NCBI GenBank assembly: GCA_032595685.2
Contig: CP159373.1
Span: 3,499,907 to 3,563,906 of the forward strand
DNA: 64,000 nucleotides
Reading direction: 5' to 3'
From: Candidatus Electrothrix aestuarii
GTDB lineage: Bacteria; Desulfobacterota; Desulfobulbia; Desulfobulbales; Desulfobulbaceae
Notes under the pieces: generated by a model
What the model saw: only the letters and a program-made list of their open reading frames with translations
Database searches by the model: none
Told to the model about the DNA's origin: nothing
Shown here: piece after piece, positions 1-64,000 of the stretch
How positions within the stretch are numbered: the stretch's first letter is position 1
How the letters are laid out: the number at the start of each line of letters is the position of its first letter
Translations under genes and position numbers: made by a program

Positions 1-923
1 ATTACGGCGGACGGTAAGGGCGTATCAATGCATAATCAGGATCTGCGTCCCGCCGCCAAAAAACAAGCGGAAAAGGATCAGGATAAGAAAAAAGCCCGAC
101 TTCAGCCCGGAGAGAAAAAGGGGCGTAAGCGGATGGCGACCGTTGTCTCAGTGTATGACACATCCCCTTATCAGCGCACTCCTGAACAGCTTCTCAGTAT
201 TGACGGGGAAGTCGCACCGGAGCGTCCAGAAATTAAAAACAAGCGGGTCTGGGCGGAGATTAGGGAAGATATGGGGAACGCCCTTGACCAGGGATTCCGG
301 GAGGCGCTTCGACGAGACCCTGAACAAGAAATGGAATGGGTTGTTCTTATCGACGGGCAGACCGATCTGGTCAGGCAGGTCGAGGTGCAGGCGGAGAAGC
401 ATGATGTAAAAGTAACCGTTATTCAGGATTTTATTCATGTTGTCGAGTACCTGTGGAAGGCGGTTCATGCTCTTTATCCAGAGAAAGAGAACGCTGAAAA
501 ACGAGAAAAGTGGGTTCAGGGCCGTACGCTTGAGATTTTGAAAGGAAACGCGCAAAGCGTGGCGAGCGGATTGCGTCGTGCGGCTACACGTAGAGGATTA
601 GATGAAAATAAACGTATCCCTGTGGATACTGCTGCGAATTATATCAAGAAAAATCAGAAACGACTGAGATATGAAGAAGCTTTTTGAAAGGACTGCCTAT
701 CGCCACCGGTGTAATAGAGGGAGCTTGTCGTCACTTGGTTAAGGATCGTATGGATCTCACCGGTGCTCGTTGGCGACTGAAATCAGCGGATGCTGTGCTG
801 AAGCTAAGGGCGCTGAAAACCAGCGGAGATCTGAAAAAATACCTGAACTTTCATTTTTGGAAGGAGCGGTGCAGGAACTATATCTGGATGCCGAACGGTG
901 ATGCAGTTCCGGCAATGATATAA
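1..923 (+). pseudogene. ISKra4-family DDE transposase, cut by window edge and frameshifted
   Basis: The frame is open from base 1, where DGKGV (residues 4-8) is the first catalytic-Asp motif of the ISKra4 family. It runs through VVLIDGQTDL, probably the second catalytic Asp, to a TGA at 685-687. The protein then continues in the -1 frame from 684, with the signature GVIEGACRHLVKDRMD carrying the catalytic Glu, to TAA at 921-923. The junction lies in a T5 run (CTTTTTG, 680-686). All three acidic residues therefore survive on two overlapping frames. The start lies outside the window. The shift may be a decay mutation, a sequencing error in the homopolymer or a programmed -1 frameshift; family members are usually a single frame, so decay is favoured. 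Family assignment is by motif recognition only. Confidence 0.8.
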
Positions 924-1268
924 TCGCTGGAATATTGCAGGAAAAGAGCCTCACCCAAAGACGTTACATTGTTGTAAGAAAAGTATTATATTATAATAAT
1001 TAAAATCAATGAGTTATAGAATATATTGATGTATTGATTTTCTCGGTTGGTCGAAAAAATGAACTGATTTGCTCGCAAATACGTTATGCTAGAGTTCCTC
1101 TCCTTTTTTAGGGGATATGAATATTGTTAATTATCAGAGAGGTCTATGTGTAAGGTGTGGAGTACTTCTTTTATGAGAGCATAATAGCTGATGGGGTGGG
1201 AAGGAGACTACCAGGAGCTCGATAAAAATATGCGTGGGAAAGCATACGGAGCTGGGAAATGACAAAGG
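924..1268. other. Intergenic, no gene seen
   Basis: AT-rich stretch after the transposase, with many stops in all frames and no RNA gene that I recognise. It probably includes the right end of the insertion sequence, but no terminal inverted repeat could be paired because the left end is outside the window. Confidence 0.5.
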
Positions 1269-1390
1269 CACTCCTAGTGCTAAGTCATGACTAAAGTTTA
1301 GGGTTAGCGCCTTCAGACCAAATCGAAAGACTGAACAATTGTGGAGTAGATCAACCCTAAATTTTAGCTTTTACAGAGCACTAGGAGGTA
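1269..1390. repeat. Palindromic MITE-like element, copy 1
   Basis: Imperfect inverted repeat. The left arm (1269-1305, starting CACTCCTAGTGC and ending TTTAGGGTT) matches the reverse complement of the right arm (1353-1390, starting AACCCTAAATTTTAG and ending GCACTAGGAGGTA). The 47-nt loop holds a small inner hairpin (TTCAG/CTGAA). A related element lies at 26942-27056 with the same AGGGTT/AACCCT inner ends and a 46-nt loop. It sits 43 bp past the 3' end of gpsA. It encodes no protein, so it could be mobilised in trans or act as a transcript-end hairpin. Confidence 0.7.
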
Positions 1391-1433
1391 TTCAGTGCAT
1401 CAAGGGAGGAGAAGCGGAGGAATTAAAAAAGAT

Positions 1434-2453
1434 TCACTCCTCCTTCAGGCTTCTCCCAAAGAGATCCTGGACAGCATCCCGGCAGGGTTTGTCTTCATAC
1501 AGGATCTGGTAGGTTTGTTCAAGGATGGGCATTTCTACTCCGACATCGGCTGCCAATCTATAACAGGACTTTGTCGTCTTAACCCCTTCGGCGACCATTG
1601 TCATTTCATCCAGGGTCTGCTGCAAAGTACGCCCCTCGCCAAGTTTGAGGCCCACTGTTCGGTTACGGCTCAGACTGCCTGTGCAGGTAAGGACCAGATC
1701 ACCTAAACCTCCGAGTCCTGAAAAGGTGGAGAGATCTGCACCAAGTGCTAAGCCTAAGCGGGTTATTTCCGCAAGACCACGGGTAATCAAGGCGGCGCGC
1801 GTGTTGAGTCCGTACCCCAAACCATCGGAAATACCGGCAGCAATGGCGATGACATTTTTCATGGCTGCGGAAATTTCCAGGCCGATAGTGTCTGAGCTGG
1901 TATAGACCCGAAAAAAGGATGTCGAAAAGAGATGCTGTACAGCCTTGGCCACGTTACTTTCAGCAAAGCCCACGGTCACGGCTGTGGGTTGGCCTGCGGC
2001 GACCTCGTCAGCAAAACTAGGGCCGCTCAAAACGCCGGTGAACATGGTACCTGTCTTGTTTTGCCGGGCAAGTTCCTCCTCCATAACCTCGCACATGGTC
2101 TGGAGAGTGCCGATTTCAATACCCTTTACCGCAGAAACAAGGGCCGTGCCGTCCTGGAGATGAGGGATGAGTTGGCTGAAAACCTCCCGGTAACCATGCG
2201 AAGGGACAGCCATAACCAGACATTGACAGGAAGGGAGCTCCTCAAAGGTATGTACTGGTTGTAAGGTTCCCGGCAGAAAAGCACCGGGAAGGTATTTTCG
2301 ATTTTCACGATCCCGGCGCAAGGCATCCACATGCTCAATTCTGTGGCTCCAGAGCAGGACCTGTTCCCCTTTATCTGCCAAAAGTTTGGCTAAGGCTGTT
2401 CCCCAGCTCCCCGCGCCGATAACTGCAATCTTTTTAATCGGCTGAAGTTTCAT
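1434..2453 (-). CDS. gpsA: NAD(P)H-dependent glycerol-3-phosphate dehydrogenase
   Basis: Reduces dihydroxyacetone phosphate to sn-glycerol 3-phosphate in the cytoplasm, supplying the phospholipid backbone. At 339 aa it has the family's usual length. The Rossmann dinucleotide motif GAGSWG is at residues 13-18, followed by [19 protein letters not shown], the helical catalytic-domain block [13 protein letters not shown] with the conserved Lys, and the glycerol-phosphate-binding [14 protein letters not shown]...SRNRTVG. Its start overlaps the end of gyrA by 20 bp on the same strand, so the two are probably co-transcribed and translationally coupled. The stop is followed 43 bp later by palindromic element copy 1. 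Confidence 0.95.
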
Positions 2454-4986
2454 CTGTTCCCAGATCAGTATCTTCCTGTACGTCTGTCAGGATGTCATCT
2501 ACGTTTTCAGACTCGTCGTCCTCGTCTTCACTGGTGCGGGCCAGCATGGACAGGGCAACAACCTTTTCCCCTTCATTGAGATTGATCATCCTAACGCCTT
2601 GGGTATTACGTCCTATCACTCGCATGGAATCCATAGGCAGGCGGATAACCTTTGCAGAGTCAGCAATAAGCATAATCTGATCATCGTCCACAACTTGAAG
2701 CGCACCAACCACTTTGCCGTTCCGTTCACTGGTTTTAATAGCAAAGATACCCTTGCCACCCCGTTTTTGGAGACGGTAGTCTGATACCGCAGTTCGTTTA
2801 CCATAGCCATTTTCTGTAACCGTGAGAATGGTGTCTTCCTCTTCGTGGTTTTGCAGAACAACTGCCGCCACGACCTCGTCATCGTCCGCCAGCGTGATAC
2901 CTTTGACACCGGCCGCTGTACGTCCCATAATTCGGACATTATCTTCGTGGAAGTGGATGGAGAGCCCATTTTTTGTAACCAGGAACACCCGGTCATCACC
3001 AGTGGTTATGGCTGCGCAGAGCATCTCATCTTCATCTTTGATGGTCAGGCCCAGCTTGCCCTTACGAACAGGTTTCTGATACTCGGCAATGGTGGTCTTT
3101 TTCACCCGTCCCTTTTTCGTTATCGTAAGAATAGCATGCCCTTTATCAGCCTCAGCCAAATTGGAAACTGGGAGGATAGCTGCAAGTTTTTCCCCTTCTG
3201 CCAATTCGAGAAGGTTGACGATAGCCCTGCCACGTGCTGTGCGACCGGCCATAGGCAGTTCGTAGACCTTACGCCAGAACACTCTCCCCTTGTTGGTAAA
3301 GAAAAGAAAGGTATCCAGAGTGGATGCGGTGTAAAGATCCGTAACAAAATCATCATCCACAGCTGCCATACCTGTAACCCCTTTGCCGCCACGGCGTTGG
3401 GCGCGGTACAGGGATAGTTGGTTACGTTTGATGTAACCGCTATGGGAAATAGTCACCACCATTTCTTCCGGGGTAATCATGTCTTCCGGTAAGATTTCAT
3501 CGGGGGCATCAATGATCTCAGTTAGCCGTTCATCACCGTATTGCTCACGAACAGCCTCAAATTCCTCCCGGATTAACTGCATGACCAAGGCATCGTCGGA
3601 GAGCACTTCCGTGAGCCAGGCAATGCGTTCCATAAGCTCTGTGTATTCCTGGATGATCTTGTCACGCTCCAGCCCGGTCAGTTTTTGCAGGCGCATGTCT
3701 AGGATAACCTGGGCCTGAAGCTCGGAGAGCTCAAAACGCTCCATCAAACCGGCCCTAGCTTCAGGAGGTCCAGCAGAGGCCTTAATCAGCTCGACTACCT
3801 CGTCAAGATTATCCAGAGCAATCTTGAGGCCTTCCAGGAGGTGGGCACGTTCTTCCGCCTTGCGCAGCTCAAAGGCAGTACGTCTATAGATAACTGTACG
3901 GCGGTGATCTATAAAATGCACCAGAACTTCTTTCAGATTGAGAACTTCCGGCTTATTATTAACAATGCAGAGCATGATGATACCAAAGCTTTTTTGCAGC
4001 GGTGTCATCTTGAAGAGCTGGTTAATGGTTACATCAGGAATCTCGTCTTTTTTGAGATCCATAACAATACGTAACCCGTGTCTGTCTGATTCATCGCGCA
4101 CCTCAGCAATGGAGGTAATTCGTTTTTCCTTCATTAATAAGGCAATCTTTTTCACAAGATTGGCCTTGTTTTGCTGAAAAGGAATCTCAGTAACAACGAT
4201 GGATTCACTACCTTTTTTCTTTTGCTCAACATGCATGCGGGCACGCATCACAATGACCCCGCGTCCGGTCTCATAGGCCTCGCGAATTCCGGCCCGTCCG
4301 CAGATAAATCCTCCGGTGGGGAAATCCGGCCCGGTGATGATACCCATCAATTGATGAACAGTAAGTTCAGGGTCATCAACCAGAGCAATCAGAGCATCCA
4401 GGACCTCGGTCAGGTTATGCGGGGGAATTTTGGTCGCCATACCGACCGCGATACCCTCTGAGCCGTTGATCAGGATATTGGGGATTTTAGAGGGGAGGAC
4501 TGTGGGTTCAAGCTGTGAGTTATCATAGGTGGGGATGAAATCCACAGTCTCTTTTTCAATATCAGCAACAAGTTCTTGATCCAGCTTGGTCATGCGCGCT
4601 TCCGTGTAACGCATAGCTGCCGGAGGATCACCATCCATAGAACCGAAGTTGCCCTGCCCATCGACAAGAGGATAGCGCAATGAAAAATTCTGGGCCATCC
4701 GAACCAAGGTGTCATACACAGCAGAATCACCATGAGGATGATATTTACCGATGACATCACCGACTATCCTGGCCGACTTGACGTAAGGCCGATTATAGGT
4801 GGTTCCCAGTTCCCGCATGGCGAACAGAGTACGTCTGTGTACTGGTTTCAGACCGTCGCGAACATCAGGAAGTGCCCTTCCCACGATAACGGACATCGCA
4901 TAGTCCAGATAGGACTTGCGCAGTTCCTGTTCTATGCCGACAGAGGGAGGTTCAGGTGATCTGTTTTGATCTGTTGCTGTTGTCAT
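2434..4986 (-). CDS. gyrA: DNA gyrase subunit A
   Basis: Breakage-reunion subunit of the A2B2 type II topoisomerase that introduces negative supercoils. At 850 aa it is full length. The active-site Tyr is Y127 in [10 protein letters not shown]. The quinolone-resistance region reads [10 protein letters not shown] with Ser88 and Asp92, equivalent to E. coli S83/D87, so these are the drug-sensitive residues. The C-terminal pinwheel carries two QRRGGKG/QKRGGKG boxes, of which the first is the GyrA-box that wraps DNA. The protein ends in a strongly acidic tail (SEDEDDESE...), which in other gyrases tunes supercoiling. gyrB is not in the window. It is the upstream gene of a gyrA-gpsA unit. Confidence 0.97.
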
Positions 4987-5266
4987 TTGGCTTGCTTACT
5001 TATTGTATAGAGGGTACAGCATAGTGTGATCTGTTGTATGCTGTCATACTGCTTGTGAACTGAATCCAGAGATTGAACCATAAATACAGTTTTTTTTCAT
5101 TAATTAAGGTGGACAATCACGGTTTTTTTAGGTGGCTCTGGGAAAAGTTTGCTGGAAGGAAATCGGGGGTCAGCCTGATGAGCATGTTTAATCGGCTAAT
5201 ATTGAGCTATTGTTGCAGGTTCTGGTGTTATGAGGTTTTTTCTCCAGAACAGGAAAAGATGACAGC
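4987..5266. other. Divergent intergenic region between gyrA and the polysaccharide operon
   Basis: Holds the gyrA leader on the minus strand and, at its right end, the promoter of the plus-strand polysaccharide operon. A 67-codon plus-strand frame at 5073-5276 has no ribosome site and no recognisable product and is treated as chance. Confidence 0.5.
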
Positions 5267-5295
5267 TTGCCATTGAGAGCTTGGAATGCTATACT
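5267..5295 (+). promoter_or_regulatory. Sigma70-like promoter of the polysaccharide operon
   Basis: TTGCCA (5267-5272), a 17-bp spacer and TATACT (5290-5295): five of six consensus bases in each box at ideal spacing. Predicted transcription starts near 5302, about 50 nt before the first glycosyltransferase ATG. Downstream genes are tightly packed, so this one promoter may drive the cluster. Confidence 0.6.
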
Positions 5296-5354
5296 CTTTT
5301 TCAAGAGATATTAAATTGTTTAGTGTACCTCGCTCTTCCTGAGGGATTCATTAT

Positions 5355-6302
5355 ATGTACTTAGAAAAGAAAATAGCCGTTGTCATTCCTGCGCATAACG
5401 AGGAAAAACTCATCGGACAGGTTATTGCGACCATGCCCGATTATGTTGATATTATCGTAGTGGTTGATGACCTGAGTCAGGATCAGACTCTGGAGAAAGT
5501 CCAGTCTTTGGCAGCGACAAACGGAAAAATTGTTTGTCTTCAGCATGAGCAGAATAGGGGAGTTGGGGCCGCTATTGCTACGGGATATATTTGGGCACGG
5601 GATAATCAGGTGGATGTAACAGCGGTTATGGCTGCTGATTTTCAGATGGATCCGGAAGATTTACCGCACATTCTGGAGCCTGTCTGTCGTGACGAGTGCG
5701 ATTACACGAAAGGAAACAGGCTGTTCCGAGGCGAGTCATGGGGGATGATTCCAACGTATCGCTATATAGGGAATTCTTTTCTGTCTCTGTTTACCAAGAT
5801 TGCCTCTGGTTATTGGCATGTAGCTGACTCACAGAGTGGATATACTGCGATATCCTTACAGGCCCTGACCGCATTGAAGCTGGAGGCTATCTATCCCCGT
5901 TACGGTATGCCCAACGATCTTCTGATCAGTCTGAATATCGCCAATATGCGAGTACGGGACATTTCAATCCGTCCCGTATATAACGTAGGTGAGGTTTCAG
6001 GTATTAAAGTAAAAAAAGTACTTTTTACAATCCCGTTGATCCTTATTAAGGGCTTTACGAGAAGGATGGTGGAAAAATACATAATTCGTGATTTTCATCC
6101 GCTCATCTTTTTTTATTTTCTCGGGGGACTCTTCTTGTTTTTCGCCCTTATTTTAACTGTGCGGGCCTTTATCTATCTTGGTATTGATGGGCACCTTCCT
6201 CCTATCAACACCTTGGCAGCCATGTTTTCTTTTATGAGCTCCAGTTTATTCACGCTATTTGCCATGTGGTTTGATATGGAATGTAATAAGGAATTGAAAT
6301 AA
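5355..6302 (+). CDS. Family 2 glycosyltransferase, polyprenyl-phosphate type, with two C-terminal membrane helices
   Basis: GT-A domain at residues about 5-215: VVIPAHNEEKLIGQ at the N-terminus, VVDDLSQDQT, then NRGVGAAIATGY and AADFQMDPEDLP in the metal-binding position where relatives have a DGQ/DFQ motif. This resembles dolichyl/undecaprenyl-phosphate mannose or glucose synthases. Two hydrophobic segments follow (about 248-272 and 285-305), so the enzyme is probably anchored in the inner membrane with its catalytic domain in the cytoplasm. It is the first gene of the operon, 16 bp ahead of fdtC. The sugar donor and acceptor cannot be read from sequence; it may begin or decorate the repeat unit. 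Confidence 0.8.
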   Translation: MYLEKKIAVVIPAHNEEKLIGQVIATMPDYVDIIVVVDDLSQDQTLEKVQSLAATNGKIVCLQHEQNRGVGAAIATGYIWARDNQVDVTAVMAADFQMDPEDLPHILEPVCRDECDYTKGNRLFRGESWGMIPTYRYIGNSFLSLFTKIASGYWHVADSQSGYTAISLQALTALKLEAIYPRYGMPNDLLISLNIANMRVRDISIRPVYNVGEVSGIKVKKVLFTIPLILIKGFTRRMVEKYIIRDFHPLIFFYFLGGLFLFFALILTVRAFIYLGIDGHLPPINTLAAMFSFMSSSLFTLFAMWFDMECNKELK

Positions 6303-6318
6303 GAAAATGTGATAAAAA

Positions 6319-6807
6319 ATGAGTTCCTTTTATATTCATCCACTTGCTGATGTTCAATCTGTTCATATTGGTTGTAATACTAAAATTTGGCAATTTGTTG
6401 TCATTTTGGATGGAACTATTATTGGAGATGAATGCAATATATGTTCTCATGTCTTTATTGAAAACGATGTTGTTCTTGGAAATCGGGTTACCGTTAAAAA
6501 CGGAGTTCAGCTTTGGGATGGGATGAGGATTGAAGATGATGTTTTCATTGGTCCAAATGTGACATTTACAAATGACAAGTTTCCACGTTCTAAAAAATAC
6601 CCTGATTTTTTTTCGGAAATAACAATTTGTAGAGGGGCTTCTATAGGAGGAGGAGCTGTGGTATTGCCGGGAATAACTATAGGTGCATATGCGATGGTGG
6701 GAGCCGGTGCAGTTGTTACTTGTCATGTCCCCCCCTCCGCTATTGTTGTTGGAAATCCAGCTACTATTGTCAGTTGTGCCGAACATGATGTTAAATCAGC
6801 TGAGTAG
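6319..6807 (+). CDS. fdtC: dTDP-3-amino-3,6-dideoxyhexose N-acetyltransferase (left-handed beta-helix)
   Basis: 162-aa hexapeptide-repeat acyltransferase that acetylates the 3-amino group of a dTDP-3-amino-3,6-dideoxyhexose using acetyl-CoA. Repeated [IV]-G-x4 turns run through the chain ([38 protein letters not shown]). The block [19 protein letters not shown] is characteristic of the FdtC/QdtC group and carries the conserved His-replacing Asn/Asp region of the active site. It lies next to the fdtA isomerase and in the same cluster as an fdtB-type transaminase, which supports the pathway call. Fuc3NAc or Qui3NAc as product depends on the isomerase and cannot be settled here. Confidence 0.75.
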
Positions 6808-6814
6808 AGAATAT

Positions 6815-7225
6815 ATGAACATAGATTTATGCAAGATAATTGATCTTCCTAAAATTCACGATCCTCGAGGTAATTTGACTTTTATTGAGGGAGGTGAACA
6901 TATTTCTTTTGATATTCAAAGGGTATATTATTTGTATGACGTACCTGGTGGATCGGAACGGGGGGGGCATGCGCATAAAGATTTGCACCAGCTCATTATT
7001 GCTATGTCAGGAAGTTTTGATGTGTTGTTGGATGATGGCAAAGAGAAAAAGCGTGTTCATCTTAGCAGATCCTATTATGGACTTTATATCTGCCCTATGA
7101 TTTGGCGTGAGCTCGATAATTTTTCTTCTGGTTCAGTCTGCATGGTACTTGCATCTAATAAATATGATGAAGAAGATTATTATCGTGATTATGGAGATTT
7201 TATGAGAGCACGTTGGAGCGTGTGA
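6815..7225 (+). CDS. fdtA: dTDP-4-dehydro-6-deoxyglucose 3,4-ketoisomerase (cupin, FdtA/WxcM-like)
   Basis: 136-aa cupin that converts dTDP-4-keto-6-deoxyglucose to the 3-keto isomer, first committed step to dTDP-Fuc3NAc or Qui3NAc. The signature RGGHAHKDLHQ contains the catalytic His pair, and the core runs DPRGNLTFIEGG...IQRVYYLYDVPGG. The ATG at 6815 is chosen because the product then starts MNIDLCKIIDLP, the usual family N-terminus. The frame is open further upstream inside fdtC, but that would add sequence unlike the family. Galacto- versus gluco-outcome depends on few residues and was not resolved. Confidence 0.85.
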   Translation: MNIDLCKIIDLPKIHDPRGNLTFIEGGEHISFDIQRVYYLYDVPGGSERGGHAHKDLHQLIIAMSGSFDVLLDDGKEKKRVHLSRSYYGLYICPMIWRELDNFSSGSVCMVLASNKYDEEDYYRDYGDFMRARWSV

Positions 7226-7308
7226 CCAATCGGACTTTCTACGGGTTGTACACTATGTTGTTTTATCGACTAAAATGAGCAAATCAATATCTGCAACTGA
7301 AATTACAA

Positions 7309-8556
7309 ATGAAGTTGAAAGAATTATTATTTGACAAGCCGAGGAAGTTGTTTCTTTCCCGGAGAATGGCTAAAAAACATAGGGATTTTATTTTTCATCT
7401 AAAGGGAAGAAACAAGATAAGAGTTGTCTATCTTGTTATCCATGAAAGTGTGTGGAAACTTGACACAGTTTTTCATGAAATGTGTAAAGATCCTTTTTTT
7501 GACCCTGTAATTTTAATTTGTCCAAACAGCTACAGGAATAGGGGGGGATTTTTTGAAGAATTGAAAAATACATATGATTTCTTTAAAAGGAAGAAATATC
7601 CTGTCATCAGCTCGTATAGTTTTAAAGAAACTAGATGGATTGGGATAAAGGAACTAAATCCAGATATTGTGTTTTTTACAAATCCTCATAATATTACTTT
7701 TTCTGAATATTATAATCATTCATATAAAAATTACCTTTCCTGTTATGCAGGGTATGGGATTCCTATAAGCAAATATAAAAATTATATCCCACAGTACGAT
7801 CAGTTCTTTCATAATGCTATGTGGAAAATATTTGTGCAACATAATGAGGCGCTAGCCATATCTAAAAAAATAGCAACTAACAAGGGAGAGAATGTTGAAT
7901 TGTCAGGGGATACTAAGATTGAGGAACTTTTACAAACAAAAGTAGTGAATAAAGGTAATTGGAAGAAACAAAAGAAAGAAAAGATAAAGATGATATGGGC
8001 ACCTCATCATACAATTAATTCTCCAGAGCTACCGTATTCAAATTTTTTTGAATATGCTGATTTTTTTCTTGAAATTTCTGTAAAATATCAAGACGCCATT
8101 CAATGGGCCTTCAAACCCCATCCAATTTTAAAGCGTAAACTTTATAAAGTTTGGGGGGTGAAGAAAACAGAAGATTATTATAATTTTTGGAAGATAAATT
8201 CCTTCACACAATTAGAAGAAGGAGAATATATTGATCTTTTTTGGGGATCAACAGCAATGATACACGACTCGGCTGCTTTCTTGGGCGAGTATCCATTTAC
8301 TAAAAAAATTACATTTTACCTTGCTAAAACAACGAGTGAATCTTTTTTAAATCCATTTGCTTTAGATGCATTGTCAATTTGCTATAAAGTATATAATGTA
8401 AAACAGATAGAACATTATCTTAATATGCTTATATCAAAAAAACTCCAAAATAAAGGAGTTGAGGATTTTATTAAGAGACATTCTGATGTTCTTGGAGATG
8501 GCATGCTTCCTTCAAAAAGAATAACTGCTTCGATTAAAAATTCTCTTTTGATATAA
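7309..8556 (+). CDS. Putative GT-B glycosyl/glycerophosphotransferase (CDP-glycerol glycerophosphotransferase-like)
   Basis: 415-aa soluble protein. The C-terminal half shows the pattern of the CDP-glycerol glycerophosphotransferase superfamily: WAPHHTINSPELPYS, then FKPHPILK, then YIDLFWGSTAMIHDSAAFLGEY, matching the APTWR / K-hPH / D-x-x-x-D-x-S series where the nucleotide-diphosphate donor binds. The N-terminal half begins with a basic segment and a Rossmann-like strand (IRVVYLVIHES). It probably transfers a sugar or polyol phosphate to the growing repeat unit. Base composition is very AT-rich, as in the following three genes, suggesting the cluster core was acquired. The family call is by motif order only. 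Confidence 0.55.
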   Translation: MKLKELLFDKPRKLFLSRRMAKKHRDFIFHLKGRNKIRVVYLVIHESVWKLDTVFHEMCKDPFFDPVILICPNSYRNRGGFFEELKNTYDFFKRKKYPVISSYSFKETRWIGIKELNPDIVFFTNPHNITFSEYYNHSYKNYLSCYAGYGIPISKYKNYIPQYDQFFHNAMWKIFVQHNEALAISKKIATNKGENVELSGDTKIEELLQTKVVNKGNWKKQKKEKIKMIWAPHHTINSPELPYSNFFEYADFFLEISVKYQDAIQWAFKPHPILKRKLYKVWGVKKTEDYYNFWKINSFTQLEEGEYIDLFWGSTAMIHDSAAFLGEYPFTKKITFYLAKTTSESFLNPFALDALSICYKVYNVKQIEHYLNMLISKKLQNKGVEDFIKRHSDVLGDGMLPSKRITASIKNSLLI

Positions 8557-8577
8557 CTCAATTAATAGAGGTATGAA

Positions 8578-10446
8578 ATGAAATTTATTTTTGACCTAGA
8601 CGGGACTATTACTGAAAAAGAAACACTCCCTGTTATTGCAGAATATTTTAATATTGAAAATGAAATAAAAAAAATGACAGAAATGACAGTCAAAGGAGAT
8701 ATCCCTTTTATTGAAAGTTTTATTAAAAGAGTACAGATTTTAGGCAAGTTTTCTGTTGAAAAAATTTCAAATCTTCTATCTGATATACCACTTGACAGTA
8801 AAATTGTGGATTTTATTTACAATAATAAAGAGAATTGCATTGTTGCAACCGGGAATTTTGAAGGATGGATTGATAAGCTAGCAGAGAAAATAGGATGCGC
8901 CTTTTTTTCCTCGGAAGGATTTGTAAATAAAAACAATCATGTTTCTTTAACAAAAATTCTAAAAAAAGAAGATGTCGTGTCATATTTTCAGTCGATAGGG
9001 GAATTTGTTATTTATATTGGGGATGGAAACAATGACTCTGAAGCAATGAGGCGTGCTAATATTTCTATAGCTTGCGGTACTGTTCATTATCCAGCAAATT
9101 CTGTTCTAGCATCTGCTGACTTTGCTGTATTTGATAGCAATGCCTTAGTTAGACTACTCAATCAGATAATAACTGATATGCCTGGATACTCAGTTGTTAT
9201 TAGTTGTGCAGGTGTAGGATCTAGACTTGGGCTAGGGCAAACAAAGTCGTTAATTCGTTTTTACGGAAAGCCATTAATACATTATCAGTTGGAATATTTC
9301 ATTGAAGTCAATGATTTAAGAATCGTTGTTGGTTATCAGGCTAAAGATATGATTGAATCTGTGCTCTTAAAGAGAAAAGATGTTATTTTTGTTTTTAATC
9401 ATGATTATTTTCATACGAACACCGGGACAAGTCTTTATCTTGGTTCAAGATATGCAAATGAATATGTTATTGCCTGGGATGGTGATTTATTAGTTCATCC
9501 TGATGATATAAGAAAATGCCTTGCAAAAAAATCAGAGTATATAGGGTGCTGTGTTCCAACAACAGAAGATGCTGTTTATGTAAGAACTAACGAGAAAAAT
9601 TTGGTAACTGCTTTTTCTAGAGAATCAGGCGATTTTGAATGGTCTGGCCCTGCCTGCATAAAAAGAAATAGTATAAGATATATATCTGGCTATGTATACT
9701 CGATTATTGAACAGATATTACCTATCCCTATTCTTAAAATAACTGCTCAGGATATTGATACCTATGGAGACTACGAAAATGCTCTAAAATTTATCAGAGA
9801 TTATTATTTAGGTAACAATGCTATAGATTGCTATTATAATGCTCTTGCTGAAAAAATTTCTTCTCCGCTTGAAACTAGAAATCAAGCTAGAGATTCAAGC
9901 TATTATGATATCTCTCTTGTTAAGAGGTTTTCAGGTGATAAATTATCTCTTCTGGATCTTGGGGCAGGAACAGGGCTTTTAGTAAATAAATTGATTGATA
10001 GTTTCAGATCAATTACCGTATTAGAAAAGCAAAAGAAATTCAGTCATTTTATAATAAATTCAGAAAAAATTACCATAATAAATGGTGACTTGCTAGAATT
10101 TTCTTTCCTTGAGAAATATGATATTGTAACAATGTTTGGATTGATGAATTACTTTAACTCTAGCGAGAGTGAATATATTTATCGAAAAATATTTAATGAT
10201 GCTCTGAAAAAAGGGGGGAAATTGATCGTTAAACATCAAATGGGAATAGAAGAGGATGTTGTTGTAAATGGTTATTCTGAGGAGCTGCGGACAGATTACT
10301 ACTCTGAGTACCGATCATTGAACAACGAGATAAAGTTAATTGAGCAAGCAGGACTGACTGTGATAGATACCGTAGATATTTATCCACCTGATTACAATAG
10401 GTGGCCAACCACGCATTTTTACGCTTTAATTTGTGAAGCTGCATGA
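8578..10446 (+). CDS. Triple fusion: HAD phosphatase - nucleotidyltransferase - SAM methyltransferase
   Basis: 622 aa with three recognisable domains. Residues 1-200 are a SerB-like HAD phosphatase: FDLDGT (nucleophile D6, D8) and GDGNNDSEAMRRA near 148, the Mg2+ motif. Residues about 205-425 are a sugar-phosphate/choline-phosphate type NTP transferase: CAGVGSRLGLGQTKSL near 209 is the nucleotide-binding loop, then WDGDLLVHPDD and a late DTYGDYENA. Residues about 440-620 are a class I methyltransferase with LLDLGAGTGLL near 457. Its end overlaps the flippase start by 4 bp (ATGA), so it belongs to the operon. I infer that it makes a nucleotide-activated, methylated small group for the polysaccharide; the substrate is unknown. 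Confidence 0.75.
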   Translation: MKFIFDLDGTITEKETLPVIAEYFNIENEIKKMTEMTVKGDIPFIESFIKRVQILGKFSVEKISNLLSDIPLDSKIVDFIYNNKENCIVATGNFEGWIDKLAEKIGCAFFSSEGFVNKNNHVSLTKILKKEDVVSYFQSIGEFVIYIGDGNNDSEAMRRANISIACGTVHYPANSVLASADFAVFDSNALVRLLNQIITDMPGYSVVISCAGVGSRLGLGQTKSLIRFYGKPLIHYQLEYFIEVNDLRIVVGYQAKDMIESVLLKRKDVIFVFNHDYFHTNTGTSLYLGSRYANEYVIAWDGDLLVHPDDIRKCLAKKSEYIGCCVPTTEDAVYVRTNEKNLVTAFSRESGDFEWSGPACIKRNSIRYISGYVYSIIEQILPIPILKITAQDIDTYGDYENALKFIRDYYLGNNAIDCYYNALAEKISSPLETRNQARDSSYYDISLVKRFSGDKLSLLDLGAGTGLLVNKLIDSFRSITVLEKQKKFSHFIINSEKITIINGDLLEFSFLEKYDIVTMFGLMNYFNSSESEYIYRKIFNDALKKGGKLIVKHQMGIEEDVVVNGYSEELRTDYYSEYRSLNNEIKLIEQAGLTVIDTVDIYPPDYNRWPTTHFYALICEAA

Positions 10447-11870
10447 AGCTCAAAGAGCTGGTCATTAAAGGAGTATTGTGGAATTTTTCTGATAAAATTT
10501 TTAATCAATTCGGAACGTTTTTAGTAACAATATACTTATCTCGAATTCTTACTCCGGGTGATTTTGGTTTAGTTGGTTTACTTACTGTATTTATTGCTAT
10601 TTCCAATATTGTCATAGATGGTGGATTTTATCAAGCTCTTGTACAAAAAAGCCACCATTTAAAAGATATTGAAACTTCGACAGTTTTTTGGAGTAATTTA
10701 TCAATTTCTTTTTTTTTATATATATTTCTTTTTTTTATTTCTCCTTATCTTGCTGTTTTTTTTAAAGAACCAGAGCTGTCATCGACGGCTAGAGTTTTAT
10801 TTGTCGTTATTATTATCAATTCATATTCAATTGCAGCAAAAGCCAAACTTGCAATACTTGTCGATTTTAAAAGCCAAGCGATTGCTAATATTTCAGGAAC
10901 ATTTGTCGGCTCAATAGTAGCTATTATAGCAGCAAACAATGGGCTTGGGTTCTGGTCTATCGTTCTGTTAGCATTAGTTAAATCTTTTATAACAACCATT
11001 GTAATGTGTAGACTTTCATTTTGGAAGCCTAAAATGGAATTTTCTATAATTGCGTTTAGAGAGCTATTTAAATTTGGATCAAATTTAATGATATCGGGGC
11101 TTGTTGCAACGTTAGTTAGCAATTTATACTTAGTTGTAATAGCTAAATACTTTAATACAGATCAAGCTGGTTATTTTATTCAAGCTTCTAATATTACAAA
11201 TGCTCTGTCAGGAATACTGTCATCAGTAATACAGGGGGTTAGTTATCCGATACTGACCTCACTCAATAATCAGCCTAGCAGAATGATCTTAATATATAAA
11301 AAATTAATTGAGGTGACGGCACTTTTTTCTTTTCCTGTTATGTTTGGATTCGCAGTGGTAGCCGAAGATTTCACGCAAATTTTTCTTGGAGAAAAGTGGG
11401 CACCAATAGTACCATTGTTGTCTTTTATGGCATTTGCTAGAATTGTGACTCCTATTAGCTCAATAAACATGAACATATTAAATGCAGTGGGGAGGTCAGA
11501 CCTATTTTTATTAATTGATATATCAAAGCTTCCTTTAACGTTGTCTGTTCTATTTTTTGTTTTACCATATGGAATAAAAGCTGTCGCAGGAGCTATGATA
11601 TTTACCTCTTTTATTGCTTTTTTTATTAATTCTTATTTTCCGGGGAAAATGTTTAGTTTTGGCCCTATAAAACAAATCGAATTATTTTTAAAATATATAT
11701 TATCTTCAGTTGTAATGATAGCTGTTGTTAATATTGTGAATTTAGAATTTGAAATAATATTATTTTTCATGAAAATTTTCACAGGATTTTTTATATATAC
11801 TAGCATGTTGCTTTTGTTTAAAGAGAAGTATATCATTAGCGTTATAAGAAAAGTAAAAAAATATATATGA
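10443..11870 (+). CDS. O-antigen/polysaccharide flippase, WzxC-type (MOP superfamily)
   Basis: 475 aa with about a dozen hydrophobic helices spread over the whole length. The N-terminus ([18 protein letters not shown]...[15 protein letters not shown]) is typical of WzxC/colanic-acid type exporters, followed by FAIGYFNTDQ-like [16 protein letters not shown] in the middle. It would move the undecaprenyl-linked repeat unit across the inner membrane. It starts in the stop of the fusion gene and ends in the start of fdtB (4-bp ATGA overlaps on both sides), showing tight translational coupling. No polymerase (Wzy) was recognised in the window, so the polymer may be completed by genes elsewhere. Confidence 0.85.
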
Positions 11871-12973
11871 AGATACCATTTCTTGATTTAAATGCTGCGT
11901 ACCTCGAATTGCAAAGTGAAATTGAGTCTGCAGTTATTAATTCACTGCAATCAGGACGATATATTCTCGGGCCAGATGTCGAAAAATTCGAAAAAAATTT
12001 TGCAACCTATTGTGAGACAGCATATTGCATTGGCGTTGGAAATGGTCTTGATGCATTGACACTTGCTTTGCTGGCTATGGATGTGGAGGAGGGGGATGAA
12101 GTTATCGTACCAAGCAATACTTTTATTGCAACATGGCTTGCAGTTAGTCGATGCGGTGCAATACCTGTACCGGTTGAACCTAATGAAGACACGTACTGTA
12201 TTGAAGCAGGTAATGTGGAAAATGCAGTTACTTCAAAGACTAAGGCTGTTGTCCCAGTTCATCTTTATGGACATCCGGTCAATATGGATTCTTTATTAAC
12301 TGTTGCAAAAAAATATAACCTACGTGTGTTGGAAGATGCTGCCCAAGCTCATGGGGCTTGCTATAAAGGAAAACGCATTGGTGGTCATGGCGATGCTGCT
12401 GCTTGGAGTTTTTATCCCGGAAAAAATTTAGGGGCTCTTGGTGATGCAGGTGGAGTTACAACGAATGATACCGAATTGGCAGAAAAAATTAAGGCATTAC
12501 GTAACTACGGGTCAAAAAAAAAATATGTACATCAATTTCAAGGATACAATAGTCGTCTTGATTCCATACAAGCAGCTGTGTTAAGTGTAAAGCTAAGATA
12601 TCTTGATAGATGGAATGCAAGAAGAATAAAAAAAGCTGAGCGTTACCATGAAACATTGATTGGAACCGAATTAAAGTTACCCTCTGTTCAATATAAATGG
12701 GCATCTCCTGTTTGGCATCAATATGTAGTACGTTCAACTCATCGTAACAAGCTCCGATCATATCTATCTGAGCATGGGATAGATACGATTGTGCATTACC
12801 CGATACCTCCCCATCTCCAACAAGCGTACAAGAATGACGGTTATTATAAGCGTGGAGAGTTGTTGGCGACTGAGGAAATGGCAAACGAGGTATTGAGTTT
12901 ACCTATTGGGCCACATCTTTCTGAAAAATATCAGGAGCACATTATAAAAGCTTTGTTAGATTTTTATTTGTAA
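11867..12973 (+). CDS. fdtB: dTDP-3-amino-3,6-dideoxyhexose transaminase (DegT/DnrJ/EryC1/StrS)
   Basis: 368-aa PLP-dependent sugar aminotransferase of normal length. It starts [16 protein letters not shown], as FdtB/QdtB enzymes do. [12 protein letters not shown] binds phosphate, [13 protein letters not shown] carries the PLP-ring Asp, and [15 protein letters not shown] holds the Schiff-base Lys, followed by [18 protein letters not shown]. It would aminate the 3-keto sugar made by FdtA with glutamate, giving the substrate of FdtC. The rmlA and rmlB genes needed for the dTDP-4-keto-6-deoxyglucose precursor are not in the window. It overlaps the flippase gene by 4 bp. Confidence 0.88.
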
Positions 12974-13056
12974 TTTTTTTAATAAAAACGTATAGTAGGC
13001 CGTTTTGGTCGCTTGGCCTCCTGAGACGGGATGACGAGATATTACCGCAAAGATCT

Positions 13057-13989
13057 ATGATAAAAACACCGCTTGTCAGTATGGTGATTCCATCTTTTAA
13101 TCATGGCGCTTATATACAGACATGTATTGAATCTGTTATATGCCAGGATTATAGAAATATTGAGTTAATTATTATTGATGATGGTTCTACAGATGATTCT
13201 ATCGACCGGATAAGAGAAAAAATAACAGCATGCATGAACCGATTTACAAGGTTTGAATTTCGTAGCAGAAACAATAAGGGCGTGGCTGAAACTATTAACG
13301 AAGCAATTGACTGGGCAACAGGGAGTTATTTTGCTGCAATAGCTTCAGATGACCTGCTCCATCCTAATAAAACATCAATTCTTCTGCGAAATATTGATAA
13401 TGAGCAATCAGATGTTGTCGGTATATTTAGCAGTTGTGAGTTGATTAATCAAAATGGGGCTGTCGTCGGAAATCGCAGCTTTGCAACAAATTATCTGACA
13501 TTTAATGAAATTATAACTTGTAAATATAGTATTCCCGCATCAAGCCAGCTATTGCGTCTGGAAAAAGTGAGAGAGGTTGGTGGTTACCCCGCTCAACTAG
13601 GTATCGAAGACTGGTATATGTGGTTAGCTCTGACCAATAAGGGGTATAAATTAAAAATAATTTCTGATTTTTTAGTGCAATACCGACATCATGACGATAA
13701 TACGTCGAAGAATCCTTCAATAATGTTTGAAGCAAGAAAAATTATATTGTCTTCCTATAAGAACCATCCTCTTTACTTATATGCTATGGCTCTGGTGCAG
13801 GTTTCGGCTGCAATTGATTATTCTGCCTTTGCAAAAAAAAAATCTTTTAGGCATCTTATTCATGCTGTTAAGTCGGATTGGAACGTGTTATTAACAAATC
13901 AATTTTTAGTAGCCGTTCTTATGTTTTTTTTACCAGCCTTCTCTATAAAACGTTTAGTAGAAATCTGGAGACGTATCAGTTTGCTTTGA
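13057..13989 (+). CDS. Family 2 glycosyltransferase
   Basis: 310 aa. GT-A domain: VSMVIPSFNHGAYIQTCIES, then IIIDDGSTDDSID, the donor-binding AIASDDLLHPNK with the DxD-like SDD, and a GIEDWYMWLAL motif where this family usually has the ED catalytic pair. A hydrophobic stretch near the C-terminus (NQFLVAVLMFFLPAFSI) suggests membrane association. It is the last gene of the polysaccharide operon, 83 bp after fdtB. The intervening gap contains a weak AGGCC/GGCCT hairpin. It probably adds one residue of the repeat unit; the sugar is unknown. Confidence 0.82.
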   Translation: MIKTPLVSMVIPSFNHGAYIQTCIESVICQDYRNIELIIIDDGSTDDSIDRIREKITACMNRFTRFEFRSRNNKGVAETINEAIDWATGSYFAAIASDDLLHPNKTSILLRNIDNEQSDVVGIFSSCELINQNGAVVGNRSFATNYLTFNEIITCKYSIPASSQLLRLEKVREVGGYPAQLGIEDWYMWLALTNKGYKLKIISDFLVQYRHHDDNTSKNPSIMFEARKIILSSYKNHPLYLYAMALVQVSAAIDYSAFAKKKSFRHLIHAVKSDWNVLLTNQFLVAVLMFFLPAFSIKRLVEIWRRISLL

Positions 13990-14037
13990 ACCAACCCAAA
14001 CGGTTATTTTTTTAGAAATCGAAAAAAAAATTATTAC

Positions 14038-15570
14038 ATGCTCTCCAAAACACTCAGCGGTGCCGTCGCGGGTGTCGACGGTCTTATAGTTCGTGTGGAA
14101 GTTGATCTGGCCTTGGGGCTGCCCGGTTTTTTCACGGTTGGGCTGGCTGAGGGAGCAGTACGTGAATCCAAGGATCGGGTAAAAGCGGCAATAAAAAACT
14201 CGGGCTATGAGTTTCCATCACGCAGGATAACGGTGAACCTGGCCCCGGCAGCGGTGAAAAAGGAAGGAGCAGGCTATGATTTGCCCATTGCCTTAGGCAT
14301 CCTTGCTGCCTCGGGTTCCTTGACCTGTCCTGAGCTGGAGGAGACCGCTGTTGTCGGAGAGCTTTCCCTTGACGGTGCTGTTCGACCGGTCCGTGGTGTT
14401 CTTCCTATGGTGTTGGAAGCAAGGCAGCATAGAATTAAGCGTTTTCTGGTTCCTGCGGATAATGCCCACGAGGCGGCAGTGGTTAGCGGCATTGAGATCA
14501 TTGCGGTGCAAAGCCTGCGGCAGGCCGTGGACTTTCTTGCCGGACAACAGAGTATTGCACCGTCTCGAACCGACGTGCAGGCCTTATTTTCCAGACGGAA
14601 TCAATACTCCGTGGATTTTTCAGAGGTGCGCGGGCAGGAACATGCCAAACGTTCCTTTGAGGTGGCAGCAGCTGGGGGGCATAACATCTTGCTCAGCGGA
14701 GTTCCCGGCACTGGCAAGACCATGATGGCCCGGAGGCTACCCACTATCCTGCCGGATCTTTGTCTGGAAGAGGCACTGGAAACCACCAAGATCTATTCAA
14801 CCACAGGCCTACTCCCAGAGGATATGCCCCTGCTGGTGACTCGTCCCTTTCGCACCCCTCATCATACAATTTCCGATGCAGGTCTGATCGGTGGTGGAAG
14901 AATTCCCCGCCCTGGCGAGGTCTCCTTAGCCCATAACGGCGTCTTGTTTCTTGACGAGATGCCGGAATTCCGCAAGCATGTTCTGGAGGTTATGCGCCAG
15001 CCTTTGGAGGATGGAGTGGTGACCATTGCTAGAGCAGCAGCCAGTCTTCGCTTCCCAGCAAATTTTATGCTGGTCGCTGCTATGAATCCCTGCCCCTGCG
15101 GTTTTCTCGGTGATAAGGTGAAAAAATGCACCTGTACACCGATCCAGGTTCAACGCTATCGCGGTCAGCTTTCAGGTCCTCTGCTGGATCGCATTGATAT
15201 GCATGTGGAGGTTCCTCCTGTGCAGGTAGAGGAGATCAGCACCCAGAAGCCTGGGGAGTCTTCTGAACAAATCCGTGCCAGGGTTAATACCGCGCGTAGG
15301 GTACAGCAAAAACGTTTTGCTGCGGTGTCGTTTATCAACTGCAATGCGCAAATGGGCTCCCGGCAAATTGAAAAATTTTGCCCCTTAGATCAGCAGGGAA
15401 AGACTCTTCTCAATAATGCAATTGACCGACTCGGCCTGTCTGCACGGGCTTATCATCGGATCATAAAGATTTCTCGTACCATTGCCGATCTTGCCGGAGC
15501 TGAGCAAATTGATGTCGCGCATGTTGCTGAGGCTGTGCAGTATCGGCGGCAGCAGTTTGATGTAGGGTGA
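14038..15570 (+). CDS. YifB/ComM-family Mg-chelatase-like AAA+ ATPase
   Basis: 510 aa, the normal length. The N-terminal ChlI-like domain (residues about 20-140) starts MLSKTLSGAVAGVDGLIV and contains LAPAAVKKEGAGYDLPIA. The central AAA+ domain has Walker A GVPGTGKTMMARRLP near 221 and Walker B VLFLDEMPEF. The zinc-type AAMNPCPCGFLGD with paired Cys follows, then a C-terminal Mg_chelatase region (LSARAYHRIIKISRTIADL). In competent bacteria ComM is a hexameric helicase that promotes branch migration during transformation; the role elsewhere is less clear. The gene is GC-richer than the preceding cluster, marking the return to core genome. Confidence 0.92.
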   Translation: MLSKTLSGAVAGVDGLIVRVEVDLALGLPGFFTVGLAEGAVRESKDRVKAAIKNSGYEFPSRRITVNLAPAAVKKEGAGYDLPIALGILAASGSLTCPELEETAVVGELSLDGAVRPVRGVLPMVLEARQHRIKRFLVPADNAHEAAVVSGIEIIAVQSLRQAVDFLAGQQSIAPSRTDVQALFSRRNQYSVDFSEVRGQEHAKRSFEVAAAGGHNILLSGVPGTGKTMMARRLPTILPDLCLEEALETTKIYSTTGLLPEDMPLLVTRPFRTPHHTISDAGLIGGGRIPRPGEVSLAHNGVLFLDEMPEFRKHVLEVMRQPLEDGVVTIARAAASLRFPANFMLVAAMNPCPCGFLGDKVKKCTCTPIQVQRYRGQLSGPLLDRIDMHVEVPPVQVEEISTQKPGESSEQIRARVNTARRVQQKRFAAVSFINCNAQMGSRQIEKFCPLDQQGKTLLNNAIDRLGLSARAYHRIIKISRTIADLAGAEQIDVAHVAEAVQYRRQQFDVG

Positions 15571-15598
15571 GACGGAAGTCTCTTCTTTAAGAGGATTC

Positions 15599-16330
15599 CT
15601 ATTGCATTGCTCTCAGAAGCTGCAACTGCGCCAGCAAAGCGACAACAGCTGTATCTACATGAAGAATTCTGTTTCCCATAGAGAATCCTGAAAATCCCTG
15701 CTCAAGGAAATTTTCCACCTCAAAATCATTCCATCCACCCTCCGGGCCAATTGCCAGCAAGATTTTTTCCTCTTTTTGTAAAGTAGGAGAGATCTGCGGA
15801 AGCATTTTTTTTATTCCAGGGTGGGCAAGTACACCATAGCCCCCCAAGGTGGGAAGAACATCCTGGACAAAGGGCTTGAAGCGCTGATGAATTGTAACTT
15901 CCGGCAAGCGAGTATCCACTGCTTGACTAAGCCCTTCCAAGAGAAGCTCCCGAATTTTTGCAGGCTCCAATACCGGGGTTTGAAAAAAAGATTTTTCCAC
16001 CTTGGCTGATCTGATCAGATGAAGCCGACGTACCCCCAGGACGGTTGCCTGCTTCAGAATGCGTTGAAGCATGATCGGGCGGGGAAGGGCAAGGATAAGT
16101 TCAATATCAGGAGGCGAGGATGGGAGGTTCTCCAGCTGGACCTGCAATTCCACTTCCTTATTCTCCATACGGATAATCTTTCCCCGGCCCATATTGCCAT
16201 CCACCATGCCAACTCGCAGGCTCTCTCCCGTGCTCAACTTAAGGACGGTCCGGATATGTTTCTCCCTGTGATCTTTCAGGACTACGTGGTTTTCATGTAA
16301 CTCGTGTTGCTCGAAAAGAAGAAGATTCAT
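15599..16330 (-). CDS. rsmE: 16S rRNA (uracil-1498-N3)-methyltransferase
   Basis: 243-aa SPOUT-class methyltransferase that methylates U1498 of 16S rRNA with SAM. An N-terminal PUA-like domain (residues 1-70: KDHREKHIRTVLKLSTGE) precedes the knotted SPOUT domain, where ILALPRPIMLQRILKQATVLGV, LLAIGPEGGWNDFE and MGNRILHVDTAVVAL form the SAM-binding trefoil knot. The usual family motif is LGxRILRxETA; here it is MGNRILHVDTA, a mild variant. It converges with yifB and lies 33 bp downstream of the metallophosphoesterase gene on the same strand. Confidence 0.92.
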   Translation of the reverse strand: MNLLLFEQHELHENHVVLKDHREKHIRTVLKLSTGESLRVGMVDGNMGRGKIIRMENKEVELQVQLENLPSSPPDIELILALPRPIMLQRILKQATVLGVRRLHLIRSAKVEKSFFQTPVLEPAKIRELLLEGLSQAVDTRLPEVTIHQRFKPFVQDVLPTLGGYGVLAHPGIKKMLPQISPTLQKEEKILLAIGPEGGWNDFEVENFLEQGFSGFSMGNRILHVDTAVVALLAQLQLLRAMQ

Positions 16331-16363
16331 GTGTGTTTTTGAAAAATGATGAAAAGAATCTGA

Positions 16364-17617
16364 TCAACTCAGAATAAACTTGGTGATTTCCTTAGAGGTC
16401 CCAAGCCGCATGGGCGGTCCCCAGTAGCCTGTGCCTTGGCTGACGTAAAGAAGCGTCTTGTCATGTCGGTAAAACCCCTTGAGGTAAGGCTGTTGTATCG
16501 GGGTAAGGTACATAAAAGGCCAGATTTGCCCATCATGCATATGGCCAGAAAGAACCAGATCCACCCCATATTGGGAAGCTTCTTCAACAGCTCTCGGTTG
16601 ATGGGCCAGAAGAACCACAGCACTCGTTTTGCTGATACCACCTAAGGCTTTGTTGAAATCTGGAGCGTGTTCTTTACCGAATTTCCCTGCCTGATCATCA
16701 GTTACCCCAGCTAAGACGAACGCATCACTCCCTTGGCGGATTTCTATTCTGCTGTTGTTGAGGACAGTGATGCCAAGTCGCTCTATCTCGGGAAGCCACT
16801 TCTCCACGCCGCTGTAGTATTCGTGGTTTCCAGTCACAAAAAATACACCATGCGGAGCTTTCAGCTTGGCGAGAGGCGAGAGCTCACCTGCAAGCTCTTC
16901 TACTGTGCCATCCATTAAATCACCTGTTATAGCGACAAGATCTGGCTGGAGCTCATTGACAATCGCCACGATTTCCTCCAGCTCAGCACGCATGGACATT
17001 GCGCCGATATGAATATCAGATATCTGCACAAGAGAAAACCCCTTAAGTCCAGGAGGAAATCCTGTAAGTTTGATGGGGAATGTATTGACTGTAGGAGGAT
17101 CTATACATTTTTTTATGGCAAAGGCCGAGGTCCCAAACACCAGAACAGAGGCAGATGCGGCAAGAGATCGGGCCAGAAAGCGCCTTCGTTCTGGATCAGG
17201 AAGAGTTTGCTTTTTTGATGTGATACAACGTGTAGCCTTGAAAAGATTTTTTAGGATATCTGCGAACAGAAAAAAGAAGAAAAAGAGCATCAGTATCCCA
17301 AGCCAGAGATAGGCCAACCAGAGCAGGGGAAAGAGCTGATGAAAGGAAAAAAATTTTAACAGGAGACGGGACACTGGCAGGAGAAGAAAAAGGGCAAGAA
17401 CCGTAGCCGTGCCAAAGCGTTTGCCTGAGCGACTGAGGTCGGTATCTTTTACCATACGCCGCCAGAAGTAATAATGCATAAGAGCATGAACACCCAGAGC
17501 GACGGTAAAAAAAATGAGAAAGTAAAGCGTTGAGGAAGACATTCTGCTTGTTTTTGATTTTTTAATCTGCGGTTGCGCGGAAAAAAGCTGCGTTTTGTTT
17601 GAAAAGGGCCTTTTCAT
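16364..17617 (-). CDS. Membrane-anchored metallophosphoesterase (YaeI-like)
   Basis: 417 aa. Four hydrophobic segments occupy residues about 28-120, then a twin-arginine-like stretch (ERRRFLARSLAASASV), then a calcineurin-like phosphoesterase domain with the metal motifs QISDIHIGAMS, ITGDLMDG, VTGNHEYYSG, LLAHQPRAVE and LSGHMHDGQIWP. Relatives include YaeI, a UDP-2,3-diacylglucosamine-type or lipid phosphodiesterase, so the substrate may be membrane lipid. A second possible start is Met26 (17542), just before the first helix; neither has a strong ribosome site. Placing an internal Tat-like motif after several helices is unusual; it may simply be the basic cytoplasmic edge of a fifth helix. 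Confidence 0.85.
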   Translation of the reverse strand: MKRPFSNKTQLFSAQPQIKKSKTSRMSSSTLYFLIFFTVALGVHALMHYYFWRRMVKDTDLSRSGKRFGTATVLALFLLLPVSRLLLKFFSFHQLFPLLWLAYLWLGILMLFFFFFLFADILKNLFKATRCITSKKQTLPDPERRRFLARSLAASASVLVFGTSAFAIKKCIDPPTVNTFPIKLTGFPPGLKGFSLVQISDIHIGAMSMRAELEEIVAIVNELQPDLVAITGDLMDGTVEELAGELSPLAKLKAPHGVFFVTGNHEYYSGVEKWLPEIERLGITVLNNSRIEIRQGSDAFVLAGVTDDQAGKFGKEHAPDFNKALGGISKTSAVVLLAHQPRAVEEASQYGVDLVLSGHMHDGQIWPFMYLTPIQQPYLKGFYRHDKTLLYVSQGTGYWGPPMRLGTSKEITKFILS

Positions 17618-17690
17618 TATTCTACAGAAAACAGCATGGATAATCTATGATTCTGTGCGATTCTTCAAGTGTGGGAGAAATATATCTCTT

Positions 17691-17720
17691 TTGTTGTGGA
17701 ATCCTCCTTCATGCTATATA
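17691..17720 (+). promoter_or_regulatory. Possible sigma70 promoter of the TPR/LolB-like operon
   Basis: TTGTTG (17691-17696), an 18-bp spacer and TATATA (17715-17720), about 80 bp before the TPR lipoprotein start. The boxes are reasonable matches in an AT-rich divergent region, without experimental support. Confidence 0.4.
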
Positions 17721-17798
17721 AATAAATTTGTGCAAACCGCCGGTGCTTACTAAAGCAATCGGAACTCTCTCAGAACCAGCAGAGTTGGCAAGAAATCT

Positions 17799-19634
17799 AT
17801 GGTATCTATGGTGCATCAGAAAGAATTTTTTTCACAAAAAGGAAAGATGAGCTTGCTCTTGCTTGCTCTTGTCGCAGGGCTCAGTGGTTGCGGACAGCCT
17901 AAGACCCTCCCGCATATAGCTCCAGACCCGGTGCCTCTTGTGCAGGCAGAGGTCTCTCAAGAGGACCCACTTGCCTCCTTGCAAAGCAAGAATGAGAAGG
18001 GCTGTAGCTATTTTCATTTCCTCTGGGGACGGCATGCGGAACTGGCAGCAGAGTATGAAAAGGCCCTTACCCTTTACGAGAAATCTTTGCAATGCAACCC
18101 TGATGCAGAATTTGTTCTGCGCAAGATTCCTTTACTTCTTCTGCGTCTTAATCGCGGTGAAGAGGCTATTCTCCGCCTGAAGCAGTATCTTGTTCACCAC
18201 CAGAAAGACACCATCTCGAGAATGCTGCTGGCCAAGGTTTATATCCGCCAGGGCGAGTATCAAAAAGCGGCAGCACAGTACCGAAAAATTCATCAGCTGG
18301 ATGAAAAGGATACCACCTCTCTGCTCTTACTCAGCGAGTTGTATCTTGCAGAAAATAAATATGATATGGCCAAGACGGCCCTTCGTGATGTGCTGGAGGT
18401 GGACGAACACTCGTATTCCGCACATCTTCTTTTGGCACGTCTTCTCGTGGCAGAAGAAAACTTTGAAGCTGGGCAGCAACATTATGAGCAGGCCCTTGAC
18501 ATTACCTGGTCAGAGGGGTTGCAACTGGAGTTGGCGGATGTCCTGACCAGACAGAAAAAATATAGCCGGGCCGTGGAACTGTACAAGGAAATTCTTCATC
18601 ATGATGAACAAAATGAAGAGGCCCAGGTCGCTTTGATTCACCTCTATCTCTTGCAGGGCAACGATAAAAAGGCGATGACAGAGTTGCAGCGCCTGAAGAA
18701 GAGCATAAAAAATCCTGAACAAGCTGAGTTGACTATTATTCGCCTTCATACCCGTTGGGAAGAATATGATAAGGCCATAAAGCTGCTGGAAAATTTTTTG
18801 CAGAAATATGAGCGTTCTGAGGCCCGTTACCTGCTGGCAGCCCTGCGGTTTCAAGAAGGGCAGTATGAAAAGGCCATGTCGGCTTTGGGGAAAATTGAGC
18901 CGGGGGCTAAGGAGTATGAGGAAAGTGTTTTTTTGCGAGTTCGGACTCTGAAAGAACTGAATCGGCATGGGGAGGCGGTACAGCTCTTGGAATCCGCTCT
19001 GAGCCAGGAAAAGGGGCGTACTCCTGATTTATACATTCTTCTTGCTGGCATTTATCAGTTTATTGGCCAGGAAGGCAAGGGGAAGGATACCTTTTTACGT
19101 GCCTTAAAGGTCTATCCTGAGAATGAACAGGTGCTGTACGAATACGGACTGTTCCTGGATTATATAGGGGAGCAGAGTGCAGCATTAGAGGTCATGGAGA
19201 AGCTCATTGCAGGGAATCAGGATCATGCTGGAGCCTTGAATTATGTTGGGTATACCTGGGCTGATAAGAAAATAAAGCTCGCAGAGGCCCTCCATTATAT
19301 TACCCGGGCGGTGAAACTTAAGCCTGACAACGGGTATATTCGCGATAGTCTCGGCTGGGTGTATTATCAGCAGGGAGAATATGAAAAGGCCAAAGAATCC
19401 CTGGAAATGGCCGTGGAATTGGCATCCGATGATCCGGCAATCCTTGATCATCTGGCTGAGACATATCTTGCCTTAGGGCAGCCAGAGAAAGCCAGAAAAG
19501 TTTGGCGTAAAGCCCTGGATATGTATAAGGAATATAAAGAAGAACAAAAACAGGGCAGAAAGGGCCGCGAAGAGCGGGAAAGTAAGCGAATACAGGAAAA
19601 AATTAATCGTCTTAAAAAGGGAGAGAGCAGATGA
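17799..19634 (+). CDS. TPR-repeat outer-membrane-type lipoprotein
   Basis: 611 aa. A signal peptide (KGKMSLLLLALVAGLSGC) ends in lipobox LSGC, so the mature protein starts with an acylated Cys. The rest is a solenoid of about a dozen tetratricopeptide units of 34 residues, recognisable by repeated A-x-x-x-Y-x-x-A/L-x4-P patterns (YEKALTLYEKSLQCNPD, YQKAAAQYRKIHQLDEKD, YEKAKESLEMAVELASDD). The C-terminus is a charged Lys/Glu/Arg tail. The stop overlaps the start of the LolB-like gene by 4 bp (ATGA). The pairing of a TPR lipoprotein with a LolB-like lipoprotein suggests a role in outer-membrane lipoprotein or polysaccharide handling; the function is not known. A start nine bases later is equally possible. 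Confidence 0.85.
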   Translation: MVSMVHQKEFFSQKGKMSLLLLALVAGLSGCGQPKTLPHIAPDPVPLVQAEVSQEDPLASLQSKNEKGCSYFHFLWGRHAELAAEYEKALTLYEKSLQCNPDAEFVLRKIPLLLLRLNRGEEAILRLKQYLVHHQKDTISRMLLAKVYIRQGEYQKAAAQYRKIHQLDEKDTTSLLLLSELYLAENKYDMAKTALRDVLEVDEHSYSAHLLLARLLVAEENFEAGQQHYEQALDITWSEGLQLELADVLTRQKKYSRAVELYKEILHHDEQNEEAQVALIHLYLLQGNDKKAMTELQRLKKSIKNPEQAELTIIRLHTRWEEYDKAIKLLENFLQKYERSEARYLLAALRFQEGQYEKAMSALGKIEPGAKEYEESVFLRVRTLKELNRHGEAVQLLESALSQEKGRTPDLYILLAGIYQFIGQEGKGKDTFLRALKVYPENEQVLYEYGLFLDYIGEQSAALEVMEKLIAGNQDHAGALNYVGYTWADKKIKLAEALHYITRAVKLKPDNGYIRDSLGWVYYQQGEYEKAKESLEMAVELASDDPAILDHLAETYLALGQPEKARKVWRKALDMYKEYKEEQKQGRKGREERESKRIQEKINRLKKGESR

Positions 19635-20452
19635 GATTGAGTACACGGGGGATATTATGCTGCTGCGCAGCTTTATTGATATTGAGCGCTTGCGCGACAA
19701 CACCTCCGAAAACCGTGGAGATACAGGACTCCAAGGAGTTGCGTCAGGTAGAGAGTAAACTCTCTCGCTTTTTGAGTCAGTCCTGCGTCAATGCTGTGGA
19801 TTGCGATGTGCAGCTTTCTTGGCAGGCCTATGGCCAGGGAAAGACCTTCTCAGCCACCATGCAGGCCATGCATCCCTCCTCACTCCGCCTTGCCATGATT
19901 GATCCGCTCGGTAGGCCCTTAATCCTGTTGGGAGCCTATGGAAACAAATTCACCCTGGCAGATAATAATGCCTCAATAGGGTACACAGGAACTATGGATC
20001 TGGATGTGGTTCGTAAATTTTTGCCGGAGTTTATCCCGACGACAGATCTCTTTTATTGGTTGAGTGGCCGTGTTAATCGAAGCGGATTACAGACCGTGTC
20101 GACCAGGATGGATGCGGAGGATAAGCTATACTGGTACGAGGTCGCCTACACCTATGGCGTGAGTAAGGATATGCATCATAAGCTGGCGCTTAACGAGGAG
20201 AATCAGCTGGTTCGCCATATGGTGCTTGATGCTGATGGTGATATTCATTTTGAGGCCAAGTACAGTGACTACTCGCCAACCCCGAAGATGTGTGGCTGGC
20301 CCGGTCGGATAGAAATTTCCGGCGATGCCTTAGAGGCCGATTTTACGTTGGTCTTTACGGAGCTTTTTGGCTTTAAGTCGATGGAAGCCAAACGTTTTCA
20401 GATCAAGATACCACCCCATTTCGAGAAGCGGAAGCTTATCAATGAGCCTTGA
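19631..20452 (+). CDS. LolB-like outer-membrane lipoprotein
   Basis: 273 aa with lipoprotein signal MRLSTRGILCCCAALLILSAC (lipobox LSAC). The mature part shows the half-barrel pattern of the LolB/LolA fold: VDCDVQLSWQAYGQG, then hydrophobic strands SLRLAMIDPLGRPLILLGAYGNKFTLAD and a WLSGRVNRSG segment close to the LolB WLRG region. LolB receives lipoproteins from LolA at the outer membrane. The chain is longer than classical LolB (about 200 aa) and lacks clear sequence identity, so this is a fold-level call. It is translationally coupled to the TPR lipoprotein. Confidence 0.65.
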   Translation: MRLSTRGILCCCAALLILSACATTPPKTVEIQDSKELRQVESKLSRFLSQSCVNAVDCDVQLSWQAYGQGKTFSATMQAMHPSSLRLAMIDPLGRPLILLGAYGNKFTLADNNASIGYTGTMDLDVVRKFLPEFIPTTDLFYWLSGRVNRSGLQTVSTRMDAEDKLYWYEVAYTYGVSKDMHHKLALNEENQLVRHMVLDADGDIHFEAKYSDYSPTPKMCGWPGRIEISGDALEADFTLVFTELFGFKSMEAKRFQIKIPPHFEKRKLINEP

Positions 20453-20489
20453 GGTGGGAGAAAAAACCTCATCATTTTAGGAGGAAAAA

Positions 20490-20708
20490 ATGGATGATGG
20501 AAGCGGGTTACTCGTAATGACAGCCTTTGTTGTTGTGGTACTTGCTGTCGCTCCATTGTTAAAGTCTAAACCTAAAAGAGATCCTTTCCTGCTTGATTTA
20601 GAGAATTGGTTGAATGGAGATAAGAAGCTTAAAGATTACTTTGAGGTTCATATTGAAAGACATTTTCCTAACTTCAAGGAATGGAGGGAAAGTAATAAAA
20701 AAAAATAG
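20490..20708 (+). CDS. Small membrane-anchored hypothetical protein
   Basis: 72 aa with an excellent ribosome site (AGGAGG ending 7 nt before the ATG) and a strong terminator overlapping its end, so it is very likely real. Residues 7-24 form one hydrophobic helix (GLLVMTAFVVVVLAVAPLL), followed by a basic and amphipathic cytoplasmic or periplasmic tail with many Lys and Glu residues. I do not recognise the family. Confidence 0.65.
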   Translation: MDDGSGLLVMTAFVVVVLAVAPLLKSKPKRDPFLLDLENWLNGDKKLKDYFEVHIERHFPNFKEWRESNKKK

Positions 20709-20740
20709 GGGAGGCGGGTGACTCCGCCTTCCCTATTTTT
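20701..20740. terminator. Bidirectional intrinsic terminator
   Basis: Inverted repeat AAAAATAGGGGAGGCGG (20701-20717) and CCGCCTTCCCTATTTTT (starting at 20724), one mismatch, 6-nt loop, flanked by T/A tracts on both sides. It ends the small-protein gene on the plus strand and the AMIN gene on the minus strand. Confidence 0.85.
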
Positions 20741-20788
20741 TTCAATTTTTAGACTTGAAGAAACAATAAGGAAATTTGTCACGAACCA

Positions 20789-21811
20789 TTACTTTAGGAG
20801 TTCAGAAGGGTCGCCAGTGGGCGCATTACCCAGCGTATTGATGATAATGACAAAGAGATTTTCTTCCTTAAAGAAGACCTGTTGCAGGTCATAGCTGTAA
20901 TTTGGGACCAGATCCAGGACAACCCGTACCTTTTTTTCTCCCTTATTTTTTCCAACCCTAATCTTCTGTATATATTTGCCTGAGGTTTTGAGGCTCTCTG
21001 GGAGATCTTTTGCTGCTGCAGTGTCCTTGAAATCACAGACCACTCTCGGCGTTCCTTCCTCGATACCAAAGACGATTGGGGGATGAAATTCATTAAGCTT
21101 GAACAGCACCATTTCGCCCCGGTTAGAGTCGTTATCAAAGGAGATAGAGGTGAGCATTGGTGTCCCTTGTGGGATTTTCTCTACCTCGGCTGCTTTGAGC
21201 GGTTTCCCCGCTTGCTCTGGGGCTTTTTCTTCTGCCTGCGCAATAGGAGCAACAGGCTGAGCAACTGGTTCCGGTTGTTCCTCAATTACCTCTGGTTCCT
21301 GTTTTTCATCCAGTTGTTCTGGTGGGGCAGCAGCGGTACTTGACTCAGACAGCTCCTGTTTATCCACGGGTTCCTGCTCAGCTGTTGGCTGCTTTGATCC
21401 TGCGTAATGGACAGAGACAACTAAGGCCTTTTCCTTCTTGTCAAAGTCCTGGCGGATATTGATGTCTTTATTGGGACGCAGGTCGAGTACCACTCGGGTT
21501 TTTGGGTTATTATCCTTATGGATACCTACTCGGATGCGTTTGATCAGCTCACCATTGGTATTGATGATGTTGTTGATCATTTTGGCTGCGTTTGTGTCTT
21601 CAAAATCAAAGACCACTCGGGGTTGTTTCCCTTGCAGAGTAAATATTTTCGGGATATAGGTGCCGTTCAGTTTAAAAATGATTCGTTCTTCTCCGTTACC
21701 TGAGGATTCGAAGCTGATGTCTTCGATCATCTTTTGGGCGGCGAGTGCCTGCCACCCCAGAAAAAGGAGAAAGACGAGTGCGACGGTTACCGCTGAAATA
21801 TTTTTAAGCAT
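20789..21811 (-). CDS. Exported protein with two AMIN domains
   Basis: 340 aa from the ATG at 21811, which is preceded by GAGGAA; the frame is open to 21847 but that start has no ribosome site. The signal peptide is MLKNISAVTVALVFLLFLGW...ALA. Two AMIN-like beta domains (residues about 28-135 and 225-335) share the pattern RIIFKLNGTYIPKIFTLQ...PRVVFDF / VLFKLNEFHPPIVFGIE...PRVVCDF and the following IRVG..K....RVVLDL. They are joined by a Pro/Glu/Ala-rich linker of about 80 residues. AMIN domains target periplasmic enzymes and secretins to peptidoglycan or septal sites. No catalytic domain is present, so this may be a localisation or structural factor. Confidence 0.82.
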   Translation of the reverse strand: MLKNISAVTVALVFLLFLGWQALAAQKMIEDISFESSGNGEERIIFKLNGTYIPKIFTLQGKQPRVVFDFEDTNAAKMINNIINTNGELIKRIRVGIHKDNNPKTRVVLDLRPNKDINIRQDFDKKEKALVVSVHYAGSKQPTAEQEPVDKQELSESSTAAAPPEQLDEKQEPEVIEEQPEPVAQPVAPIAQAEEKAPEQAGKPLKAAEVEKIPQGTPMLTSISFDNDSNRGEMVLFKLNEFHPPIVFGIEEGTPRVVCDFKDTAAAKDLPESLKTSGKYIQKIRVGKNKGEKKVRVVLDLVPNYSYDLQQVFFKEENLFVIIINTLGNAPTGDPSELLK

Positions 21812-22139
21812 TGTTCCTCGATTATTGCTGCTGATGATGGGGAGCATGGATAAATAAGATATTACACAGTAAATATTTGTAGATATATAACGTTTAACGT
21901 CGTAATGTCAACAAGTTTTCGCTGGCTTACAGGCCCAGGAAATCCCAGAGCGTCTCATTCCGGTACCAAAGGCTTGTACCCCAAGGTATGCAATTATAAA
22001 ACATCATGGATGATCTTTATATAAGGTCACCGTATCAGCATGGTTTATCCTTTCGATCCCCATAAAAGAACGGATAATAAAGGATACAATGCGTGTTTGT
22101 GAATCTGAGCTCCTTCAAAATGTATAGGTTAGAGAGAAA

Positions 22140-23459
22140 ATGTCCAAAATACAAATAATCGGCGGTGGTCTGGCTGGCTGTGAAGCAGCTTGGCAGGCTG
22201 CACAACGCGGCTGTAGCGTAGAGCTCTACGAGATGAAACCGACCCGTTTCAGTCCGGCCCATGAGTCAGAATTGCTGGCTGAATTGGTTTGCTCAAATTC
22301 CTTACGCTCGAATGCCCCGGATTCGGCTGTGGGGCTGCTGAAGGAAGAGATGCGGCAGCTGGATTCATTGATTATGCGAGCCGCAGAGGCAACAGCTGTA
22401 CCTGCCGGGGCTGCCTTGGCTGTGGATCGGCAGGAATTTGCCGCTTTTATTTCCCAGGCAGTGGCAGAGCATCCTGCAATCACCATCATTCGGGAGGAAG
22501 TGACCAGACTTCCTGATGAAAAATTTCCTGTGATCCTGGCGACAGGACCTTTGACCTCGGAGGCCATGACCGCTGCTCTCGTTGAACTCACCGGTGAGCA
22601 GCACCTGGCTTTTTATGACGCTATAGCCCCTATCGTGGCAGCTGATTCGCTGGATATGAATATTATTTACCAGAAATCTCGATGGGATGATGAAGGACCT
22701 GGGGATTATCTGAATTGCCCTATGAGCGAGGAGCAGTATAAAAACTTTATTGCTGTGCTGGGGTCAGCCCAGACTGTACCCTTGAAGTCCTTTGAGCAGG
22801 CTAAGTATTTTGAGGGCTGCTTACCCATTGAGGTTATGTGCGAACGGGGAGAGGAGACCTTGCGTTTTGGCCCCATGAAGCCGGTGGGACTGGCCCATCC
22901 TGTCACTGGGGCCAAGGCCCATGCTGTTGTTCAGCTGCGGGCGGAAAACCGGGACAAGACCATGTATAATCTGGTCGGCTTTCAGACCAAACTCACCTAT
23001 CCTGAGCAGAAGCGGGTTTTTCGGACTATTCCCGGCCTGGAAAACGCCGAGTTTGTCCGCTTGGGCTCCATCCATCGCAACACCTTTATCTGTGCGCCAG
23101 AGTTACTGGACACCTCCTTGCAGATGAAAAAACGGCCTGGTCTTTTCCTGGCTGGTCAGCTTTCCGGGGTTGAGGGCTATGTGGAATCCACAGCAATGGG
23201 ATTGTTGGCCGGTATTAATGCAGCGCGTCTTGTTCAGAAAAAAACAATGGTGACGCCGCCTCCGGCCACTGCGCTTGGCGCCTTAATCCATCACCTCACG
23301 GAAACAGAACCTAAGCATTTTCAGCCCTCCAATGTGAACTTTGGGCTTTTTCCTGCTTTGGAGAAAAAAATGCGGAAACGGGATAGGGGGCAGTTCAGGG
23401 CAAACCAAGCTTTGCAGCTTCTGGAGGAATGGAAGCAGGAGTTGGAGCCGGTCGGTTAA
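22140..23459 (+). CDS. trmFO: Methylenetetrahydrofolate-tRNA-(uracil-54-C5)-methyltransferase, FAD-dependent
   Basis: 439 aa. Uses 5,10-methylene-THF as carbon donor and FADH2 as reductant to make m5U54 (ribothymidine) in the T-loop of tRNAs. The N-terminal FAD motif is [18 protein letters not shown] (residues 6-23), followed by the family signature [20 protein letters not shown] with the active-site Cys, [22 protein letters not shown] and [20 protein letters not shown] near the C-terminus. The length is normal. It stands alone, converging with a uspA gene, and is followed immediately by a GTAGGGGC-type hairpin repeat. Confidence 0.95.
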
Positions 23460-23463
23460 AAAG

Positions 23464-23543
23464 GTAGGAGGGCGCGAACCGCCCTTGTTGGTAAATCGCC
23501 TTGTTGGTAAATCGACGGGGGCGAAGACAAGCTTCGCCCCTAC
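23464..23543. repeat. GTAGGGGC-type hairpin repeat with internal direct repeat
   Basis: Starts GTAGGAGGGCG and ends CGCCCCTAC. It contains a small AGGGCG/CGCCCT stem, a direct repeat of CTTGTTGGTAAATCG, and a strong stem GGGGCGAAG/CTTCGCCCC (23518-23540). It lies between convergent trmFO and uspA and may act as a terminator although no long T-run follows. Related elements occur at 33892, 45968 and 61304. Confidence 0.65.
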
Positions 23544-23559
23544 AGAACCTGTGAACTTC

Positions 23560-24048
23560 TTACGCTTTCTTTGCCTCTTCGCAGATCTGACGATAAGGAT
23601 TAATGGTCATAACTGGGCAGCAGGCATTTTTCACCACCTTATCAGCAACACTTCCGAACATGATGCGTTCAAGGCCCTTGTAGCCGTGAGTGCCCATCAC
23701 AATCAGGTTACAATTAATCTCTTTGGCATAGTCGAGGATTTCTTCGCTCACATCACCGGTCAGCACTTTCCTGTGAACCGCGCTTACTCCGGCTTCCTGA
23801 AAGTCTTTTTCTTTCTCAGAGATAAACTCATCCATCCGTTGCTGGGCTGATTTCAGGAGTTCTTCTTCCAGGTTGGGCAAATTGACCGGAGGAACAAAGA
23901 AGCCTGAATAGTCCTCAAAGTTTTGGACAACAAAGACCAGGTGCAACTCTGCACCGAATTTTCCTGCTGTGTATGCGGCTGACTGCGCGATCATATCAGC
24001 GTTGTCGGAAAAATCAACAGGGGTAATAATGGTTTGAACTTCCTGCAT
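23560..24048 (-). CDS. Universal stress protein, single domain
   Basis: 162 aa from the ATG at 24048, chosen because GAGGAGG lies 6 nt upstream; the frame is open to 24099 but without a ribosome site. One UspA domain: IITPVDFSDNADMIAQSAAY at the start and the ATP-binding motif VMGTHGYKGLERIMFGSVAD with a following G-x9-G-[ST] region. Such proteins bind ATP and help survival under stress; this window has three usp genes. An aromatic, Pro-rich insert (FEDYSGFFVPPVNLPNLE) is seen in several sulfate-reducer Usp proteins. Confidence 0.9.
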   Translation of the reverse strand: MQEVQTIITPVDFSDNADMIAQSAAYTAGKFGAELHLVFVVQNFEDYSGFFVPPVNLPNLEEELLKSAQQRMDEFISEKEKDFQEAGVSAVHRKVLTGDVSEEILDYAKEINCNLIVMGTHGYKGLERIMFGSVADKVVKNACCPVMTINPYRQICEEAKKA

Positions 24049-24208
24049 GGTGTCCTCCTCAGTAATGAGTAACCCCGCCAAAGGCGGCAGGGTATTCAAA
24101 ATGAAAGTAATTTTTTAAATACGCTGTAAGCAGCGGGGTACCCGAAGCTGCACTTATTATATTATACGCTCATTCCTCTCTTTCGGGGAGGAAGAGTTCA
24201 ACGTCAGC

Positions 24209-25291
24209 TTAGAAATCAACAAGTTCTACGTCAAAGACCAACCAAGCATCAGGGGGAATGACGCCACCTGCTCCCCTGGATCCGTACGCCAATTCTGGCG
24301 GTATGATCAGGACACGTTTTTCTCCTTTCCGCATATTGGAGAGCGCCTGGTCCCAGCCTTTGATGACCCGACCTACACCCACTTCAAACTGGATAGGTTC
24401 ACGACGATCATAGGAACTATCGAATTTTTTGTCGTTGGACAGAAGACGGCCTGTGTAATGGGCGCTGATTTTGGTGCCCGGTGCTGGCTTTTCTCCTGTG
24501 CCCTCTTTAACAACTACCCAGTAGAGACCAGAATTGCTGAAATGAGCATCCGGCCATCTTTTTTTGATCATTTTGATGGTATCTTCCTGCTCTTTGGCAG
24601 CAGCGTTTTCCTGGACCTTATTCAGTTTTGCCTGTATTTGATCAAAGGCTTCCTGGTCGGTTTTGAAATTCTCTGCTGCTTTACCAACCCGGATAATCTC
24701 CACGCTTTTAATCACATCATTCTGGGCTATGCTGTCCACCACATCCTGGCCTTCCACAACGTGACCGAAAATGGTGTGTTTGCCGTTCAAGTGCGGGGTG
24801 GGAACGTGGGTAATAAAGAACTGTGAGCCATTGGTGCCAGGACCGGCATTAGCCATAGCCAGCACACCAGGACCGGTAAAGCGTAGTTCCGGGTCAAACT
24901 CATCGGCAAAGGTATAGCCAGGACCACCTGTTCCAGTGCCCAACGGACAACCGCCCTGGATCATAAAATCTTTAATGACCCTATGGAATTTTAACCCATC
25001 ATAAAAGCGAATACCAGTAGGTTTGTCTGCTCCACCGTAGGTTAAGGTGCCTTCTGCTAGGCCAACAAAATTGATAACAGTCAGCGGGGCCTTGTCGTAA
25101 TACAGAGAGAGCAGGATATCTCCCTTGGGAGTGCTTATCTTTGCGTATAATCCGTCTTGCATTTTTTCTTCCTTATGTTCTTGAGGTGTTTCCTCTTGTT
25201 TGGTTGTTGCTGAAACAGGCTGTTGTATCAAAACAAACAATGCCGACAAGATGATAGGAATAATATAACGTTTTGCAAGCAATTTGCGCAT
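24209..25291 (-). CDS. Exported peptidyl-prolyl isomerase: cyclophilin-FKBP fusion
   Basis: 360 aa from the ATG at 25291, which has GGAGG upstream and gives a clean signal peptide ([19 protein letters not shown]...SA). Residues about 50-200 are a cyclophilin: [16 protein letters not shown] with the catalytic Arg, [19 protein letters not shown] and [13 protein letters not shown] charged helical linker follows, then an FKBP domain (about 265-360): [42 protein letters not shown] and [18 protein letters not shown]. Both active sites look intact. It should work in the periplasm or outer envelope on protein folding. It is divergent from waaA. Confidence 0.9.
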
Positions 25292-25501
25292 GAAGGCCTC
25301 CAACAGCAGATAAATGTATTTTTTTTTGACGTGCTCAGGTGCTACGGCTCCAATTGCCCCAGTTACCGCAATGGAAAGATGAGACAGGTGCAACGTATTC
25401 TACCGGAACAGAAAAACTGTATAGGGTTGCTAACAAAACATGATACCTGTTGTCAAGAAAAACCGAAGTATTTCTTTTTTATGCTTGCATTTTCTTCCCT
25501 G

Positions 25502-25531
25502 TTGACGAAGCGGAGGAATCTTGTTTATATA
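25502..25531 (+). promoter_or_regulatory. Sigma70-like promoter of waaA
   Basis: TTGACG (25502-25507) and TATATA (25526-25531) with an 18-bp spacer, or TTTATA at 17. Transcription starting near 25538 would exclude any waaA start upstream of that point. Confidence 0.6.
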
Positions 25532-25593
25532 GGCAGTTTTGCGGAAAGATGGCAAAAAGTCGCGCCTCTTTGAAAAAGCGAAGTTTTTTCAGG

Positions 25594-26928
25594 ATGAAAA
25601 GACAAGGACACAGCGTGCTGTACAAGATATATCGGATAACTGGAGCGGTTGTTTATCCACTGCTCGTTATGGTGTCACCGTTGCTTGCGCGTTTTGTGCC
25701 GAATTGGCAGTTGAGTCAACGACTGGGGCGTTATCCTGATCTTGAGGGATTTGGAGAAAAATCAAGGCGGGGACAGCGAATCTGGATACATGCAGCCTCT
25801 GTTGGAGAGGTTCAGGCTGCACGGGCTCTTATCGCGGTTTTGCTTGGTGCCTTACCTGAAGTTGAAATCTTTCTCACCACCATGACAAGGCAGGGAAGGG
25901 CGGTTGCCCGGTCTCTGCTACCCTCCCGGATTCCTTGCGAATTGGCCCCCTTGGATTTGCCCCAGACAGTGGGTAAAGCCCTTCAACGTGTGCAACCTGA
26001 TCTCTATATCTGTTTGGAAACAGAACTCTGGCCAGTCATGCTGACACGTCTGCGCAAGGCTGGTGTGCCGATGCTGCTTCTTAACGGTCGGATTTCCGAG
26101 CGCTCCTTTTATCGGTATCAGCGGATCAAGGGGACGTTAGCTCCTCTCCTGAATGGATTTTCCGCACTTGCCGCGATTAAGAAACAGGATAAAGAACGTT
26201 TTCAGGGGCTTGGCGTTTCTGCGGAGCGGGTTCAGGTCTGTGGTAACCTGAAGTATGGGCTTATACAGCCTGACTCGGCAGAGCAAGTGAGAAAAGCGTA
26301 TTGCCAAGTCCTTGGCATTCAGCCTGATGAGGTTGTGTTTCTCTGCGGATCAACCAGGTCAGGTGAAGAGGAACTCCTCTTACCCGTGTATGCACGATTG
26401 CGGGAAAAGTTTTCCGGGAAGCTGCTGTGGATTATCGCACCCCGCCATTTAGGGCGCCTGGGAGAGGTAAAGGCCTTGCTGGAACAGGCCGGGTTCGGCT
26501 ATGAGCTTTTTTCGCACTTTGTTCAGGGGGATAACAAAGACAAAGAGCGCCAGGAAAATATTATTCTGTTGGATAGTATGGGAGAGCTTACCCGCCTTTA
26601 TGCGGTGGGGGATTATGTTTTTTGCGGAGGCAGCCTGGTCAATAAGGGTGGGCATAATATTATGGAGCCTATTGCCCAAGGAAAGCCGGTCTTTTTCGGC
26701 CCCTATATGCAGGATTTTCAGGATGCGGTGGATTTGGTTCTTGCAGCGAAAGCTGGTGTCCAAGTTGCCTCGCCTGATGAGTTGTCAGAATATTTGCTGG
26801 ATTGTCCTGTGGACGGACATGTTTATGAGCAGGCTTGTCTCGCGGCGGAGCAGCTGGCGCAGACCCAACAGGGCGCGGTGACCCGGCAGGCGGAGATGGT
26901 TTTAGGAGTGCTAAATCGTTCTATTTAA
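25594..26928 (+). CDS. waaA: 3-deoxy-D-manno-octulosonic acid transferase (Kdo transferase)
   Basis: Transfers Kdo from CMP-Kdo to lipid A precursor on the inner face of the inner membrane, a mark of a lipopolysaccharide-bearing organism. From 25594 it is 444 aa and begins MKRQGHSVLYKIYRITGAVV, close to the family's usual first membrane helix. The frame is open to 25450, but the promoter at 25502-25531 rules out the far start. ATG 25549 remains possible. Motifs: WIHAASVGEVQAARALI, ETELWPVMLTRLRKAGVPM, LLNGRISERSFYRY, GNLKYG, and FCGGSLVNKGGHNIMEPIAQGK split around the nucleotide-binding loop. Palindromic element copy 2 begins 13 bp after the stop. Confidence 0.93.
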   Translation: MKRQGHSVLYKIYRITGAVVYPLLVMVSPLLARFVPNWQLSQRLGRYPDLEGFGEKSRRGQRIWIHAASVGEVQAARALIAVLLGALPEVEIFLTTMTRQGRAVARSLLPSRIPCELAPLDLPQTVGKALQRVQPDLYICLETELWPVMLTRLRKAGVPMLLLNGRISERSFYRYQRIKGTLAPLLNGFSALAAIKKQDKERFQGLGVSAERVQVCGNLKYGLIQPDSAEQVRKAYCQVLGIQPDEVVFLCGSTRSGEEELLLPVYARLREKFSGKLLWIIAPRHLGRLGEVKALLEQAGFGYELFSHFVQGDNKDKERQENIILLDSMGELTRLYAVGDYVFCGGSLVNKGGHNIMEPIAQGKPVFFGPYMQDFQDAVDLVLAAKAGVQVASPDELSEYLLDCPVDGHVYEQACLAAEQLAQTQQGAVTRQAEMVLGVLNRSI

Positions 26929-26941
26929 AACAGATTAAGAA

Positions 26942-27056
26942 TAGGTAGTGCTTAGTAAAGTCTAAAATTTAGGGTTAAACGTGTCGCCCCCGATTAGTCT
27001 TCGGGGCTTACCTTGAGACAACAACCCTAAAACTTAGCTATGACTGAGCAGTAGGT
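26942..27056. repeat. Palindromic MITE-like element, copy 2
   Basis: The left arm (26942-26976, TAGGTAGTGCTTAG to TTTAGGGTT) pairs with the right arm (27023-27056, AACCCTAAAACTTAG to GCAGTAGGTT) around a 46-nt loop, which contains an inner hairpin CCCCGA/TCGGGG. Outer TAGTGC and inner TTTAGGGTT are shared with copy 1. It starts 13 bp after waaA and ends one base before the ATG of the next gene, whose ribosome site would lie inside the element. Confidence 0.7.
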
Positions 27057-27057
27057 T

Positions 27058-27654
27058 ATGGTTGAATTAAGCAAGTATTTTTGGGATAGGTCAGGGGAAA
27101 ATGTTCCTAGGGATGTGGTTCCAGAATTCACCGAGTGGATGTTTTATAAAACTCATCGGGTGACAACTGGAAAGATGGCTGTTTCTGAGATGAACGAAGC
27201 ACCTGATGGTATTACTGTTCAAATAGAAAACGGGATTTATGAGTTTTATATCAGGGGGGTGGCTTATGAAAATGACAAGAGAATTTCGAGGGTTAGATTT
27301 GTAAAAAAAGGAAGTAGCCCTGTGTTAGGGGAAAAGATAGGGGAAACATACTCCGATTTAGCACAGAATAGTTTTTACGAACCAGATTTATTGCTCAATT
27401 TTTTTAATGAAGACGATGAGAAGTATCAAGACTGGATTGAAGATATAATGTTTTCATATGAGGGCGTCTTCTATGTTACTACTCATGAAGAAAAAAAGGA
27501 TATTAAGTTTTATAGGTTTGAGGCAGGTTTTGGAGATGGTGAGTTTGATGTCTACAAACTGAAAGAAGATGAGCATACTGTGGGGTTTGAAATCGAATTT
27601 ATAAAAGATGATGAACCCTATATTTTTTGGGAAGACGTTGTGCAAGAAGAGTGA
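27058..27654 (+). CDS. Hypothetical acidic protein
   Basis: 198 aa with no recognised domain and no signal peptide or membrane helix. It is rich in Asp and Glu (FFNEDDEKYQDWIEDI near the middle, KDDEPYIFWEDVVQEE at the end). Codon use and composition are AT-richer than waaA before it. The start lies against the palindromic repeat, with AGTAGG as the only candidate ribosome site. It heads a group of small same-strand genes (27.0-29.5 kb) that looks like an accessory patch. Confidence 0.55.
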   Translation: MVELSKYFWDRSGENVPRDVVPEFTEWMFYKTHRVTTGKMAVSEMNEAPDGITVQIENGIYEFYIRGVAYENDKRISRVRFVKKGSSPVLGEKIGETYSDLAQNSFYEPDLLLNFFNEDDEKYQDWIEDIMFSYEGVFYVTTHEEKKDIKFYRFEAGFGDGEFDVYKLKEDEHTVGFEIEFIKDDEPYIFWEDVVQEE

Positions 27655-27715
27655 GAGGGAAAAGAAAGACTCAAGGCGTTTAGTGTGATTAGAGCAACAT
27701 TTAGGGCCTCCTCTA

Positions 27716-28018
27716 GTGAAAGTGAAGATTGATTACGATAGTGCGGCCAGAGGGCTTTGGGTTGAAGTTGATGACGACGACTTTGAACAAATGGCCTCAT
27801 CGTTACTCGAATCTCCTGAAGGGAAAGAATTTTCTGGAAGTGAGGTGACATACATTCAATACGCGAAATTTGAAAATAATAATAAAAGCGGAAAATTTTC
27901 TAAAACTTCGCTCTTGGTATTTTGTTTTTCCGTGGGATGTATATTTTTTCAATTAGTGTTGCTTGTGTTAGGATTGATAAAACTGTATGAAATTATTTTG
28001 AAATTTCTTGTGGTCTGA
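27716..28018 (+). CDS. Small hypothetical protein with one or two membrane helices
   Basis: 100 aa from GTG 27716. The first 55 residues are polar and acidic (WVEVDDDDFEQMASSLLE); residues 64-98 are strongly hydrophobic (FSKTSLLVFCFSVGCIFFQL and on), likely a helical hairpin at the C-terminus. It ends 2 bp before the next gene, suggesting translational coupling. The start is uncertain and the family is not recognised. Confidence 0.45.
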   Translation: MKVKIDYDSAARGLWVEVDDDDFEQMASSLLESPEGKEFSGSEVTYIQYAKFENNNKSGKFSKTSLLVFCFSVGCIFFQLVLLVLGLIKLYEIILKFLVV

Positions 28019-28020
28019 CG

Positions 28021-28545
28021 GTGTGCTCCTGTCGAGGTATTTATTTTTCATTAGATCAAGCGGATGTTCAACTGCTTCTCGATGCGCCTAATGACCGTGA
28101 GGTTCTAAGGATTATACAGGAGGACATCGAAGCAAGATGGGATGAAGAGAACCTGTTGCTATTAGATAAGAGTTGGGATGCCATTCACAGATGTCTTACT
28201 GATGGAACGTTGACCTGCAAACAGAAAAATATCAAAGAAAAAGTGATAATCGGGGGCAGGCAGCTCTACAAAGGTAGTGCATATATCATCTCTTTGAAGA
28301 CATCCAGCGAAGTACAAGAGATCGTCGAGTCTCTCCAGAAAATTAATAAGCAATGGTTTTCTGAAAAATTTTATGGGCTGAGAAAAAAAAGATCGTGGTT
28401 CACATGGGCCACATGCTCTGATTACGAAGGGCCTCTTGATAAAAATGATTTTGAAGCATCCTGGGAATACTTTAAAGAACTCAGGTGCTTTTTTGAAAAA
28501 GCATCTCAAAAAAAGCTATCAATAATATTTCTAGTCGATCAATAG
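28021..28545 (+). CDS. DUF1877 (YfbM-like) family protein
   Basis: 174 aa from GTG 28021. The pattern matches DUF1877/YfbM: an opening MCSCRGIYFSLDQADVQLLL, then LLLDKSWDAIHRCLTDGTL (the conserved [LI]DK-W-x-[AG][IL]-H block), and a late YEGPLDKNDFEASWEYFKEL with the C-terminal helical region. Function in E. coli is not established; related proteins are often found singly or next to immunity-like genes. It lies 2 bp after the preceding small membrane protein. Confidence 0.65.
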   Translation: MCSCRGIYFSLDQADVQLLLDAPNDREVLRIIQEDIEARWDEENLLLLDKSWDAIHRCLTDGTLTCKQKNIKEKVIIGGRQLYKGSAYIISLKTSSEVQEIVESLQKINKQWFSEKFYGLRKKRSWFTWATCSDYEGPLDKNDFEASWEYFKELRCFFEKASQKKLSIIFLVDQ

Positions 28546-28609
28546 GAAAGACGCATATGACTTTCCAGGCTTATATAAATCTGGAACCGTGCTTTTCATC
28601 CAAAGAACA

Positions 28610-29509
28610 ATGCATACGGAAATTACCAAACAAAGAACAGGCGCTTTCTGCATAATCCTCATCGCTACCTTTTTTCTGCACATTCCCCAAGCTTTGGCCA
28701 CGGAATTTTACCTATCCGTTGCTGGCGGTAATGGGAAAGAGCATTGCGAGTCCCTGGAGATACGTGAGGGGAAGGCTATATGTGCCCAGGGAAAAATGGT
28801 TATTGGCTATGACCTTGGCTTGATACGGGACGTAGAGATTATCGAGGATGGGAAAATCCAGCATATAGGCAAGCTCACGCCAAACTCGATTGCGCGGATT
28901 AATTCCTCAAACCAGCGCGCCCAGGAGTATGAAGAGAGAATTGAGGAACTGGAAAAGAGCAAGATCGGGTATCTTGTCCATAAATTAAGGTTTGTTTCTT
29001 CATTTTCAGATTTTCAGCAGCTTTTGGAAAAACAATACCGGCAGTACGGTCTGAACGGTGCATTACACCTCTTTCTTCCCCTTCTTGGTGCTCTCTTTGT
29101 TGTTATCGGTTTTTTCTGGCTTCTTATCAGGGCCTTCCGCGTACATATACTTTGGGGGATTGGTTGCCTTTTGCTCCCCTTTGTCTCCTTATTCTTTCTT
29201 GTTTTTCATTGGCGGGCAGCGGCAAAGCCCTTTGCCTTCACGGTTTTCGGGGGAACCCTCGCCGTTTTTGGAGTGTATCTCTTTGAGGAAAAAAGGGTGC
29301 ATCCTGTAAGAACAAGAATACAGGCCGTGGCTCCTGCGAAAACCACGGTGAAAAAACAAGAAAAGAGTAAGTATACTTGCAAAGGGAAGATATATTGTTC
29401 GCAAATGACTTCCTGCGAAGAAGCTAAATTTTATCTGAAGCATTGTCCCGGCACAAAGATGGACGGTGACCATGACGGTATTCCTTGCGAGAAGCAATGG
29501 TGTAGGTAG
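28610..29509 (+). CDS. Membrane protein with C-terminal excalibur (calcium-binding) domain
   Basis: 299 aa from ATG 28610; a GTG at 28589 is an alternative. Hydrophobic signal-like N-terminus (FCIILIATFFLHIPQALA), a short coiled coil (RAQEYEERIEELEKS), three membrane helices (about 150-225), a basic linker, and a C-terminal excalibur domain (residues about 255-299). The latter has the six-Cys arrangement YTCKGKIYCSQM...CEEAKFYLKHCPG and the Ca2+ loop DGDHDGIPCEKQWC. Excalibur domains occur at the ends of extracellular nucleases and surface proteins. I infer an envelope location; the biochemical role is unknown. Confidence 0.7.
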   Translation: MHTEITKQRTGAFCIILIATFFLHIPQALATEFYLSVAGGNGKEHCESLEIREGKAICAQGKMVIGYDLGLIRDVEIIEDGKIQHIGKLTPNSIARINSSNQRAQEYEERIEELEKSKIGYLVHKLRFVSSFSDFQQLLEKQYRQYGLNGALHLFLPLLGALFVVIGFFWLLIRAFRVHILWGIGCLLLPFVSLFFLVFHWRAAAKPFAFTVFGGTLAVFGVYLFEEKRVHPVRTRIQAVAPAKTTVKKQEKSKYTCKGKIYCSQMTSCEEAKFYLKHCPGTKMDGDHDGIPCEKQWCR

Positions 29510-29555
29510 TTTATGAACAGGTCACGCACAACCTTCCGCAGAGTAACCTCGTTGA

Positions 29556-29669
29556 GATCAGTGTCTGAAAATCGGAATAAAAGTGAACAACTTCGGCCTA
29601 AAGTCGGAGCACTACCTGAAAGCCATTCGTTCAGTTTTTGACGAGCTGCTGCAATTTAACATTACGTAA
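29556..29669 (+). pseudogene. Possible C-terminal remnant of an unidentified gene
   Basis: In the 227-bp gap before the ankyrin gene there is a 37-codon frame, ending at TAA 29667-29669, that reads like a protein end (FGLKSEHYLKAIRSVFDELL). It has no start codon or ribosome site and a stop just upstream. It may be a decayed transposase or other gene tail; no family was recognised. Confidence 0.2.
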
Positions 29670-29736
29670 CATCAAAAATAAAGCTGTCCTCTGTCTGATA
29701 ACCTGCTGATTAACTTGTTCAATATTAGATCAATAA

Positions 29737-31644
29737 ATGCCTGCCATGAAAAACGTTGCTATTGTTTGCCTGATGTTGGTTTTATTTTCAGTTTCTTCTT
29801 CTGACGGCACTGTGTATGACGAGCTACCTCCTAGTTTTGAATTATTAGACGGAGCATTCGACACTGGAGATTCTGTTGATGACTCTACCCGTAGAATTTC
29901 TCGTATTAAGCACGCGTTGAGAAAGGGCGCAGATGTTAATGTCATGCTTCCTGCTTCTGAGAACCCACCTTTCTGGGGAACGGCACTGATGGCCGCTTCT
30001 TTTAGAAATGATATTTGTGCGTTGAAAATATTACTGGATAATGGTGCCGACGCCAACATTGTTGCACCGGATGGAACAACGGCTTTGATCGCAGCAGCTT
30101 TAAAAAATTCCCTTGAGGCAGCAGCGTTTTTAGTAGATCATGGCGCAAATATCAACACGGTGGGGTATGAAGGTAAGACAGCCCTAATTATTGCTCAAGA
30201 GAAAAAAAATGAAGCTATGGTGGCTATATTACAAAGTAAGAAAGGAAAGGCTTACATGGCTTTATTACTACAAGGTAAAATAAATAAAAAAAAGTGGTCA
30301 ACCGGGAATGACGATCATAATCTTTATGGCACCAAATGGGGAGCATGTGGCCTGGAATCCGAAGATAAAGTTTGTGCATTTGATCCATTTAACCAATGTC
30401 AATTTCCTGTTACTGAAGCTACTGTTACTTATAAATTCATTGCTGATGGGGCAGAAATAAAAATCAATAAAGCTACGCAATCCATTACTGATATTGATAA
30501 ATTTTATAATAAACCTGGGTATGAAGATATAAGTTACAAATCACTTATGAGAAGTGCATTTACAACATGGGACAATTGTTCCGGTATCAAATTTAAAGAA
30601 GTCAATGGCTCCGATGCAACTGCCGATATTCGGGTAGGGATTTATGGACCTCTTCCTCGCAATAAAGATGATGTACCGCCTCATGCTTTAAGCTATCCTC
30701 CGCCGTATCCGGAGAAAATTTCCGAGGAATATTGGGGTGATATTTATTTTAATACTGTAGAGACAGAGGTTGTTAATCGTGATAAAAACGAGATGATGCG
30801 ACGATTCTATCTGGTCGCTTTACATGAAATTGGTCATGCAATTGGACTTAAACATAGTGGCAAAGAGTCGATAATGTTTGGCGATTCAAATCAAATTTTT
30901 GATTTGAAGCCAACTTTGTATCACTCTGACCTGGAACAAGCGATTCGACTATATTCACACAATTACTCGTTGATGGAGTGTTCTTCATCCAATGATTTCT
31001 CAGCAGTTGCGAAAAAAGCATTAAAAGAAACAAAATTGGTTTTTAAGGGGGCAGTTTCCCTGCCGGAAACTGCGCAAAGTGACTTTATCTTTTCCGATAC
31101 CGAGGATGGTAAGAAAATTCCGCTCGGCTTCACGGTACGTTGTAATTATTTCGACATTGAGTATCACCCCGGCTCCGGGACACCTAATGAGTATATCACC
31201 GGCCTGACCGTTCTTGAAGACGGTAAAGAGGTTCTGGCCACCACCATTAAGGAGAATAAGCCTCTTACTTACAAAGGAGTCACCTTTCACCAAGTCAGTT
31301 ATAAGCAAGTGGGAGCGGCGATTATTAAACTGCGGGAGAAACATAGCGATACTGTTCATGCTTTTCCCGTTGATCCGAAAGACTATTCGGTCATCCATAA
31401 ATGGCGGCAGGGCGAAAGTGACGGCATGATACGTATTCAGTCGGCTCAACCGATACAGTTATCCGATGGTAAGCCCAGCACCGAGATGAAAATCTGGATG
31501 ACGGACTCGGACGGTCCACCGTCCATGTTTACTATAATGTACGGTAATTCGGTCATTGTTGAACGCCCCAAAGCAAAGTATGAACTTAGCATCGGACCTC
31601 ATTTTGCTACCGGCCTCCAGGTTGAAAAGAGAGTTCTGAAATAA
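29737..31644 (+). CDS. Exported ankyrin - matrixin metalloprotease - ResB-like chimera
   Basis: 635 aa. Residues 1-24 are a signal peptide (MKNVAIVCLMLVLFSVSSS; the start could also be the ATG at 29746). Residues about 50-165 hold ankyrin repeats (ALMAASFRNDICALKILLDN, TALIAAALKNSLEAAAFLVD). Residues about 220-410 are a matrixin/M10-type zinc protease: ALHEIGHAIGLKHS (HExxHxxGxxH near 363) with the Met-turn ESIMF. Residues about 430-560 closely resemble the periplasmic part of ResB (PLGFTVRCNYFDIEYH, LTVLEDGKEVLATTI, KPLTYKGVTFHQVSY), although ResB's membrane helices are absent. I infer a secreted or periplasmic protease with protein-binding modules. No Cys switch propeptide was found. Confidence 0.75.
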   Translation: MPAMKNVAIVCLMLVLFSVSSSDGTVYDELPPSFELLDGAFDTGDSVDDSTRRISRIKHALRKGADVNVMLPASENPPFWGTALMAASFRNDICALKILLDNGADANIVAPDGTTALIAAALKNSLEAAAFLVDHGANINTVGYEGKTALIIAQEKKNEAMVAILQSKKGKAYMALLLQGKINKKKWSTGNDDHNLYGTKWGACGLESEDKVCAFDPFNQCQFPVTEATVTYKFIADGAEIKINKATQSITDIDKFYNKPGYEDISYKSLMRSAFTTWDNCSGIKFKEVNGSDATADIRVGIYGPLPRNKDDVPPHALSYPPPYPEKISEEYWGDIYFNTVETEVVNRDKNEMMRRFYLVALHEIGHAIGLKHSGKESIMFGDSNQIFDLKPTLYHSDLEQAIRLYSHNYSLMECSSSNDFSAVAKKALKETKLVFKGAVSLPETAQSDFIFSDTEDGKKIPLGFTVRCNYFDIEYHPGSGTPNEYITGLTVLEDGKEVLATTIKENKPLTYKGVTFHQVSYKQVGAAIIKLREKHSDTVHAFPVDPKDYSVIHKWRQGESDGMIRIQSAQPIQLSDGKPSTEMKIWMTDSDGPPSMFTIMYGNSVIVERPKAKYELSIGPHFATGLQVEKRVLK

Positions 31645-31653
31645 ATGACTTCT

Positions 31654-31769
31654 CCCTAGTACAGTCGGGCGTAAATTCCCCTGTTCTTTTTGAAGCTGTT
31701 TTTTGACTTTCGGCAAGGCATTTTATTGCAAAAAGTAGCGCGAGACTTACGCCGCAGTGTACTAGAGGG
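31654..31769. repeat. Palindromic MITE-like element, copy 3 (divergent)
   Basis: The left arm CCCTAGTACAGTCGGGCGTAA (31654-31674) pairs imperfectly with the right arm TTACGCCGCAGTGTACTAGAGGG (31747-31769). The 116-bp length and CTAGTRC outer end resemble copies 1 and 2, but the inner AGGGTT is absent, so it may be a different subfamily. It begins 10 bp after the ankyrin gene stop. Confidence 0.5.
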
Positions 31770-31876
31770 CAGGGGGGAATCAGCCAGCGTTTCGCAAATT
31801 ATCGGCTTTACAGCCGGTGTATTGGTGTACATTTTTTACGATGTACAAATCACGAACACGAGAGAAAAAATCAGTA

Positions 31877-32476
31877 ATGAAAATCCTAGGTGTAGCAGCA
31901 AGTCCGAGACAGAATAAATCCACCCGATTCCTTTTGGAGCAATGTCTTGATGCCATCAAGAATGCAGCTGAGACCTCTGCGAATGGTATTGAGGTTGAAT
32001 TAATCGATCTTGCCCCACTTGAAATTCGAGGCTGTATTGCCTGCGATGCCTGTAAAAAGGGTGTCCTGTGCAGTCAAAAAGATGACTTTCAGTCTATCAT
32101 TCCTAAACTTGCTGACCCGGAACTGGTCGGCATCATCCTCGCAACTCCTGTGTACATGGGCTGTATGACCAGCCGTGCCAAGGCCTTTATCGATCGAACT
32201 GTTATCTTCCGACGTAACGGATTTATGTTGAAGAATAAGCTTGGTGGGGTTATCGCTGTGGGCGGTTCCAGGAACGGAGGGCAGGAGCTGACCGTGCAGG
32301 CGGCGCATGCAGCCATGATGATTCATGATATGATCATTATTGGTGACGGAGACCATTTTGGTGGAGCAGCCTGGGCCAATCACCCGGACGGCTATGAAGC
32401 TGATACAACGGGCATTGCCACGGCCAGGAATTTGGGGATACGCATGGGAGAGGTCGCCGCAACGTTGCGGGGATAG
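31877..32476 (+). CDS. Iron-sulfur flavoprotein / NADPH-dependent FMN reductase family
   Basis: 199 aa from ATG 31877, which gives the typical MKILGVAASPRQNKSTRFLL start with the FMN-phosphate loop S-P-R-x-x-x-S-T. The upstream open extension is not family-like. The compact Cys motif CIACDACKKGVLC (residues about 54-66) matches the cluster-binding region of Isf proteins. ATPVYMGCMTSRAKAFIDR and GGSRNGGQELTV complete the flavodoxin-like fold. Isf proteins pass electrons between ferredoxin and small acceptors or oxygen/peroxide in anaerobes. It stands alone between the ankyrin gene and carA. Confidence 0.85.
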   Translation: MKILGVAASPRQNKSTRFLLEQCLDAIKNAAETSANGIEVELIDLAPLEIRGCIACDACKKGVLCSQKDDFQSIIPKLADPELVGIILATPVYMGCMTSRAKAFIDRTVIFRRNGFMLKNKLGGVIAVGGSRNGGQELTVQAAHAAMMIHDMIIIGDGDHFGGAAWANHPDGYEADTTGIATARNLGIRMGEVAATLRG

Positions 32477-32639
32477 CTTTCTCTTATCTTCATTGCAAAG
32501 CGATACAGAGAATGTTAAAAAGCGTCGGAACGCAAAAGTCGCAGGCAAAACCCATAGTCTATCTCTACAGAATATTTTTTTATATGAAAGAGCTGGATAA
32601 CCCACTTGAGTAACCCATCCGATTTCCATTGTTTGTTGT

Positions 32640-32743
32640 CCCGCCCCAGAGGGGCGGGGTGAGATTGTATATGAAAGTACAGGCTGACTCTTTTGGGGTG
32701 CTCGGCTCATTTTTATGTTTGTTTTCTCGGCCTGCGGGCCGAG
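32640..32743 (+). promoter_or_regulatory. Structured carA leader: two GC hairpins and an overlapping upstream frame
   Basis: Two strong hairpins precede carA: CCCGCCCC-AGA-GGGGCGGGG (32640-32659) and CTCGGCC-TGCG-GGCCGAG (32726-32743), the latter ending just before the carA ribosome site GGGAG. The decamer TATATGAAAG occurs at 32581, 32668 and 32753, the last one being the carA start. The middle one begins a 35-codon frame (32671-32778) with a GGGGTGAG site that overlaps the carA start. This suggests translational control or a duplicated leader unit. Confidence 0.45.
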
Positions 32744-32755
32744 ATGGGAGTTTAT

Positions 32756-33865
32756 ATGAAAGCATTAATCGCGCTTGAAGATGGCACCGTGCTCACCGGA
32801 CGCTCCTTTACCGGAGCTGGAGAGGCAGTCGGTGAAATAGTCTTTAATACCAGCATGAGCGGTTATCAGGAGGTTCTGACCGATCCCTCCTATACAGGCC
32901 AGCTGGTCACCATGACCTATCCCCTGATCGGTAATTACGGGGTCAATGAGGAGGATATGGAGTCCTCGTCTGTCCATCCCCGCGCCTTTTTGGTGCGTGA
33001 GTATCAGGATGTGCCCAGTAATTTTAGGGCCACTGGTACCTTGGCTGAGTTCTTGCAAAAGTTCGGCGTATTAGGGGTCGAAGGATTTGACACCCGGATG
33101 CTGACCCGTATTATCCGCAAGCACGGGGCAATGAAGGCCATTATCTCCACCGAGGATCTGGATGAGGCCTCTCTGGTGCAGCGGGCAAAGGACTGGCCCG
33201 GTCTGGTCGGGCGGGACATGGTCGCCCGAGTGACAACTGGCGCGGCCTATAACTGGGTGAATAATGCTCCGGCAGAAGGAACAGGCTTTGCCCCAGAGAC
33301 AGCTGATAAGTTCAAGGTGGTTGCCTATGATTTTGGAGTGAAATACAACCAGCTCCGTATCCTCAAGGAAAAGGGTTGTGCTGTCCACGTAGTTCCTGCC
33401 ACCACCTCTGCTGAAGAGGTCCTGGCCCTGAACCCGGATGGTATTTTTCTTTCCAACGGTCCTGGTGATCCTGCGGGCGTAGAGGGGGTTGTGGAAAACG
33501 TACGCAAGCTCCTGGGCAAGAAACCGATCTTTGGTATTTGCTTGGGGCATCAGATCCTCGGCCTGGCCTACGGGGCCTCCACCTATAAGCTGAAATTCGG
33601 TCATCGGGGCGGTAACCAGCCGGTCAAAGATCTGCAAACCGGCAAGGTGGAAATCACCTCCCAGAACCACGGCTTCTGCGTTGACCCGGAGAGCCTGCCA
33701 GATAAGGTGGAGATGACCCATATCAATCTCAATGATGGCAGTCTGGAGGGTATGCGCCATACCGAGTTTCCGGCCTTTTCTGTGCAATACCATCCTGAGC
33801 ACGCTCCTGGTCCCCATGATGCTCTATACCTCTTTGATCGTTTTCTTGAGCTGATGGCCCGGTGA
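32756..33865 (+). CDS. carA: Carbamoyl-phosphate synthase small (glutaminase) subunit
   Basis: 369 aa from ATG 32756 (GGGAG 6 nt upstream; an in-frame extension upstream is discarded because [18 protein letters not shown] is the usual start). Hydrolyses glutamine and channels ammonia to CarB for arginine and pyrimidine synthesis. The N-terminal half has [19 protein letters not shown] and [19 protein letters not shown]. The class I amidotransferase domain has catalytic Cys in [13 protein letters not shown] and the His-Glu pair in [13 protein letters not shown]. It is followed by carB after a 93-bp gap with a hairpin. Confidence 0.96.
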
Positions 33866-33921
33866 TTTATCACCGGGAATAAAATTTATACGGAGGGGCA
33901 CGGCATGCCGTGTGCCCCTAC
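33858..33921 (+). promoter_or_regulatory. carA-carB intercistronic hairpins, second of the GTAGGGGC type
   Basis: A perfect hairpin CCCGGTGA-TTTA-TCACCGGG (33858-33877) overlaps the carA stop codon. It is followed by GGAGGGGCACGGC...GTGTGCCCCTAC (33892-33921), a member of the dispersed repeat family. No T-run follows, so read-through to carB is expected; the pair may stabilise the carA message or set the carA/carB ratio. Confidence 0.55.
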
Positions 33922-33958
33922 ATGAAATCTACATTAAATATTCCACATATCCTCTGTC

Positions 33959-37180
<3,222 letters not shown>

Positions 37181-37221
37181 TGGCGTCGTTGCCGTCAGCT
37201 TGTGCTGAACATTGATGCAGG

Positions 37222-37256
37222 AAAGGCCGCTCTTGTGGAAACGGGGTGGCCTTTTG
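37222..37256 (+). terminator. Probable intrinsic terminator of carAB
   Basis: AAAGGCCGCTC, an 11-nt loop, then GGGGTGGCCTTTT, with a short T-tract in TTTTGTGTTT. It lies 42 bp after the carB stop. Confidence 0.6.
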
Positions 37257-37403
37257 TGTTTGAGGGGGATTAGTTGTTGTCGTTTTTATGCTTCCGCACA
37301 GGCTCATGCTCCCCTGTTGTCGGGACATTCGTCCCCTGTTCCGAATCGTTCTGATCCATCACGGGATGATGCAGCAGAGGATTTGGGGCATCCTGGTCTA
37401 TCA

Positions 37404-37739
37404 AAGAATGATTCAGAGACAGTTCTGCAAGGCTCGAACCCTCTGCAGAATGACGCTAACCCTGTTTCGAGGCATTCAGAGGCACCTGCGAGAGGCTCAG
37501 AGGGAGGGGATCATGACGCTGCGCAATATTTTTGTCATCATTCAGTAGTGTTTCGTCATGATTTGATATGATTTTATCATTATTGACAAGGGGATGGTCA
37601 TGATTCCCTTGTGCAGAATGATGCAGAGGTAGTGCTGCAAGGCTCGAACCCTGTGCTGGATGATGCTGCGACGGTGCAGCGAGGCTCGAACCTTGCGCAG
37701 AACGATTCAGAGACGTTGCCGCAAGGCTCAAAACCTGTA
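37404..37739 (+). repeat. Degenerate 42-bp tandem repeat array (eight units)
   Basis: Units begin at 37404 and recur every 42 bp. The best preserved (37404, 37614, 37656, 37698) read KNDSETVLQGSNPL, QNDAEVVLQGSNPV, LDDAATVQRGSNLA and QNDSETLPQGSKPV on the plus strand, and all keep one reading phase. Units 37446 to 37572 are degenerate and bring in-frame stops at 37569 and 37584; the frame ends in TAG at 37740. No promoter or ribosome site was found. It looks like the remains of a repeat-protein gene or a non-coding minisatellite near the WD40 gene. Confidence 0.6.
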
Positions 37740-37818
37740 TAGGATCATTCCTCTCCGGGGACGAAACACCCTGATCCAAGGGAGAAGGTTGCGGAACATC
37801 CGCGCCCTGTTCATGAGA

Positions 37819-38595
37819 TTATTCTCCCTGCCTGTGCTCCGGTGCCGCCTGTTGCTGCGCCGGTGTTGATGCCTTGAGCTGCTCACAGAGGCGCTGCGAC
37901 TCCTGCCATTCTTCCTGACTGATTCTTTCCAACTCATACTGAATCTTGTCGTACTCGCACCATTTCTTTTGCTGCCATTCAGCTGCCGATAATACCAGTA
38001 CCTCATCGGTGTCTGTCATTTCTGTACCAGTCTCCACCTCTACTTTTAAAACAATCTGGTCAGAGGGCCATGCTGCATCAACAGAAATATCCCAGATGCG
38101 CGCCGTCTTGTCGTCACTCCATGTAAGAATCCTGGTTTCATCCTTATTGAATACCGCTCCTATTACCGAGTCTTCATGCTTCAGAGGCTGAGCAATGGGC
38201 TGACCAGAGGCAGCGTCCCAGATGCGCGCTGTCTTGTCTATACTCCATGTAAGAATCCTGGTTTCATCCTTATTGAATACCGCTCCCCATACCGGGCCTT
38301 CATGCTTCAGAGGCTGAGCAATGGGCTGACCAGAGGCAGCGTCCCAGATGCGCGCTGTCTTGTCTCTACTCCATGTAAGAATCCTGGTTTCATCCTTATT
38401 GAATACCGCTCCCGTTACTCTGTCTTCATGCTTCAGAGGCTGAGCAATGGGCTGACCGGAGGCAGCGTCCCAGATGCGCGCCGTACTGTCGTCACTCCAT
38501 GTAAGAATTCTGGTTTCATCCTTATTGAATACCGCTCCCATTACCGTGCTTTCATGCTTCAGTATTCCCCGAAGATAAAAAAAATCTCTAAGCAT
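37819..38595 (-). pseudogene. WD40 half of a split trypsin-like/nSTAND1/WD40 protein
   Basis: 258 codons on the same strand and in the same reading phase as the upstream STAND gene, separated from it by 96 bp with in-frame stops. Four WD40 blades of 42 residues each: AVFNKDETRILTWS, DKTARIWDAASGQPIAQPLKHE in near-identical copies. The 126-bp DNA units begin at 38095, 38221, 38347 and 38473. A charged helical C-terminus follows (EWQQKKWCEYDKIQYELERI). Whether it is translated separately is unclear: ATG 38595 exists but no clear ribosome site was found. The intact ancestor probably was one protein of about 1150 aa. Confidence 0.65.
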
Positions 38596-38598
38596 AAG
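38095..38598 (-). repeat. Four near-identical 126-bp WD40-coding repeats
   Basis: Units at 38095, 38221, 38347 and 38473 are exactly 126 bp apart and differ mainly at a short stretch encoding the blade-tip residues (EDSVI, EGPVW, EDRVT, ESTVM). Such identity points to recent expansion or gene conversion. Arrays of this kind can also be shortened in assemblies. Confidence 0.85.
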
Positions 38599-38610
38599 TA
38601 CTCAACCATA

Positions 38611-38682
38611 TATAATCGACACTCCTGTTTGGCTCCCAAGCTGACCTGTTGGCATGTTACACCACAAGAAGTGTCGATTATT
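38611..38682. repeat. Short inverted-repeat element in the STAND-WD40 junction
   Basis: The left arm (38611-38632, TATAATCGACACTCCTG...) pairs with the right arm (38661-38682, ...AGAAGTGTCGATTATT) around a 28-bp spacer. It falls exactly between the two halves of the interrupted gene. No target-site duplication was evident. Confidence 0.5.
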
Positions 38683-38691
38683 CAAGGTGAC

Positions 38692-41271
38692 CTACTTAGA
38701 AGAAGTAAATCGGAGATTTTGCTGCATCTGCATATTGTCTATTTGTGCAGCCCCTTTTTCTGTCAATGCAAAGTAATGTAATGCCGTTAGGAGGTCACCG
38801 TTCTTTTGTTCCTGTATTCCGTTGTTCCAATAGTTCATGGCCAGTTGCAGCTGGGCATTCCGTCCGTTCTCTTCTGCTTCTGTTCTTGCTCGGTCAGCAC
38901 GAACTTTCTGCTGTTTCGCTTCCCACCACTGCCACCCGGCCACCCCCGACAAGGCAAGGGCAACCAGCAAACCAACAGAAAGGATCGCCATATTTATCTT
39001 CCGTTGTCGCTCCCTGGCCTGTCGGGCTGCCTCCCGCTCAGCCTCCTGCTCCTTTTTCTTTCGTAGTTCTTGTTCCCGCAACTGCTCGCTGTTCTCTATA
39101 AACTCCAGCTCCTCTTTATCCAGATGGCCCGCATGCGTTTTGCGCCACTTCAATGCCTCATCCAGCGGTAACCCCCGCAATAAGGCCCCTTCATCCTTCC
39201 CGCTCTCCTGCCACTGCCGGAGCAAAACCCGCAACTTCTCCTGCCAGACCAAAAACTCCCGATCCTCATCTACCCATTGCCGCAAAGTCTGCCAACGACG
39301 GATCAGGGCCTCATGGACCACCTCCACCGTATCTTCCTCTTCCACCCGTCCAGTCACCACCAGCCGATGATCAGCCAGACGGGTAATCACCTCCCGGTTT
39401 TCTGGCCGGATCTGCTCCAGAGTAGCCACCTGCCGGGTATCCTCTGTGCCCTGTCCCGGACGGACCAATTTCAAGAAAATATGGCGAAGCCGATCCTTAT
39501 CCTGTTCATCAAACTCGGCATAGACCTCATCCGCATGATTAGCCAGGGCCTGCTGCACCCCGCCGATGGCCGTATAGGCATCATGACTGATCCGTCGGAA
39601 TTCCTGCCGCTCCCAGAGCTGGGTCAGGCAGAACTCCAACAGGGGCAGGCTGCCCGGTTCGCTGCCCACATCCTGGACAATAAGCTGGGCTAGGCCCGGA
39701 TCAAATTCCACCCCGAACATGGCCGCAGGCTGTTCCACCGCCTCGCGCAGGTCTTTTTCGCTCATGGGTGGGATAATAAAAGGCGGGCAATGACTCAGGG
39801 CCTCAGCCAGAGCAGGGTAACCGGCAGCAGATTCCAGAAAATCCGCCCGCATAGTGATCAGCACCGTGAAATTCTCTGTGTGCCGGGCTTCCAGCAGGCT
39901 CTCTATGTATCGCGAGATAAGTTCCCGGTCAGTATTCAGGGTGAACAGCTCCTCGAACTGATCAATAATAAGGAGAAAACGTTGATTATTATTTTGTCCG
40001 CTGATTTGATGGACAATACTGCTCAGGGCCAGGGAACCGGCATGGAGTTTTTCCCGAAGCTCATTGCTTTTTTCCAAACGGAGGAGAGGATCGTCATAGA
40101 GAAAGGGGACCAGTGCCGATGATAGCTCATAAAAGGGTTGTTTTCTGGGGAGACAACGGGCAATCAGCCAGTTGCCGGTCCTGCGCAGGATCGGAACCAG
40201 CCCGGCAAAGACCGCAGAAGACTTCCCGCTACCGCTGGCTCCGATGACTGCGACAAAGTCCTGCTCCCCCACAATCCGTTGAATTCGGGCCACGGTCTCG
40301 GTCCGACCGAAGTAGAGCAGGGCATCCTTTTCCCCAAAGGCCTCCAGGCCGAGGTAGGGATTGGCCGGGCGGCTGAGTTGTTCCATCTCCGGGAAGGCGG
40401 CAATCAGCTGTGTGGCCGGGATCATAGAGGTGACCACCTTGTTGTGCCGGTTCTGCATGGTAAGGACCATGCCGCAGACCGCGTTTTCCTGCACTGCCCA
40501 GACCGGGGTGCCGTCAAAGCCGGATTTGCAAGAGGCTTTCTTGTCCGGCTCAACAATGTCAGCATTCTGGAGGGCTGTAAGCTGCTGCTCGACAGTATCC
40601 CGGTCGGTACGGGTTTCCTTAATCCGATGCTCCAGGCGTAATCGTTCTTCCGAACGGGTCTCCAGGATATGGTCTTTTTCCAGGGCCTGAAGTTTTTCCG
40701 CAAGCAGCTTCCATTGCTCCTGAAGTTCCTTAATGCTATAGGTTTGCTGCTGTTGTTCACCATCAGGAGCAAGGGGATAATCCCGACAGTGGATTTCAAT
40801 CAGCCCACCGGCGGTTACTCCCTGGAGGAGGCCATTGGTATACGTGCCCTGGTCAGTCCCTTCAGGAAAACCGCACATCCTGACCTTTGCCTCGGCCTGG
40901 GAACCTTCCTGTTGTTCTGTCAGGACAAGAGCGGCTGGGTGCAAGCTGGAAGGGAGCGGTGTATCTGCGAGCAGTTCCAGTACAGCAATATCCTGAATAT
41001 CACCACCGGAATTATCCTCCTGTCCTGGAAGCCAGTGCAGGATTTTCGCCCGCAGCAAGGGCTGATTTTTGACCAAGGGAAAGTCCAGGATAATTTCAGC
41101 ATCCGGTCGATTCGGGTTGTTCTGAGACTCTCCCAAGGCATCGTTAACCACGTGGGCACAGGTCATGATATGTTTTGGTGTGACCAGAAAGCCCACACCA
41201 AAAGCCCGACGTGAAGGACCGCTGTCAGTCAGGATGCGGACAAGGGAGGATTCGAGAGATGATGAGGGCAT
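38692..41271 (-). CDS. Trypsin-like / nSTAND1 NTPase protein, upstream half of split gene
   Basis: 859 aa. Residues 1-260 form a trypsin-like fold: His40 in MTCAHVV and Asp94 in QDIAVLEL are present, but the Ser site reads GFDGTPVW with Asp253 in place of the catalytic Ser. A coiled-coil insert (about 165-230) is rich in Glu, Leu and Arg. The novel-STAND block NPYLGLEAFGEKDALLYFGR precedes Walker A GASGSGKSS (Lys350) and Walker B FLLIIDQFEELF near 435. A charged helix and one membrane segment (about 760-782) follow, before the stop at 38692. nSTAND1 proteins are found in bacterial conflict and phage-defence systems; the WD40 sensor lies downstream after in-frame stops. Product role is inferred. 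Confidence 0.8.
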   Translation of the reverse strand: MPSSSLESSLVRILTDSGPSRRAFGVGFLVTPKHIMTCAHVVNDALGESQNNPNRPDAEIILDFPLVKNQPLLRAKILHWLPGQEDNSGGDIQDIAVLELLADTPLPSSLHPAALVLTEQQEGSQAEAKVRMCGFPEGTDQGTYTNGLLQGVTAGGLIEIHCRDYPLAPDGEQQQQTYSIKELQEQWKLLAEKLQALEKDHILETRSEERLRLEHRIKETRTDRDTVEQQLTALQNADIVEPDKKASCKSGFDGTPVWAVQENAVCGMVLTMQNRHNKVVTSMIPATQLIAAFPEMEQLSRPANPYLGLEAFGEKDALLYFGRTETVARIQRIVGEQDFVAVIGASGSGKSSAVFAGLVPILRRTGNWLIARCLPRKQPFYELSSALVPFLYDDPLLRLEKSNELREKLHAGSLALSSIVHQISGQNNNQRFLLIIDQFEELFTLNTDRELISRYIESLLEARHTENFTVLITMRADFLESAAGYPALAEALSHCPPFIIPPMSEKDLREAVEQPAAMFGVEFDPGLAQLIVQDVGSEPGSLPLLEFCLTQLWERQEFRRISHDAYTAIGGVQQALANHADEVYAEFDEQDKDRLRHIFLKLVRPGQGTEDTRQVATLEQIRPENREVITRLADHRLVVTGRVEEEDTVEVVHEALIRRWQTLRQWVDEDREFLVWQEKLRVLLRQWQESGKDEGALLRGLPLDEALKWRKTHAGHLDKEELEFIENSEQLREQELRKKKEQEAEREAARQARERQRKINMAILSVGLLVALALSGVAGWQWWEAKQQKVRADRARTEAEENGRNAQLQLAMNYWNNGIQEQKNGDLLTALHYFALTEKGAAQIDNMQMQQNLRFTSSK

Positions 41272-41631
41272 AACGGATTTCTGGTGTGAGAGTATTGTTT
41301 GTTGGTGATAACCGGTATGATTCTTTTGTATTTTTTTATTCTACATAAAAAATGTAGCTTAATTCAAGCGATATTTCGTCCATTTGGATGTGATCTTGCC
41401 TGATGAAGAAATTTACGCGTGGGTAATGAATGATGATATGCTGGCGGGTTCAACGCGTAAACGAGTACCTTTCTCAATACACCCCATACCCCATAGTGCT
41501 CTTTCCTTGAAGTTTCCTCAGGGTACAGGTAAACTCCATTGATAAAGAAGATCGGCGCCTTCCTGCACATTCATTTTTTACGGATATCTCAGGCCACGCC
41601 GGAAAGAGTACTTTTTCAGGAGACTGCACCT
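41272..41631. other. Divergent intergenic region
   Basis: AT-rich stretch between the STAND gene and the malic enzyme gene. It holds a small hairpin CTACAT/ATGTAG near 41342. No gene or RNA was recognised; the promoters of both flanking genes should lie here. Confidence 0.5.
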
Positions 41632-43368
41632 ATGTCGGAGACTTCCGCCCTGTTCAAATACGATGAATATGGCAATACCCGTGAGATCTATGTCTATGCC
41701 AGCGGGCTCAGCCTTCATTCAGATCCTTTTATTAACCGGGGAACTGCCTTCACCAATGATGAGCGGCAGCGTCTCGGACTGATTGCCATGCTGCCCCCTG
41801 CTGTGCGCAGTCTGGAAGAGCAGGTGGAAAATAGCCGGATTAAGGTGGAGGCCAAGGACTCGGATATTGAGCGCTTTGTCTATATCCGTTCGCTTTTTGA
41901 TCGCAATGTGACCCTGGCCCATGCCCTGATCAAGAGCGATATCAGCCGTTACATGTCGATTATCTATACCCCGACCGTGGGATATGCCTGTCAGCAGTAC
42001 TCCTCCATGTTTCGCTCAGCCAATGGGCTCCATTTTCATCCCGGGAATATTGATCAGGCAGAGAATGTGTTGCGTCGATTCCAGCAGCGGGATATCCGGG
42101 TTGCTGTGGTAACGGATAACCATGGTATTCTTGGACTCGGTGATCAGGGCGCTGGCGGGATCGCCATCTGCCTGGGTAAGCTGATGCTCTATACCCAGGG
42201 GGCAGGCATTGCGCCTTGGCATTGCCTCCCCATCTCTTTGGATGTGGGGACCAATAATGAGGCCTTGCTCAATGATCATGAATATCTGGGCTGGCGGCAT
42301 AAGCGCATTGCCGGGGATCAGTATATCGATTTTATCCAGCGTTTTGCCCGGGCCTTCCGCAATGTTTTTCCCAGTGCTCTGTGCCAGTGGGAAGATTTTT
42401 CCAAGCAGAATGCCTTTGCCATCCGCGATACCTTTCTCCATGATATGATCTCCTTTAACGATGATATCCAAGGGACTGGATCTGTGGCTTTGGCAGCTAT
42501 TTACACGGCTATGCGGATCAAGCAGGAAAAGCTGTCACAGCAGAAGTTCCTTATTCATGGAGCCGGGGCAGGGGGGATTGGTATTGCAGAGCAGATCATG
42601 ATTGCTCTGTGCGCGGAAGGCCTGTCAGAAGAGGAGGCACGTCGCCAGATTTTCACCCTGGATTCCAGGGGGCTGATCACCACGGATCGCGAGCTGTTGC
42701 CCTATAAACAGAAGTTTGCCCAAGATCCGGCAGCACTGGAGTGGCTCCGGGAAGAAAAAGATGGAGTGCTGGAGAATGTAGTCAAACAGGCAGGGATTAC
42801 AGTCCTCATTGGTACTTCAGGGCAGCCTGGATGTTTTAGCAAGGAGGTTGTTACGGCACTGCTGGAGCATACAGAGCGCCCGGTTGTTATGCCGCTTTCC
42901 AATCCTACCGATCATGCTGAGGCGGTCCCGGCAGATATTTATAACTGGACCAGAGGGCTCGCTTTGGTAGGAACAGGTTCCCCCTTCCCGGATGTGCTCT
43001 ATGAGGGGCGGGCCTTTTTTGTGGCTCAGGCGAATAATGTTTTTGTTTTTCCAGGAGTTGGCCTCGGTGCCTTGGTGTCCGGCTCACGGGCTGTACTACC
43101 GGAATTTTTTACCGCTGCTGCCAGCGCTGTTTCCTCCTGTGTGAGCCTTGATGCCATGCGGGATGGCGCACTTCTTCCTCCTGTGACAGATCTTTCCAAG
43201 ATAAGCATCAAAGTTGCTCAGGCCGTAGGTGAGGCGGCCATTGCTGCGGGGGTAAGTCGTCCCTGTGCCTTCTCTACGTTCCAGCATAATAACGATCCAG
43301 TGCGTTTGCAGAAATTAATCCGTAATTTTCGCTGGCAACCAGCGTATTTGCCTCTGGTTGCCATGTAG
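41632..43368 (+). CDS. maeA: NAD-type malic enzyme
   Basis: 578 aa from ATG 41632, chosen for AGGAG upstream and because MSETSALFKYDEYGNTREI starts close to family practice; the frame extends further up without a better site. Decarboxylates malate to pyruvate with NAD(P) in the cytoplasm. Motifs: IIYTPTVGYACQQYS near the malic N-terminal signature, then RVAVVTDNHGILGLGDQGAGG (the catalytic Tyr/Lys region), FNDDIQGTGSVALAA and the NAD loop GAGAGGIGIAEQ. It closes with LSNPTDHAEAVPADIYNW. Transcription appears independent; a TM2 gene follows on the same strand. Confidence 0.93.
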   Translation: MSETSALFKYDEYGNTREIYVYASGLSLHSDPFINRGTAFTNDERQRLGLIAMLPPAVRSLEEQVENSRIKVEAKDSDIERFVYIRSLFDRNVTLAHALIKSDISRYMSIIYTPTVGYACQQYSSMFRSANGLHFHPGNIDQAENVLRRFQQRDIRVAVVTDNHGILGLGDQGAGGIAICLGKLMLYTQGAGIAPWHCLPISLDVGTNNEALLNDHEYLGWRHKRIAGDQYIDFIQRFARAFRNVFPSALCQWEDFSKQNAFAIRDTFLHDMISFNDDIQGTGSVALAAIYTAMRIKQEKLSQQKFLIHGAGAGGIGIAEQIMIALCAEGLSEEEARRQIFTLDSRGLITTDRELLPYKQKFAQDPAALEWLREEKDGVLENVVKQAGITVLIGTSGQPGCFSKEVVTALLEHTERPVVMPLSNPTDHAEAVPADIYNWTRGLALVGTGSPFPDVLYEGRAFFVAQANNVFVFPGVGLGALVSGSRAVLPEFFTAAASAVSSCVSLDAMRDGALLPPVTDLSKISIKVAQAVGEAAIAAGVSRPCAFSTFQHNNDPVRLQKLIRNFRWQPAYLPLVAM

Positions 43369-43404
43369 CAGGAAACTTCATGGCAAGAGAAAGGAGAGTT
43401 GATA

Positions 43405-43797
43405 ATGAGTAAGCGTGACACGCATAGTGTAACAATAGGATACATTCTCTGGATTTTTGGTTTCATGGGAATGCATCGCTTTTATTACGGCAAACCGATT
43501 TCCGGTACCATTTATTTTTTCACCCTGGGGCTGCTCGGTATTGGTTGGATTGTTGATCTTTTTCTGATTCCCGGCATGGATAGTGAGGCTGATCTGCGCT
43601 TTGCTCCTGGTCCTATAGATTACAACCTCTGCTGGATTTTCCTGGTTTTTTTGGGTGCCTTTGGGATCCACCGTATGTATATGGGAAAATGGGTGAGCGG
43701 GATTATCTACCTTTTCACTGTAGGGCTGTTCGGTTTAGGTATTCTCTATGATCTCTGGACGCTCAATGATCAGATTACTGTTGTGAATAAAAGTTAG
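43405..43797 (+). CDS. Duplicated TM2-domain membrane protein
   Basis: 130 aa from ATG 43405, which has AAGGAGAG upstream. Two TM2-like units follow each other: GYILWIFGFMGMHRFYYGKP...FTLGLLGIGWIVDLF and WIFLVFLGAFGIHRMYMGKW...FTVGLFGLGILYDLW. Each contains two helices joined by the G-x-H-R-[FM]-Y-x-G-K turn, so four membrane spans are predicted. The N-terminus is short and basic. TM2 proteins are membrane proteins of unknown biochemical role. Confidence 0.82.
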   Translation: MSKRDTHSVTIGYILWIFGFMGMHRFYYGKPISGTIYFFTLGLLGIGWIVDLFLIPGMDSEADLRFAPGPIDYNLCWIFLVFLGAFGIHRMYMGKWVSGIIYLFTVGLFGLGILYDLWTLNDQITVVNKS

Positions 43798-43958
43798 AAC
43801 AGGGTGTTGTCGCATTGGAGAAGCGGAGGTGCTCCTTGGATCCCTAAGCTTTTCCATTGCAATCGCCTTGAATCTATGGCACCTTTATTTTTAATATAAA
43901 GCTCTCAATTTTTCTCTCACCTAATCACTGTATGATGTCTTTCCCTCCTATTCCTCCA

Positions 43959-44092
43959 TATACCTGAGGCCGTAAAACGGTACCCGGCCCAGTTGGGGCT
44001 GGCAGGATATAACAGCGGTGACCTCTCCCCTCTGATTTTTTCGGAAATTTATTCCCCGTTCTGAAGATCAGACGAGCAGAAGGCCGTCTGAT
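43959..44092 (+). ncRNA. Candidate structured leader RNA, copy A (upstream of HesB/double-cubane operon)
   Basis: Aligned over its whole length with copy B at 50948. TATAC-TGA is followed by hairpin GCCGT/ACGG, then hairpin CCGGCCC/GGGCTGG, then GATATAACAGCGG and CCTC, and CTGATTT 73 nt after the start. The 3' part has ATCAGACG...CGTCTGAT (44067-44092), whose 5' arm could instead pair with the CTGAT at 44032. Such exclusive pairing is typical of riboswitch expression platforms. The gene start is about 210 nt further on. I recognise no known class. Confidence 0.55.
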
Positions 44093-44300
44093 GCCATCTC
44101 ATCGCGCATTTCGCGAGCAGGAATCTCTCTTGTCTTAATTTTTGGAGAGTGTTCTCTGTAATAGTATGTTTTCTCAAAATGTATTCTGCTTTTGAACTCA
44201 TTGTCGGGCTGACGGCTTGGATTTGTTCGGGACGGAACGAGTAATCTCGTTCTTTGTATTTCCCGGTTTATAACTTTATTAATAATTTCAGGAGAAAATC

Positions 44301-44663
44301 ATGATTGAAGTAACAGAATCAGCAATTGCAAACATCAAGGAATACCTGGGACAGCAGAACATTGAGTCCTCTGTACGTATTTTTCTGATGTCCGGTGGAT
44401 GTTCAGGACCCAGCTTGGGACTGGCCCTTGATGAGGCCAAGGAAAACGACCTGAGCTTTGAGCAGGAAGGCGTGAGCTTTCTGGTAGAAAAGGCTCTCAC
44501 AGAAACCTGTGGCGCCATCAAGGTAGATTATCTTGAGGCCAGCAGCAGCAGCGACTGTGGTTGTTCCTCCGGTGGTGGTTTCAGTATCACCAGCGAAAAA
44601 CCGTTGGCAGGAGGAGGCGATGGCGGTTCCTGCGGTTGTTCCTGCAACGGTTCCTGCGGTTGA
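44301..44663 (+). CDS. HesB/IscA-like Fe-S carrier with Cys-rich tail
   Basis: 120 aa with GGAGAAAAT before the ATG. The N-terminal two-thirds have the HesB/IscA pattern: MIEVTESAIANIKEYL, RIFLMSGGCSGPSLGLALDEA with the first conserved Cys and the TCGAIKVDYLEA strand. The usual paired Cys site appears as DCGCSSGGGFSI. It then carries an unusual Gly/Cys-rich end (GSCGCSCNGSCG) that could bind a cluster or metal. It lies 14 bp before the double-cubane gene and downstream of structured RNA copy A, so it may supply clusters to that protein. Confidence 0.8.
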   Translation: MIEVTESAIANIKEYLGQQNIESSVRIFLMSGGCSGPSLGLALDEAKENDLSFEQEGVSFLVEKALTETCGAIKVDYLEASSSSDCGCSSGGGFSITSEKPLAGGGDGGSCGCSCNGSCG

Positions 44664-44677
44664 TCCGGGAGGCGAAA

Positions 44678-45967
44678 ATGAGTGATTTTGAAGTCAAGGC
44701 CTACCCGGAGCTGTGGCAATCTCTGGACGTGGATGTGGAGCGTTTTGACAAGGCCCGCAAGATGCTGGGTGATGTCTATGCGCAAGCCTTCCTCAGCCAG
44801 GAGAATCGTCCCAAGGCTATGGCCTATTTTGATGAGATGATCGCTGAGTTACACGGCGGGCGGATCAAGGAATTGGTGGAGGCTAAAGCCGAGGGAAAAC
44901 CGGTAGTCGGTACCTTCTGTGTCTACATCCCGGAAGAGATTGTTCTTGCTGCGGGTGGTATATGCATTGGGCTCTGCGGTGGTTCGCAGGGCTCTGTGCC
45001 GGATGCAGAAAAGACCCTGCCCCGTAATATCTGTCCAATGGTTAAATCTGCCTATGGTTTTAAGGCTGGCCGAATCTGCCCCTATTTTCAGGTAGCAGAT
45101 TTCCTCTATGGCGAGACAACCTGTGATGCCAAGAAAAAGACCTGGGAATTGCTGGATCGTCTGATCCCCACCCATGTGATGGAGATTCCCCAGACCAAGA
45201 AGCCGCAGAGCATTGCGCTGTGGCATGAAGAGGTCAAGGCCTTTAAGGTTAAGATGGAAGAGACCACGGGCAAGGAAATAACCGAGGCTGATCTGGCGGC
45301 GGCGATTAAATTGATGAATAATAAGCGCAAGGCATTGCAACGGTTGAATAACCTGCGTCATTATAATCCTTCCCCGATTTCCGGTAAAGACGGCCTGCTT
45401 ATTGAGCAGATCGCCTTTTATGATGATCCGGTTCGCTTTACCGAGAAGCTCAACGCCCTCTGCGATGAGCTGGACGAGCGGGTCGCGCAGCAGGTGACGG
45501 TCCAGGGACAGAAGAGCGCCCGGGTGATGGTCGCTGGTTCGCCAATGGCCCTGCCCAACTGGAAGGTACATAACCTGGTGGAAGGGGCTGGGGCGGTAAT
45601 CGTTAACGAGGAATCCTGCATAGGTACCCGTTATTTCAAGGACCTGATTGATGAGTCCGTCACTGGTATGGACAATATGCTGGCTGCGCTCACTGATCGT
45701 TACAAGGAAATTGATTGCTCCTGCTTTACCCCCAATAACGAGCGGATTGACCAGGTGGTCAAGGAGTTCCGTGAGTCCGGGGCCCAGGGAATCATCAACT
45801 ACTCTCTCCAGTTCTGCCATACCTATAATATCGAGGAAGTACGGATCCGCGAGGCCTGTGATAAGGAAGGAATTCCCTATCTCTCGCTGGAATCCGATTA
45901 TTCCCCGGAGGATATGGGGCAGATGCAGACCCGGATTGAGGCCTTTTTGGAACAGCTGAGTGACTAA
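44678..45967 (+). CDS. Double-cubane-cluster protein (2-hydroxyacyl-CoA dehydratase family, YjiM-like)
   Basis: 429 aa from ATG 44678 (GGGAGG upstream; the longer open frame overlaps the HesB gene out of frame and is not real). The family binds Fe-S clusters; the single-polypeptide members, called DCCP, carry a [8Fe-9S] double cubane, are activated by a dedicated ATPase, and can reduce small molecules such as acetylene. Conserved Cys lie in FCVYIPEEIVLAAGGICIGL, NICPMVKSAYGFK, GRICPYFQ, ESCIGTRYF and QFCHTYNIEEVRIREAC. Physiological substrates are not established. The activator is at 46051 after a hairpin repeat. Assignment as DCCP rather than a true dehydratase subunit rests on gene pairing and architecture. 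Confidence 0.85.
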   Translation: MSDFEVKAYPELWQSLDVDVERFDKARKMLGDVYAQAFLSQENRPKAMAYFDEMIAELHGGRIKELVEAKAEGKPVVGTFCVYIPEEIVLAAGGICIGLCGGSQGSVPDAEKTLPRNICPMVKSAYGFKAGRICPYFQVADFLYGETTCDAKKKTWELLDRLIPTHVMEIPQTKKPQSIALWHEEVKAFKVKMEETTGKEITEADLAAAIKLMNNKRKALQRLNNLRHYNPSPISGKDGLLIEQIAFYDDPVRFTEKLNALCDELDERVAQQVTVQGQKSARVMVAGSPMALPNWKVHNLVEGAGAVIVNEESCIGTRYFKDLIDESVTGMDNMLAALTDRYKEIDCSCFTPNNERIDQVVKEFRESGAQGIINYSLQFCHTYNIEEVRIREACDKEGIPYLSLESDYSPEDMGQMQTRIEAFLEQLSD

Positions 45968-46027
45968 GTAGGGGCGAACCCCTGTGTTCGCCCTTATTTT
46001 CGGGCAGGCACAGGGGCCTGCCCCTAC
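45968..46027. repeat. GTAGGGGC-type repeat with two nested hairpins
   Basis: The outer ends GTAGGGGC and GCCCCTAC form a perfect inverted repeat. Inside are GGGCGAAC/GTTCGCCC-type and GGGCAGGC/GCCTGCCC-type stems, so the unit could form a three-arm cruciform or RNA junction. It begins one base after the double-cubane stop and sits between it and its activator gene. Confidence 0.75.
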
Positions 46028-46050
46028 AACCTGTAAGGAGAACATGGAGT

Positions 46051-46794
46051 ATGTATATCGGTGTTGATTTGGGTTCCCGGACCGTGAAAATGGCGGTTTG
46101 GGATGGGGAATGCCTGGTGGCGCATCGAATTGTTGAGTCCGGCTTTGAGCCCCATCGACAAGCGGAAAAGATGATTGCTGATTTCCGGGCAGACAAGGTA
46201 GTTGCCACTGGTTATGGGCGCCATCTTGCGGCAGAGCATTTTGCCGACCAGGTCATCACCGAAATCAAGGCCCATGCCTTGGGTATTCGTCATCACCTGC
46301 CCGACTGCACCACCATCGTTGATGTGGGCGGGCAGGATTCCAAGGTCATCACCCTGAATGCTCAGGGCAAGGTGGCTCATTTTCAGATGAATGATAAATG
46401 CGCTGCCGGAACCGGGCGCTTTTTAGAGATTATGGCCGCCTCTCTGGCCTATCCGCTGGCAGAGTTCGGCCAAGCGGCCCTTGCTGCGGAGCAGGAGGTG
46501 CAGATCAACTCCATGTGTACGGTCTTTGCCGAATCTGAGGTGATCTCCATGAAAAACCGAGGGGTTCCCCGTGAGCAGATCGCTCGGGCCGTGCATAGTT
46601 CTGTGGTTACTCGTCTGATCGCCATGCTTTCACGCACTGGTTACGGTGAGACTGTGGCCTTTTCCGGTGGGGTGGCTAATAATCCCTGTATGGTGCAAAT
46701 GCTCCAGGAGCGGCTCGGTGACACCCAGGTGCTGGTGCCGGAGTTCCCGGATATTACAGGTGCCTTTGGGGCGGCCTTGGCGGCAACTGATTGA
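46051..46794 (+). CDS. ATPase activator of the double-cubane protein (BadF/BadG/BcrA/HgdC family)
   Basis: 247 aa, ASKHA-fold ATPase that binds a [4Fe-4S] cluster between two subunits and injects low-potential electrons into its partner using ATP. Phosphate 1 motif GVDLGSRTVKMAVWD at the N-terminus, IVDVGGQDSKVI in the middle, the cluster-ligand Cys in NDKCAAGTGRFLE and SMCTVFAESEVIS, and the adenosine motif AFSGGVANNPCMV near the end. The length matches single-domain YjiL/HgdC activators. Its ATG lies 84 bp after the stop of its partner, inside the same operon. Confidence 0.9.
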   Translation: MYIGVDLGSRTVKMAVWDGECLVAHRIVESGFEPHRQAEKMIADFRADKVVATGYGRHLAAEHFADQVITEIKAHALGIRHHLPDCTTIVDVGGQDSKVITLNAQGKVAHFQMNDKCAAGTGRFLEIMAASLAYPLAEFGQAALAAEQEVQINSMCTVFAESEVISMKNRGVPREQIARAVHSSVVTRLIAMLSRTGYGETVAFSGGVANNPCMVQMLQERLGDTQVLVPEFPDITGAFGAALAATD

Positions 46795-47371
46795 TTTTAC
46801 CCAGATGAGCTGTCCGCTTATCTGGTTCTCCAGCAAACTTCCTTAATTATAAAACCCATACATTCTCTGTGGTTCCCTCCATATTGGATTTGTGCTACCC
46901 TCTATTTTTGCATGTAGTACGGTAAATCCGCACCGGATGTGCTTTTGTTAACTTGATCACTATTCCAGCGTTTTAAAAAGTTCTTGACGAGGAAATGAAC
47001 CAGAATTACGCTGGGAGAAATCATTTCTTTCACGATCGGCGTAGCATCCACCTCAATATTGGAGTATCTCGTGCAAGCAACTCAATGGCGTGTTGAATAC
47101 AATATCTTCATCGTTCTCTATTCTATAAAATTTGTTTCGTTCCTACCCGTTGGTTCAAGCCAGAGCAGAAGATCTGTTTCTTGCTATAAACGAAGATAAT
47201 TCCCAAGATAACCTAGATGAAGAATAAGGCTTGTTAGGATGTAAGGCAAGAAGCAACAGCTCCACTGTATATAAGTTTTTGCTAGTCAGGTTGCGTTTGG
47301 AAACGGCTTTACTTTGAACAATTCACAAATCGTCTTTCCAACGACAAATTTTTAAAATAGAAGGAAACCCG
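46795..47371. other. Intergenic, no gene seen
   Basis: 577 bp between the activator and the sensor kinase. It contains a short CCAGCG...CGCTGG inverted repeat (46972-47013) and a ribosome site AGAAGGAA before the kinase ATG. No RNA or protein was recognised. Confidence 0.5.
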
Positions 47372-49240
47372 ATGACATCAAGTTGCTGGAAAAAAGCGTT
47401 ACAGAAAAAGGAGCGGGAACTCTTAATTAGAAATCGGATTGCAGAAATATTTCTCACTATTTCCGGCGACAAAATATACTTTGAATTGTTACAGGTTATT
47501 TTGGAAGCTATGAAAAGTCCTTTTGGAACTATTGCTTATATTAATGAGCACGGAGAAAGGGTTGTGCCTGTCTTGACTAAAGACATTTGGAAGAATTGTG
47601 AGGTGCATAATGTGGAAATGGTGTTTCCCAGGGAGAAATGGAGTGGCATTTGGGGCAAATGTCTGTTGACCCAAAAGACCGTCTCTTCTAATGGACCGTT
47701 CAAGGTACCAGAGGGACATGTCTCAATAACCAGAGCCTTGGCTGTTCCAATAATTCATCAGGAAGAGGTTATTGGAAATTTTATGGTCGCCAATAAGGAG
47801 ACAGTGTATGGAGATGAAGATAAAAATATATTGGAGGCCATCGCTGACCACACAGCCCCTATTCTGCATGCCAGATTGCTGAATGAACGACATGAAAAAA
47901 GAAATAAAAGAGCAGAAGATCTGCTGAGAAAGTCCCATGGTGAGTTAGAAGCGCGAGTGAAAGAACGTACCGCAAAGCTTCAGGAAATGAATGATGAATT
48001 GCAAAACGAGGTCTCCGAGCGAATAAAAACGACTAGGCAGTTGCTCGCAAGTGAAGAGGACCTTAAGGACTCTCAACGAATTGCTCGACTTGGCACATGG
48101 CGGCTGGATTTTGCCAGTGAGAAAGTTGTCTGGTCAGAGGAACTCTACAAAATGTATGGTTTTGATCCGGCACAGCCTCTACCGCCATATACTGAACATA
48201 GGACGCTCTTTACTCCAGAAAGCTGGGAAAAGCTATCAGCATCTTTAACTCGTGCGAAAGAAACAGGTGCTCCCTATGAACTGGAGCTGAAGACCGTCAA
48301 GGAAGATGGATGTCGTGGCTGGATGTGGGTGCATGGCAGGGCAGTGAAGGACGAAAAAGGCTTGATCATTGGCCTGCGTGGCGTGGCTCAAGATATCACC
48401 AAACGTAAACAGGCTGAGCAGCAATATCATGAGTCTCTGACAATGTATCAAGATCTTGTTGAGACATCACAGGACTTGATTTGGCAATGTGATGAGAATG
48501 GAAGATACATTTACCTCAATCCCGCTTGGGAGGAGGTCTTTGGATATAAAATTGAAGAGATGCTTGGTAGAAAATTTACCGACTTTCAGACACCGGAGCA
48601 AGCGGAAATTGATCAGAAAGAGTTTCTGCGACTCATGAAGGGCAATGCTATAAAAGGTTATGAAACTATCCATATCGGTAAAAATAATAAACCAATTCAT
48701 TTGGTATTCAATGCAAAATTTTTGCTAGACACAGGTGGCAATATTGCCGGAACTCGTGGTACGGCCTATGACATTACACATCGATATGAAGCGGCTCAAC
48801 AGCTTAAAAAAAGTGAAGAAAATTATCATAATCTCTTCGAAAAGATGCTGGACGGGTTCGCTCTCCATGAGATTATTTGCAATTATTCCGGTACGCCGGT
48901 TGATTACCGTTTTTTGACCGTTAATCCTTCCTTTGAAAAAATAACCGGACTCAAGGCTAATGACTTGATTGGGCGGACTGTTCTCCAGGTTTTACCAGGT
49001 ACAGAGAAACATTGGATTAATATCTATGGTAAGGTTGCTCTGGTCGGGGATCCTGTCTTTTTTGAAAATTATTCACAGGAGCTTGATAGGCATTTTGAAG
49101 TGACAGCATATCAACCTGCCCCACATCAGTTTGCCTGTATCTTTAGGGATATTACAGCTGCCCGAAGAGCGAAGAAAGAACGAAAATTAAATGAACAAAG
49201 GCTTCAGTCCTTGTTGTCACTTCATGAAAAAAAATGTTAA
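47372..49240 (+). CDS. GAF-PAS sensor, N-terminal part of a frameshifted hybrid histidine kinase
   Basis: 622 aa with a good start site (AGAAGGAA). Residues about 20-165 are a GAF domain (LQVILEAMKSPFGTIAYIN, AVPIIHQEEVIGNFMVANKE). A coiled coil at about 170-215 precedes three PAS units (about 228-350, 355-470, 480-600), the first two ending in PAC-like GLRGVAQDITKRKQAEQQY and IAGTRGTAYDITHRYEAAQQ. The frame ends just after NEQRLQSLLSLHEKK in an A8 run; its continuation lies in the -1 frame from 49234. Together they would make a soluble receiver of about 1155 aa. No membrane helix was seen, so the signal may be cytoplasmic. Confidence 0.8.
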   Translation: MTSSCWKKALQKKERELLIRNRIAEIFLTISGDKIYFELLQVILEAMKSPFGTIAYINEHGERVVPVLTKDIWKNCEVHNVEMVFPREKWSGIWGKCLLTQKTVSSNGPFKVPEGHVSITRALAVPIIHQEEVIGNFMVANKETVYGDEDKNILEAIADHTAPILHARLLNERHEKRNKRAEDLLRKSHGELEARVKERTAKLQEMNDELQNEVSERIKTTRQLLASEEDLKDSQRIARLGTWRLDFASEKVVWSEELYKMYGFDPAQPLPPYTEHRTLFTPESWEKLSASLTRAKETGAPYELELKTVKEDGCRGWMWVHGRAVKDEKGLIIGLRGVAQDITKRKQAEQQYHESLTMYQDLVETSQDLIWQCDENGRYIYLNPAWEEVFGYKIEEMLGRKFTDFQTPEQAEIDQKEFLRLMKGNAIKGYETIHIGKNNKPIHLVFNAKFLLDTGGNIAGTRGTAYDITHRYEAAQQLKKSEENYHNLFEKMLDGFALHEIICNYSGTPVDYRFLTVNPSFEKITGLKANDLIGRTVLQVLPGTEKHWINIYGKVALVGDPVFFENYSQELDRHFEVTAYQPAPHQFACIFRDITAARRAKKERKLNEQRLQSLLSLHEKKC

Positions 49241-50847
49241 ATGAACAAGATCTTCTTCGTTATGCTCTTGAAGAGGCCATTAGAATGACAGAAAGTGAAT
49301 GTGGCTATCTTCACTTTGTCGATGATGATGAAATCAATATATCTTTAAACTTGTGGTCCCAAGAAACGCTTAAAATCTGTGCCGCTCAAAAAATATCTCA
49401 CTATCCACTCGAAAATGCAGGGGTATGGGCTGATTGTCTACGCCTGAGAAAATCTGTTGTTCACAATGACTATCCCAATCATTCTGAAAAGAAAGGTTAT
49501 CCCGAGGGGCATTTCCCAATTAAGAGACATATGAGTGTGCCGATCTTTGTTGATGATAAAATTGTTGCGATAGTTGGAGTTGGCAATAAGTCTGAAATAT
49601 ATGAAGAGGCTGACACTCGGCAAGTTTTACTCTTTTTTGCCAGCACATGGGATATCATTAAACAAAAACGATTAGAGGCTGAAAAGAAAAAGGTTGAAGC
49701 TCGCCTTGTCCAAGCGCATAAAATGGAGGCTATTGGTACTCTGGCAGGGGGGATTGCTCATGATTTCAATAATATTCTTGGAGTTATTCTGGGCTATACT
49801 GAGCTGGCCAAGGAGGATGCTCCTCTTGGTTCGAGATTTGCCTCTGGTCTTGATCAAGTCCTCATTGCCGGAAATCGTGCTAAGGATCTTGTAAAGCAGA
49901 TATTGGCTTTCAGTAGACAGACGGAGATGGAGCGTTTTCCATTGCAATTGCAGCCAATCATCAAAGAAGCCGTGAAAATGTTACGAGCGTCAATTCCAAC
50001 AACCATTGATATACAGGAAAATATTGATTTAAGCTGTGGGCTGGTTTTGGCCGATCCAACTCAGATACACCAGATTCTTATGAATCTTTGTGCTAATGCC
50101 AATCATGCTATGGAGAAGTCTGGCGGTATTTTGAAAATTGAACTGCGAAGGACTGATGTTGGAAATGATGTCCTGGGGGCCAACGTTCCGCTTAAACCAG
50201 GCCAGTATATTGAACTGGTTGTTTCTGACACTGGTGTTGGGATTGGTCTGGATATTATTCAGAAGGTATTTGATCCCTACTTCACAACAAAGGAACTCGG
50301 CAAAGGAACAGGAATGGGGCTGGCTATTGTTCATGGAATTATTACTGAATATGGTGGTGCCGTGACGGTTGAGAGTGAGCTGCAGCATGGAACAACATTT
50401 CACGTTTATTTTCCAAAGGCTGAGAAGGCTGAGCTGGAAACGGTCAAAAAAACTGAAGAGATTTATTCTGGGAAAGGAAATATCCTTTTTGTAGACGATG
50501 AAGAGCTGTTGATTTGTTTGGGAAAAGACATGCTTGAACGGCTTGGATATGATGTGACAGTTCGACAAAGCAGTATCGATGCATTGTCAACTTTTCAGAA
50601 TGATCCTTATGCATTTGATGTTGTTATTACTGACCAGACCATGCCGGGAATCACTGGTGCTGACCTTTCAAGAAGGATTTTGCAAATACGTCCCGATATT
50701 CCAATAATTTTATGCACAGGACATAGTAATTTGGTTGATGAAGTTTCGGCAAAGTCTATCGGTATCAAAGAATTTGTGATGAAACCGCTGGCAAAGGGGG
50801 TGATAGGAAACCTGTTACAGAAATTACTTGGCCCTGATAAAATATGA
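49234..50847 (+). CDS. GAF-HisKA-HATPase-REC hybrid histidine kinase, C-terminal part
   Basis: 537 aa. Residues about 5-140 form a second GAF domain of the type headed ALEEAIRMTESECGYLHFV. The kinase core follows: H-box GGIAHDFNNILGV with His176, N-box LMNLCANANHAME, G1 VVSDTGVGIG and G2 GKGTGMGLAIVHG. The C-terminal receiver (about 415-537) has FVDDEELL and phospho-acceptor Asp near 467 in VITDQTMPGI. It shares the A8 junction with the upstream reading frame. It might start at its own ATG 49234, which overlaps the upstream stop, but no ribosome site is present. No DNA-binding output is fused, so a separate regulator is expected. Confidence 0.85.
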   Translation: MLNEQDLLRYALEEAIRMTESECGYLHFVDDDEINISLNLWSQETLKICAAQKISHYPLENAGVWADCLRLRKSVVHNDYPNHSEKKGYPEGHFPIKRHMSVPIFVDDKIVAIVGVGNKSEIYEEADTRQVLLFFASTWDIIKQKRLEAEKKKVEARLVQAHKMEAIGTLAGGIAHDFNNILGVILGYTELAKEDAPLGSRFASGLDQVLIAGNRAKDLVKQILAFSRQTEMERFPLQLQPIIKEAVKMLRASIPTTIDIQENIDLSCGLVLADPTQIHQILMNLCANANHAMEKSGGILKIELRRTDVGNDVLGANVPLKPGQYIELVVSDTGVGIGLDIIQKVFDPYFTTKELGKGTGMGLAIVHGIITEYGGAVTVESELQHGTTFHVYFPKAEKAELETVKKTEEIYSGKGNILFVDDEELLICLGKDMLERLGYDVTVRQSSIDALSTFQNDPYAFDVVITDQTMPGITGADLSRRILQIRPDIPIILCTGHSNLVDEVSAKSIGIKEFVMKPLAKGVIGNLLQKLLGPDKI

Positions 50848-50947
50848 GGCATCCTTTCCCCCTTGCAATTTCCTCTGCGTTACATTATTGTTGTGTTGAA
50901 TTGAAATTATTACACAACAGAAATATTCCATGCAAACACCCCATCGC

Positions 50948-51091
50948 TATACATGAAGCTGCCGTAACGGCACCCGACCCGGTCCGGGTCGGCGAGTAAG
51001 ATCAGCGGCTTGCCTCCTCTCCTGATTTCTTTCGACCTCTTTGGTCGACGTATCCTTCTACGATAAATCAGACGGACAAGGGCCGTCTGAG
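50948..51091 (+). ncRNA. Candidate structured leader RNA, copy B (upstream of hdrA remnant)
   Basis: Matches copy A: TATAC, TGCCG-TAA-CGGCA hairpin, CCGACCCGG/CCGGGTCGG hairpin, GAGTAAGATCAGCGG, CCTC and CTGATTT 74 nt from the start. The CTGATTT (51022) can pair with AAATCAG (51065) around a TCGACC/GGTCGA hairpin; alternatively ATCAGACGG (51067) pairs with CCGTCTGA (51083). Paired bases change on both sides between the copies, for example CCGGCCC/GGGCTGG versus CCGACCC/GGGTCGG. It ends 125 nt before the hdrA-like ATG. Confidence 0.6.
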
Positions 51092-51215
51092 CAATTGATT
51101 CATTTCTCCGGCAAACGGCGGAACCATGTCTCTGCGTGTTCGTATTGCGTCTTCGCATTACATCTTCGTAGAGCATGGGAATGCGGCCGTGCCGATACGT
51201 ACGAAGGAGCTCTTC

Positions 51216-51660
51216 ATGACCGTAATTGCAAAAACAGCCGCCAAAATCAGCGGAGCCGTCATGGTTATCGGCGGTGGCGTGGCCGGTGTCCAGACTGCCC
51301 TTGATCTCACTGAACTGGGCTATAAGGTGTATCTGGTGGAGAAGTCCGGGGCCATTGGTGGGGTCATGGCCCGCCTGGACAAGACCTTTCCCACCAACGA
51401 CTGTTCTCTCTGTATCCTTGCGCCCAAGCTGGTTGAAGCGGGCCGCGATCCGAATATTGAAATTTTTACCCTGGCCAGCCAACATGTATTCCTGTTCCCA
51501 GGATGCGCAACGGGTGCTGACCGAGACCATTCAGGAGCATAAGCTCAATCGCTTGGTGGTGGCGGCCTGCACCCCGCGTACCCATGAGCCGCTTTTTCAG
51601 TCCACCCTGCGGGAGGCCGGGCTGAATCGCTCCCTTTTATTCATGCCCCTTTTCAGATGA
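51216..51660 (+). pseudogene. hdrA-like flavoprotein remnant with internal deletion
   Basis: From ATG 51216 (AAGGAG upstream) the product opens as Hdr[41 protein letters not shown] and [19 protein letters not shown], the FAD domain. Near 51490 the family match jumps and changes frame to [40 protein letters not shown] and AGLN, which in a complete HdrA lie some hundred or more residues further on. The intervening region, including the first ferredoxin-type Cys cluster, and everything after are missing. Complete HdrA uses flavin for electron bifurcation or disulfide reduction. The remnant is probably non-functional though its leader RNA survives. Confidence 0.75.
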
Positions 51661-51766
51661 CTTGCAGAGGCTCTTTGGTGAACAATTCAACCTGGTGATA
51701 TTTCAGTGCTTGGTTCAGCCTTCCCTAATTCCCTAATAGTCAGCAAAAAATCATACAAGGAAAGAA

Positions 51767-52669
51767 TTATTCGCTGCTCTCAGGGACATCCTCCTGAGTC
51801 TCTTCCTCATCGTCTTTCTTCTCAATCACCAGCACCGCACAATGGGCCTTGCCAATGACTTTTTCCGTGACATGCCCCATCAGCATTTTGCTGAGTCCTT
51901 TTCCGTGCCCACCGACCAGGATCATATCCACCTGCTTTTCTTCTGCTGTCTGAGCAATAACATCGGCAGACGGTTTACCAACTAAGGCGATGGGATGAAA
52001 GGTGGGCCGTGGAGCCATCTCCTGTCCTTTTGCGCAAACCGCTTCCACCCTTGCCTGAGATGCTTCGAGTTCATCTTCAGAATCAGCTACAGAAAGTATA
52101 TAGATCTCTTTGAGCGTGGTGCAGTTTTGCCCCATGCTGATAGCTGTTTCTGTCGCTGCCTGACCTGATTCAGATCCATCGGTTGCGACCAGAATTTTTT
52201 CTCCTTGAACAGTCGCATGGGAGGGCACAACGAGCGTCTGAGGGAAACCCTGGCCAATAACTTTGGAGGTCATACCGCCTACCAGGAGCTTGATCAGGCC
52301 CCTTTTGCCGTGACGCCCCATAATAAGGACATCGGCATTATGTTTATACGCCAAATCGACAATGGTTTTTTCCGGGCTGTAGTAGGACTGCTCAATGACA
52401 ATATCGCAGGTAATCCCGTGATCATCAGCCATCTTTTTGATGTTGTCCAGATAATCAGAGATCTCCTGCGGTACCTTGACGGCAGAGGCTCGCGGTCCTG
52501 TTGTTGATCCTGAACCAACCGAGATCACATGCAGAACAACAATTTTTGCCCCACATCCCTGAGCTAAGAAAATAGTTTCCTGTACTGCTCCTTCTGTGTA
52601 CGAAGAACCGTCTGTAGCAAGAGCGATAACTTCAGCTTCGCCCAGCAGTCGTGCATTATGCTTTGTCAT
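51767..52669 (-). CDS. Tandem universal stress protein (two Usp domains)
   Basis: 300 aa, ATG 52669 with GGGAGG upstream. Two UspA domains: residues about 10-145 (VIALATDGSSYTEGAVQETI, with ATP loop LIMGRHGKRGLIKLLVGGMT) and about 150-285 (ILVATDGSESGQAATETAIS, LVGGHGKGLSKMLMGHVTEK). The C-terminal tail is acidic (KKDDEEETQEDVPESSE). It is a close paralogue of the next gene on the same strand, and both precede SulP in transcription order reversed, i.e. sulP-usp-usp. Confidence 0.9.
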   Translation of the reverse strand: MTKHNARLLGEAEVIALATDGSSYTEGAVQETIFLAQGCGAKIVVLHVISVGSGSTTGPRASAVKVPQEISDYLDNIKKMADDHGITCDIVIEQSYYSPEKTIVDLAYKHNADVLIMGRHGKRGLIKLLVGGMTSKVIGQGFPQTLVVPSHATVQGEKILVATDGSESGQAATETAISMGQNCTTLKEIYILSVADSEDELEASQARVEAVCAKGQEMAPRPTFHPIALVGKPSADVIAQTAEEKQVDMILVGGHGKGLSKMLMGHVTEKVIGKAHCAVLVIEKKDDEEETQEDVPESSE

Positions 52670-52753
52670 GGTGTATTTCCTCCCTAACTACGTATTAAGG
52701 GAATAATCCTGCCATACTCATCGGCTGGATCCTTGTCCAATAATGATCAGAAC

Positions 52754-53635
52754 CTACTCATTGTCCTCTGGAATATATCCATCTTCTTTTTTCTTTTCAA
52801 TAACTAGTACTGCACAGTGCGCTTTTCCAATAACCTTTTCTGTCACGTGCCCCATAAGAAGCTTCGTGAGCCCCTTGCCGTGACCACCGATCAAAATCAT
52901 ATCTACTTGCTTTTCCGCGGCTGTCTGGCTAATGAGGTCGGCAGCTGGTCTTCCTGCTAAGGACATTGGATGAAAGATGACCCGTGGCGCTTTTTCTTTT
53001 CCCCTGTTGCAGGCCGCCTCCGCCAGTGCTCTGGCTTCTGCAAGACCGTTTTCAGAACGAGTGACTGATAGGGCATAGACTTCTTTCAGATTGGTACAAT
53101 GAATGCCCATATCAATAATTTCATCCGCAGCAGCCTCGCTGGCTTCTGATCCGTCAACGGCAAGAAGAACCTTGTCCCCACCAATGGTAAAGTCTTTGGG
53201 CACAACCAAAACTTTGGGGAAACCTCGACCAATCACCTTGGAGGTCATACTTCCTGCCAGCAATTTCTGCAAGCCTTGCCTGCTATTTCGTCCCATTATC
53301 AGGATATCAGCCTGGTGTTTATAGCTCAATTCAACGATAGCTTTGTCAGGCTGGTAGGACTCTTCAATGATAATCTCACAGGGGATTTCGTTATCATCAG
53401 TAAGTGTTTTGAGCCTCTTTAGGTATTTTTTGCTTTCCAGGAGGCTGGACGACGTTGAGGCGTGAATTGCAGTTGCTGATCCAGAATCAATTGGAATGAC
53501 GTGCAGGACCACAATTCTTGCTCTGCATGACTGGGCCAGGAAAATAGCCTCCTGTACGGCTCCGTCTGTAGAGGAAGAACCGTCTGTTGCCAGGGCAATG
53601 ACCTTGGATGTATTCATAGCTTTTGTGGGGTTCAT
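52754..53635 (-). CDS. Tandem universal stress protein, paralogue
   Basis: 293 aa from ATG 53635; the frame is open upstream to 53725 inside sulP but the ribosome-like AGAGGC lies just before 53635, and this start avoids an overlap. Two Usp domains as in the neighbour: VIALATDGSSSTDGAVQEAI and ADILIMGRNSRQGLQKLLAG, then VLLAVDGSEASEAAADEII and LIGGHGKGLTKLLMGHVTEK. The high similarity to the 51767-52669 gene indicates a local duplication. Usp proteins downstream of SulP transporters may modulate transport or bind nucleotides there. Confidence 0.9.
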   Translation of the reverse strand: MNPTKAMNTSKVIALATDGSSSTDGAVQEAIFLAQSCRARIVVLHVIPIDSGSATAIHASTSSSLLESKKYLKRLKTLTDDNEIPCEIIIEESYQPDKAIVELSYKHQADILIMGRNSRQGLQKLLAGSMTSKVIGRGFPKVLVVPKDFTIGGDKVLLAVDGSEASEAAADEIIDMGIHCTNLKEVYALSVTRSENGLAEARALAEAACNRGKEKAPRVIFHPMSLAGRPAADLISQTAAEKQVDMILIGGHGKGLTKLLMGHVTEKVIGKAHCAVLVIEKKKEDGYIPEDNE

Positions 53636-53679
53636 AGGGTTGCCTCTCTTAAGAAAGCAAAATGGAGTGAATAGATACG

Positions 53680-55839
53680 TCAGGGCGCTGGTATGTAATG
53701 GGTCAAGGGGCAATCTGGACAGCAATCTTTAGGGAGATCTGAATCCCTATGTATTTCCTCTGTGAGAGAGGCAACAGCTGTTTTTGTGTCTGGATAGATA
53801 TGCTCTCTGCCAATCTTGTCGAGTAGATGGGTTCGTTCCATGACTGCCATTACCTGGCCTTTTACACTACTCATGGCAAAGCTTAGGCCAGCTGCTCGCA
53901 GACGCTGTACGATCATGGCGAGAACTTCTTCGCCAGAGGCGTCCATGTCGTTAATGCCACGGGCATCAAGTAGAATAGCTCGGAGATTGGGGTGCTCGTT
54001 GCGGAACCTTCCAACCTGTTCATCAAGGTAACTGGCATTGGCAAAGAACAGGGCGCCATCAAAACGGACCACGGAGATATGACGACAGCCCTTGAGTCGG
54101 TAATGTTCCGAGCTCTTGAGGATTTTCTCCTCGTTCATGGAAAGCTCAGCAACAACGGGACGCATGGATTTGTAGAGAAACACTCCCATAGACAGGGCGA
54201 AACCGACCAGAATGCCTTGGTCCAAATGGGGCGCGGCATAGAGGGTTACGAGAAAGGTGATCACCGATATGATCCCATCATAGCGCTGAGCCTTCCAGGC
54301 GTGAATAAAACCGCTGGTATTGATCAGTCCGATAACCGCCATCATGATAACCGCTGCCAAGGTCGCCTGAGGCAGGTGATAGAGCAGGGGGGTGAAAAAC
54401 ATCAGCGTCAGCAGGACCATCATGGAGGTGACCACAGAGGAAATACCGGTGACAGCGCCAGCCTGGAGATTTACTGCTGAGCGGGAAAAGGAACCGGACA
54501 CGGCATAACTTTGGCCCGCAGAGCCAAGGATGTTTGCCAAACCCTGGCCGATGAGCTCCTGGTTGGCATCAATTTGTTGACCGGTTTTTGCCGCCATTGC
54601 TTTGGCAATAGCTATGGCCTCCATGAAACCAAGAAGAGAGATGATGATCGCTGTGGGGAGCAGTTTTGTTACAGCTTTCAGGTTGATCTCCGGCATATTC
54701 AAAGAGGGAATCCCTTCCGGTACATCGCCCACAACTGCACCGCCACTGGTGAGTATAATTTTTTCAGTATCCAGGGGTGAGTTCCCAAGCTTGATGCGCC
54801 AGGTGCGACCATCTGTCTTGACACCAGGCGGAATAGCCTCCCTGGCATAAAAGGTATACTGATTTTCATGCTTTATTCCTTCAAACTTCATGCGTCGAAG
54901 TTCGGTCCGGATTAAATGGGCATCATGTTTGGCATGATCCATTTTTCTGCTCAGTATGGCCACTTTGTTTTCGATTTGAAGCAGCTCAATAGGGGGAGGG
55001 GCACCGTGGGCCTCCAGCTCTGCTTTGTGTAGCTCTTCTGCTGCCTTACCAAGGTCGGTCCGTTCTCGGCCATGATGGGATACTTCACTTACTACCTCGT
55101 TAAACCGATCTATTTTTTTTTGTATTCCTGGAGAATGAATGTTTGAGAGGGGAACCAAGGCGTCTTGGTTAAAACCAGTTGCCCAGGAGAGGAGAGTTGT
55201 AATGGCAACGGCGAGCAGAACAGCCGGAATTCTCGGGTTCTTCCTCTTGGAAGCGACCATGATAAGTATTGCCGCAATACCATACAGCAGGGTGGGCCAA
55301 TGGGTGTAATCGCAAGCAGCCTGTACAACCCGGACCATAGTTTGATAATGATGTGGTGCCTTATCCACGTAGACGCCAAAGAACTTGGAGAATTGGGAAG
55401 AGGCAATAATGATAGCTGCGGCATTGGTAAAACCGTTGATGACCGGGTGGGAGAGAAAATTTACTACCATACCAAGGCGCAAGACACCCAGGGCAAACTG
55501 AAAAAGGCCAACCACCAGGGCCAGCATAATGGAGTAAGTAATGAATTCCTGTGAACCTGCTGTGGCTAAAGATTCAAGGGAGGCTGCTGACATCAGAGAG
55601 ACAACAGCCACCGGGCCTGTGCCCAATTGACGGCTGGAGCCGAACAGGGCAGCCACCATAGGGGGGAGAAAGGCAGCGTAGAGACCATAGTAAGCAGGAA
55701 GCCCGGCCAGCTGAGCATAGGCCATAGATTGAGGAATGAGCACCAGTGCAACGGTGATACCTGCAACCAGATCCATCTTGAACATTTCCGGCTTATATCC
55801 TTTGAACCAGAGAAGAAACGGGAAAAATTTAAAGATCAT
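53680..55839 (-). CDS. SulP/SLC26-family anion transporter with STAS domain and large loop insert
   Basis: 719 aa. The membrane domain has typical SulP motifs: KMDLVAGITVALVLIPQSMAYAQLAGLPAYYGLY at the start (split around helix 1), GTGPVAVVSLMSAAS, HPVINGFTNAAAIIIASSQ and the late GQGLANILGSAGQSYAVSGS. Residues about 570-700 are a cytoplasmic STAS domain (VVRFDGALFFANASYLDEQV, DARGINDMDASGEE). Between membrane segments, residues about 232-388 form a charged, partly coiled-coil insert absent from ordinary SulP proteins. The substrate (sulfate, bicarbonate or other anion) is unknown. It is the first gene of a sulP-usp-usp group. Confidence 0.9.
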   Translation of the reverse strand: MIFKFFPFLLWFKGYKPEMFKMDLVAGITVALVLIPQSMAYAQLAGLPAYYGLYAAFLPPMVAALFGSSRQLGTGPVAVVSLMSAASLESLATAGSQEFITYSIMLALVVGLFQFALGVLRLGMVVNFLSHPVINGFTNAAAIIIASSQFSKFFGVYVDKAPHHYQTMVRVVQAACDYTHWPTLLYGIAAILIMVASKRKNPRIPAVLLAVAITTLLSWATGFNQDALVPLSNIHSPGIQKKIDRFNEVVSEVSHHGRERTDLGKAAEELHKAELEAHGAPPPIELLQIENKVAILSRKMDHAKHDAHLIRTELRRMKFEGIKHENQYTFYAREAIPPGVKTDGRTWRIKLGNSPLDTEKIILTSGGAVVGDVPEGIPSLNMPEINLKAVTKLLPTAIIISLLGFMEAIAIAKAMAAKTGQQIDANQELIGQGLANILGSAGQSYAVSGSFSRSAVNLQAGAVTGISSVVTSMMVLLTLMFFTPLLYHLPQATLAAVIMMAVIGLINTSGFIHAWKAQRYDGIISVITFLVTLYAAPHLDQGILVGFALSMGVFLYKSMRPVVAELSMNEEKILKSSEHYRLKGCRHISVVRFDGALFFANASYLDEQVGRFRNEHPNLRAILLDARGINDMDASGEEVLAMIVQRLRAAGLSFAMSSVKGQVMAVMERTHLLDKIGREHIYPDTKTAVASLTEEIHRDSDLPKDCCPDCPLTHYIPAP

Positions 55840-55903
55840 AAGCTCCTTACTAAGCTCCTTACGTATTTTTTGTTTTGTTCTGAAGGGGTGGCCGGGATGG
55901 AAC

Positions 55904-56992
55904 TTAGTCCCTATGTTCTGGAAATAAGGTAAGGAGCCCCCCCTTGCTTGCCTTGCAAACGCCCCGTTCGGTGATCAGGCCGGTGATCAGGCGGGCCGGG
56001 GTGACATCAAAGGCCGGATTGGCCGCTTCGGTCTGTTCCGGGGCAATGCGCACCTGCCGTATCTCTCCGTCTGTACAGAGGCCGGAAACCAGGAGCACCT
56101 CTTCCTGGCCGCGTTCTTCAATGGGAATTGCAGAGCCCTCTTCCAGAGTCCAGTCTATGGTGGAGGAGGGAAGGGCAACATAAAAAGGTACGCCATTATC
56201 CGCAGCTGCCAAGGCCTTGAGGTAGGTGCCGATTTTGTTGCAGACATCACCGGTGCAGGTTGTTCGATCTGTACCGACTATGCAGAGATCCACCTGGCCC
56301 TGCTGCATGAGGTGGCCGCCGCTATTATCCGCAATCAGATGGTGGTCTATACCTGCGGAAGCCAATTCCCAGGATGTGAGGTGGGCACCCTGGTTGCGTG
56401 GTCGGGTTTCATCCACCCAAACATGCACGGGAATTCCTGCCTGATGGGCCTTGAAGATTGGCGCAAGGGCGGTGCCCCAATCCACGGTTGCTAACCAACC
56501 CGCATTACAATGGGTGAGGATATTGACGGTCCCGCCTTTTTCCTCGTATTTTTTCTGGATGAGTTCCAGCCCATACTGACCAAGGCTCTCGTTTACCTGG
56601 GCATCTTCATCGCAGATAATCGCTGCCTCGGCATAGGCTGCCTCCAGTCGTTCTTCCTGCGGCAGGCTGCTTAGTAAGGAGCGCATCCGTTCCACCGCCC
56701 AACGTAGATTCACAGCTGTAGGTCTGGCGGCAATCAGGGCCGCACAGGCGATCTCCAGGTTGTTATCTGAACAGTCTTCATTCAGGCCCAGGCAGACTCC
56801 ATAGGCTGCTGTTGCCCCGATCAGCGGTGCGCCGCGCACCAGCATATCTCTGATGGCAAGAACTGCATCATCCAGGGTGCGCAACGTCACCGTCTCGAAA
56901 CGATGAGGGAGTTTGGTTTGGTCAATAATACCGACGGAACGTCCGTCAGCTTCAGGCCAGATGCAGCGATAAAGTGTTCCGTTTACTTGCAT
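55904..56992 (-). CDS. mtnA: S-methyl-5-thioribose-1-phosphate isomerase
   Basis: 362 aa, full length for the family (eIF2B-like fold). Converts methylthioribose 1-phosphate to the ribulose form in the methionine-salvage pathway. Motifs: [36 protein letters not shown] with the catalytic Cys, [18 protein letters not shown], and [19 protein letters not shown] with the catalytic Asp. Other mtn genes are absent nearby. It runs on the minus strand, converging with nothing but ending 64 bp from sulP. Confidence 0.93.
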
Positions 56993-57333
56993 GATAGATC
57001 TAAGGGAAAGGTTGAGAGTCAGTGGGGTAAGACATTGAAAAGTTTTTTTGAATGTCTGATCAGAACAAATTATGCGCTGAAATTCAACTTCAAATCTCAG
57101 CGTGTTTTGTGTATTGGAGAGAAATTTTCTTCTCGCAGAATGAAAAAAAGTAAAATTGAAAAACAGGTGCTATTTGTGAAAGATTTTGTACAAATTTTTG
57201 TAAAAACGTATAGTTGTTGACTGGATGAGAGTTAGCTGGTAGATCTTTCCTGAAAAAGGAGTAATCAAGTCGCTTGATGTTTGCAGATAAATTTTTTTTC
57301 ATTTTTTAACATATTCTAAAAAAAGATTGGTAT
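56993..57333. other. Divergent intergenic region
   Basis: Between mtnA and the hypothetical gene before GH31. AT-rich, with no reliable gene or RNA. TTGACT at 57219 is a possible -35 box, but no good -10 follows at proper spacing. Confidence 0.5.
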
Positions 57334-58092
57334 ATGGAGTGCATAAAAATGACAGACGCATTGAACAAGGTAATCCCTGTAGATTTTGCCAGTGAGAATA
57401 TCGTCGCATATGCTGTGAGCAATGTGCAGGATTTTCCCATTTTCCAACGTTCCATTATCGTCAATATGGGGCTGGAACCTCTGTTTTTTAATGAGCAGCC
57501 ACAGAGAGGACTTGCTCCCCGGAAATCAACCATTATCCAGAATAGAAGTATTGTCTCAGCCTCCCTGATAATGGTGATTGAGGTGAAAAGTCGTATTAAT
57601 CTCGGCAATGTGATCCTGAGTGAAGAATGGGCAAGCGCTGAAAAGCTTTTTGGTGCGGCATTGCACGGTGTGCCTTTGTGGAAATCACCCCAAGTGAAGA
57701 TAGGAGAACTCACCTTTAATCCCTTTGCTGCCCTGGGGCAGAATGGACAGGACCAACAGAAAGCCCAGAATACGGGCAGGCATGGAACCAAGGTCACCTA
57801 CCAGATAAAGGTGAATATCTGGTTTGCTACGGAATGTGCCAATTGCGTTATTCATAATCAGCATGATTTTATAGAGTTTCATACGCAGATTGCTGGAACC
57901 GGCAGGATGCAGAAGTTTGCAGATGAGACGATAGAAACCCTGTATGAAGATGTGATCCTGGGCGAGGGACAGACCCACGAAATATTTTGTAATGCCTTGG
58001 AGGACGGACGGAAGTTCGAGTATCCCTGGCATCAGTATTATTCCGATACAGACTGCATCTGGATGGCTACTGAGTTACATCCTGTACCCTAA
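57334..58092 (+). CDS. Hypothetical protein upstream of glucan-lyase-like gene
   Basis: 252 aa; ATG 57349 is an alternative start. No signal peptide or membrane helix and no recognised family. The N-terminal half has alternating hydrophobic segments (NIVAYAVSNVQDFPIFQRSI, SIVSASLIMVIEVKSRI); the middle is Gln/Gly-rich (LGQNGQDQQKAQNTGRHG) and is followed by a Cys pair in FATECANCVIH. It is 69 bp before the GH31 gene on the same strand, so a shared transcript is possible. Function unknown. Confidence 0.6.
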   Translation: MECIKMTDALNKVIPVDFASENIVAYAVSNVQDFPIFQRSIIVNMGLEPLFFNEQPQRGLAPRKSTIIQNRSIVSASLIMVIEVKSRINLGNVILSEEWASAEKLFGAALHGVPLWKSPQVKIGELTFNPFAALGQNGQDQQKAQNTGRHGTKVTYQIKVNIWFATECANCVIHNQHDFIEFHTQIAGTGRMQKFADETIETLYEDVILGEGQTHEIFCNALEDGRKFEYPWHQYYSDTDCIWMATELHPVP

Positions 58093-58161
58093 AATTAAGC
58101 GCAGGCAGTTGATGGTAACAGGTTGCACAAGACAATAATCTCACTTATGGAGGAGAAAGGC

Positions 58162-61100
58162 ATGTCGAACATCGTTTCATCATCAGTAGCAACAGGGGAA
58201 GCACAGATTTTTTCTGAGCAGGAAGCATATAAGTTTCTCAAAGTTGAGGAGTATTTTTCTCGATATAAGGAATGGGAAACGTTAACTATAGTTGATTCCT
58301 ACACATACGATAAAACAATAAAGGCTCTGACTCTGAAGTTCAAGAGAGGGGATGGTCAGGCATGCAGCATGCGTATTTATTGTCTGCATCAGGATATTTT
58401 TCGGATACGTTTTAACCCTGGCGGAGTCTTCGAAGAGGATGATAAGAACAGCAACTCTCGTTCCATTATTTGCGACACAGTGAGTGATTTGCAAAAGGTC
58501 TTGCAAGCGAGGAGAGGTGAGTTTCAACTTGAGCTAACGAAAGAAGATAATACAGTTAATCTACTGACCAGAGATAAGGATCAGCAACCTGTCCAGCAGG
58601 TGACGATCAGCTTGAATCCTTTTGTCATACAGGTCTCCAGCTTTTCTGCTGGTAAATTTTTTCCGGTTTGGGAAACAGCAGAAACACCGATCTACTACAC
58701 CCCCAACGGTGAGGAAGATTATGCCATTATTCAGGCGGTGAACAAGCCTGCCAGTGCCAAGTACATAGGCTTTGGCGAACAGGGCGGTCAATCGCTGAGC
58801 AAGAATACCGCGCAGATGAATTATTTTAATTTTGATAATATGCGCTATCGCCAGGTCTATAATCAGGGTCCTTTGGATGTTCGTGAACCTTTATATCATT
58901 CAGACCCGTTTTTTATGGAATTTAACGGGGTGCCAACGCAGCAGAGCGTTTGCGGAACCTTTGTCGGTAATGCCGGGCAGATGTTTATGGATATCGGTTA
59001 CATGAATTCTAAACGCTATATGTTCGGTACCCGGTTCGGAGAGCTGAATTACTACCTCTTTTTTGGCCAACAGCCAGCTGATGTGGTGAGTAGTTTCACG
59101 TCTATCGTCGGCAGATCCTACTTGAAACCGCGTTATTGCCTGGGATATCATCAGGGCTGTTACGGCTATGAAAGGAGAGAAATTCTGGAATGGGCCGTGA
59201 GTAAATATCGGGAATATCAGATTCCTCTTGATGGTCTGCATGTGGATGTGGATGTCCAGAATAATTATAAAACTTTTACTATTGATGAAGAAAAATTCCC
59301 TCATCCCTATGAGATGTTTCATAATCTGAAAGCACAGGGGATTAAGTGCAGCACCAATATCACCCCGGTGATCAGTTGTCGGGACACGGCCAAATATGCA
59401 ACCTATAATGAGGCATCTGCAAGCGATTATTTTGTTCGTGATCATCGCCATGACCCGGATAATCCTGCCGGGAAAAAATACCAATTGTATGGTGGCGGCA
59501 ATGAGTATTGCTCGAATGAATGGATAGAAGATGAGAATTCTCCGGGAAAGTGGGATCATTACCCTGATGGCTGGGTCCAAGGCTTTAACAGTGGCGAGCC
59601 CTATATTGGGGAGGTCTATTATGGTAAGGACGGGGCAGGACACCAATTAGGGACCCCAGGCCATTATGCTGATCTGGGCAGGTTCGAGGTGCGGAAATGG
59701 TGGGGAACCCAGTATCAGTATCTCTTTGATATGGGGCTGGAGATGGTTTGGCAGGATATGACTACTCCTGCTATCCGTGAAAGTCGGGGCGACATGAAGG
59801 GCTTTCCTTTTCGTCTGTTGATCAGTGATGATTTTTACGGAAAACCGGATAAGAAGACCCCTGCCATTAAAATCTGGAATCTGTATTCCTATAATCTTCA
59901 CAAAGCCACCTATCATGGCTTAGCCTTTTTGAAGGGCAGGGAGAATAAACGCAATTTTATTATCGGTCGAGGTAGCTTTACTGGCTCGCATCGCTTTGCG
60001 GGCCTATGGACCGGTGATAATTCTTCGGACTGGGACTTTCTGAAGATGAATGTGTCGCAGGCTTTGTCTCTGGGTATGTGCGGTGTGGTCATCAACGGTC
60101 AGGATATCGGCGGTTTTGAGGCTTCAATCAATGACGGAGGGCGGTGGGCCAGTCCCGAACTTCTGATGCGCTGGACCGCTGCCGGGGCCTTTCTGCCCTG
60201 GTTCAGGAATCATTATGTACGCAAGGGACGGAAGGAATTCCAGGAACCCTTTATGTATGAGGAGTGGTTTCAGCAATATCGTGGCGGTCATCTTCCGGCG
60301 CCGCAGGACTTGTACCGTATGGTGCTTCCAGTGTGTAAGCATTATATCGAGCTCCGCTATCGCCTGCTTCAGCTCTTTTACGATGCCATGTTTGAAAATA
60401 CCCTGGACGGTCAACCGATCTGCCGTCCTCTCTTTCTCAACGATTCTCAGGATGAATCGCTCTATAATGATAAGAAGGACTTTCTCGATAACGAGTTTTT
60501 TGTTGGCAAGGATCTTCTGGTTGCCCCGGTACTTGACCCGCAGGAGCTGAATAATAATCAGGGGAAAAGGGATGTCTATCTGCCCTCTGGGAGTGACTGG
60601 TACTGCTTTATGGATAATAGCATGCCGCTGGGGCCTGCAACTGAGGGGGGAACCACCATCAGGGAGTTTGATGCAAACTTGAACACCGAGGGAAGTCATA
60701 TCCATTTTATCGTGCCGGTCTATGTCCGGGCCGGGGCTATTATCCCGACCATTGAGCTGGAGCAGTATGTCGGCCAGCGCAATAAGGAACAACAGATTAA
60801 TCCGATAACTCTGAATATCTATCCAGGTGACGAGGGAGAATACACCATGTATCTTGATGACGGAGAGAGCCTTTCCTCAACTGATACGGTAATGGCTCAT
60901 CCTCATCTTCAGGAGGCATATCCTGAGCGGGATTGGAATACATACCGTGCAACTAAGATTTCGCATATTCGTGATGAGGGGAGCAAGGAGCGAAAGATTA
61001 CGGTGAAGCGTATTCATGATGGCTACACGCCAGAATTTGAGAAGTACTTCTTTGTCGCGATCTTGCATGATCCTGCTGAGAAGAAAGAGGATTCAGGTTG

Positions 61101-61287
61101 CCTGAAGAAAATCAGGATTGACGAGCAACAGATTGAGCTGATTTCTGGCGGAACAGCAGAGCAGAGAAGTGGTAGCCTATGGGCCTCACCTGTCAATGCC
61201 TGGTATTATAACGAGAATATCAATATCAGCTTTGTGAAGGTATTTGATAATAGCTCGGAAATCAGTATCAATGCTGAGTATGTGTAG
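58162..61287 (+). CDS. GH31 alpha-1,4-glucan lyase-like enzyme
   Basis: 1041 aa from ATG 58162 (GGAGAAAGG upstream; TTG 58123 is in frame but not needed). The chain follows red-algal alpha-1,4-glucan lyases, which cleave starch or glycogen to 1,5-anhydrofructose: LGYHQGCYGYERREIL, PLDGLHVDVDVQNNYKTFT, CSTNITPVIS, then MVWQDMTTPA with Asp532 at the nucleophile position (Asp553 in the Gracilariopsis enzyme) and FAGLWTGDNSSDWDF with Asp619 at the acid/base position (Asp665). The replacement of the hydrolase D-x-N-E loop by WQDMTTP is the lyase-type signature. No signal peptide, so it probably acts on stored glycogen. It could still be an alpha-glucosidase; biochemical proof is needed for the product. 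Confidence 0.8.
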   Translation: MSNIVSSSVATGEAQIFSEQEAYKFLKVEEYFSRYKEWETLTIVDSYTYDKTIKALTLKFKRGDGQACSMRIYCLHQDIFRIRFNPGGVFEEDDKNSNSRSIICDTVSDLQKVLQARRGEFQLELTKEDNTVNLLTRDKDQQPVQQVTISLNPFVIQVSSFSAGKFFPVWETAETPIYYTPNGEEDYAIIQAVNKPASAKYIGFGEQGGQSLSKNTAQMNYFNFDNMRYRQVYNQGPLDVREPLYHSDPFFMEFNGVPTQQSVCGTFVGNAGQMFMDIGYMNSKRYMFGTRFGELNYYLFFGQQPADVVSSFTSIVGRSYLKPRYCLGYHQGCYGYERREILEWAVSKYREYQIPLDGLHVDVDVQNNYKTFTIDEEKFPHPYEMFHNLKAQGIKCSTNITPVISCRDTAKYATYNEASASDYFVRDHRHDPDNPAGKKYQLYGGGNEYCSNEWIEDENSPGKWDHYPDGWVQGFNSGEPYIGEVYYGKDGAGHQLGTPGHYADLGRFEVRKWWGTQYQYLFDMGLEMVWQDMTTPAIRESRGDMKGFPFRLLISDDFYGKPDKKTPAIKIWNLYSYNLHKATYHGLAFLKGRENKRNFIIGRGSFTGSHRFAGLWTGDNSSDWDFLKMNVSQALSLGMCGVVINGQDIGGFEASINDGGRWASPELLMRWTAAGAFLPWFRNHYVRKGRKEFQEPFMYEEWFQQYRGGHLPAPQDLYRMVLPVCKHYIELRYRLLQLFYDAMFENTLDGQPICRPLFLNDSQDESLYNDKKDFLDNEFFVGKDLLVAPVLDPQELNNNQGKRDVYLPSGSDWYCFMDNSMPLGPATEGGTTIREFDANLNTEGSHIHFIVPVYVRAGAIIPTIELEQYVGQRNKEQQINPITLNIYPGDEGEYTMYLDDGESLSSTDTVMAHPHLQEAYPERDWNTYRATKISHIRDEGSKERKITVKRIHDGYTPEFEKYFFVAILHDPAEKKEDSGCLKKIRIDEQQIELISGGTAEQRSGSLWASPVNAWYYNENINISFVKVFDNSSEISINAEYV

Positions 61288-61303
61288 TTAGGTTAACAGT
61301 TCA

Positions 61304-61332
61304 GTAGGGGGCGAACCTTGTGTTCGCCCTTC
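61304..61332. repeat. GTAGGGGC-type hairpin repeat, short copy
   Basis: GTAGGGGGCGAAC, a short loop, then GTTCGCCCTT: a GGGCGAAC/GTTCGCCC stem. It is 16 bp past the GH31 stop and before the convergent DUF3124 gene, a position consistent with a transcript-end hairpin. Confidence 0.65.
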
Positions 61333-61351
61333 TATGTCTGCAATCGGCGGG

Positions 61352-61888
61352 TTATTTCTTGTTTTCTATATGCCTGATAACCCGCCCGGTGCTGGTGAAA
61401 GAAAGGCCCTGGGTGCCAGAATTACTCAGCATGAGGGTCTCGACAACAGGCTCGTACGCAGGATGCTCTGCAACCCACTCAACAATAAAGTTGCTTCCCA
61501 CCCCGCCTGTCTGCTCCCCGCTCTTCACAAAGAAATCCGCTGTGGCCATTGGGCCTAAGCGTTGCGGTTTCTCCAGATACTCCCGCACCATTTCTCCTTT
61601 TGAGTTATAATAACGAACAGATGTCAGGATGATAGGATAGGTGAAGTCTGTATTGTGGATGGTCAGGGTGACGGCCAGCTTCATGGTGTTATTCACGGTA
61701 TAATGCACCTCTGAATAGGCTGGTACAAAGATAGTCTGGCCCGTTGTGATATCAAGATCATGGATGAAAACCGGTTCTTCCTCTGGAGGAGGGGAAGAAG
61801 GTGCGGGCTTTTCTTCCGGGGGACTGCATCCGAAGAAAAGAAGAATGAGCAGGAGTGCTCCCATCATGTTTGCTGAAAATAAGCGCAT
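61352..61888 (-). CDS. DUF3124 lipoprotein
   Basis: 178 aa with a lipoprotein signal (MGALLLILLFFGC, Cys at about 21) and a Pro/Glu-rich linker. The rest matches DUF3124: GQTIFVPAYSEVHY, AVTLTIHNTDFTYPIILTSV, RYYNSKGEMVREYLEKP, GVGSNFIVEWVAEHP and QGLSFTSTGRVIRH. Function is unknown; the protein should be tethered to the periplasmic face of a membrane. It is 20 bp downstream of the small gene 61909-62286 on the same strand and probably co-transcribed with it. Confidence 0.85.
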   Translation of the reverse strand: MRLFSANMMGALLLILLFFGCSPPEEKPAPSSPPPEEEPVFIHDLDITTGQTIFVPAYSEVHYTVNNTMKLAVTLTIHNTDFTYPIILTSVRYYNSKGEMVREYLEKPQRLGPMATADFFVKSGEQTGGVGSNFIVEWVAEHPAYEPVVETLMLSNSGTQGLSFTSTGRVIRHIENKK

Positions 61889-61908
61889 CTTTTCTCTCCA
61901 ACCCTCTG

Positions 61909-62286
61909 CTATCGCATCGTTGATGGGGTTTCTTGTATTTTTTTACTCACAAATTCGATGATGCTGCGTTCAAGATATTCAATTCGACTTTGAAAGAGAA
62001 TGAGGACCTCCTTTTTTTGAAAGGAGGCTTCCCGGAGCAAGACTGGTGACATCTTATGTCGGCCAGGGCGTTCCTCTCCGTCGTAGACGGTTTCGTGAGT
62101 ATAACCTTTTCCCTCAAGCCAAGTCAGGGCTTTTTCCAACCTCCCCATCTTGTAGCAGAACTGAAAGCCTTGGAAGCTATACTGGTCATCATAATACCAT
62201 ATAATCAGATCCATATCCTCTCCGGTGAACCAGCGTCGAAATGGTTCACCCGGAATTTGGTAGATGTCTGGGATCTCTCTCAGCAT
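61909..62286 (-). CDS. Small conserved-looking hypothetical protein
   Basis: 125 aa from ATG 62286. The N-terminal part has aromatic and charged residues (LIIWYYDDQYSFQGFQFCYK) and reads like a compact alpha/beta fold; the C-terminus is helical and charged (LILFQSRIEYLERSIIEF). No signal peptide and no recognised family. Placed between the exchanger and DUF3124 genes on the same strand, it may share their transcript. Confidence 0.55.
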   Translation of the reverse strand: MLREIPDIYQIPGEPFRRWFTGEDMDLIIWYYDDQYSFQGFQFCYKMGRLEKALTWLEGKGYTHETVYDGEERPGRHKMSPVLLREASFQKKEVLILFQSRIEYLERSIIEFVSKKIQETPSTMR

Positions 62287-62384
62287 GGCAGGCGTTGGAC
62301 CTCGTCATCACGAGGAAAGCTTAACCCTACCGAGAAGGAGGGGGGTGCCTGAACGGAGGAAGGAGGGAAAGCCGCCTGCTGCTT

Positions 62385-63473
62385 TCATGTCCTATCCCAA
62401 AATTGTACTCCTTTTTTTTGCGCCCGAAACTCCTGCAGAGAGACAATGATCAGGGTGATTGCTGTAAGCGGCAGCACAAAATAGAGCATGATCGCACTGA
62501 ATCGGGGCAGGGCATCGTGTCCGGATGCTGCCAGAACGAGGTAAAGGGTATAAGCCAGGTAATACCCGAAGAACAGGAACCCTTCCTTTCTGCTGATGAC
62601 GCCACCAGTAAAAAATATGGGCAGACATGCCAGGGCAACAGTAATCATAATAGGCAGGTCAAATCTGATCACCGAAGGGGAAACTGCAATGCCTGTTGGC
62701 GAGGTAGCGGCTGCGACGCCGAGTACTCCCATAATATTGAAGATATTGCTGCCAACCACATTGCCCACAGCCATGTCGCGTTCTCCGTGAAGGGCGGCAA
62801 TGACCGACGTAACTGCTTCAGGCAACGATGTGCCGATGGAGACAACGGTCAGGCCGATAATCAATTCACTGATTTTGAGGTATTCGGCAAAGGAAACCGC
62901 ACTGTTGACCAACCAACGTGAGCCTATGACCAGCAGCACCAGCCCACCTATAACCAAGGCCATGTTCTTGGCCCATTGCGGATTACCGGCCTCTGCCGTT
63001 TCAACGCCGTCCAGTTCCATCTCTCCTTTTTTCTTGCGGCTTTGATGAATCAGGAACCAAAGGTAGGAAGCAAGTCCTGTAACCAGTATGATTCCGTCTA
63101 TTCGGCCCAAGTGTCCATCCAGTGAAAGCAAAAGGATCAGGGCTGAAAGCACGATGAGTAGAGGAACGTCAAGCCGTATCAGTTGTCGGGAGACAGACAG
63201 GGGAATAATAATTGCGGACAGGCCAAGGATAAAAAGGATATTCATGATGTTGCTGCCGATTACATTGCCCAGGGCAATATCTGCCTGACCGGAGAATGAG
63301 GACTTGACGCTCACCGCAAGTTCAGGGGAACTGGTAGCAAAGGCCACCACGGTCAGGCCGATAACCAGTGGAGAGACACCGAGCGCGCTGGCCAAGCGTG
63401 ATGCTCCCTTGACCAGGATTTCAGCGCCGACGACCAGCAGTACCAGTCCGGCAATAAAAAGGAAGATTAACAT
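62385..63473 (-). CDS. Calcium/sodium antiporter (CaCA family, YrbG-like)
   Basis: 362 aa with ten predicted membrane helices in two inverted halves. Each half carries an alpha-repeat: LTVVAFATSSPELAVSVKSS with GNVIGSNIMNILFILG, and LTVVSIGTSLPEAVTSVIAA with GNVVGSNIFNIMGVLG. The two acidic residues (Glu in SPE and LPE) are the ion-site ligands. A charged loop near residues 145-165 separates the halves. It should exchange Na+ or H+ for Ca2+ across the inner membrane. It lies 98 bp upstream of the small hypothetical gene on the same strand. Confidence 0.92.
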   Translation of the reverse strand: MLIFLFIAGLVLLVVGAEILVKGASRLASALGVSPLVIGLTVVAFATSSPELAVSVKSSFSGQADIALGNVIGSNIMNILFILGLSAIIIPLSVSRQLIRLDVPLLIVLSALILLLSLDGHLGRIDGIILVTGLASYLWFLIHQSRKKKGEMELDGVETAEAGNPQWAKNMALVIGGLVLLVIGSRWLVNSAVSFAEYLKISELIIGLTVVSIGTSLPEAVTSVIAALHGERDMAVGNVVGSNIFNIMGVLGVAAATSPTGIAVSPSVIRFDLPIMITVALACLPIFFTGGVISRKEGFLFFGYYLAYTLYLVLAASGHDALPRFSAIMLYFVLPLTAITLIIVSLQEFRAQKKGVQFWDRT

Positions 63474-63834
63474 AACAGCTTGCTGCTTTTTTTCTGGAGT
63501 TGTTGTTGCGTGATTTTGAAGTGTCAGTACAGGGTCGGTAGCCGTTTGTCTGGCTTTGAGCCTGCATAAATAAGATACAGTCCTTTTTCTTGGCCTGCAA
63601 GGAGATATGAATCTTCTCCAATCCTGAGAAGTTAGGTGGGACGATTTTGGATGGTGCAGCGAGTGGCGTCTTGGTGTCCGGTACTAACGGGAGAGGGACG
63701 TGAAAACGGATGTCGTTGCCTGATTGTGCTTGCGTTGTGGGGTGAAGGGCGTTTGAATCAAGGCCTTCATTTGGGGTAGAGTCAGCAGGTCAGCCTATCG
63801 GACATTTCCTGGCATAAATCTTTAATCCTCGCTG
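63474..63834. other. Intergenic, no gene seen
   Basis: 361 bp between the exchanger start and the FN3 gene end. No supported gene or RNA; the exchanger promoter should be here on the minus strand. Confidence 0.5.
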
Positions 63835-64000
63835 TTACAGCACCGCCGTCACCGTGTTGCTGGGCTCTCCTTCACCTGCCTTGTTGATGGCAAGGACGCG
63901 GTATTCCCATTCTTTGCCGTGTTTCTGATTGTTGATCGTGGCCTCGGTTTCAATGGCAATCCCGGCCAGGTCCCAGGTGCCGCCTTCGGTCAATTCCCGC
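63835..64000 (-). CDS. C-terminal end of a fibronectin type III-domain protein
   Basis: The final 54 codons before TAA (63835-63837) are seen; the gene continues past the window edge. The residues EWEYRVLAINKAGEGEPSNT are the F-G region of a fibronectin type III domain (Y-x-[VF]-x-A-x-N-x-x-G). The C-terminus ends immediately after this domain (VTAVL). Such domains are common in secreted and surface proteins. The rest of the architecture cannot be seen. Confidence 0.75.
   Translation of the reverse strand, partial: RELTEGGTWDLAGIAIETEATINNQKHGKEWEYRVLAINKAGEGEPSNTVTAVL

What the first reader, a model, noticed from the sequence alone, without database searches (positions are those of the whole stretch)
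43959..44092. Two-copy structured leader RNA (copy A) ahead of a HesB/double-cubane operon
Seen: this stretch and 50948-51091 align end to end (73 and 74 nt from TATAC to CTGATTT), with two stable hairpins in the same places, a shared GATxxxAxCAGCGG strand and a terminal ATCAGACG...CGTCTGA hairpin. Stem bases differ between the copies in a pairing-preserving way (CCGGCCC/GGGCTGG versus CCGACCC/GGGTCGG). Inference: a riboswitch-like or protein-responsive element tied to low-potential redox enzymes. I know of no class with this sequence.
Basis: partly seen in the sequence, partly recalled or inferred. Interest (0 to 1): 0.78.

Follow-up and report, generated by a model that had tools for sequence, protein, structure and literature searches.

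The report
Selenium-sensing leader ahead of backup genes
A conserved RNA leader in cable bacteria and their relatives encodes a tiny peptide with an in-frame UGA and a selenocysteine-type hairpin, and it sits in front of selenium-free spare copies of selenium enzymes, so it looks like a switch that senses whether the cell can make selenocysteine.

Summary
In detail: copies A and B are one structured leader. It is a family: 32 strong matches in 17 of 257 genomes of the order, and a second form with 21 strong matches in 20 of 257. Stems covary; Rfam has no match. It does not look like a ligand riboswitch. An invariant UGA before the first hairpin is in frame with a start codon 8-11 codons upstream (30 of 30 distinct type I leaders, 21 of 21 type II; other frames 2 of 30 and 0 of 21). 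Hairpin 2 lies where a bacterial SECIS would; it fits the published model in 43 of 53 leaders, against 38 of 788 ordinary UGA stops. Four later strands form two exclusive foldings. The downstream HdrA, MvhD and HesB are cysteine versions of proteins that this genome also encodes with in-frame UGA. The signature precedes 31 of 37 Cys-HdrA genes, 0 of 16 Sec-HdrA and 0 of 8 other HdrA genes; the two genomes without selB and Sec-HdrA are among the six misses. Best reading: a selenocysteine-sensing attenuator that controls Sec-free backup enzymes. The output step is unresolved, and no experiment supports it yet.

The parts
43932..44012 (+). Copy A leader ORF: ATG (43932 or 43935), in-frame UGA 43965-43967, next in-frame stop TAA 44010-44012
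43969..43981 (+). Copy A hairpin P1 (GCCGU AAA ACGGU)
43984..44002 (+). Copy A hairpin P2, SECIS-like; loop AGUUG begins 23 nt after the UGA
44013..44019 (+). Copy A strand 1 (CAGCGGU), pairs with strand 4 or strand 2
44032..44038 (+). Copy A strand 2 (CUGAUUU), pairs with strand 3 or strand 1
44067..44074 (+). Copy A strand 3 (AUCAGACG), pairs with strand 2 or strand 4
44084..44092 (+). Copy A strand 4 (CCGUCUGAU), pairs with strand 1 or strand 3
44301..44663 (+). HesB-like protein (NF038090 IscA_HesB_Se), Cys version (SGGCSGPSLG)
   Evidence: Sec paralogue QGG-U-AGPSLG in the same genome
44678..45967 (+). double-cubane-cluster anaerobic reductase (NF040772); start by eye, 44669-45967 scanned
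46051..46794 (+). BadF/BadG-type activase
50930..51025 (+). Copy B leader ORF: ATG 50930, in-frame UGA 50954-50956, next in-frame stop UGA 51023-51025 inside strand 2
50960..50972 (+). Copy B hairpin P1
50974..50992 (+). Copy B hairpin P2, SECIS-like (CCGACCCG GUC CGGGUCGG); loop begins 25 nt after the UGA
51003..51009 (+). Copy B strand 1 (CAGCGGC)
51022..51028 (+). Copy B strand 2 (CUGAUUU), contains the second stop of the leader ORF
51049..51062 (+). Copy B hairpin CGUA-UCCUUC-UACG whose loop is complementary to the downstream Shine-Dalgarno (51203-51209)
   Evidence: suggestive only
51067..51075 (+). Copy B strand 3 (AUCAGACGG)
51083..51090 (+). Copy B strand 4 (CCGUCUGA)
51216..51542 (+). 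truncated HdrA, Cys version ([13 protein letters not shown]); intact copy elsewhere in the genome

Best explanation
The leader is a selenocysteine-sensing attenuator. SHOWN by sequence: a short leader ORF reads into a conserved UGA; a SECIS-like hairpin (P2) follows at the right distance; after it lie four strands that can fold as 1:4 (with 2:3) or as 3:4 (with 1:2), both kept in relatives; HdrA, MvhD and HesB downstream are cysteine versions of proteins that the same genome also encodes with an in-frame UGA. When selenium is scarce the ribosome stops at the UGA, strand 1 captures strand 4, and the Cys backup enzymes are made. How the fold reaches expression (occlusion of the ribosome binding site, or transcription) is not settled.
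For: Leader ORF: 30 of 30 distinct type I leaders have an open in-frame start 18-36 nt before the UGA (28 ATG, 2 GTG), other frames 0 and 2 of 30; 21 of 21 type II leaders start exactly at -24 (18 TTG, 2 GTG, 1 ATG), other frames 0. Ribosome-site tetramer in 21 of 21 type II and 14 of 30 type I, about 7% by chance per 13-nt window. In type II the third codon position varies most before the UGA (1.12 bits against 0.54 and 0.64). SECIS-like hairpin in 43 of 53 leaders against 38 of 788 UGA stops (model from PMC13188914). 9 of 16 Sec-HdrA genes carry GGCCGGUCGGUC, a GGUC-loop hairpin, after their UGA, and P2 has the like loop GGUY in most leaders (A3, A6). Gene link: full signature before 31 of 37 Cys-HdrA, 0 of 16 Sec-HdrA, 0 of 8 other HdrA genes, 2.4% of 4000 random windows; Cys or stop at the Sec position checked in all 37 and 16. 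30 of 33 genomes with Cys-HdrA also have a Sec-HdrA. TGA-bearing HdrA, MvhD and HesB genes are in the window's genome. G016 and G034, without selB over cut-off and without Sec-HdrA, both lack the signature. Two foldings: Y 85.1% and X 89.7% of cells paired, slid controls 21-45%. Ribosome masking in type I moves 3:4 from mean 0.47 to 0.81 and lowers binding-site access in 18 of 31, raises it in 5.
Against: No expression, translation or selenium data. In type II the same masking changes access in the opposite sense (mean 0.10 to 0.27-0.32, 20 leaders), so occlusion is not a general output; the loss of 1:4 after read-through is built in by the mask. Pairing of the leader with its own ribosome binding site is only weakly better than with 98 control sites (mean fraction 0.38). 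Codon signature: type I shows no third-position excess before the UGA (0.75, 1.28, 1.11; 11 leaders), and neither type shows one after it. The frame after the UGA stays open, but in type II the other frames are often open too (20 and 13 of 21). Copy A itself has only 14 sense codons after the UGA. selB is over cut-off in 65 of 74 genomes, with or without the leader, and leader genomes G004, G005 and G189 lack a full selB hit (drafts; all three have Sec-HdrA). The selB-less pair is one genus, so one event, and four selB-bearing Cys-HdrA genes (G037, G127, G183, G227) also miss the strict signature. 10 of 32 type I leaders fail the strict SECIS test. A Sec form of the double-cubane reductase or activase was not looked for. 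tRNA-Sec was not found in the 28 kb by selB that I scanned.
Confidence: 0.75

Rival explanations
1. SelB repression without read-through: SelB with Sec-tRNA simply binds P2 and blocks the leader or the downstream ribosome binding site, as for the SECIS-like element of E. coli selAB (recalled). The leader ORF is incidental.
For: P2 resembles a SECIS and is absent or altered in the two selB-less genomes. Distant leaders keep UGA and P2 while the models of the whole element no longer match them well.
Against: Does not explain why a start codon in frame with the UGA is kept in all 51 distinct leaders, nor the two exclusive foldings.
Confidence: 0.13
2. Small-molecule or metal riboswitch, with P1-P2 as aptamer.
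For: Compact conserved structure, cis location, alternative strands.
Against: Loops of P1 and P2 are short; much of the conservation is the UGA, the GU loop and pairing strands; frame conservation of the leader ORF.
Confidence: 0.05
3. Ordinary leader ORF ending at UGA whose termination rate or coupling (for example release factor 2 level) is sensed; UGA is only a stop.
For: UGA is always a possible stop, the start codon is well conserved, and there is no codon signature after the UGA.
Against: SECIS-like hairpin at the right spacing in 43 of 53, and HdrA, MvhD and HesB downstream are Cys versions of selenoproteins.
Confidence: 0.05
4. The leader ORF makes a functional micro-selenoprotein, and the RNA structure only serves its decoding.
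For: Some leaders share U-x-C after the UGA.
Against: Peptides differ strongly between copies and types; the strands beyond P2 would be unexplained.
Confidence: 0.02

Closest known systems
Leader-peptide attenuators (trp, his; translational attenuators such as ermC) - recalled
   Same: Short leader ORF, control codon, ribosome position decides between two exclusive RNA foldings.
   Different: The control codon would be UGA read as selenocysteine with a SECIS-like hairpin; no consistent U-run directly after strand 4; the regulated genes are Cys isoforms, not biosynthetic or resistance genes.
Bacterial SECIS elements (model in PMC13188914, passages seen)
   Same: UGA, spacing 16-37 nt, 4-16 bp stem, G in the first two loop positions, mostly followed by G or U.
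   Different: Lies in a leader after an 8-11 codon ORF, not inside an enzyme gene; the decoding event would serve regulation.
SECIS-like element before E. coli selAB (Thanbichler and Bock 2002; recalled, seen only as a citation for SelB autoregulation in PMC8124441; paper not held)
   Same: SelB-responsive hairpin in a 5' leader giving repression.
   Different: Controls selAB itself; no leader ORF with UGA and no attenuator strands that I recall.
Selenium switch of Methanococcus maripaludis, HrsM (PMC11097638, passages seen)
   Same: Cys isoforms, HdrA among them, are made when selenium is depleted.
   Different: There a LysR-type repressor acts, and how selenium is sensed is stated to be unknown; here an RNA would sense Sec decoding directly.

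Membership tests
Bacterial SECIS | UGA in frame with an upstream start | tested here: met
   30 of 30 distinct type I, 21 of 21 type II
Bacterial SECIS | 4-16 bp stem, 3-9 nt loop, G early in loop followed by G or U, 16-37 nt from UGA, energy at most -7.5 | tested here: met
   43 of 53 leaders with an uninterrupted stem (both window copies pass); 10 type I fail; controls 38 of 788
Bacterial SECIS | directs Sec insertion by SelB | not testable with these tools
   needs 75Se or reporter work
Leader-peptide attenuator | short leader ORF with control codon | tested here: met
Leader-peptide attenuator | mutually exclusive RNA foldings downstream of the control codon | tested here: met
   type I; type II 1:4 met, 3:4 kept in 87.5% of cells but not clearly above shuffles with 8 rows
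Leader-peptide attenuator | terminator or ribosome-site occlusion as output | tested here: inconclusive
   TTTT starts within about 5 nt of strand 4 in only 3 of 32 type I leaders; occlusion weak and of opposite sense in the two types
Known Rfam family | match at or above the family's gathering score | tested here: not met
   0 matches in the window and in three further loci; best sub-threshold hits E 2.8 or worse
Ligand riboswitch | aptamer core with conserved unpaired bases | tested here: inconclusive
   conserved unpaired bases include the UGA and the GU loop; no ligand test possible

The most novel reading that the evidence does not exclude
A phylum-wide class of attenuators in Desulfobacterota in which decoding of UGA as selenocysteine in a leader peptide is itself the sensor, so that Sec-free isoenzymes are made only when the cell cannot make Sec-tRNA: genetic recoding used as a nutrient sensor.
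Probability: 0.72. Interest if true: 0.95.

Novelty: new variant of a known kind. Interest (0 to 1): 0.9.

Why it matters
How bacteria sense selenium and choose between Sec and Cys isoenzymes is, as far as I know, open; for the archaeal switch a 2024 paper says the sensing is unknown (PMC11097638, passage). Here a concrete RNA device is proposed, with a defined codon and hairpin to mutate. It also gives a sequence signature (leader ORF, UGA, SECIS-like hairpin before a Cys isogene) with which selenium regulons can be searched, and it predicts backup versions of HdrA, MvhD and HesB in cable bacteria and relatives. My paper searches for such a mechanism (open-licence library only, listings seen) listed none.

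Tried and rejected
Promoter reading of TATAC and of the upstream TGYTGA box: dropped once these proved to be codons of the leader ORF; a promoter was not otherwise sought. Intrinsic termination: TTTT begins within about 5 nt of strand 4 in only 3 of 32 type I leaders (G028a, G028b, G123), and TTTTT lies within 20 nt in 5 others; not excluded for those. Anti-Shine-Dalgarno as general output: tested against 98 control sites and shuffles, only suggestive; full-length folding pairs the site strongly in copy B but not in copy A; opposite sense in type II. Mobile repeat: rejected because copies in different families precede the same gene set. selB co-occurrence: not discriminating. Weak model hits: of 20 genomes with weak R1/R2 hits examined, 11 had a regulon gene beside the hit and 9 had none; loci without one (L053, L056, L057, L059, L061, L063, L064, L112, L114, L118; and L143, L146-L148, L152-L155) were left out of the family. 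In L149 the HdrA fragment is about 1.3 kb away. The pattern scan returned 17 stretches, 9 from unrelated organisms, not used.

Full report
Check of the observation. Copies A and B are as described. The window holds no Rfam match at gathering level, and permissive searches around each copy gave only hits with E 2.8 or worse. Single-sequence folding is only moderately better than shuffles for the long versions (z -1.76 and -2.65), so comparison was needed. The window lies in a 5.1 Mb one-contig genome; its genus-mates G002 and G004 have contigs of the same lengths (37,070 and 52,379) as records of Candidatus Electrothrix gigas and Candidatus E. aarhusensis, so I take it to be a cable bacterium (inference).

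The family. From 11 sequences (A2) I built model R1. In 257 genomes of the order it gave 32 places at E<1e-5 in 17 genomes, four of them in the window's genome. A second form was found because weak matches fell, unasked, in front of HdrA, rhodanese or a formate dehydrogenase-like gene: 11 of 20 genomes with weak hits. An alignment of eight of these (A6) gave model R3, which found 21 places at E<1e-29 in 20 of 257 genomes (eight of the 21 had built the model). Of these 21, 19 have the HdrA N-terminal part just downstream, G192 a C-terminal HdrA remnant and MvhD, G201 rhodanese. R3 also scores four type I leaders at their own positions at E 6e-5 to 5e-3, so the two forms are related. Outside the order, among 395 genomes drawn across the phylum, only weak matches appear, of which G320 lies before HdrA.

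Structure. On A3 (31 distinct rows) the structure P1, P2, 1:4, 2:3 has 85.1% of cells paired, 15 of 31 pairs with changes on both sides (10 of 500 shuffles as high), and a covariation score reached by 0 of 500 shuffles; the number of pair types is not above shuffles (158 of 500); slid controls pair 28-45%. The alternative, 1:2 and 3:4, has 89.7% of cells paired, 4 of 12 pairs with double changes (22 of 500), covariation 0 of 500; slid controls 21-35%. A3 was fitted to a model of the first structure, so that count leans towards it; 3:4 and 1:2 were not in the model. In type II, with quite different letters, P1, P2 and 1:4 pair in 93.8% and 3:4 in 87.5% of cells; with eight sequences the 3:4 count is not clearly above shuffles (99 of 500). 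Strand 4 cannot pair with 1 and 3 at once, so two exclusive foldings are kept.

The leader ORF. The invariant TGA at the 5' end of the element is in frame with a start codon. Among 30 distinct type I leaders all 30 have an open in-frame start 18-36 nt upstream (28 ATG, 2 GTG); in the other two frames 0 and 2. All 21 type II leaders have a start codon at exactly -24 (18 TTG, 2 GTG, 1 ATG); other frames 0. The swap among TTG, GTG and ATG at a fixed place is what selection on initiation leaves. A ribosome-site tetramer lies upstream in 21 of 21 type II and 14 of 30 type I (about 7% by chance per window). After the UGA the frame stays open for at least 20 codons in 29 of 30 and 21 of 21, against 17 and 10 of 30, and 20 and 13 of 21, in the other frames, so this is informative for type I only. 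In type I the next stop is most often at +69 (15 of 32), the UGA inside strand 2; the rest lie at +45 to +87, and G034 at +192; in copy A it is a UAA that abuts strand 1, at +45; in type II it is at +96 in 19 of 21. In type II the codons before the UGA vary most at the third position; in type I (11 leaders of equal length) they do not, and after the UGA neither type shows such an excess. RNA structure may constrain the letters there, but it is no evidence for coding.

The SECIS-like hairpin. The published bacterial model (PMC13188914, passages seen) asks for a 4-16 bp stem, a 3-9 nt loop with an early G, mostly followed by G or U, 16-37 nt from the UGA, and at most -7.5 kcal/mol. With an uninterrupted stem, P2 meets it in 22 of 32 type I and 21 of 21 type II leaders (duplicates included), against 38 of 788 UGA stops of ordinary ORFs in the same DNA. 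Of the ten failures, seven (G001a, G003b, G005, G006b, G007d, G000_C, G227a) have an interrupted P2 stem by eye; the others are G034, G115 and G123. One true Sec gene tested (MvhD) also fails this strict version, two (HdrA, HesB) pass. Nine of 16 Sec-HdrA genes contain GGCCGGUCGGUC after their UGA, a GGUC-loop hairpin that is part of the best fold in six of the nine.

The genes. Downstream are HdrA, MvhD followed by an FdhA-like protein, HesB with the double-cubane reductase and its activase, rhodanese, and in a few genomes a small protein of unknown family or a DsbC-like neighbour. HdrA, FrhD, FdhA and HesB-like are listed as bacterial selenoprotein families (PMC1794560, passages seen). In the window's own genome there is a second HdrA with TGA where the leader-controlled one has Cys (TNDCSL-U-ILAPKL against [13 protein letters not shown]), next to it an MvhD with TGA (GG-U-QHGECHY against GG-C-HPGECHY), and a HesB with TGA (QGG-U-AGPSLG against SGGCSGPSLG). 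The FdhA-like protein has Cys at the place where E. coli FdhF has Sec (recalled); whether this genome has a Sec-FdhA was not searched. So the leader marks Cys isogenes of selenoproteins, with the reductase and activase as passengers of unknown standing.

Association test. Upstream of 37 HdrA genes with Cys at the Sec position (residue checked) the signature (start, in-frame UGA, GGU hairpin of at least 6 bp) is present in 31; upstream of 16 Sec-HdrA genes in 0; upstream of 8 other HdrA genes without TGA (of 9 taken, one too short) in 0; in random 400-nt windows in 2.4% of 4000. The six misses are G037 and G227 (GGU hairpin with a stem of 5), G127 and G183 (P2 hairpin present with loops AGUUU and UGUUA), and G016 and G034. 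Many of the 37 helped to build the models; genes whose leaders were used in no model still show it (G039, G381, G033, G043, G320, G247, G198, G284 by script; G037 by eye). Of 33 genomes with the close Cys-HdrA clade, 30 also have a Sec-HdrA. The exceptions are G227 (84% complete) and G016 and G034, which also have no selB over the cut-off. In G016 I found no such hairpin; in G034 the leader ORF and its UGA persist but the P2 loop is UAGUCU, which fails the SECIS model, and the second stop has moved to +192. They belong to one genus, so this counts as one event. G004, G005 and G189 also lack a full selB hit but have Sec-HdrA and are drafts; G038 has Cys-HdrA but its upstream was not fetched.

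Mechanism. With nucleotides under a ribosome masked, type I leaders behave as an attenuator would: a ribosome stopped at the UGA leaves 1:4 at mean probability 0.34 and 3:4 at 0.47; a ribosome at the second stop gives 3:4 at 0.81 and, by construction of the mask, 1:4 at 0 (31 leaders). Access to the downstream ribosome binding site is lower after read-through in 18 and higher in 5 of 31. In type II (20 leaders) the sense is reversed, probably because the pyrimidine tract complementary to the binding site lies right after the second stop. The direction of regulation is therefore inferred from biology (Cys isogenes are needed when selenium is short, as in M. maripaludis, PMC11097638), and the output step is open.

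Literature. Searches of the open-licence library listed no paper on a selenocysteine attenuator; I saw listings only, plus passages of PMC1794560, PMC11097638, PMC13188914, PMC8124441 and PMC13293266. A 2026 review of the prokaryotic selenoproteome has no occurrence of 'attenuat', 'leader peptide', 'upstream ORF' or 'selAB' in its main text. The selAB precedent is recalled and seen only as a citation.

Noticed in passing
window 51216-51660: HdrA after copy B is broken: the first part ends at 51542 and later HdrA homology resumes in another frame. G046, G115, G028 (second copy) and G206 also carry broken or fragmentary HdrA behind a leader.
   Followed up: partly
window 47372-50847: Two genes with PAS/GAF domains, the second a GAF-histidine kinase-receiver hybrid, lie between the two leader copies.
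   Followed up: no
L031 2895-3389 (-), L084, L071: A small protein (motif LEIHQT, about 165 aa) recurs in the leader-controlled gene set; the L031 copy matches no Pfam or NCBIfam family.
   Followed up: partly
G000:C1:3611346 (L033 11347-11475): A fourth leader copy precedes MvhD and a 1372-aa fusion of an NAD(P)-binding oxidoreductase part and a formate dehydrogenase-like part.
   Followed up: yes
L033 10374-10922 (-): A gene on the other strand, with a signal-peptide-like start by eye, separates HdrA from MvhD in this genome, which may be why each has its own leader.
   Followed up: no
G003, G005, G006, G028: A selB match lies within about 11 kb of a leader copy on the same contig (positions).
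   Followed up: no
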